Positions 1 to 37,529 of a DNA stretch of 37,529 bases are shown here, one piece after another. The notes beneath the pieces were generated by a model. It was given only the letters and a program-made list of their open reading frames with translations. It did not search any database and had not been told where the DNA came from. The stretch comes from Clostridiales bacterium (GTDB lineage: Bacteria > Bacillota > Clostridia > Lutisporales > Lutisporaceae). The stretch spans positions 1 to 37,529 of the forward strand of contig DUSG01000056.1 of the NCBI GenBank assembly GCA_012842725.1. Direction: 5' to 3'. Within the stretch, counting starts at the first letter, position 1. Every line of letters starts with the position of its first letter. The position numbers and the translations under genes were made by a program.

Positions 1-45
1 CTCCAAAACCGTTGGTTGTGGGTTCAAGTCCTACTGCCCCTGCCA
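1..45 (+). tRNA. tRNA-Trp (CCA anticodon), 3' part only; truncated by the window edge
   Basis: CTCCAAAACC anticodon loop, GTGGGTTCAAGTCCTAC T-arm, TGCCCCT acceptor strand, G discriminator and encoded CCA ending at 45. Confidence 0.9.
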
Positions 46-82
46 TTTTTTTATTAAAAAAGTTTGTTATATATATTAATAT

Positions 83-115
83 AAAAACAATTTTGATTTA
101 ATCAAAATTGTTTTT
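83..115 (+). terminator. Rho-independent terminator downstream of tRNA-Trp
   Basis: Perfect 15-bp inverted repeat AAAAACAATTTTGAT-TTA-ATCAAAATTGTTTTT followed by T-rich sequence. Confidence 0.7.
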
Positions 116-276
116 ATTATTTTGTAAACTTTTTTCATGAACCTTTTTATAAATATTTGAAAATAGAATTATATTTAAAAATAGAATTCATATTCAAAAT
201 AATAAACTTCTAAAATCACATTTTAATTAAATTTTAATTTAAAGAGGTATCACAATATCACCTTTAAAATAAAAAG

Positions 277-298
277 GCCTTAAAAATGATTTTAAGGC
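277..298 (-). terminator. Terminator of the - strand aminotransferase unit
   Basis: GCCTTAAAA/TTTTAAGGC 9-bp stem with a 4-nt loop; the - strand continues CTTTTTATTTT. Confidence 0.7.
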
Positions 299-369
299 TT
301 CATATTTTGCTTTAATATCGTTTTAATATCAAAAAATTATAGATTTGTTCGAAAGTAAATATATCTTAT

Positions 370-1572
370 CTATCTTAAATTTACATTCAAGTAATCTTCT
401 AATATATCTAAACCTTCTTTTATAGTATCCATTGAAGTAGCAAATGATAATCTAATATAATTATCATCACCAAATGCAGCGCCAGGAATTACAGCTACTT
501 TTGCTTTTTCAAGCAACAAAAGAGCAAAATCTATTGAATTATTGATAATTTTTCCATCTATTTCTTTATGAAGTATTTTAGATATATCTACATACATATA
601 AAAAGCGCCTTGTGGTTTGCGACAGCTCATATATTTTATGCTGTTTATTTTTTCATACATATAATTTCTTCTTTTTTCATATTCGGCAACCATATATTTT
701 ACATCATCCTGAGGTCCATTTAATGCAACTGTTGAAGCGTATTGAGTTATTGAGCTTGGATGAGATACAGCATGACTTTGGATTTTTGTCATGGATTTAA
801 TTATTTCTTCATTTGATGCAGCATAACCTAATCTCCATCCAGTCATAGCGTAAGTTTTAGACATACCATTGATCAAAATAGTGATATTCTTTATACTTTC
901 TGATAAAGAAGCAATACTTACATGTTTTTTTCCATCATATGTTATTCTTTCATAGATTTCATCTGAAATAATATATACACCATGTGTTAATGCCCATTCT
1001 GCTAGCTTTTCAAGTTCTTCTTTTTCATATACCATACCTGTAGGATTATTTGGTGTATTTAATAATATTGCTTTAGTCTTATTGGTAAAAACAGATTCTA
1101 AATCTTCTACAGTTACTTTGAAATTATTTTTACTTTTTGTTTTAATAAATATAGGTATTCCTCCGTTAAGTTTAATAATCTCAGAATAGCTGACCCAATA
1201 TGGTATAGGCAGGATTACTTCATCACCAGGATTCAATATGGCTGCAAATGCATTGGAAAGCGAATGTTTTGCTCCGCTTGAAACTATTATTTCATTTGGG
1301 TTATATACTACATCATTTTCTCTTTTTAATTTATCGCATATTGCTTTCCTAAGTTCAAGAGTACCTTGTGCTGGGGTATATCTTGTAAATCCATTTTTTA
1401 TAGCTTCTATTGCAGCATTGCTAATATATTCAGGTGTATTAAAATCCGGTTCTCCAGCTCCAAAACCATATACTTTAATACCTTGAGATATCATATGTTT
1501 AAGTTTTGCGTCAATTGCAAGAGTTAACGCTGGATTAATATTCGTAGCTCTATTAGACATTTTATAACTCAT
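370..1572 (-). CDS. Class I/II pyridoxal-phosphate aminotransferase, aspartate aminotransferase-like
   Basis: Full ORF; motifs FGAGEPDFNTP, NTPNNPTG, SDEIYERI, GMSKTYAMTGWRLGY (PLP lysine). Confidence 0.9.
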   Translation of the reverse strand: MSYKMSNRATNINPALTLAIDAKLKHMISQGIKVYGFGAGEPDFNTPEYISNAAIEAIKNGFTRYTPAQGTLELRKAICDKLKRENDVVYNPNEIIVSSGAKHSLSNAFAAILNPGDEVILPIPYWVSYSEIIKLNGGIPIFIKTKSKNNFKVTVEDLESVFTNKTKAILLNTPNNPTGMVYEKEELEKLAEWALTHGVYIISDEIYERITYDGKKHVSIASLSESIKNITILINGMSKTYAMTGWRLGYAASNEEIIKSMTKIQSHAVSHPSSITQYASTVALNGPQDDVKYMVAEYEKRRNYMYEKINSIKYMSCRKPQGAFYMYVDISKILHKEIDGKIINNSIDFALLLLEKAKVAVIPGAAFGDDNYIRLSFATSMDTIKEGLDILEDYLNVNLR

Positions 1573-1609
1573 ATCAATAGCTGACCTCCATTTTTCTTCT
1601 ATATTACAA

Positions 1610-2440
1610 TTATTGAGTTAAGCCTAAAAATTTCTTTAATTCTAGTACCTTGTTATAATCTATAGATACATTACCCATAATCGGCTGCCCATTTTGCATA
1701 TATCCATGACAATCTGTACCACCCGTTATAAAAAGACCTCTTTTTTTTGATAATGAAAAAAGATAATTTATCATATCCGAATCATGTTTAGGGTGGAAAA
1801 CTTCTATACCCATTATATCTAAATCCAGTATATAGTTTATTATATTTTTATCTGTTATAAGGCCTGGATGAGCTAAAACTGGTATTCCTTTAATTTTATT
1901 AATTACTTCAATTGCTTCTCTAGTAGTTAATTTATATCTTTCTACGTAAGCCGGGCAACCTTCTCCTATATATTTATCAAATGCATCAGGTATGTCACTA
2001 ACATATCCACTTTCAACCATTGCGCGAGCTATATGAGGACGACCAATGCTGTTTCCTTTCGAAATTTCTTCGACTCTTTCAAAACTAATCTTTATTCCTA
2101 GATGTTGTAGCTTTTCTACCATTTTTTTTGCCCTATGGTATCTTGAGTTTTGTATTTTATCAAGAATATCCAAAAACCATGAGTTCTTATAATCTATAAA
2201 GTAACCGAGAATATGAACTTCTTTTCCATCAAACTCTGTATTAAGTTCAACTCCCGGAATGATTTCTAATTTATCAGGTCTGTCATTACTATTGATTGCT
2301 GGTTCAATACCTGTTATTGTATCGTGATCTGTAATTGCTATTGCTCTTAATTTTTTAATTATTGCCCATTTTACTACTTCCTCTGGACTCAACAAACCAT
2401 CTGATGCATTGGTGTGTATGTGTAAATCTGCATATTCCAT
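1610..2440 (-). CDS. PHP-domain metal-dependent phosphoesterase (TrpH/YciV-like)
   Basis: ADLHIHTNASDG, AITDHDT, HPGL and GGTDCHG motifs of PHP proteins; start at M4 of the track ORF, behind GAGGTG. Confidence 0.85.
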   Translation of the reverse strand: MEYADLHIHTNASDGLLSPEEVVKWAIIKKLRAIAITDHDTITGIEPAINSNDRPDKLEIIPGVELNTEFDGKEVHILGYFIDYKNSWFLDILDKIQNSRYHRAKKMVEKLQHLGIKISFERVEEISKGNSIGRPHIARAMVESGYVSDIPDAFDKYIGEGCPAYVERYKLTTREAIEVINKIKGIPVLAHPGLITDKNIINYILDLDIMGIEVFHPKHDSDMINYLFSLSKKRGLFITGGTDCHGYMQNGQPIMGNVSIDYNKVLELKKFLGLTQ

Positions 2441-2579
2441 AAAAATCACCTCTTAAAATAGAATTATACCTTATTTCAAATACCATTAAAATAAAAATAT
2501 ATATTAATAGATTTTACATTTTAAAACTATTAAAATAATTTAATAAATATTTTTGTATTTTAATTTATTTTACTAACAA

Positions 2580-2617
2580 GCAAAAAAGCAAAAGCATTTT
2601 TGCTTTTGCTTTTTTGC
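2580..2617 (-). terminator. Terminator downstream of spoVS
   Basis: Perfect 17-bp inverted repeat GCAAAAAAGCAAAAGCA / TGCTTTTGCTTTTTTGC with a 4-nt loop. Confidence 0.7.
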
Positions 2618-2629
2618 ACACATTTTTTT

Positions 2630-2890
2630 CTATCTAGAACTTACAATTAATTTTATAGCTGTTCTTTCCTCACCATCAATATCTATGTCAGTAAATGCAG
2701 GTACACATACTAAATCCATACCGCTTGGAGCAACAAAACCTCTTGCAATAGCTATTGCTTTTATAGCTTGATTTACAGCACCTGCTCCTATGGCTTGTAT
2801 TTCTGCTCCTCCATTCTCTCTTAATACTCCTGCAAGCGCTCCTGCAACTGAATTAGGATTAGATTTTGATGATACTTTTAATACTTCCAT
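2630..2890 (-). CDS. spoVS: Stage V sporulation protein S
   Basis: 86 aa; MEVLKVSSKSNPNSVAGALAGVLRENGGAEIQAIGAGAVNQAIKAIAIARGFVAPSG is characteristic of SpoVS. Confidence 0.97.
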   Translation of the reverse strand: MEVLKVSSKSNPNSVAGALAGVLRENGGAEIQAIGAGAVNQAIKAIAIARGFVAPSGMDLVCVPAFTDIDIDGEERTAIKLIVSSR

Positions 2891-2938
2891 TTATAATGCC
2901 TCCTTAATACCACATAAATTTAGTAATATAACCAAATT

Positions 2939-2965
2939 ATTCTACACTAAATGCAAAAATCCTTT
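2939..2965 (-). promoter_or_regulatory. Sigma-H-type promoter of spoVS
   Basis: - strand AAAGGATTT-N11-GTAGAAT fits the remembered sigma-H consensus RNAGGAWWW-N11/12-RNNGAAT; located upstream of the spoVS SD AAGGAGG. Confidence 0.7.
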
Positions 2966-2978
2966 TTATAATTTAAAT

Positions 2979-3749
2979 TTATAAAATATTTAGTCTATTA
3001 ATATAGCTGACTAAATTATCATCATTTATATCCAATATGACACCGTTAATTTGTCCGGAATCTTCTGCAGCTTCAAATTTGCCGGGTAAATTGGTTAAAA
3101 ATTTTTTTATTATTATATCTTTTTTTACTCCAAGAACCGAGTTAATTGGGCCAGTCATACCTACATCTGTTATGTACCCCGTTCCTTTTGGGAGAATTCT
3201 TTCATCTGCTGTTTGAACATGAGTATGTGTACCTAAAACTGCTGAAACTCTTCCATCTAAATACCAACCCAAAGCCATTTTTTCAGAAGTTGCTTCTGCG
3301 TGAAAATCTATGATTTTTATATCTGCTTTTTTTTCAATTTCATTTAAGATATTATCAACTGTTCTAAACGGACACTCCAGACACTCCATAAATACCCTTC
3401 CGCATAAATTAATAACTGCTATTTTTTTTTCTTTATGTTCTATTATTACATATGGTTTTCCCGGGGTTCCATTTGGATAGTTTGCTGGTCTTATTAATCT
3501 ATCAGCTTCATCGATAAAATCAAATATACTCTTTTGCGCCCATGCATGATTACCTAATGTTATAACATCAATTCCATAGCTTATAAGTTCAAAATATATA
3601 TCTTTTGTTATCCCAACACCACCAGCACTATTTTCTCCGTTTGCTATTGTAAAGTCAATATCATATCTTTCTATTATTGATCTTAAATTTTCCTTTAGTA
3701 ATCTTCTCCCTGTTTTTCCGAATACATCACCAATGAATAAAATTTTCAC
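2979..3749 (-). CDS. ymdB: YmdB-family metallophosphoesterase (GTG start)
   Basis: MKILFIGDVFGKTGR, NGENSAGGVGIT, TLGNHAW, GTHTHVQTADE motifs; SD AAGGAGG; adjacent to rny and spoVS. Confidence 0.95.
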   Translation of the reverse strand: MKILFIGDVFGKTGRRLLKENLRSIIERYDIDFTIANGENSAGGVGITKDIYFELISYGIDVITLGNHAWAQKSIFDFIDEADRLIRPANYPNGTPGKPYVIIEHKEKKIAVINLCGRVFMECLECPFRTVDNILNEIEKKADIKIIDFHAEATSEKMALGWYLDGRVSAVLGTHTHVQTADERILPKGTGYITDVGMTGPINSVLGVKKDIIIKKFLTNLPGKFEAAEDSGQINGVILDINDDNLVSYINRLNIL

Positions 3750-3865
3750 TATTTTATCCTCCTTATGATATAGCTGATAAATGTCAAATATATTATTTGT
3801 GAGATGATGTCTATTTATTGTAAAATTGTAACATTATATAGATTTATTAGCAATGATTGCATTTA

Positions 3866-3890
3866 AAAAGAACGGTATAACCGTTCTTTT
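3866..3890 (-). terminator. Terminator downstream of rny
   Basis: AAAAGAACGGT-ATA-ACCGTTCTTTT 11-bp stem directly after the rny stop. Confidence 0.75.
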
Positions 3891-3891
3891 C

Positions 3892-5424
3892 TTATTTTGC
3901 ATATTCAATTGCCCTAGTTTCTCTAATTACATTTATTTTTATTTGACCTGGATACTCTAGTTCATTTTCAATTCTTTTCACTATGTCTCTTGCTATAAAC
4001 ACTATATCTTCGTCACTAACATCTTCAGGTTTAACCATAATCCTAATTTCTCTACCGGCTTGAATAGCAAAAGATTTTTCTACTCCATCAAAGGAATTGG
4101 CTATTTCCTCAAGTTTTTCTAATCTCTTAATATAGGATTCTAATGTTTCTCTTCTAGCACCCGGGCGAGCTGCAGATATTGCATCTGCTGCCTGTACCAG
4201 AACTGCTTCTATAGTATTTGCTTCCACATCACCATGATGGGCTAATATAGCATGTATCACTTCTGGTGATTCTTTATATTTTTTTGCTAAATCAGCTCCA
4301 ATTTGTACATGCGGACCTTCTACTTCATGATCTAATGCTTTTCCAATATCATGTAACAAACCTGCTCTTTTAGCTACGTTTACATCAGCACCCAATTCAG
4401 CAGCCATTGCTGCTGATAAATGTGACACTTCTATTGAATGATGCAATACATTTTGACCATAGCTTGTTCTAAATTTTAATCTTCCTAGTAATCTTACAAG
4501 TTCAGGATGTATACCATGAATTCCTGTTTCAAATATTGCCTGTTCCCCTTGTTCTCTTATATAGTTTTCTACTTCTTTTCTTGATTTTTCAACCATTTCT
4601 TCTATTCTGGCTGGATGTATTCTGCCATCAATTATCAGTTTCTCTAATGCTACTCTAGCAATTTCCCTTCTTATAGGATCAAAACCTGATAATATAACAG
4701 CTTCCGGTGTATCATCGATTATTAAGTCAACTCCTGTAAGAGTTTCTAAAGTTCTAATATTTCTTCCTTCTCTTCCTATTATTCTACCTTTCATTTCATC
4801 ATTTGGTAATGAAACAACAGATACAGTGGTTTCTGCAACATGATCGGCTGCATTTTTTTGAATAGCATATGCTATTATTTCCTTAGCTTTTCTATCAGCC
4901 TCTTCTTTTGCTTTTGATTCAATATCTTTTATCATAATAGCAGCTTCATGCCTTATTTGTTTTTCAATATCATTTAAAAGCAGTTGTCTAGCTTCTTCGG
5001 AAGACAAGTTTGATATACGTTCTAATTCTTCTAGCTGTTTATCATAAAGCTCTTTTACTTCATCATGAAGCTTTTGAATTTCTTTTTGTTTCTTATTTAG
5101 CATTTCTTCTCTTTGTTCAACAGCTTCAATTTTTTTATCGAAGAGCTCTTCTCTTTGCATTAATCTTCTTTCAATTCTCTGAATCTCATTTCTTCTATCT
5201 TTAATCTCTTTATCTAATTCAGCTCTTAATCTATGAATTTCTTCTTTTGCTTCCAGTAATATCTCTTTTTTTCTTGTCTCCGCATCTTTATGGGCTTCTT
5301 CAATTATCCTTTTTGCTTCTTCTTCTGCGTTTTTTATTTTAGATTCAGCAATATATCTTCTAATAAAATACCCAGCTACAAAGCTACCAAATCCAACTGC
5401 TACATATATTACCGTAGTGCTTAT
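3892..5424 (-). CDS. rny: Ribonuclease Y, full length including the N-terminal membrane anchor; apparent ATA start codon
   Basis: KH/HD-domain body ([49 protein letters not shown]). The frame stays open upstream of the track ATG at 5160 and encodes [43 protein letters not shown]..., a typical RNase Y N-terminus. Confidence 0.9.
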
Positions 5425-5514
5425 AGTTTTTTCACCTCCTTAGTCTATCAATATTTTGTTATCTTAAGATTATACATATTTTCAATAATTTCATTGATAC
5501 ACCACATCAAAATA

Positions 5515-5543
5515 ATTCTATATCTTTTAGTTTTTTTTGTCAA
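5515..5543 (-). promoter_or_regulatory. Sigma-A promoter of rny
   Basis: - strand TTGACA-17 nt-TAGAAT immediately after the recX stop. Confidence 0.75.
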
Positions 5544-5544
5544 G

Positions 5545-6015
5545 TTATTGGTAACTATCATCACTTTCAAATATGTCTTTAATTACTTTTTTGCATAACT
5601 CAATATTATATCCTTTTCTTGCGAGAATTGTAAAAAGTTTATTTTTTTTAGTTTTATCATCATCGTTTAAGAGCTTAATTTTTTTTTGTGCAAAAATGAA
5701 AGCAGATACATAATCATCAATATTGATTTTTTTAAAAACATTGTCTATTAATTCTTTTTCAATACCTTTCTGTAACAGTTTGTTATACATGTATTTTTTA
5801 CTTATTCCTGATTGATTGGCTTTACTTTTTATCCAATTTTCAGTAAATCTTTCATCATTAATATAACCATAATCTGTTAATTTATTTAAGGTTTCGCCTA
5901 TAATATCATCTGGAAACATTTTTTCTTTTAACTTTTTTCGTAACTCAGCTGTAGTTCTATCCTTAATTGATAACAGCTTTATGCAATAATTATATGCATG
6001 GTTTATATCCATCAT
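5545..6015 (-). CDS. recX: Regulatory protein RecX
   Basis: Small helical protein directly downstream of recA, with RecX-type repeats (AELRKKLKEKMFPDDIIGETLNKLTDYGYINDERFTENWIKSK). Start probably M6 or M7 of the track ORF, behind GGAGGG. Confidence 0.88.
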   Translation of the reverse strand: MMDINHAYNYCIKLLSIKDRTTAELRKKLKEKMFPDDIIGETLNKLTDYGYINDERFTENWIKSKANQSGISKKYMYNKLLQKGIEKELIDNVFKKINIDDYVSAFIFAQKKIKLLNDDDKTKKNKLFTILARKGYNIELCKKVIKDIFESDDSYQ

Positions 6016-6036
6016 ATCCCTCCATAACAAAACAAC

Positions 6037-6065
6037 AGCGCATATGGGTGATATCCTTATGCGCT
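6037..6065 (-). terminator. Hairpin between recA and recX, probable terminator or attenuator
   Basis: AGCGCATA / TATGCGCT 8-bp stem, followed on the - strand by GTTGTTTTGTT. Confidence 0.55.
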
Positions 6066-6078
6066 AAATACTTTATAT

Positions 6079-7113
6079 TTAATCTTCTATATAAGGTTCA
6101 TCATCTACAGAAACTTTGACTTTAGATAATCCCAAATCATATATCTCTCTTACCTTTTTTTCAATCTCTTTTGTAATTTCAGGGTTATCAATTAAATATT
6201 GTCTAGCATTCTCTCTTCCCTGACCAAGTCTTATATCACCATATGAATACCATGCTCCGCTCTTCTGGATAACATCATTTGCAACAGCGGCGTCTAAAAT
6301 ACTTCCTTCTTTTGATATGCCTTTTCCATAGATAATATCAAATTCTGCTTGTCTAAATGGTGGTGCTACCTTATTCTTAACTACTTTTACTCGTGTTCTG
6401 CTTCCAACCATGTCATTTCCTTGCTTAATGGTTTCTACTTTCCGTACATCCAATCTAACTGATGCATAAAATTTTAGTGCTTTACCTCCCGGTGTTGTTT
6501 CAGGATTTCCAAACATAACCCCAACTTTTTCTCTCAATTGATTTATAAATATGGCTGTAGTCTTAGATTTATTAATAGCACCTGCAAGTTTTCTTAACGC
6601 TTGTGACATCAATCTTGCTTGTAATCCGACATGTGCATCGCCCATTTCACCATCTATTTCAGCTTTTGGAACCAAGGCAGCAACTGAATCTATTACTATA
6701 ACATCTATAGCACCACTTCTTACTAATGTTTCACAAATTTCTAAAGCTTGTTCTCCTGTATCAGGTTGAGAAACTATAAGATTATCTATATCTACACCGA
6801 GATTCTTAGCATATATAGGATCTAAAGCATGTTCTGCATCTATAAAAGCTGCATTTCCTCCGTTTTTTTGAGCTTCAGCTATAATATGCAGAGCAACAGT
6901 TGTTTTACCAGATGATTCCGGTCCAAAGATTTCAACAATTCTTCCCCTAGGAACGCCACCAATTCCTAGAGCAATATCTAAATCGAGGGATCCGGTCGAA
7001 ATAGCTTCTATATTTAATTTGCTATTTTCCCCCAATCTCATTATTGAGCCTTTTCCAAACTGTTTTTCAACTTGACTAATAGCAGCTTCTAATGCTTTTT
7101 TCTTATCATCCAT
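6079..7113 (-). CDS. recA: Recombinase RecA; likely start is the internal ATG at 7113
   Basis: [16 protein letters not shown] Walker [29 protein letters not shown] canonical N-terminus, [29 protein letters not shown]. Confidence 0.98.
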
Positions 7114-7150
7114 AAACAATAGCAGGTTATCCTGCTGCACCTCCTTTAAG

Positions 7151-7164
7151 CGAACATTTGTTCT
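7151..7164. promoter_or_regulatory. LexA (SOS) operator of recA
   Basis: CGAACATTTGTTCt matches the Gram-positive SOS box CGAACNNNNGTTCG except for the last base; it overlaps the predicted transcription start. Confidence 0.85.
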
Positions 7165-7170
7165 TATTTA

Positions 7171-7199
7171 ATTATAAATTAATTCCTTTTATAAGTCAA
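7171..7199 (-). promoter_or_regulatory. Sigma-A promoter of recA
   Basis: - strand TTGACT-17 nt-TATAAT just upstream of the LexA box. Confidence 0.85.
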
Positions 7200-7225
7200 A
7201 TAATAATGCTTAACTTATGCATCTT

Positions 7226-8464
7226 TTATAAATTTTCAATAATTGTTCTTCTTAAAATATCCAATGCTTTTGTAGCAGCCAATTGTCTGATTTTATTTCT
7301 GTTACCATTGAAAATATTTGAAAACACTTTTACTTCATTGCCAGTATCTATACCTATATAACATAATCCAACAGGCTTTTTTTTCGTACCGCCAGTTGGC
7401 CCAGCTATGCCGGTTACAGATAGGCCAATATCAGTTTTAGATATTTTTCTTATGCACCTTGCCATCTCTTCAGCTGTCTCCATGCTAACTGCACCATATT
7501 TTTCAATTGTTTCCCGCTTTACTCCAAGAATATTTATTTTTGCTTCATTGCTATAACATACTATACCATTAAGAAAACTAACAGATGCGTTTGGTATGTC
7601 TGTGAATCTGCTTGATATCATACCTCCTGTACATGACTCAGCAAAAGATACAGTTAATTTTCTTTTTTGAAGCAAATCGTTTACAGCAGATTCCAAAGAA
7701 TCATTATCGTAACCATATACATTATTTTTAAGTATATTTACTATCTTATTTTCAATTTCTTTTATTTTCTTATCTGCCTCAATAAGGTTTTTTTCTTTAG
7801 AAGTTATTCTTATATGTACTTCTCCATCTTTTGCATATAATGCAATTGTAGGATTTTTTTGATTTAACATGATTTCTCCAAGTGTTTCTTGTATTGCCGA
7901 TTCTCCTATACCTATTACTTTTAATGTGCGTGATTTTATAGTATAGTTGGATTTTTCCATTAGATACGGTAAAATATGTTCTTCAAACATAGGTTTCATT
8001 TCTCTAGGTGGTCCGGGAAGTGCGATGTATATTTTATTACCATACTCTCCAATTATTCCTGGTGCAGTGCCGTTATTATTTTCTATAGCTCTACTACCTG
8101 CTGGAATATAAGCTTGTCTTTCATTGATGCTTGGCATAGGCCTTCCGCTTCTCATAAATATTTCTTTAATCTTTTTTAATGAAGGTTCATCTAATACTAC
8201 TTCAACTCCCAAAGCTTTTGCAATACCATATCTTGTAATATCATCATCAGTTGGTCCTAATCCTCCTGTTGTAATAATGATATCTGCTCTTTTACTAGCG
8301 GTATTTATTGCATCAACTAATCTTTCAAGGTTATCGCCAACAACAATTTGATGATAAACATCAACACCTGCTAAAGATAATTTTTGAGCCAAATATTGAG
8401 CATTAGTATTAACTATATCACCCAGCAACAATTCTGTTCCTACACATATAATTTCGCAATTCAT
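7226..8464 (-). CDS. cinA: CinA family competence/damage-inducible protein
   Basis: MNCEIICVGTELLLGDIVNTNAQYLA, TTGGLGPTDDDITR, SFAESCTGGMISSRFTD, VTGIAGPTGGT. Confidence 0.95.
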   Translation of the reverse strand: MNCEIICVGTELLLGDIVNTNAQYLAQKLSLAGVDVYHQIVVGDNLERLVDAINTASKRADIIITTGGLGPTDDDITRYGIAKALGVEVVLDEPSLKKIKEIFMRSGRPMPSINERQAYIPAGSRAIENNNGTAPGIIGEYGNKIYIALPGPPREMKPMFEEHILPYLMEKSNYTIKSRTLKVIGIGESAIQETLGEIMLNQKNPTIALYAKDGEVHIRITSKEKNLIEADKKIKEIENKIVNILKNNVYGYDNDSLESAVNDLLQKRKLTVSFAESCTGGMISSRFTDIPNASVSFLNGIVCYSNEAKINILGVKRETIEKYGAVSMETAEEMARCIRKISKTDIGLSVTGIAGPTGGTKKKPVGLCYIGIDTGNEVKVFSNIFNGNRNKIRQLAATKALDILRRTIIENL

Positions 8465-8479
8465 AGCATTACTGTCCTT

Positions 8480-9034
8480 TCAATTATTATTTTTATTATT
8501 TTTATCTAAAGCTTTAAAATACTTAATAAAATAGTCTAATCCTGAAGCAATGGTAATGATTAAAGTAATATAAATACATATAATATCCATAGGCATATTA
8601 ATGAGAGAGAATGGATAATTATCTAAGAATAGTATGACTAAAGTGATAATTTGCATAACAGTTTTTAATTTACCATAATTGCTTGCCGCAATAACTATGT
8701 TTCTATTAGCAGCTATTCCTCTTAATCCTGTAACTGCAAATTCCCTTGCTAAAATAATAAATACAATCCAGGCTTTTATTTTACCTAACTCGATGAATAT
8801 AAGAAAAGCAGCTGTTACTAGTAATTTATCAGCTAAAGGATCTAAAAACTTACCTAAATCTGTTATTAAATTATATTTTCTTGCAAAGTATCCATCAAGT
8901 TTGTCCGTTAAAGAGGCAATCAAAAAAATAATGAGCGCTATTTCCATATTGTAACTGATATTCATCAGCATAAAAAACATAAATATAGGAATAAGTATAA
9001 TTCTTATGACAGTTATTTTATTTGCTATATTCAT
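8480..9034 (-). CDS. pgsA: CDP-diacylglycerol--glycerol-3-phosphate 3-phosphatidyltransferase
   Basis: CDP-alcohol phosphotransferase motif DKLDGYFARKYNLITDLGKFLDPLADKLL; multiple TM segments. Confidence 0.93.
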   Translation of the reverse strand: MNIANKITVIRIILIPIFMFFMLMNISYNMEIALIIFLIASLTDKLDGYFARKYNLITDLGKFLDPLADKLLVTAAFLIFIELGKIKAWIVFIILAREFAVTGLRGIAANRNIVIAASNYGKLKTVMQIITLVILFLDNYPFSLINMPMDIICIYITLIITIASGLDYFIKYFKALDKNNKNNN

Positions 9035-10349
9035 ATTTGCACTCTCCTAATAAGTCATACTCTGTCGCATCTGTTATAAGTACATCAGTGAATTCACCTA
9101 TTTTTAAATCTTTTTTTGAAGTAAAATATACAAAACCATCAATTTCCGGAGCATCTCTATATGTCCTACCTATATATTGATTATCTATATAGTCTTCAAT
9201 AAGTACTTTCATTGTTTTTCCAATGAAACTTAAATTCTTTTCCAAAGAAATATTCATTTGCGTAGACATCAATATTTCCTGTCTTTTTAATTTTGTTTCT
9301 TCATCTATTTGATTAGGCAATTTGTAAGCAGGCGTATCTTCTTCCCTAGAATAAGTAAAAACACCCATTCTGTCAAATTTAATCTGTTTTATGAAATCAA
9401 CTAGTTCCTCAAAGTCACGTTCATCCTCACCTGGAAACCCAACGATAAATGTAGTTCTAATTGTAATATCAGGAATTTTCTTTCTTAGATTTGTAACAAG
9501 TTCAAGTATCTGTTCCTTCGTCGTACTTCTGCCCATTAATTTTAGAATTTTATTGCTCGCATGCTGAATAGGAATATCTATATATTTACATATTTTTTCT
9601 TCTTCAGCTATAATATCAATCAATTCATCACTAAATTTATCAGGATAGGCATATAGAAGTCTTATCCATTCTATTCCTTCAATTTTTGCTATGGATTTAA
9701 GAAGCTCCGGAAGCATCAATTTATCATATAGATCTTTACCATATACTGTAGTATCTTGAGCAACTAAAATAACCTCTTTTACTCCTTTAGATGCTAACCA
9801 TTGAGCTTCTATTATTATGTCATCAAAATTTCTACTTCTGTATCTACCTCTAAGTGAAGGAATAATACAATAGGTACATCTATTATTACAGCCTTCTGCA
9901 ATCTTTAAATATGCGGTGTGACCTTTTGTAGAAATAAGTCTATTAAGTTTATCTATATTAATATTTTCTTGATTTCCATACAGAATAATTTTTTTGCCTT
10001 TCAAGCAATCTTCTATAACATTTACGATGGATTTATAATCACCGGTTCCTATAACTGCATCAAGTTCAGGCATTTCCTTTAACAACTCTTCTTTATATCT
10101 TTCCGACAAACAGCCGGTAGCTATCAGTAATTTGCATCTACCTTTATTTTTAAATTGTCCCATTTCAATTATTGTATCTATTGATTCCTGTTTTGCCTGT
10201 TCAATGAATCCACATGTGTTGATTATTATAATATCAGCCAAATAAGGATTATTTATTATCTTATATCTTTCATCTTTTAATAGTTTCAACATTACTTCTG
10301 AATCTATTTGATTTTTTGCGCATCCTAATGATATCATTGCTACATTCAT
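9018..10349 (-). CDS. rimO: Ribosomal protein S12 methylthiotransferase RimO
   Basis: SLGCAKNQIDSEVM, radical-SAM CNNRCTYCIIPSLRGRYRSR, TTFIVGFPGE, C-terminal TRAM-like region. Confidence 0.95.
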   Translation of the reverse strand: MNVAMISLGCAKNQIDSEVMLKLLKDERYKIINNPYLADIIIINTCGFIEQAKQESIDTIIEMGQFKNKGRCKLLIATGCLSERYKEELLKEMPELDAVIGTGDYKSIVNVIEDCLKGKKIILYGNQENINIDKLNRLISTKGHTAYLKIAEGCNNRCTYCIIPSLRGRYRSRNFDDIIIEAQWLASKGVKEVILVAQDTTVYGKDLYDKLMLPELLKSIAKIEGIEWIRLLYAYPDKFSDELIDIIAEEEKICKYIDIPIQHASNKILKLMGRSTTKEQILELVTNLRKKIPDITIRTTFIVGFPGEDERDFEELVDFIKQIKFDRMGVFTYSREEDTPAYKLPNQIDEETKLKRQEILMSTQMNISLEKNLSFIGKTMKVLIEDYIDNQYIGRTYRDAPEIDGFVYFTSKKDLKIGEFTDVLITDATEYDLLGECKYEYSK

Positions 10350-10511
10350 TTACAAACATCTCTCCTCATTGTTTTAAAATATTAACTATTTCAAAAATAT
10401 AACAGATTTCCCGGGCAATGAAATTTTTTGATTATAGATAATATTCGCCAAATATTTAAATTTATTGTCATATTTCTTTGTATTTCTCTATTTTTATTCA
10501 TATTACATCAT

Positions 10512-12725
10512 TTAGCCTTGCATGCTTTCCCATTTTTCCTTACTGATCAATACCTTTCTTGGCTTACTACCTTCATAACCTCCAATAATACCGCGTTCTT
10601 CCATTTGATCTATTATTCTTGCTGCCCTGCTGTAGCCAATTTTTAATCTCCTTTGAAGCATCATTATAGATGCTTGGCCGGTTTCAATTACAATGGATAT
10701 TGCATCATTAAGTAATTCGTCTGCCTCTTCATCAATTTTATTTTCTTTGCTGTTTTCATAATCTTTAAAAACGTCTTCAATATAAGATGGAGATACTTGT
10801 CCTTTAATATATTCTACTACGGATTCGACTTCTTTTTCAGAAATAAAAGCACCTTGAACCCTTATTGGTTTTGGTTCACCTACAGGATGATATAGCATAT
10901 CACCTTTTCCAAGCAATTTTTCTGCTCCGCCGATGTCAAGAATTGTTCTAGAATCAACTTGTGAAGTCACTGCAAAAGAAATCCTTGAAGGAATATTTGC
11001 TTTTATAAGACCTGTTATTACATCCACAGAGGGTCTTTGAGTAGCTATTACCAAATGTATACCTGCAGCCCTTGCCATTTGTGCAAGACGGCAAATAGCA
11101 TCTTCAACTTCATTGGGAGCAACCATCATCAAATCAGCTAGTTCATCGATAATAACTAAAATTTGAGGTAATTTGTCGTCATCTTTAGTAAATAATGCAT
11201 TATAACTTCTGATATCTCTTACATTCTTTGAAGCAAATAGCTTATACCTTTCAGTCATTTCTGAAACAGCCCAATTCAATGCACCGGCAGCTTTCTTTGG
11301 ATCCGTAACAACCGGAACTAACAGATGAGGTATACCATTATAAACACTTAATTCTACAACTTTTGGATCAATCATCAGCATCTTTACTTTATTGGGAGCA
11401 GCTTTAAATAATACGCTAATAATGATCGAGTTTATACAAACGCTTTTACCGGAACCTGTTGCACCTGCAATAAGCAAATGAGGCATTTTAGCTATATCTG
11501 CTATAATATTCTTTCCTGCTACATCTTTTCCTAATGCAAAAGCTATATCTGATTTTGTGTTTTTGAAATCATCTGACTCTAAAACCTCTCGTATGTAAAC
11601 AGTTGTAATTTCTTTATTAGGTATTTCAATTCCTACTGCAGCTTTACCCGGAATCGGAGCTTCTATCCTTATACCTTGTGATGCCATGCTTAAAGATATA
11701 TCATCAGCTAGATTAACTATCTTGCTTACTTTTACCCCTGGACTGAGTTGAAGCTCATATCTAGTGATCGATGGACCTACGCTAACCTGTGATACAGTAG
11801 CATCTACGTTAAAATTCTTTAGTGTTTCTTCTAATATTTTAACATTATTCATAATCTCTTTTTTCATATTTCCGCTTTTATTATCTGGTGGTGGATAAAG
11901 CAATGTAGTACTTGGCAATACATAATGTGGGTAATGTTTTGTATTATTTGATGTAATTTTATCTTCAACGCTTATATCTTCTTTTTCCATAGTTGTTTCC
12001 TTTGTTTTATTTTTGAAGCTACTATCGAACTTTTTTGTAAAATCTATTATTTTTATCTTATTATCATTTATTTTGTTTTCAACATAATTTTCATCTGATA
12101 AATCATTATTAACGGTCTCTTTTCTTTCATCCTTTTTAGAATTCATTTTTATCGTTTTACTTCTTAAATTTAAAGATGTCAATAATTTAAAGAGAGTTGA
12201 TTTAATAATATTTAATAGATTTGCTGCAGTAATTCCTGTAAACATTATTAAAGAAATAAAAAATGATCCGATTAAAACAACATAAGTTCCTGTAATACCA
12301 AATATATTGACCATTAAATAACCAATAGCGGTACCAATTATACCGCCACCGATTTTTTGTGAACCTAAATCATATGAAGCAATTATTGTTTCTATAAAAT
12401 CCATTTCAACTTCTTGAAATATATTAATATTTACCAAAAATAATAACACTAATAGTGTAACAAATGCTAAACAGAATGAATAGAACTTTATATTCAGTTT
12501 TATATTTCCTTTAAAATAAAAAGCAGCCACACCTAAAATAATAAGTAACATTGGGAAAATATATGAACCTATGCCGAATATTCCAAATAACACTTTATTA
12601 ACTAATTTACCAGCTAAACCTGAATCATTATCAAACATGGAAACATAAAAATAAATTGCTATAATTATTAAAAAGATGCCAAGTATATCATATTTTAATC
12701 TGTTTGTTTTCTTATTTCTTGTCAA
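10512..12725 (-). CDS. ftsK: DNA translocase FtsK/SpoIIIE; probable TTG start at 12725
   Basis: N-terminal TM segments, HLLIAGATGSGKSVCINSII Walker A, LVIIDELADLMM Walker B, C-terminal gamma-like winged helix (ASIMMLQRRLKIGYSRAARIIDQMEERGIIG). Confidence 0.96.
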   Translation of the reverse strand: MTRNKKTNRLKYDILGIFLIIIAIYFYVSMFDNDSGLAGKLVNKVLFGIFGIGSYIFPMLLIILGVAAFYFKGNIKLNIKFYSFCLAFVTLLVLLFLVNINIFQEVEMDFIETIIASYDLGSQKIGGGIIGTAIGYLMVNIFGITGTYVVLIGSFFISLIMFTGITAANLLNIIKSTLFKLLTSLNLRSKTIKMNSKKDERKETVNNDLSDENYVENKINDNKIKIIDFTKKFDSSFKNKTKETTMEKEDISVEDKITSNNTKHYPHYVLPSTTLLYPPPDNKSGNMKKEIMNNVKILEETLKNFNVDATVSQVSVGPSITRYELQLSPGVKVSKIVNLADDISLSMASQGIRIEAPIPGKAAVGIEIPNKEITTVYIREVLESDDFKNTKSDIAFALGKDVAGKNIIADIAKMPHLLIAGATGSGKSVCINSIIISVLFKAAPNKVKMLMIDPKVVELSVYNGIPHLLVPVVTDPKKAAGALNWAVSEMTERYKLFASKNVRDIRSYNALFTKDDDKLPQILVIIDELADLMMVAPNEVEDAICRLAQMARAAGIHLVIATQRPSVDVITGLIKANIPSRISFAVTSQVDSRTILDIGGAEKLLGKGDMLYHPVGEPKPIRVQGAFISEKEVESVVEYIKGQVSPSYIEDVFKDYENSKENKIDEEADELLNDAISIVIETGQASIMMLQRRLKIGYSRAARIIDQMEERGIIGGYEGSKPRKVLISKEKWESMQG

Positions 12726-12726
12726 C

Positions 12727-12835
12727 GATATCACCCCAGATTAGAATTCTACATAAATTAGAAAAATCCTTTATCGTATAAAAATAGGTTAAAATATTGT
12801 ACTTTTTTGAAAATTTATATGATTGGGGTGATATC
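12727..12835 (-). repeat. Long-range 12-nt inverted repeat whose proximal arm contains the ftsK SD
   Basis: GATATCACCCCA at 12727-12738 and its exact reverse complement TGGGGTGATATC at 12824-12835. Confidence 0.8.
12746..12772 (-). promoter_or_regulatory. Sigma-H-type promoter of ftsK/spoIIIE
   Basis: - strand AAAGGATTT-N11-GTAGAAT; the two boxes and the spacer length are identical to those upstream of spoVS. Confidence 0.65.
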
Positions 12836-12853
12836 TTAAAATAAAAACAATTA

Positions 12854-13582
12854 CTAGTTTATTTGTTTATTAATAGATTTATTTTGTTTTTTCTCATCTA
12901 TTAAACTTCTCAGTTTTTTCAAAGCATCTTTCAAGCCACCAATTTCATGGATTAATCCATAATCAACTGGTTCTTTACCAATTAAAACTGTACCTACATC
13001 ATTTGCTAATTCGCTTGTGGTAAACATTAGTTTTTTCAATGTAGTTCTTTTTATGTTGCTATGATTTACAATGAAATTTATTATTCTTTCCTGCATTTTA
13101 TTAAAATAGTCATATGTCTGAGGAACTCCAATAACTAAGCCATTCATTCGTATTGGGTGTATAGTCATTGTAGCCGTTGGTGCAATATAGGAATAATCAG
13201 TAGATACAGCTAAAGGTACTCCTATACTATGCCCTCCACCCAATACAATGGACACAGAAGGTTTGTTCATGCTGGAAATCAATTCTGCAATTGCTAAACC
13301 TGCTTCAACATCACCTCCGACTGTATTTAGTATTAACAATAATCCTTCTATATCATAACTTTCTTCTACAGCAACAATCTGGGGTATTATATGTTCATAT
13401 TTTGTGGCTTTGTTTTGAGGTGGTAATATTGTATGACCTTCAATTTGTCCTATTATAGTCATTGTATATATATTGCTTTTTAATTCTGACACATTAGTTT
13501 GTCCTAGCTCTTTAATATTTTCAGTTGTATTTTCATTGTTTTGTTCTTGCTCATTTTTTTCTGATAAAAATTCATTAACCAA
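12854..13582 (-). CDS. tepA: ClpP/Crotonase-fold serine protease, TepA/YmfB family (TTG start)
   Basis: [51 protein letters not shown]; adjacent to ftsK/spoIIIE as in B. subtilis. Confidence 0.88.
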
Positions 13583-13648
13583 TTCTATTCACTCCTAAAG
13601 ATGATGGTAAATGTATTTTTTCCATTTGCATTATTTGTATTCAAAACT

Positions 13649-13683
13649 AAACACCTCATTGTAATATACACAATGAGGTGTTT
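13649..13683 (-). terminator. Terminator in the dapG-tepA intergenic region
   Basis: AAACACCTCATTGT / ACAATGAGGTGTTT perfect 14-bp stem. It lies upstream of the tepA start and downstream of the dapG stop. Confidence 0.75.
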
Positions 13684-13717
13684 GTATCAATCAAAAATAT
13701 ATATACTAGAAAATTAT

Positions 13718-14944
13718 TTAATTTTTATCTAATTCAAATTTTCTATGTAAGGCGTTTATAGCAATGTTTGTTTTATCACTTTTAATTAAACAGGATATTG
13801 TTGTATGTGAATCGGAAGTTTGGAGTATTTCAATATTATTTTCATTTAAGGCTTCTACCATTTTTGCCATAACACCAGGTATTCCTCTCATTCTATTACC
13901 GATTATTGTGACTTTAGTACAGTTTGATATAACTTCAAAATTATAGCCTTGAGATTCTAAAATGTTTTTTAATTTTGCTTCTTTTGCGCCATCGACTATA
14001 AATACTTTCATATCGGGAAAAATATTTATCATATCAATACTTATTTTTTCAGCAGCTATGATATTGAACAATATAGTATCTTTCTCATATTGTCTTGCAC
14101 TACCATCGAATATAACTTTAAACTGTGTTCTGTTTCCTATTTGTGCAATTGAAGTGACTATCTTATCAATTTTACCTTGTCCATATTTTCTATATTTGTC
14201 ATAGTTAGTTATCAAAGTTCCATTGCTTTCCTTAAGTGTACTTTTTATTAAAAGAGGAATATTACTTCTCATGGCTATTTCTACTGCTTTTGGATGTATA
14301 ACTTTAGCGCCGTATTCAGCCATTTGAAATACTTCATCATAGTAAACAGCTTCCAATACTTTTGCATCTTGTACAATTTTAGGATCTGCTGTCATAACTC
14401 CTTCTACATCTGTATATATTTCTACAACCTCTGCATCAATTGCTTCTCCAATAATTGCTGCTGTTACATCACTTCCGCCTCTTCCTAATGTGGTTATGTT
14501 TCCATCTTCAGTTATTCCCTGAAAACCAGCTATTATTGGTATTATATTTTTTTCTATGCAGGATAATATATTATCAGGTTCAACTCTTATTATCTCAGCA
14601 TTTCCATAATTATTATCTGTAATAATTCCTGCTTGGCCTCCTGTGAAGACTTTTGATTCGTATCCGTTTTTCTTTAGTGTATTAGACAAAATCACACAGG
14701 AAATTATTTCACCACAGGACATCAATAAATCCAATTCTCTTGCATTTGGCTCAACACCTACGGATTTTGCAAAATTTATTAGTGTGTCTGTTGCATACGG
14801 ATCTCCGTTTCTACCAATAGCTGAAACTACTACAACAGGAAAGCAATCATTCTTAAAAGCATTTCTGATTTTATTTACTACTAAATTTCTTCTTTCATGA
14901 TCAGCAACTGATGTTCCTCCAAATTTCTGTATAATAAGTTTCAT
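13718..14944 (-). CDS. dapG: Aspartate kinase
   Basis: MKLIIQKFGGTSVA, GFQGITEDGNITTLGRGGSDVTA, EIYTDVEGVMTADPKIV; C-terminal ACT-type region. Confidence 0.95.
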   Translation of the reverse strand: MKLIIQKFGGTSVADHERRNLVVNKIRNAFKNDCFPVVVVSAIGRNGDPYATDTLINFAKSVGVEPNARELDLLMSCGEIISCVILSNTLKKNGYESKVFTGGQAGIITDNNYGNAEIIRVEPDNILSCIEKNIIPIIAGFQGITEDGNITTLGRGGSDVTAAIIGEAIDAEVVEIYTDVEGVMTADPKIVQDAKVLEAVYYDEVFQMAEYGAKVIHPKAVEIAMRSNIPLLIKSTLKESNGTLITNYDKYRKYGQGKIDKIVTSIAQIGNRTQFKVIFDGSARQYEKDTILFNIIAAEKISIDMINIFPDMKVFIVDGAKEAKLKNILESQGYNFEVISNCTKVTIIGNRMRGIPGVMAKMVEALNENNIEILQTSDSHTTISCLIKSDKTNIAINALHRKFELDKN

Positions 14945-15091
14945 ACATATCCTCTCTCTTTTTTGTAAATATAATTAGTTTCTTGATTTAATAATTTTTT
15001 AATGAGATAAAATAATAAATACTCATTCGAGAATTAAAGTGTTTAAAGCAACAAATCTATTAACTTGTTTTCATAATAATCACTGAAATTA

Positions 15092-15340
15092 TCATTTTAA
15101 TATATCTGCAAAATCAATTATAATCATATCGTTACCAATCTTTTTTATTCTTTCCCAAGGAATTTCTAAATATCTTTTATCAATAAATAAAGAAAAAATA
15201 CCTTTACTTTCAGGGATTATCAACGATTTAATTTTTCCAGTTTCTTCGTCTATAAGCATGTCACAATCTCCTAAATAACCTAATCTTTCACATTCTGGTA
15301 ATGTAACAATTTCCTTTCCATATAATTTGCTTAACCTCAT
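15092..15340 (-). CDS. ymxH: YlmC/YmxH family PRC-barrel sporulation protein
   Basis: 82 aa; MRLSKLYGKEIVTLPECERLGYLGDCDMLIDEETGKIKSLIIPE, typical YlmC/YmxH. Confidence 0.85.
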   Translation of the reverse strand: MRLSKLYGKEIVTLPECERLGYLGDCDMLIDEETGKIKSLIIPESKGIFSLFIDKRYLEIPWERIKKIGNDMIIIDFADILK

Positions 15341-15352
15341 CTTATATCACTC

Positions 15353-15406
15353 CTACACCATTTTATACTATTGCTTGTCAATAGTATTTATATGATTATG
15401 GTGTAG
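15353..15406 (-). promoter_or_regulatory. Nested inverted repeat in the ymxH leader, abutting its SD
   Basis: Outer CTACACCAT/ATGGTGTAG (9 bp) encloses ATACTATTG-CTTGT-CAATAGTAT (9 bp). Confidence 0.7.
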
Positions 15407-15417
15407 ATATATTCCAA

Positions 15418-15885
15418 TTATTTACCTGTTGAACCAAATCCGCCAGACCCTCTTACGGTTTCATCTAATTCATCTGTCATAATGAACCTTGCAGTATAAA
15501 CAGGTAAAAAAACTATTTGCGCTATCCTATCCCCAGGATTTATTGTATAATCATCTTTTCCGTAGTTAATTATAGGACATATCAATTCACCTGTATAATC
15601 TGAGTCAATAACTCCAACTGAATTCACAAGGGAAATACCATAATTAGAAGCTAAACCGCTTCTGGGAAATATAAAACCTGCTACTTCCTTATTTTTTATC
15701 TGAATTGCTATACCGGTTGGAATCTTACATATTTGACCTGGTTTAACAGTAACAGGTTTTTCTAAACATGCATGTAAATCCAAACCCGCAGAACCAGGAG
15801 TAGCATATTTAGGTATTGAGAAATCGTATTTAAAATCTTTTTTTATCATTTTTACTTTTATATCTATAAACATATTAATATCCAT
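15418..15885 (-). CDS. dut: Deoxyuridine 5'-triphosphate nucleotidohydrolase
   Basis: ATPGSAGLDLHACL, PRSGLASNYGI, NSVGVIDSDYTGEL, GDRIAQIVFLP, RGSGGFGSTGK dUTPase motifs. Confidence 0.97.
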   Translation of the reverse strand: MDINMFIDIKVKMIKKDFKYDFSIPKYATPGSAGLDLHACLEKPVTVKPGQICKIPTGIAIQIKNKEVAGFIFPRSGLASNYGISLVNSVGVIDSDYTGELICPIINYGKDDYTINPGDRIAQIVFLPVYTARFIMTDELDETVRGSGGFGSTGK

Positions 15886-15886
15886 C

Positions 15887-17128
15887 CTATTTTAATATTG
15901 TACTTTTATTTGGACCGATTATTGCAGAGCCCATTTTATCATTTTTGAATATTATACCTATTACATGGTTTATATCTTCCATTGTAACATTATCAATCAA
16001 TTGAATAATTTCTTTTGGTGAATATATTCTATCTAAAAGTAACTCAGATTTTCCTATAGAATTCATTCTTCCGCTTGTACTTTCCAAACCTAATATATAA
16101 TTACCTTTTATTTGTTCTTTAGAGTCATGTAATTCTTCTTCAGTTATTCCATTCTCTTTAATACTATCTATTTCTTTAAGGATAAGCTCTATTACATAAT
16201 CCAACTGACTTGGCTTCATGCCCGCATATATAGATAATAATCCACAATCCGTGTAGGACGATGGATAAGAAAATACAGAATAAGCTAATCCTTTTTCTTC
16301 ACGGATTTTTTGAAAAAGTCTAGAACTCATTGCTCCCCCAAAAATATTGTTTAGGACAAGCAAGGAATACATATGTTTGTTACCTAATTCCATACCATTG
16401 AAACCTATACAAAGATGAGCTTGTTCTGTATTTTTTTCTTTATGGGTATGTTTTGGAGAAAAAGATGGTTTAACGGATGTCCTCTTATTGTTATTTAATA
16501 CATTATAATTAGAAAATGCTTTAGTTATCTGATTTATAACATATTCTTTGTCAAAATTTCCTACCACTGATACAACAATGCTATCAGATGTATAATTTTC
16601 ATGTATGTAATGTATTATATCTTGCCTTTTTAAGGATTTTAAAGTATTTTCGGTTCCTAATATGGGCATACCTAATGGATTTTCGCTCCATATTGTCTGA
16701 GTGAGCATATCATGCACTAGATCTTCAGGTGAATCTTCATACATTCCTATTTCTTCTAAGACTACGCCTTTTTCCTTTTCAATTTCATTTTCCGAAAATA
16801 TAGAGTTAAAAAACATATCAGTCAAAATATCTAATGCAATATCAAAATGTGAATCCAAAACCTTTGCATAATAACATGTGCACTCTTTTGCTGTAAAGGC
16901 ATTTAACTGGCCACCTACTTTATCAATTGAACCTGCTATTTCTTTTGCTGTTCTGTTTTTTGTACCTTTAAAAAGCATATGTTCTATGAAATGAGATATC
17001 CCATTATTATTCATATTTTCATTTCTTGAACCTGCTTTTACCCATATTCCGATAGATATTGAATTTACATAATTAATTTGCTCTGCTACAATTCGTACAC
17101 CATTATCTAATTTATGTCTAATGTACAT
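15887..17128 (-). CDS. mlpA: M16 family zinc peptidase (MlpA/YmxG-like)
   Basis: GISHFIEHMLFKGT inverted zinc motif HxxEH; M16 domain layout; position downstream of pnp/ylxY. Confidence 0.93.
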   Translation of the reverse strand: MYIRHKLDNGVRIVAEQINYVNSISIGIWVKAGSRNENMNNNGISHFIEHMLFKGTKNRTAKEIAGSIDKVGGQLNAFTAKECTCYYAKVLDSHFDIALDILTDMFFNSIFSENEIEKEKGVVLEEIGMYEDSPEDLVHDMLTQTIWSENPLGMPILGTENTLKSLKRQDIIHYIHENYTSDSIVVSVVGNFDKEYVINQITKAFSNYNVLNNNKRTSVKPSFSPKHTHKEKNTEQAHLCIGFNGMELGNKHMYSLLVLNNIFGGAMSSRLFQKIREEKGLAYSVFSYPSSYTDCGLLSIYAGMKPSQLDYVIELILKEIDSIKENGITEEELHDSKEQIKGNYILGLESTSGRMNSIGKSELLLDRIYSPKEIIQLIDNVTMEDINHVIGIIFKNDKMGSAIIGPNKSTILK

Positions 17129-17193
17129 CTTTTACCTCCTAAGTAAATTGATAAATAAGTTTTACAAATATAAGTTGTTTTACTTTTTCACGA

Positions 17194-17221
17194 ATTATAT
17201 ATGAATTATAATCCATATCAA
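17194..17221 (-). promoter_or_regulatory. Candidate sigma-A promoter of mlpA
   Basis: - strand TTGATA-16 nt-TATAAT. Confidence 0.5.
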
Positions 17222-17229
17222 TAAAATTT

Positions 17230-17940
17230 TCAATTAGTGGTTTCAATAACCTCACTTACAGGTACAATCTTAAAGTTGTTTCTAATTAAATCGTTTATCA
17301 TTATTGGTAAAGCTTTTACAGTAGATTCAGTGGGATGCATCAAAATAATTGCTCCATTATGGATTTTTTTATTAACCCTTTCTAATATTTTGGTATAATC
17401 TTTTGTATTCCAATCTATTGTATCAATACTCCACATAATTACCTTATAACCAAGACTTTCAGCTATTTTAACAACTTTCATATTTAGATCTCCATAAGGG
17501 GGTGCAAATAATTTTGTTTTTACACCTATTATATTATTGATTACTTCTTCTGTTTTTATAATTTCTTCTATATTCTTTTCCTCGCTAATTTGCGTATGTC
17601 TTAAATGATTATATCCATGATTGCCTATCTCGTGATTATCTTCATATATTCGCATCAACAATTCTTTATTTTTATCAGCCCAATCACCACCTATAAAGAA
17701 AGTGATTCTTATATTATTTTTCTTGAACTCACTTAGCATATCAGGCAAATATTCATTACCCCAAACAACATTGCAGGCAAAAGCAACCTTTCTCTCCTTC
17801 TCATTACCTTTATATATAGGTTCAAATTGTTTGAAGGTATTTATGCTTCTTCGATTCATAAAAAATAATGTAATACAAATTAGAATGATTACTAAAATTA
17901 TAGTCATAACAGTTTTCTTTTTTATTATAAATACTTTCAT
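17230..17940 (-). CDS. ylxY: Polysaccharide deacetylase (NodB homology) family protein, YlxY-like
   Basis: N-terminal TM segment; NodB-like motifs HEIGNHGYNHLRH, APPYG, MWSIDTIDW, ILMHP; position downstream of pnp. Confidence 0.88.
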   Translation of the reverse strand: MKVFIIKKKTVMTIILVIILICITLFFMNRRSINTFKQFEPIYKGNEKERKVAFACNVVWGNEYLPDMLSEFKKNNIRITFFIGGDWADKNKELLMRIYEDNHEIGNHGYNHLRHTQISEEKNIEEIIKTEEVINNIIGVKTKLFAPPYGDLNMKVVKIAESLGYKVIMWSIDTIDWNTKDYTKILERVNKKIHNGAIILMHPTESTVKALPIMINDLIRNNFKIVPVSEVIETTN

Positions 17941-17992
17941 ATAAACCCTCCTCGAATAATCTTTATTTAAATATTATTCTTAAAGGGTTTAT
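17941..17992 (-). promoter_or_regulatory. Hairpin occluding the ylxY SD
   Basis: ATAAACCCT/AGGGTTTAT (9 bp), 4x4 internal loop, GAATAAT/ATTATTC (7 bp), 12-nt loop; ends immediately before ATG. Confidence 0.7.
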
Positions 17993-18009
17993 TAAATACA
18001 AAAAATTAA

Positions 18010-18037
18010 AGAAACATAAACCATAGTTTATGTTTCT
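18010..18037 (-). terminator. Terminator downstream of pnp
   Basis: AGAAACATAAAC-CATA-GTTTATGTTTCT perfect 12-bp stem followed on the - strand by TTTAATTTTTTG. Confidence 0.75.
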
Positions 18038-18041
18038 AAAA

Positions 18042-20141
18042 TTATTTGTCAGCATCTTTACTTTCATTGTCCATTAACGCATCTTTTCTTGACAAATTTA
18101 TTCTTCCTTGTTTATCAATATCAGTAACCTTAACAAGAATTTCATCTCCTACGTTTACCACATCTTCTACTTTTTCTACTCTTTTTTTATCTAGTTTTGA
18201 AATATGAACCAAACCTTCTTTACCAGGCAATATTTCAACAAATGCACCAAAGTTTGTAATTCTAATAACTTTTCCTATATATATATCTCCTTCTTCAATA
18301 TCTTTAGCCAATCCTTCTATCATCTTTATGGCCCTTTGTGCATTTTTAATATCAGGAGATGAAACATAAATTTTTCCATCATCTTCAATATCTATTTTTA
18401 CATTTGTTTCAGAAATAATTTTGTTAATAATTTTCCCGCCAGGACCAATTATATCTCTTATCTTTTCGGGATCAATCTTTGTAATAAGTATTTTTGGTGC
18501 ATAAGGTGATAACTGGGGTCTTGGAGCACTTATAACACTATTCATCTTATCTAAAATGAATAGTCTGCCTTCTCTTGCCTGTTGCAAAGCTTTTTGCAAT
18601 ATATCTTTGTCTATTCCGTCAATCTTTATGTCCATTTGAATGGCAGTTATTCCATCTTTTGTCCCTGCAACTTTGAAGTCCATATCGCCTAAAAAATCTT
18701 CAATTCCTTGAATATCGGATAAAATTACGACTTCATTTTCTTCTTTTATCAATCCCATTGCAATTCCTGCAACAGGCTTTCTGATAGGTACACCTGCGTC
18801 TAACAGTGCTAATGTACTTCCGCAAACACTTGCTTGTGAAGTTGAACCATTAGAGCTTAAAACTTCAGAAACCAATCTAATTGTATATGGAAATTCTTCT
18901 ACAGGTGGAATAACTGGTTCTAACGCTCTTTCAGCTAAAGCTCCGTGTCCTATCTCTCTTCTTCCCGGTCCTCTTAGAAATCTTGTTTCACCCACGCTAA
19001 ATGGCGGAAAATTATAATGGTGCATAAATCTCTTATAGTCTTCTTCTCCTAAACCATCTAATACTTGTACGTCACGCAAAGCACCTAGCGTTGCAACAGT
19101 CAAAACTTGTGTTTGGCCTCTTGTGAACAGTCCTGAACCATGCACCCTGGGTAAAAGACCTACTTCAACGGAGATTGGTCTGATTTCGTCTAGTTTTCTA
19201 TCATCAGGTCGTATCTTATGATTAATAATTAAATTTCTAACTTGTTCTTTTGTTATATCATATAAAACAGCTTCTACATCTTTTAAATTCTCTTCATATT
19301 TTTCTGCAAAATACAATAAAGCTTCTTCATTTACCTTTTCAATATTTTTCTGTCTCTCCTGCTTGTCGGGTGTTCTAATTGCTTCTAACATTTTTTCTTC
19401 TGCATATTCTCTTACTTCTCTTTCCAATTCTTCATCTATGGTTGCTAAAACAACTTCTTTCTTTTCTTTGCCTACTTTTGAAACTATATCTTCAATAAAA
19501 GCTACTATTTTCTTTATATGTTCATGCCCAAACATAATAGCTTCTAACATAGTTTCTTCTGTAACTTCATTACAACCTGCTTCAACCATCATAACAGCAT
19601 CTTTTGTTCCAGATACTACTAGATGAAGATCGCTTTTTTCTCTTTGTTCTGCAGTAGGATTTAAAACTAATTCTCCATTAACCAATCCAACTAAAACAGA
19701 GCCTGTAGGTCCTTTAAAAGGTATGGAAGATATTGATAATGCAGCAGATGAGCCTATCATTGCCACTATTTCCGGTAAGTTATCTTGATCAACTGACAAA
19801 ACAGTAGCAATTACTTGAACATCGTTCCTATAACCTTTTGGAAACAGTGGTCTTATAGGCCTATCAATTAATCTTGCATTCAATATAGCCTTTTCTGTAG
19901 GTTTCCCTTCTCTTTTAATAAAGCCACCTGGTATCTTACCTATTGCATAAAGTCTTTCTTCATAATCTACGCTTAATGGGAAAAAATCAATTCCTTCTTT
20001 CGGTTTATCAGAAGCACATGCAGTAACAAGCACTACCGTATCTCCATATCTTACCATAACAGCTCCATCGGCTTGTTCAGCAACTTTACCTACTTCAATG
20101 GTAAGCGTTCTGCCTGCTAATTCCATACTAAAACTTTCCAA
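18042..20141 (-). CDS. pnp: Polyribonucleotide nucleotidyltransferase; probable TTG start at 20141 behind AAGGAGGT
   Basis: Two RNase PH domains, KH ([15 protein letters not shown]) and S1 domain ([26 protein letters not shown]). Confidence 0.98.
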
Positions 20142-20223
20142 CTTATTACCTCCTTCCATAAAATAATATTTTATTTTCTATATAATATTTATTATTTCCT
20201 TCTTTTAATTTTAAAAAACGTAA

Positions 20224-20250
20224 ATAATGAGCGGATTTACCGCTCATTAT
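20224..20250 (-). terminator. Terminator downstream of rpsO
   Basis: ATAATGAGCGG / CCGCTCATTAT 11-bp stem; - strand continues TTACGTTTTTTAAAA. Confidence 0.85.
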
Positions 20251-20258
20251 AATCAATT

Positions 20259-20528
20259 TTATCTTCTTATTCCAAGTTCATTGATTATTTTTCTATATCT
20301 TTCTATGTCCTTGGACATCAAATAATTGAGCAATCCTCTTCTCTGACCAACCATTTTCAATAATCCTCTTCTTGAATGATGATCTTTCTTGTGAATTTTT
20401 AAGTGCTCATTCAAGATATTTATTCTCTCGGTCAACAAAGCTATTTGTACCTCTGGAGAACCAGTATCCCCTTCTTTTAATTGGTACTTTTTGATTATCT
20501 GCTCTTTTACTTCTTTTGACAATGCCAT
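20259..20528 (-). CDS. rpsO: 30S ribosomal protein S15
   Basis: 89 aa; [51 protein letters not shown]. Confidence 0.99.
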
Positions 20529-20555
20529 GATTTCACCTCCTAATTATTTACTCCA

Positions 20556-20614
20556 TTTGCTAAGCATAACGTCGGTGAGTCGTTATGCCTGGCATATGGT
20601 CATATCTATGCAAA
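20556..20614 (-). promoter_or_regulatory. Candidate S15 autoregulatory leader
   Basis: rpsO 5' UTR with TTTGC/GCAAA closing helix and GCATAACG-N9-CGTTATGC hairpin, plus competing TATGCC-A-GGCATA and a short ATAT-GACC-ATAT helix. Confidence 0.5.
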
Positions 20615-20618
20615 ATAA

Positions 20619-20647
20619 ATTTTATCATAGCTAAAACATTGTGTAAA
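20619..20647 (-). promoter_or_regulatory. Sigma-A promoter of rpsO
   Basis: - strand TTTACA-17 nt-TAAAAT, about 90 nt upstream of the rpsO ATG. Confidence 0.75.
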
Positions 20648-20649
20648 GA

Positions 20650-21564
20650 TTATTTATAGTTTAATCTAAAATTAATATCTTCAATTATTTGTAATCTCAA
20701 TTCCGTAGGGGTATTAAATGTTTTTTCTTCACGTATCCATTTAAGAAATTCAATTTCTATATTCTCATAGTATATATCTCCATCAAAATCAATTATATGA
20801 GTCTCAATATTTATCCCTTTACCGTTAAATGTTGGATTAGTTCCAATGTTTGTAACACTTTTGTATTCTTTATTATTTATAAATGTATTTGTTAAGTATA
20901 CTCCAGGTTTTGGTATTACTATATCATCATTAATATTTATATTTGCTGTTCTTATACCTATTTTTCGTCCATTACCTCTTCCTCTTACTACTTGTCCATC
21001 TATACTGTAATGACGACCTAGATAAATATCAATATCTTCAACTTGGCCATCTTTTATTTTTTTTCTGATCAAACTGCTAGACACGATTTCTCCATTTATA
21101 GTTACTGCATCAACAACTTGTACATCAAATCCAAATAGTTTTCCATAAGCTTTCAAAGTTTCTGCATTGCCTTTTTTGCCATTACCAAAAGTAAAATTAT
21201 ACCCAACCACTACACATTTTGCTTCGAACTTTGCAATCAAAATATCCTTTACAAATGTTTCTTCATCCATTTTCATGATATTTTCGAAATCCTCAAAATA
21301 AACAATATCTATGCCCATTTCTGACATTATTTCAATACGTTTATGATTTTGTGTTATCATTTCCACAAATGTACCTGGAGATAGAATTTTTTTGGGATGT
21401 TCTTTAAATGTATAAACCATACTTCTACAATTTAATTCTTTGCTTTTTCGGATAACCGTTTGAATTAATTTTTGATGCCCAATATGCACTCCATCAAAAC
21501 TTCCAAGAGCTATACAGTATGGAACATGGTTTTTTGCTTCTTCATAATTAGTATACAGTAACAT
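20650..21564 (-). CDS. ribF: Bifunctional riboflavin kinase/FAD synthetase
   Basis: IALGSFDGVHIGHQKLI, VVGYNFTFGNGKKGN, flavokinase GVYLTNTFINNKEYKSVTNIGTNPTF. Confidence 0.96.
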   Translation of the reverse strand: MLLYTNYEEAKNHVPYCIALGSFDGVHIGHQKLIQTVIRKSKELNCRSMVYTFKEHPKKILSPGTFVEMITQNHKRIEIMSEMGIDIVYFEDFENIMKMDEETFVKDILIAKFEAKCVVVGYNFTFGNGKKGNAETLKAYGKLFGFDVQVVDAVTINGEIVSSSLIRKKIKDGQVEDIDIYLGRHYSIDGQVVRGRGNGRKIGIRTANININDDIVIPKPGVYLTNTFINNKEYKSVTNIGTNPTFNGKGINIETHIIDFDGDIYYENIEIEFLKWIREEKTFNTPTELRLQIIEDINFRLNYK

Positions 21565-21592
21565 TTATATATCTCCTCTTATCTCCTTTTAA

Positions 21593-22504
21593 TCATGTGA
21601 ATAATGTTTTTATTCTTACGTAATTTCTATTTTGCTTTTCATCAAACTCAACGGTCCCAAGTGCTAAAAATTTATCATCATTATATATTCTTACAATAGT
21701 TCCTATTTTATAATTTTCGATATCATCTTTTAATCCTGGAGCAAAAATTGGATTTCCATTTAAAACTGATTTTTCAGCCGATTTTTTTATTTGAATTATG
21801 TCAAACTCTGAGAAAAGGACATCAGTTGGCAATATAAATTTATTTATAGTATTTTCTCTAACAGCATCATAAATATCTTCCAGTGTACTAGACTCTTCTA
21901 TAATAAATGGAGATACTTCTAGCCTAATCAATTGAGACATATGAGCTCCATATCCAGATTTTTCTCCAATATCATTACATAATGTCCTGATATATGTTCC
22001 TTTTGAACATGTTATATCTATTATAAATTCATCTTTACGAATTTTATCAACAAGTACTATATCGAAAATTTCAACCCATCTTCCTTTTATATCTATATTC
22101 TGGCCTTCTTTTGCATATTGATAAAGTTTTTTACCCTTATATTTTATAGCTGAATACATGGGAGGTATTTGAAAAACTTTACCTTTAAAACTGTTAATCA
22201 GTTCGAATACTGTTTTTTCGTCTAAATCCGGTGTTGGAATTTTTTTAATTATTTCACCGTATTTATCATAGGTTGTAGTAGTAATTCCAAACTTAATATT
22301 TGCTCTATATTTTTTCTTTTTATCCATGAGATATTGTACAGCTTTAGTAGCCTTTCCTAAACATATAGGCAGTACTCCTGCTGCTTCAGGATCTAATGTG
22401 CCTGCGTGTCCAACTTTTTTTATCTTTAATTGTTTTCTGATATAATCTACAACATCGTGTGATGTCATACCAGGAGGTTTCAAAACATTGATTATACCAT
22501 TCAT
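21593..22504 (-). CDS. truB: tRNA pseudouridine(55) synthase; probable start at M9 of the track ORF
   Basis: MNGIINVLKPPGMTSHDVVDYIRK, GHAGTLDPEAAGVLPICLGKATK, KGTYIRTLCNDIG. Confidence 0.97.
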   Translation of the reverse strand: MNGIINVLKPPGMTSHDVVDYIRKQLKIKKVGHAGTLDPEAAGVLPICLGKATKAVQYLMDKKKKYRANIKFGITTTTYDKYGEIIKKIPTPDLDEKTVFELINSFKGKVFQIPPMYSAIKYKGKKLYQYAKEGQNIDIKGRWVEIFDIVLVDKIRKDEFIIDITCSKGTYIRTLCNDIGEKSGYGAHMSQLIRLEVSPFIIEESSTLEDIYDAVRENTINKFILPTDVLFSEFDIIQIKKSAEKSVLNGNPIFAPGLKDDIENYKIGTIVRIYNDDKFLALGTVEFDEKQNRNYVRIKTLFT

Positions 22505-22508
22505 TTCT

Positions 22509-23465
22509 TCACCGCCGTAATACATCAATTACTGTTTCAATTATCTTATTCCTTATATTGTCTAAGTCTCCGTCAATTATGGCTCCAGCAGCCCTTTTAT
22601 GGCCTCCTCCGCCAAATTTCTCTGCAACCTCATTTACATTAACATAATCTTTTGATCTGAAACCTATTTTAATTTTTCCGTTATCAATTTCTCTGAACAA
22701 TAAGGCTACTTCTACGCCTTTAATGTCTCTTGCAAAATTAATGATGCCATCTACATCTTCATCTTTTGCTCCAATTGTGTCAAAAGATTCTTTAGTTATA
22801 ATCATAGAAGCTATTTTATCTTCATAATCAAATCTTAAAGTACTTAGCGCCTTACTTATAAGTTTGATTTTTTCTTTGGAATTGTTTTGGTATATAACTT
22901 TATATAACTTAAACGGTTCAACACCATTTCTGATTAAATCAGCCGTTATTTCGTGTGTAATAAAAGATGTATTGCTATACTGAAATTGTCCTGTGTCCGT
23001 AACTATTCCTGTATAAATACATTGGCAAATGTCTATATCCAATTGTATATCAAATTCTTTAATTAACTTGTATACAATTTCAGCTGTTGCAGCAGCAGTT
23101 TCATCAATTAAATTAATATGACCAAACCTTGTATTGTTAATATGATGATCAATATTTATCACATTGCCATTTTTTAAGTACTTTACACTTTTGCCAAGTC
23201 TTTCAGCATCCCCACAATCTAGTACTATTACTAAATCAAACTCGTATTCCTTTTCAGGTTTTACAATTTTATCGGAATTTTTAAGAAATTTATAGATTTC
23301 AGGTACGTCATCATCTAGTATAACTAATGGATTCTTATCCATCTTTATAAGAGAATTATATAATGCAAGACAAGAACCTATATTGTCTCCATCAGGCATG
23401 ATATGAGACAGTATGGCAATGTTTCTACTATCATTAATTAACTTTACCACTTTTTTATTAATCAA
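22509..23465 (-). CDS. nrnA: DHH/DHHA1 phosphoesterase (NrnA-like oligoribonuclease/pAp phosphatase)
   Basis: ILSHIMPDGDNIGSCLAL, VLDCGDAERLG, NIDHHINNTRFG, KFGGGGHKRAAGA. Confidence 0.92.
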   Translation of the reverse strand: MINKKVVKLINDSRNIAILSHIMPDGDNIGSCLALYNSLIKMDKNPLVILDDDVPEIYKFLKNSDKIVKPEKEYEFDLVIVLDCGDAERLGKSVKYLKNGNVINIDHHINNTRFGHINLIDETAAATAEIVYKLIKEFDIQLDIDICQCIYTGIVTDTGQFQYSNTSFITHEITADLIRNGVEPFKLYKVIYQNNSKEKIKLISKALSTLRFDYEDKIASMIITKESFDTIGAKDEDVDGIINFARDIKGVEVALLFREIDNGKIKIGFRSKDYVNVNEVAEKFGGGGHKRAAGAIIDGDLDNIRNKIIETVIDVLRR

Positions 23466-23826
23466 TGTTTTTTCCTTCTTCCTGTTTCTTAATTCTGTTC
23501 AAAATTTCAGAAATTCTCACACCATGCTCTATGGATTCATCTAATACAAACTGGATTTCTGGGAGATATCTTATTTTTATTTCTTCGCCAAGTCTTTTTC
23601 GAATAAACCCACTAGCATTTTTTAATCCTTCAAAAGTTCTTTCTTTTTCTTCTTTATTACCGTATATGCTGACATATACCTTTGCATATTTTATGTCCGG
23701 AGTTGTTTCAACTGAAACAATACTGCACATAGCTGAAATTCGCGGATCTTTCAATTCGTTCATGATTATTTTACTTATTTCTCTTTTAATTTCTTCAGAT
23801 ATACGATTTAATCTTTGTACAGACAT
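23458..23826 (-). CDS. rbfA: 30S ribosome-binding factor A
   Basis: RLNRISEEIKREISKIIMNELKDPRI, KYAKVYVSIYG, LPEIQFVLDESIEHGVRI. Confidence 0.96.
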   Translation of the reverse strand: MSVQRLNRISEEIKREISKIIMNELKDPRISAMCSIVSVETTPDIKYAKVYVSIYGNKEEKERTFEGLKNASGFIRKRLGEEIKIRYLPEIQFVLDESIEHGVRISEILNRIKKQEEGKNID

Positions 23827-23844
23827 CTTTAATCACCTGCTTAT

Positions 23845-26070
23845 TTATTTTCTTGGTACAGCCTCCATTGTATAAGTTTCGATTATATCTCCTTCTTTTA
23901 TGTCATTAAATTTTTCCAGAGTTATTCCGCATTCAAAACCTGCATTTACTTCTCTGGCATCATCTTTAAATCGTTTTAAGGAAGCTATTTTCCCTTCGTA
24001 TATAACTACTCCATCTCTAATAACTCTTGCTTCATTATTTCTATTTACCTTACCATCAGTTACATAGCATCCTGCTATTGTACCAACACTGGAAGCTTTA
24101 AATATGGCTCTAACTTCAGCATGACCTGTTACAACTTCCTTATATTCTGGTTCTAACATTCCTTTCATCGCAGATTGCATATCTTCTATAGCATCATATA
24201 TTACTCTATACAATCTGATATCAACTTTATGTTTTTCTGCCAACGTTGCTGCTGAAGGTTGAGGTCTAACATTAAATCCTATTATTATAGCATTGGAAGC
24301 AGATGCAAACATAACATCAGTTTCTGTAATTGCACCTACACCACCGTGAATTGCTTTTATTTTTACTTCATCATTACTTAGTTTTTCTAATGATTGTTTT
24401 AATGCCTCAACAGAACCTTGTACATCTGCTTTAATAATGATGTTTAATTCCTTGACTTTACCTGCCTGTATCTGATTGAATAAATCATCCAATGAAATTT
24501 TTTGACTACTTTGCAGATGTTCTTCACGATATTTTTCTTTTCTTTTTTCCGATATCGTTCTAGCTGTTTTTTCGTCATTTACTGTAATAAATATATCACC
24601 AGCATCAGGAACTTCAGATAAACCTGTTATCTCTACAGGCATTGATGGACCTGCTTTTTTTACATTTTTTCCTTTATCATCTGTCATAGTTCTTACTTTA
24701 CCATAAGTATTTCCTACAATAAAATAGTCACCGATATTTAAAGTACCATTTTGTATCAAAACAGTTGCAACCGGTCCTCTGCTTTTATCCAGTTTTGCCT
24801 CAATAACAGTTCCTCTCGCTTTTTTATTAGGATTAGCTTTTAGCTCTTGCATCTCTGCAACTAATAATATCATCTCTAAAAGATTTTCTATACCTATTTT
24901 CTTTTTTGCAGATACAGGTACACAAATTGTATCTCCGCCCCAATCTTCCGGTATAAGACCATGTTCTGTCAGCTCTTGTTTTACTCTATCAGGATTAGCA
25001 CCAGATTTATCTATTTTATTTATTGCAACAATAATAGTTACATTTGCTGCCTTGGCATGATTTATCGCTTCTATTGTCTGGGGCATAACGCCATCATCCG
25101 CTGCAACAACTAAGACAGCTATATCTGTAACTTTCGCACCTCTTGCTCTCATAGCTGTAAAAGCTTCGTGCCCGGGTGTATCAAGGAAGGTAATTTTTTT
25201 TCCATCAATATTAACCATATAGGCTCCTATATGTTGTGTAATACCTCCAGCTTCTGTAGCAATTACATTAGTTTGTCTAATAGCGTCCAGAAGTGATGTT
25301 TTTCCGTGATCAACGTGACCCATTATTGTTACAACAGGTGGTCTTGGTTTTAAATCTTCTTCCCTATCTTCTTCTTCTTGCAAAAGTAATTCTTCATCAT
25401 CTTTTTCTATCGCTTTTTCAATTTTGATTCCAAATTCATCAGCAATTAATGATGCTGTATCAAAATCTATTTCTTGATTAATTGTTGCAACAATACCAAG
25501 AAGTAATAATTTTTTTATTATCTCTGCAACAGATTTTCCGATTTTTTCGCTAAGTTCTTTAACAGATATGGAACTTCCAATTTTTATTGGCTTTTTTGAT
25601 ATTATAGGTTCATCATTTTTGGGTTGATTTTCAGAAGTTTTCTTTTCCTTCTTTTTATCCCATTTTATATTAACTTTCTTTTTATTGTTTTCACTTTTTT
25701 TGCTTTGCGATATCTTTCTTATTTTTTTTGATGTTTTATCATTGCTATATTCTTTTTCATAGTCATCATTTATATAAGAATCATTAAACACATTCTCTTC
25801 TTTTTTAATATTTTTTTTAGTATTGTAGTAATTTGACATATTCTTATTTTTTATATCAGTAGATGTAACAGCTTTTCTATCTATCTTTTTATCTTCCTTT
25901 TTTTCTTCTTCTTTTTTTAAAAATAAATCCCTGATAAGTTTTTCTTCATCGCTTTCAATATTACTCATATGATTATTTATATTAATATTTATTTCTTTTG
26001 CTTTAGCAATTAATTCTTTGCTGGACAATCCTAACTCTTTAGCTAACTCATATAATCTCTTTTTACCCAA
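23845..26070 (-). CDS. infB: Translation initiation factor IF-2; probable TTG start at 26070
   Basis: [40 protein letters not shown]; Lys/Glu-rich N-terminal linker; SD GGGGGTGA 5 nt before TTG. Confidence 0.98.
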
Positions 26071-26088
26071 ATAATTCACCCCCAATTT

Positions 26089-26403
26089 TTATTGGTTATT
26101 TTCCAATAAACTTATCAAAACTTTAGCAAAGTTTTCATCTATTATACCAATAACAGATCTAATTTTTCGTCCCAGACTCATACTTAATTCTTCCTTTGTT
26201 AAGCATACAAAGTATGGAACATTATAATAACGTGCCGAATTTGTAAACTTATCTTTCGTATTATTAGAAGCATCTTCAGCTATTATCAGTAATTTTATTT
26301 TTCTCTTTCTTAACGCAAGCTTTATTGGGTCTTGACCTGATATTACTTTTCCTGATTTATATGCAAAACCTATCATGGTTAATATCTTATTCCGATTCTT
26401 CAT
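26089..26403 (-). CDS. ylxQ: L7Ae-family ribosomal protein-like YlxQ
   Basis: About 100 aa L7Ae-type, GFAYKSGKVISGQ...LLIIAEDASNNTKDKF; between ylxR and infB. Confidence 0.88.
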   Translation of the reverse strand: MKNRNKILTMIGFAYKSGKVISGQDPIKLALRKRKIKLLIIAEDASNNTKDKFTNSARYYNVPYFVCLTKEELSMSLGRKIRSVIGIIDENFAKVLISLLENNQ

Positions 26404-26668
26404 TTGATAGAATTTGCTCCTTTAGAGTTTCAATTAATTGATCATCAATATTTGTTTCCAATGAACGTTCTATGCTTTTAGCTTTTATTGCATTTTCAAA
26501 ACATTCAATAGTGGGGCATATATAGCACCCCCTACCTGATGCTTTACCTTTTAAATCTATAAATATAATGCCTTCCGGACTTCTCACTATTCTTATCATT
26601 TCCTTTTTAGGTTTCTTTTCATTGCATCCTAAGCATGTTCTCATGGGAATTTTCTTTTTCACCATCAA
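26387..26668 (-). CDS. ylxR: YlxR family RNA-binding protein
   Basis: RTCLGCNEKKPKKEMIRIVRSPEG, GRGCYICP motif; between nusA and ylxQ. Confidence 0.92.
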   Translation of the reverse strand: MMVKKKIPMRTCLGCNEKKPKKEMIRIVRSPEGIIFIDLKGKASGRGCYICPTIECFENAIKAKSIERSLETNIDDQLIETLKEQILSNEESE

Positions 26669-26677
26669 ACCACCCTC

Positions 26678-27721
26678 TTATTCCATCGATGTGACTTGAG
26701 ATTCGCTTTTGATATCAATTTTACAGCCTGTAAGCTTTGCCGCTAATCTTGCATTTTGCCCTTCCTTACCAATAGCTAATGATAACTGTGAATCACTAAC
26801 AACAACATTAGCAATATTTTCTTCTTTGTTGATAGATACACTAATCACTTTTGCAGGACTTAATGCGCTGGCTACAAATTCCGCTAAATCACTACTCCAT
26901 TCAATAATATCTATCTTTTCCCCTCTTAATTCATCAACTATAACCTGAACTCTTTGTCCTTTCTGACCAACGCAAGCACCAACAGCATCTATATTTTCAT
27001 CGTGTGAATATACTGCTATTTTTGTTCTTGAACCTGCTTCTCTTGATATAGCTTTTATCTCTACTATACCATCTCTTATCTCTGGCACTTCTAATTCAAA
27101 CAGCCTTTTAACCAAACTTGGATGAGTTCTTGATAAAATTACTTGTGGTCCTTTAGTTGTTTTTTTGACTTCCACCACATAAGTTTTTATCCTGTCACCA
27201 ACATTATATGTTTCTCCAGGAGTTTGCTCATTTGGACCCAGAATAGCTTCTGTTCTACCAAGATCTATATAAACATTATTTTTTTCTTTTCTTTGAACTA
27301 ATCCAGTTACAATCTCATCTTCCTTATTAATAAATTCTTCATAGATATTTATTCTTTCAGCTTCTCTAATACGTTGTACAACCACTTGTTTAGCTGTTTG
27401 CGCAGCAATTCTTCCAAAATTCTTTGGAGTAACTTTAATCTCTACTATATCTCCAATTTTATAGTTTTTATTTATACTTTTTGCATCTTCAAGGCTTATT
27501 TCTAGCAATTCGTTATTAACAGTTTCAACTACAGTTTTTCTTGCAAATACTTCAACATCACCGCTTTCTCTATTTATAGCAACTCTCACATTTTGTGCAG
27601 TTCCATAATTTTTTTTGTATGCACTTACTAATGCTGAATTTATAGCTTCAAATAGCACATCTTCTTTTATCCCCTTTTCCTTAGCAATCTGTTGGATTGC
27701 TTGGAGAAACTCCCCGTTCAT
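26678..27721 (-). CDS. nusA: Transcription termination/antitermination factor NusA
   Basis: N-terminal NusA domain, S1 and two KH domains (GACVGQKGQRVQVIVDELRGEKIDIIEWS; AIGKEGQNARLAAKLTG). Confidence 0.98.
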   Translation of the reverse strand: MNGEFLQAIQQIAKEKGIKEDVLFEAINSALVSAYKKNYGTAQNVRVAINRESGDVEVFARKTVVETVNNELLEISLEDAKSINKNYKIGDIVEIKVTPKNFGRIAAQTAKQVVVQRIREAERINIYEEFINKEDEIVTGLVQRKEKNNVYIDLGRTEAILGPNEQTPGETYNVGDRIKTYVVEVKKTTKGPQVILSRTHPSLVKRLFELEVPEIRDGIVEIKAISREAGSRTKIAVYSHDENIDAVGACVGQKGQRVQVIVDELRGEKIDIIEWSSDLAEFVASALSPAKVISVSINKEENIANVVVSDSQLSLAIGKEGQNARLAAKLTGCKIDIKSESQVTSME

Positions 27722-27737
27722 TTAGTTTTAACCCTCC

Positions 27738-28196
27738 TTAAAATTTTATTGTAGGTCTCATTACAGCTATCATCTTTCTATCAACTTCGATAATTTTACC
27801 ATTGAAATTTAGTACTACTTTATTATCATCAAAATCTAATAAGATTGCTTCAATAGTTTTTTTCCCTTCGTAAGGTTCATAAAACTTTATTTCTAATTCT
27901 TTGTTTAAATTCTTTTTAAAATCTCTTTCAGTTTTTAATGGCCTGTCAATTCCTGGTGAAGATACCTCAAATATATAAGAATGATCTATGGGATCAACCT
28001 CATCTAGTTTAACACTTAATTCCTCACTTACTAATTGACAATCATCTATGGTTATGCCACCTTCTTTATCTATAAATAACCTAAGATACCACTGCCCACC
28101 TTCTTTCTTATATTCTGCATCAACAAACTCGAAATTATATTTTTCTAGAATTGGCATACTTAACTCATATAATATATCTTCAACTTTCTTATTCAA
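27738..28196 (-). CDS. rimP: Ribosome maturation factor RimP; probable TTG start at 28196
   Basis: FVDAEYKKEGGQWYLRLFIDKEGGITIDDCQLVSEELS, YIFEVSSPGIDRPLKTERDF. Confidence 0.96.
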   Translation of the reverse strand: MNKKVEDILYELSMPILEKYNFEFVDAEYKKEGGQWYLRLFIDKEGGITIDDCQLVSEELSVKLDEVDPIDHSYIFEVSSPGIDRPLKTERDFKKNLNKELEIKFYEPYEGKKTIEAILLDFDDNKVVLNFNGKIIEVDRKMIAVMRPTIKF

Positions 28197-28281
28197 TCTA
28201 ACTCCTCCCAATTATATAATTAATATCCTCATTTAACTAGAAAAGTATAACGAGGTAAAAATATTATATTTATAATAGGAA

Positions 28282-28302
28282 AGAGTGGGAGATACCCACT
28301 CT
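28282..28302 (-). terminator. Terminator/hairpin between polC and rimP
   Basis: AGAGTGGG-AGATA-CCCACTCT 8-bp stem; - strand continues TTTCCTATT. Confidence 0.55.
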
Positions 28303-28364
28303 AATTGAAAATAATAAATTTAAGTCCAGAAAAATTATATCATTGTTTACATTCTCATGCAAGG

Positions 28365-31300
28365 TTAAAATAAGCTCAACTGATTATTTTCGGGTAATCC
28401 ATCTAAACAACCATGATTTTTCATAATTTCAATAACAGTTTTTGAGAGTTTTGCTCGTTCTCTTAAATCTTCTACAGAAATAAAAGGGTATTTTTCTCTT
28501 TCTTTCACAATGCTTAAAGCAGCATTTTGACCTAAACCCTGCAAAGCTCTAAGTGGTGGTCTAATTCCTTCGTCTGTTACTAAAAATTTATCTGCTTCTG
28601 ATTTGTATAAATCAACAGGTAATAACTTTATACCCCTGCAATACATTTCATAAACCACTTCTGTCAAAGTCATCAAATTTTTTTCTTTTGCACTTGCATT
28701 ATTCCCTAATTTGTTCAATTCAATCCATTTTGCTTTGACGAAATTTTTTCCTTTAATAAATAAATCTGCATCAAAATCTTCTATCCTGACAGTAAAATAT
28801 GTAGCATAAAAAGCTTCCGGATAATATACTTTATAGTATGCTATTCTGAATGACATCATTACATAAGCCGTTGCATGAGCTTTAGGAAATAAATATTTTA
28901 TAGTTTTGCATGAGTTTATATACCATTCAGGTATACCTTTTTTCCGCATCTCTTCTTCAGATTCAGGACTCAAACCTTTACCCTTTCTGACACTTTCTGC
29001 TGTTTTAAAAGCAAGTTTTGGTTCAATTCCATTATAAATAAGGTACAACATTATATCGTCTCTGGTTGAGATTACATCTTTTAATGTAGCTTTACCGCTT
29101 CTTATAATATCTTGTGCGTTATTGAGCCAAACATCAGTACCATGAGACAATCCCGATATCCTTAATAACTCTGCAAAGGTTGAAGGCTTTGTATCCATTA
29201 ACATTTGTCTAACAAACTTTGTTCCAAACTCAGGTATACCTAGACTTCCCACTTCACAGTCTATTTCTTTTAAATCCACTCCTAAAGCTTCTGTTGAAGT
29301 AAAAATACTCATAGTCTTTTTGTCATCCAGTCTGATGCTTTGAGCTGGTACACCTGTAATATCTTCTAACATTTTTATTATTGTAGGTACATCATGCCCT
29401 AAAATATCTAATTTAAGCAATCTCCCGCTTATAGAATGATAATCAAAGTGGGTTGTGATTACTGAAGAATCAGTATCATCAGCTGGGTGCTGAATAGGTG
29501 TAAATTCATAAATTTCTTTATCAGAGGGGACTATCATTACTCCCCCAGGGTGTTGACCGGTTGTTCTTTTAATTCCTGTACAACCGTCAATTAATCTTTT
29601 TGCTTCAGCACTATTTAGTTTTTTCCCTTTTATTTCGAAATATTTTTTCACAAAACCATATGCTGTTTTTTCAGCTATGGTTCCTATTGTTCCTGCTCTA
29701 AAGACATGGCCTTTCCCAAATAGTTCTTCAGTATATTTATGTGCAACAGGTTGATATTCGCCTGCAAAGTTCAGGTCGATATCCGGTTCTTTATCTCCTT
29801 CAAAGCCTAGGAAAGTTTCAAATGGTATATCATATCCATCTTTTTTTAACATGCTTTTACAATGTGGACATTCTTTATCTGGCAAATCAACACCTGAACC
29901 TATGCTTCCATCAGTAAAAAATTGCGAGTACTTGCATTTTTCGCATATATAATGTGGAGGAAGAGGATTAACCTCTGTTATATCACACATCATTGCAACA
30001 AGAGATGAACCTACTGAACCTCTAGAACCTACCAGATATCCGTCTTTCATTGATTTTGTTACAAGTTTATGAGCGATTAAATATAAAACTGCGTAACCAT
30101 TGTTTATAATTGAATTTAATTCTTTATTCAAGCGCTCTTCCACTATCTTTGGCAAATTATCACCATAGATACTGTGGGCTTTGTTCATTGTCATTTCTCT
30201 TACTTGTTCATCAGCGCCGTCAATTTTTGGAGGAAAAGTCTCTTCTGGTATTGGTATTACATCTTCTATATTGCTAGCTATTTTAGATGGATTCTCTACG
30301 ACAATTTCATAAGCAATCTCTTTATCGAAATAACTAAACTCTTCCAACATTTCTTCAGTAGTTTTAAAATATAATGGTGCTTGGTCATCTGCATCGCTAT
30401 AACCTTGAACAGCCATCAGTATTCTTCTGAAAACTTCGTCTTCAGGTTCAAGAAAATGTACATCGCCTGTAGCTACAACTGGTTTATTAAGCTTTTTGCC
30501 CAACTCATAAATCTTCTTATTTATTTCGATGAGTCCTTTCTTATCAATAGTGCCGTTTCTAATCATGAATTCATTATTAGCTAATGGCTGAATTTCCAAG
30601 TAATCATATAATTTTGCTCTTTCAAGCAAAATACTTTTATCGACATTATTCAGTATTGATTGAAAAATTTCTCCTGATTCACAGGCAGACCCAATAATTA
30701 ATCCTTCTCTATATTTCATAAGCTGGCTCTTCAAAATCCTTGGTTTTTTATAAAAATGATCCAGATGAGATATAGAGATTAATTTATAAAGATTTTTTAA
30801 TCCTTCTTGATTTTTAACCAGAATAATAATGTGGTAAGATTCTGATGTTTTTAGATTCTTATCTTCTTTAGTTAAATTATTTATTTCACTTAAAGACCTA
30901 ATATCTTTTTCTTCAAGTAATTTAAACATCTCCAAAAGTACATGGGCAACTGCTGTTGCATCATCAGTAGCTCTATGATGATTTTCCAGTTTTATATTAA
31001 AATAATCACATAAATTGTTTAGCTTATGTTTGTTTATAGGTAACAGATTTCTAGATAGCTGTAATGTATCTAATACAGGATTGTTGAGACTTAATCCTAA
31101 CATAGAAGCTCCGTGTTTAATGAAACCAACATCAAACAGAGCGTTATGTGCAACCAATGGTCTTTCGCCTACAAAACCTAAGAATTGTGGCAATACCTCT
31201 TCAATAGATGGAGCATCTGCTACCATTTCGTCTGTTATACCGGTTAAGTTTTGTATCTTCTCCGGTATAGGAATACCAGGATTTATTAAAGTAGAAAATG

Positions 31301-32624
31301 TGGACACAATCTTTCTATTTTTGATTAATACAGCACCGATTTCCGTTATTTTATCATTTACATTGTTTAGACCGGTTGTTTCTATGTCAAATGCAACATA
31401 TTCATCGTCGAAACTATAGTCAATATCGTTATAAACAATAGGAGTACCATCATTTACTAAATATCCTTCTACACCATAAATTATTTTAACACCATACTTT
31501 TTCCCTGCTTCATAAGCTTCTGGAAAAGCTTGTACCACACCGTGATCCGTTATTGCAATTGCGTTATGGCCCCATTCCTTAGCTCTTTTAACTAGTGCTG
31601 TAGCTGTTACTACCCCATCCATAGCACTCATAGATGTATGGGCATGTAGTTCTATTCTTTTATTAGCAGCATTATCTTTTCTTTGTTTATTTTCTTCTTC
31701 CATTATACTTATCGGGTATAGTACAACTTCTTTATTGTAAGTGTCTAAGTGTATATCACCCTTAATTCTGACCCAGCTGCCAGGACTAAGTCTGTTTTCT
31801 ATTTCTTCTAACTTTTCATCTTCCTTTAAAAACAGTTTACATATTATCGAATTTGAATAATCAGTAACATAAATATTTATTATTTTTCTTTCGTTATTCA
31901 ATACTTTGCTATCTAAATGAAATATCTTTCCTTTTATTACAACCCTACCTGATTCTTCATTTAAATCATCTATAGATGTAATTATGTCGTCAGAAAAAGC
32001 TTTACCATAAATAACTGGATTTTTTGTTACAGTATTGTTTTTTTCTACATTATTGTTATCATTATTATTTTCACTAAGTTCTAAAGTTTCAGCAATTAGT
32101 TTTTCTTCTTCTTTTAAAATAGATTGAATATATTCATCATAATCGATTCCATCATCAGCATATTTACATTCAATATTTATATCAATTCCATATAGCTCTA
32201 AAGCTTTTTCTTTGATCATCTGACATAATTTTTTTTCCATTACATAATCATAAGAAGCTTTAGAATTTAATGTAATTTGAACTTCATCCTCAGTATACTC
32301 AATGGAACAATCACTTAGAAAACCAATAAAACTAGGATTTTCATCATAGATAATATTCAATATATGGTTTAAAGAATCTTTAATATTATTATCAGTGCTT
32401 ACTGTTTTTACATTGTCTATTAATACAAGTTTCAGTTGGAATAAATCATACTCTTTTGCTAAATTATTTTCTATTGATTTTAGATAATTTACATCAATCA
32501 ATCCTTCAGGTTTTACATACAATTCCCATATTCTTTTTTTTGGATATACTATGACTTTTTTTATATCAAACATATTTCTTATTATACTTATGTAATCGTT
32601 ACTTTTTTTAACTTTTGTCTGCAT
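28365..32624 (-). CDS. polC: DNA polymerase III alpha subunit, Gram-positive PolC type with embedded 3'-5' exonuclease
   Basis: 1419 aa; PHP ELHAHTSMSAMDGV, exonuclease VAFDIETTGLNNVNDKITEIGA, GSRGSVGSSLVAMMCDITEVNPL, EPDIDLNFAGEYQ. Confidence 0.99.
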   Translation of the reverse strand: MQTKVKKSNDYISIIRNMFDIKKVIVYPKKRIWELYVKPEGLIDVNYLKSIENNLAKEYDLFQLKLVLIDNVKTVSTDNNIKDSLNHILNIIYDENPSFIGFLSDCSIEYTEDEVQITLNSKASYDYVMEKKLCQMIKEKALELYGIDINIECKYADDGIDYDEYIQSILKEEEKLIAETLELSENNNDNNNVEKNNTVTKNPVIYGKAFSDDIITSIDDLNEESGRVVIKGKIFHLDSKVLNNERKIINIYVTDYSNSIICKLFLKEDEKLEEIENRLSPGSWVRIKGDIHLDTYNKEVVLYPISIMEEENKQRKDNAANKRIELHAHTSMSAMDGVVTATALVKRAKEWGHNAIAITDHGVVQAFPEAYEAGKKYGVKIIYGVEGYLVNDGTPIVYNDIDYSFDDEYVAFDIETTGLNNVNDKITEIGAVLIKNRKIVSTFSTLINPGIPIPEKIQNLTGITDEMVADAPSIEEVLPQFLGFVGERPLVAHNALFDVGFIKHGASMLGLSLNNPVLDTLQLSRNLLPINKHKLNNLCDYFNIKLENHHRATDDATAVAHVLLEMFKLLEEKDIRSLSEINNLTKEDKNLKTSESYHIIILVKNQEGLKNLYKLISISHLDHFYKKPRILKSQLMKYREGLIIGSACESGEIFQSILNNVDKSILLERAKLYDYLEIQPLANNEFMIRNGTIDKKGLIEINKKIYELGKKLNKPVVATGDVHFLEPEDEVFRRILMAVQGYSDADDQAPLYFKTTEEMLEEFSYFDKEIAYEIVVENPSKIASNIEDVIPIPEETFPPKIDGADEQVREMTMNKAHSIYGDNLPKIVEERLNKELNSIINNGYAVLYLIAHKLVTKSMKDGYLVGSRGSVGSSLVAMMCDITEVNPLPPHYICEKCKYSQFFTDGSIGSGVDLPDKECPHCKSMLKKDGYDIPFETFLGFEGDKEPDIDLNFAGEYQPVAHKYTEELFGKGHVFRAGTIGTIAEKTAYGFVKKYFEIKGKKLNSAEAKRLIDGCTGIKRTTGQHPGGVMIVPSDKEIYEFTPIQHPADDTDSSVITTHFDYHSISGRLLKLDILGHDVPTIIKMLEDITGVPAQSIRLDDKKTMSIFTSTEALGVDLKEIDCEVGSLGIPEFGTKFVRQMLMDTKPSTFAELLRISGLSHGTDVWLNNAQDIIRSGKATLKDVISTRDDIMLYLIYNGIEPKLAFKTAESVRKGKGLSPESEEEMRKKGIPEWYINSCKTIKYLFPKAHATAYVMMSFRIAYYKVYYPEAFYATYFTVRIEDFDADLFIKGKNFVKAKWIELNKLGNNASAKEKNLMTLTEVVYEMYCRGIKLLPVDLYKSEADKFLVTDEGIRPPLRALQGLGQNAALSIVKEREKYPFISVEDLRERAKLSKTVIEIMKNHGCLDGLPENNQLSLF

Positions 32625-32650
32625 TTTATCACCAGTTAATCATAGTTTTT

Positions 32651-33310
32651 TTAATGCATTAAAGTTTTACTCAATACTTTAATTATATCCATATACATTT
32701 TTAACCTGGAGGAAAATCCACTGATTATACCTAATTTTTCCTCCTTTGTTAAATGAGTGATATCTTCTAAATATACCTCCAATGTTCTATAAGATTTTCT
32801 ATTGACGTGTACAGTCAATGAAACTTCTATTCCATATCTAGTTATATCCAAGTCTTCTAATTCTTCTATTATATACCTTCTTAAAGCTCTTTGACCCGAA
32901 AGATGAGGAGCAATCTTCTGTGCAATATCCGTTATGATTCTTCCATGTTTGAAAATTCCTACAGTCATATCTGCTTCTTGATTTATCACTGGAGTTAATA
33001 AATTAAATATATGTTCATCTTTTAATCCGATTAAATCAGCATCTAATAGTAAGACTATATCAGAGTCGCATTCTTTTACTCCTACTTTCACAGCTCCTCC
33101 TTTGCCAATATTTTCTTTAAGCTCAATTACTTTTGCGCCATGTTTTTTTGCTATATTAGCTGTATTGTCCCAAGAACCATCACTTACTACTATAACTTGA
33201 TCAATTAAAGACATATTGCAAACAACTTTTAATACATCTCCAATGGTTTTCTCTTCATTATATGCAGGTATAATTGCTGTTACAGCCATACTTATACCCC
33301 CTAAGTTCAT
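32651..33310 (-). CDS. Family 2 glycosyltransferase
   Basis: AIIPAYNEEKTIGDVL, VSDGSWDNTANIA, GKGGAVKVG, VLLLDADLIGL; no obvious TM segments; 4-nt overlap with ispG. Confidence 0.88.
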   Translation of the reverse strand: MNLGGISMAVTAIIPAYNEEKTIGDVLKVVCNMSLIDQVIVVSDGSWDNTANIAKKHGAKVIELKENIGKGGAVKVGVKECDSDIVLLLDADLIGLKDEHIFNLLTPVINQEADMTVGIFKHGRIITDIAQKIAPHLSGQRALRRYIIEELEDLDITRYGIEVSLTVHVNRKSYRTLEVYLEDITHLTKEEKLGIISGFSSRLKMYMDIIKVLSKTLMH

Positions 33311-34365
33311 TCAATGATTTTCTCTATTTCTTCCATTAAAACATCTATAGCAGAATCCTCATTGATTTTTCTTACTGGTTTTCCTTTTATAAAAAGCAAG
33401 TATTCCCCATTACCACCAGCAATCCCAATATCTGCATCCTTAGCCTCACCTGGTCCATTAACTGCACAACCCATAACTGCAACTTTTATTTTCTTTTTTG
33501 TTTTTAAACTTTCTACTCTCTTTTCAATTTCATTGGCAATACTTACTAAATCCACGGAACATCTACCACATGTCGGACATGATATAATATCAATACCGGA
33601 GTCTGTAAGTTCCAAATTCTTTAAAATTTCATATGCTACATATACCTCTTCTTTTGGATTGCCTGTTAATGACACTCTCACTGTATCACCAATTCCTTGA
33701 TACAGAAGGATTCCAATACCTATTGCTGATTTTATTGCTCCCTTACTTATTGTTCCAGCTTCCGTTATACCAATATGGAGAGGATAATCAACAATAGAAG
33801 ATATACGTTTATAGCTTTCTATGGTATCCAATACGCTGGTTGATTTAATAGAAATTATAATTTGATCATAATCAAGTTCCTCAATCATCTTGATATTCCT
33901 TAATGCACTTTCAACCATAGCTTCGGGCTTAGGACCACTATATTTTTCTAAAAGATCTTTTTCAAGAGACCCAGAATTTACTCCTACTCTGATGGGAATA
34001 TTTCTTTCTTTTGCAACTTTTACTATTGATTTTAGCCTTTCTCTGCCTCCTATATTACCAGGATTTATCCTTATTTTATCGGCTCCATTTTCCATTGAAG
34101 CTATGGCCAATCTATAATCGAAATGTATATCTGCAACAATAGGTAAATTTATATGCTTTTTTATAACTTTTATAGCTTCTGCTGCTTCAAATGTTGGAAC
34201 AGCTACTCTAATAATTTCACATCCTACATCTTCAAGCTCTTTTATTTGTTTTACTGTCTCGTTTATATCCTCAGTTTTAGTATTTGTCATAGATTGTACA
34301 ACTATCCTTTTTCCTCCACCTATTTCAACATTACCAACTCTTACTATTTTTGTTTTTCTCCTCAT
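33307..34365 (-). CDS. ispG: (E)-4-hydroxy-3-methylbut-2-enyl-diphosphate synthase
   Basis: VVQSMTNTKTEDI, KIRINPGNIGG, ISCPTCGRC iron-sulfur cysteines, GCAVNGPGEAKDADIG. Confidence 0.98.
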   Translation of the reverse strand: MRRKTKIVRVGNVEIGGGKRIVVQSMTNTKTEDINETVKQIKELEDVGCEIIRVAVPTFEAAEAIKVIKKHINLPIVADIHFDYRLAIASMENGADKIRINPGNIGGRERLKSIVKVAKERNIPIRVGVNSGSLEKDLLEKYSGPKPEAMVESALRNIKMIEELDYDQIIISIKSTSVLDTIESYKRISSIVDYPLHIGITEAGTISKGAIKSAIGIGILLYQGIGDTVRVSLTGNPKEEVYVAYEILKNLELTDSGIDIISCPTCGRCSVDLVSIANEIEKRVESLKTKKKIKVAVMGCAVNGPGEAKDADIGIAGGNGEYLLFIKGKPVRKINEDSAIDVLMEEIEKIIE

Positions 34366-34373
34366 ACTACTAC

Positions 34374-35393
34374 CTACCTAAAAAAATTTAATATACCAAA
34401 TTTTATTAAATCTTTATATGCTATTATAACAGCAAGAATCATCAATGCCACAAATCCAATAAAGTTAATAAAGCCTTCTTTTTCTGCTTCTATTGGTTTT
34501 CGTCTTATAAGCTCGATAAGTAAAAATAACAATCTACCGCCATCCAGAGCTGGTATTGGCAACAAGTTAATTATTGCAAGATTCAAACTCAAAAAAGCAG
34601 TTAAGTTTAAAAGATATAGAAAACCAAATTTTGCAGCTTCATTTATAAACACTATTATACCAACAGGTCCAGATACCTCATCTGTAGAAGCTTTTCCTGT
34701 AAAAAGTTTACCTAAAAAATCCAGCATAGCTTTTGACATCTCTAATGCCCATCTAAAACCGTTTTTCAATGATATGCCTTCTATCTTAAGGGATGGTGTT
34801 ATACCAATTATAACATCTTTTGTTTCATCATCAACTATTGGTGTTACAGTAACATTTTTGATTTCTTTTTTTCTTTCGAAAGTAATATTTATTGGAGTAT
34901 TAGGGTTAGATGAAATACTCTGTTTTATGCTATTCCAATCTTCTGTTTTCTTACCATTTATTTCTATTATTTTATCACCCTTTTGTAGACCTGCAGTATA
35001 AGCGGGTTTGCCTTGGACAACTTCATTTATTACTGTACTTTGAGTTATTACTAGAGAAAATATAAGCATTGCCAATAAAAAGTTCATTAAAGGGCCAAAA
35101 AGAATAACTGCCATTCTTATATGTAAAGGTTTATTATTAAAAGCTTTTATGTCGTCTGATGACTCATCTTCTCCAGTCATCTTACAATATCCTCCGATTG
35201 GTATTGACCTAAGAGAATATAAAGTTTCGCCTTTCTTTTTTCCAAAAATCTTAGGACCCATTCCAATAGCAAATTCTTCCACTCTAATACCAGAAAGTTT
35301 TGCTATAACAAAATGACCCAATTCATGTATCATGACAATAGTAGCAAAAACTAGTACTGATGCCACTACATTCACTAAATTCATACTATTCAC
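34374..35393 (-). CDS. rseP: Site-2 protease family zinc metalloprotease RseP/RasP
   Basis: MIHELGHFVIAK zinc motif, PDZ-like domain, NLLPIPALDGGRLLF. Confidence 0.96.
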   Translation of the reverse strand: MNSMNLVNVVASVLVFATIVMIHELGHFVIAKLSGIRVEEFAIGMGPKIFGKKKGETLYSLRSIPIGGYCKMTGEDESSDDIKAFNNKPLHIRMAVILFGPLMNFLLAMLIFSLVITQSTVINEVVQGKPAYTAGLQKGDKIIEINGKKTEDWNSIKQSISSNPNTPINITFERKKEIKNVTVTPIVDDETKDVIIGITPSLKIEGISLKNGFRWALEMSKAMLDFLGKLFTGKASTDEVSGPVGIIVFINEAAKFGFLYLLNLTAFLSLNLAIINLLPIPALDGGRLLFLLIELIRRKPIEAEKEGFINFIGFVALMILAVIIAYKDLIKFGILNFFR

Positions 35394-36547
35394 CTCTTAT
35401 TATACAATTCATACGCAATTTTTCTTGCCCAATTATCTATTTCCAATACATCTTCTATACTTTTGATTTCCACATTAATATGTTTCTCTAAAACACCTGC
35501 TACGATATAGTAAATATCTGTAAAACCTATTTTCCCTTGAAGAAACAAGTTTACAGCAACTTCATTAGCACCGTTAAGTACTATACAACTGCTGTCACCA
35601 CTTTTTAAAGCATCATAAGCAAGTTTAAGACATGGAAATCTAACAACATCAGGTGTTTCAAAATTTAAGTTTTTTATTTTAGAAAAATCCAATCTGGCAA
35701 CATAGCCCAATGTTCTCTCAGGATATGTAAAAGAATATTTAATTGGTATTCTCATATCTGGAATACCTAATTGAGCTAAAATAACTCCATCAATAAATTC
35801 TACCATAGAATGAATTATGCTCTCAGGATGAATAATTACATCAATATATTCAGATTCTATGTCAAATAACCATCTTGCTTCTATAACTTCTAATCCCTTG
35901 TTCATTAATGTGGCAGAATCTACTGTAATCTTTTTACCCATATTCCAATTTGGATGTTTTAAAGCATCTGAAACCGTAACACTCTTCAGTTCTTGTAGTG
36001 TTTTATTTCTAAAAGGCCCTCCAGAAGCGGTAAGGATAATTCTTGATACATATTTTCTTTCTTTTCCTATACACTGGAATATTGCTGAATGTTCACTGTC
36101 AACTGGTATTATGGTTGAATTACTTTCTTTTGCCATCTCAGTAATTATTCTGCCTGCAGTTACCATGGTTTCTTTATTTGCAAGCGCTATAGTTTTGCCT
36201 TTTTTAACAGCTTCAAAGGTTGGTTTAAGGCCAGCTATACCAACTATTGAAGATAAAATAATATCTGCTTTATCATAAATAGCTGCTTCTATTAAGCCTT
36301 CTTCACCAAAAAGAATCTGTGTTTTTATATCCTTATTAGATATCATTGTTTTAAATTCTTTATATTTATTATAATCTACGATAACAACAATATCAGGATT
36401 AAACTCAAGCACCTGATCATATAATATTTTTATATTTGAATTAGTGGTTAATGCAGATACATTAAAATCTTTTCTGTTTTTTCTTATAACATCTAAAGCC
36501 TGAGTTCCTATAGAACCTGTTGAACCAAGTATTGTTATGTTCTTCAT
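35390..36547 (-). CDS. dxr: 1-deoxy-D-xylulose-5-phosphate reductoisomerase
   Basis: ITILGSTGSIGTQALDVIR, LANKETMVTAG, PVDSEHSAIFQCI, ATLMNKGLEVIEARWLF, HPESIIHSMVEF. Confidence 0.98.
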   Translation of the reverse strand: MKNITILGSTGSIGTQALDVIRKNRKDFNVSALTTNSNIKILYDQVLEFNPDIVVIVDYNKYKEFKTMISNKDIKTQILFGEEGLIEAAIYDKADIILSSIVGIAGLKPTFEAVKKGKTIALANKETMVTAGRIITEMAKESNSTIIPVDSEHSAIFQCIGKERKYVSRIILTASGGPFRNKTLQELKSVTVSDALKHPNWNMGKKITVDSATLMNKGLEVIEARWLFDIESEYIDVIIHPESIIHSMVEFIDGVILAQLGIPDMRIPIKYSFTYPERTLGYVARLDFSKIKNLNFETPDVVRFPCLKLAYDALKSGDSSCIVLNGANEVAVNLFLQGKIGFTDIYYIVAGVLEKHINVEIKSIEDVLEIDNWARKIAYELYNKR

Positions 36548-36557
36548 ATTACACTCC

Positions 36558-37364
36558 TTATATTAGTTTGTTAATTATAGTTATATAAATAAATACTGTA
36601 GGAGCAGTAAACAATATGCTATCAAATCTATCAAGAATTCCTCCATGACCTGGAATAATATTGCCATAATCTTTGAGCTTTGTAAATCTTTTTATAGAAG
36701 AAGCAGATAAGTCTCCTAGAATAGACGTAATTCCACAGATCAAACCTAAAACCAAATAGTGTATTACATTTAACTTAATGCCTGCATTATTGAATATAAC
36801 ACCAATAATTGCAGTAACTAATCCACTTGCTATAATCCCTCCAACAGCACCTTCCATTGTTTTTTTAGGACTTAAATCAGGGCATAGTTTATTCCTACCG
36901 AAATAACTTCCTATAAAATATCCACCAGTATCAGATAACCATGCTGTTAAAAAGGGTAACCAAATAAAAAACTTTCCGAATTGGCTGTTATAAATAAATA
37001 ATAGATAGCTAAACAAAAACGGTACATAAATAATCCCCAATACTGTTATAGCCACATTCAATACATTATATCCCTTTTTTATAATCTCCCAGAATATAAT
37101 CAGCAGTGCAATAAAGATTAATACAGTAAAAGAAACAAAATTAAATTTGCTTATAGAAAGTTGTATATAATAAATAACTGTTATTAAATATCCAATCCAA
37201 GTAATAGGTTTGTAGTCTATATGTAAAAATGCCTTATAATACTCATATAAACCCATTAAAGAAAGTAAAAAAACAAATAAATATAGTAATTTTCCACCTA
37301 ATAACAGGATAGCTATTATTATTGGTAAACCAAAAAAAGCGCTTATTATTCTAGTTTTTAACAT
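36558..37364 (-). CDS. cdsA: Phosphatidate cytidylyltransferase; probable start at M3 of the track ORF
   Basis: Multi-TM protein with SDTGGYFIGSYFGRNKLCPDLSPKKTMEGAVGG and GDLSASSIKRFTKLKDYGNIIPGHGGILDRFDSILF. Confidence 0.97.
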   Translation of the reverse strand: MLKTRIISAFFGLPIIIAILLLGGKLLYLFVFLLSLMGLYEYYKAFLHIDYKPITWIGYLITVIYYIQLSISKFNFVSFTVLIFIALLIIFWEIIKKGYNVLNVAITVLGIIYVPFLFSYLLFIYNSQFGKFFIWLPFLTAWLSDTGGYFIGSYFGRNKLCPDLSPKKTMEGAVGGIIASGLVTAIIGVIFNNAGIKLNVIHYLVLGLICGITSILGDLSASSIKRFTKLKDYGNIIPGHGGILDRFDSILFTAPTVFIYITIINKLI

Positions 37365-37379
37365 ATACATCCTCCATCA

Positions 37380-37529
37380 TCAGACACCACCGAAGCGTCT
37401 GTCTCTTTTTGCATACTCGTTAATGGCTTTATCTAAATCTTCTTTTGTAAAGTCTGGCCATAATGTCTTTGTAAAATAAAACTCGCTATAAGCACTCTGC
37501 CATATTAAAAAATTGCTTATCCTCATTTC
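37380..37529 (-). CDS. uppS: Isoprenyl transferase (UPP synthase), C-terminal 49 residues; truncated by the window edge
   Basis: Translated from - strand: [49 protein letters not shown], typical UppS C-terminus. Confidence 0.95.

Follow-up and report, generated by a model that had tools for sequence, protein, structure and literature searches.

An inverted repeat between tepA and ftsK/spoIIIE

The window, by which we mean the whole stretch of DNA analysed, is a 37.5-kb contig from the genome of a spore-forming bacterium of the genus Lutispora (Clostridia; G000, 85% complete, 1.86 Mb). On its minus strand tepA is followed by ftsK/spoIIIE, the gene of a translocase that pumps chromosomes, and the features at their junction are collected in Table 1. 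The window genome carries one full FtsK translocase (a single PF17854 match), and only one weak extra match to the FtsK family was found in the genus, in L. saccharofermentans. Translation of ftsK is read from a TTG codon at 12725, with the Shine–Dalgarno sequence (SD) GGGGTGA 5 nt ahead of it. The list of open reading frames also holds a longer, GTG-started version from 12734; that start would fall inside the SD, and TTG is the start conserved in the genus.

The SD forms part of the 12-nt sequence TGGGGTGATATC, and an exact reverse complement, GATATCACCCCA, lies upstream at a separation of 85 nt. This repeat, with the SD in one arm, had been described in an earlier note on this DNA and was confirmed there, at 12835–12824 and 12738–12727. 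A terminator scan gave no match between tepA and ftsK. A terminator-like hairpin of 15 pairs is present between dapG and tepA (13649–13683, minus strand), so that tepA–ftsK is probably a separate transcription unit.

Table 1. Positions in the window of genes, repeat arms and predicted promoter elements at the tepA–ftsK junction
Feature	Position	Strand	Remarks
tepA	12854..13582	-	Clp-protease-family protein; TTG start; PF00574 (2.5e-21); proposed source of the read-through transcript
5' (anti-SD) arm, GATATCACCCCA	12824..12835	-	18 nt past the tepA stop; expected on read-through RNA only
Sigma-H -35 element, AAAGGATTT	12764..12772	-	Conserved in 6/6 Lutispora
Sigma-H -10 element, GTAGAATT	12745..12752	-	Conserved in 6/6 Lutispora
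Predicted sigma-H start region, AATCTG	12737..12742	-	Placed from the -10 position and mapped C. difficile sigma-H promoters (PMC7438776)
SD arm, TGGGGTGATATC	12727..12738	-	Includes the SD GGGGTGA (12737-12731)
ftsK/spoIIIE	10512..12725	-	737 codons from TTG; PF01580, PF17854, PF09397, PF13491

A sigma-H-type promoter between the arms

A sigma-H-like promoter had been placed between the arms, at 12746–12772. The whole element, AAAGGATTTTTCTAATTTATGTAGAATT, is indeed found there, at 12772–12745 on the minus strand; it is conserved genus-wide and matches mapped C. difficile sites. The comparison comprised six Lutispora species including that of the window, namely L. thermophila DSM 19022 (G005), L. 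saccharofermentans (G001) and three metagenome assemblies (G002, G003 and G004); the genome set contained no further usable family within the order, and a scan of genome contigs for more relatives gave these same five species only. The element AAAGGATTTTT...GTAGAA stands at the same distance ahead of ftsK in all six genomes, and in each of the three species that bear the arms it lies between them. Across the six genomes the promoter pattern gave 13 matches, six of them at ftsK, as compared with none for the reversed control.

The published sigma-H consensus is (A/G)(A/C)AGG(A/G)(A/T)3 - N11-12 - (A/G)(A/G)(A/C)GAA(A/T) (PMC4754846), and the ftsK promoter, AAAGGATTT-N11-GTAGAAT, fits it at all but one position, a T standing where the -10 box should have A/G. 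In C. difficile, sigma-H promoters have the form RnAGGAwww - spacer - GTAGAAT, and the regulon has spo0A, spoIIAA and spoVS (PMC7438776). The C. difficile cwp27 promoter, CATAAAGGAAAATATTCTTTTATGTAGAATTATAATA, is near-identical in form to that of Lutispora ftsK, although the C. difficile list of sigma-H promoters is without ftsK/spoIIIE, unlike our reading of Lutispora (PMC7438776). Equivalent elements occur in Lutispora upstream of two classical genes of the sigma-H regulon, spoIIAA (GAAGGAAAAAATAAGTTAATAAAGAATAA in G000) and spo0A (GCAGGAAACAGATTTAGTTTGTCGAATAA in G000), each at a fixed place in all of the five genomes in which these genes were found. In the window, spoVS (2633–2890, minus strand) is preceded, as is ftsK, by AAAGGATTTTT...GTAGAA (2940–2965, minus strand); this element has a matching place in G003 and is slightly altered in G004.

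Full-length sigH (TIGR02859) was identified in five of the six genus members. G000 yielded only weak matches, and the lack of an intact sigH in this 85% complete genome is likely to be an assembly gap. A sigma-A promoter at the site was rejected, sigma-70-type matches being no commoner than in shuffles. On sequence grounds, we conclude that the ftsK promoter is very likely a sigma-H promoter. Such control fits the reported rise in expression of C. acetobutylicum spoIIIE as sporulation begins (PMC2530871). RNA from this promoter should be without the 5' arm, because the predicted start lies 3' of that arm.

Predicted burial of the ftsK SD on read-through RNA

The earlier note had proposed that a leader reading through from tepA could bury the SD, while the sigma-H leader would leave it free, and as a prediction this was borne out by folding (ViennaRNA). 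In read-through leaders (-200 to +40), the probability of an unpaired SD was 0.00–0.01 in G000, G003 and L. thermophila and 0.50–0.57 in the three species that lack the arm, while in sigma-H leaders it was 0.58–0.65 in all six species. The predicted cost of opening the SD on read-through RNA was 16.2, 10.2 and 13.5 kcal/mol in G000, G003 and L. thermophila, respectively; for the sigma-H RNAs of these species it was 0.7–1.9 kcal/mol (1.3 in G000). Since L. thermophila is a thermophile, folding at 55 C is also relevant; the costs on read-through RNA were then 12.5, 8.1 and 8.9 in the same order. For G003, folding also predicts a covered SD on a leader that begins at -90 and so lacks the 5' arm (probability unpaired 0.02).

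In order to place these values, 327 SD-led genes from five Lutispora genomes (388 kb) were used as a control set. By SD opening cost, ftsK ranked first in G000, second in L. thermophila and seventh in G003, as compared with 82nd for G004 and 185th for G001; the genes were called as plain ORFs required to have an SD, and individual ranks could therefore move by a little. By an ungapped helix score, calculated without folding, the three arm-bearing ftsK leaders ranked fourth (G000), fifth and tenth of 327. When the upstream 190 nt were shuffled, a helix as good arose in 0 of 2000 shuffles for G000, with p values of 0.0065 for G003 and 0.001 for L. thermophila, and the 12-mer inverted repeat was absent from 100 shuffles of the window. 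Because this case was picked from the whole window, more weight attaches to its reappearance in two further species than to its rarity within the single genome.

Pairing is retained in half of the genus

In G003 the 5' arm GATATCACCTTA stands opposite a TGGGGTGATATC identical to that of G000, giving 12 pairs of which two are G-U. L. thermophila has the orthologous 5' arm GATATTACCTC and the SD arm GAGGTGATATC, within a longer pairing of TGATGATATTACCTC with GAGGTGATATCATTG (15 pairs including G-U) that spans the SD and the start codon. Between G000 and G003 the arm core is identical at 9 of 9 positions, as against 15 of 27 and 30 of 51 in the flanks (about 56–59%), and the spacer of L. thermophila gave no useful alignment; its 5' arm starts at -176, compared with near -110 in the others. 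Relative to G000, L. thermophila shows one compensatory double change, G->A in the SD arm with C->U in the 5' arm (C-G to U-A). The remaining differences are C->U changes on the 5' arm, three of them giving G-U pairs, and the loss of one end pair in L. thermophila. Over the three sequences, pairing was retained in 97.2% of the cells scored, whereas slid partners reached 61% at most. In a covariation test on the same three sequences, random dealing of letters equalled the result in 336 of 500 shuffles; such a test on three sequences carries no statistical weight by itself, and the weight of the case rests on the pairing retained in diverged spacers and on the shuffle tests.

L. thermophila also has an extra hairpin of ~22 bp, AATTCTAAAGTTC...GAACTTTAGAATT, in the loop between the arms (G005:C53). 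This hairpin would bring the arms closer, and pairing is also possible between its 5' strand and the -10 region of the promoter.

The arm is absent from G001, G002 and G004, which form one clade, and from the rest of the family outside Lutispora. Loss of the repeat in related genomes had been set in advance as grounds for abandoning the proposal; as it proves, the arm is kept in three of six Lutispora species, while the three-species clade and the remainder of the family do without it, and it is hence not essential. A single change on the tree suffices whether the arm was ancestral and lost once or was gained once. The three species of the clade have instead an AT-rich hairpin of ~20 bp between tepA and the promoter, in which the SD is not involved; in G002 the assembly has NN across the hairpin near the tepA end (G002:C214), and part of the intergenic sequence may therefore be missing there. 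We infer that one insulating device, arm or hairpin, may have replaced the other between species. Elsewhere in the family a terminator-like hairpin is often found 3' of the upstream gene, and by eye ftsK has a TATAAT-type (sigma-A-like) promoter.

A second SD-burying hairpin at ylxY

A polysaccharide deacetylase gene of the same window (ylxY/pdaB-like, sporulation; its TIGR02873 match is below the cut-off) has an SD-burying hairpin, AATAAACCCTTTAAGAATAAT...ATTATTCGAGGAGGGTTTATATG, at 17940–18010 on the minus strand. The leaders match in all five Lutispora species in which the gene was found, and changes in the arms mostly keep the pairing. For SD burial, four of the orthologues stand at ranks 3, 8, 10 and 11 among the 327 genes. 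The conserved GTATTTTAT...AGAATAnTAAT may represent a sporulation promoter, its -10 box doubling as the 5' arm, in the same design as at ftsK. With some reserve, we raise the possibility that Lutispora uses translational insulation by a promoter-in-hairpin repeatedly in the pnp-ylxY-...-tepA-ftsK cluster (at ftsK and at ylxY), silencing developmental genes that are read through from housekeeping transcription, and that from one species to another a hairpin following the upstream gene can take its place.

Discussion

We think it probable that the repeat acts in cis to insulate the translation of ftsK/spoIIIE, a reading in which we infer that read-through mRNA is made, where sigma-H transcription starts and that translation is blocked. 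Polymerase running on from tepA would make mRNA with both arms, and once the SD arm emerged the two would pair over 12 bp, hiding the ftsK SD, so that little FtsK/SpoIIIE would be made from this mRNA. Ribosomes translating tepA should not hold the 5' arm open, because the tepA stop lies 18 nt before it. Sigma-H polymerase, by starting between the arms, would give a leader of ~12–17 nt that has the SD, lacks the 5' arm and would be translated. Output of FtsK/SpoIIIE would then track the activity of sigma-H, in the transition phase and on entry into sporulation, rather than transcription of tepA. If the tepA mRNA ended before the arm, the repeat would never act. The silencing interpretation put forward in the earlier note is partly supported.

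Could the complementarity be a chance one, without function, that was retained by common descent? The DNA is AT-rich, an SD helix score of at least 25 is reached by ~3% of genes (10 of 327, the ftsK cases counted), and half of the genus is without the arm. Nevertheless, G003 and L. thermophila keep the pairing across spacers that are down to ~58% identity or can no longer be aligned, and it was in these two species, neither of them selected, that the shuffles gave p = 0.0065 and p = 0.001; we regard chance as rather improbable. A role mainly in the fate of the RNA, with the helix acting as an RNase III-type cleavage site or protecting the tepA 3' end and so separating the two messages, would be served by the same conserved pairing, and the ~20-bp hairpin found at the same place in G001, G002 and G004, where it has no SD role, fits a replaceable, generic processing or 3'-end element. 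Against it, the partner conserved in the pairing is no arbitrary site but the SD, and among the 327 genes SD burial is the extreme feature. This explanation we judge unlikely.

A further alternative would have a protein bind two inverted DNA sites around the promoter, as an operator pair repressing the sigma-H promoter by looping. A 12-bp inverted repeat does flank the promoter, and GATATC is itself palindromic. Against this, in 388 kb the motif RGGTGATATY occurs only at ftsK SDs and this 5' arm, and its restriction to ftsK leaders led us to reject both a dispersed repeat and a DNA operator. Moreover, the spacing of the arms varies greatly (-176 in L. thermophila, near -110 in the others), most arm differences sit where RNA keeps G-U pairing, and one arm is fully accounted for as an SD, so that we consider an operator pair very unlikely. 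Among Rfam leader and riboswitch families, no covariance-model match was obtained up to E = 1.

Translational insulation by the repeat would, by analogy, make ftsK a new case of a known mechanism, that of T4 gene e, I-TevI and B. subtilis sigG. Three of the features by which a promoter-in-hairpin is recognized are found at ftsK: an upstream arm complementary to the SD and outside coding sequence, a promoter with a predicted start 3' of that arm, and stable burial of the SD predicted (ViennaRNA) on the long RNA only. In T4, long early transcripts of gene e, soc, 49 and I-TevI bury the SD, and late-promoter transcripts, made without the 5' strand, are translated (PMC3014915, PMC2988022); for gene e, the long early RNA yields about 100-fold less lysozyme (PMC3014915). 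These are phage genes with the late promoter within the 5' strand of the hairpin, whereas Lutispora ftsK is a chromosomal gene with a long loop. For sigG (spoIIIG) of B. subtilis, a large hairpin of 20 or more bp has been proposed to keep read-through RNA from being translated (PMC5942855, citing Masuda 1988, Sun 1991); it cannot form on RNA from sigG's own sporulation promoter (PMC5942855). Lutispora ftsK resembles sigG in being a developmental gene behind another transcription unit (PMC5942855), and differs from it in that sigG has a sigma-F/sigma-G promoter whereas Lutispora ftsK/spoIIIE has a sigma-H-type promoter, arms 85 nt apart and the whole promoter in the loop. The literature surveyed, with partial coverage, gave no description of comparable control of ftsK/spoIIIE.

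If translational insulation is the correct reading, an RNA fold, with no protein regulator, would put the one full FtsK/SpoIIIE translocase found in this genome under sporulation-phase promoter choice, a logic shared with phage lysis genes and with sigG. Genes transcribed together as an operon need then not be expressed together, which would matter wherever read-through in RNA-seq is taken as expression.
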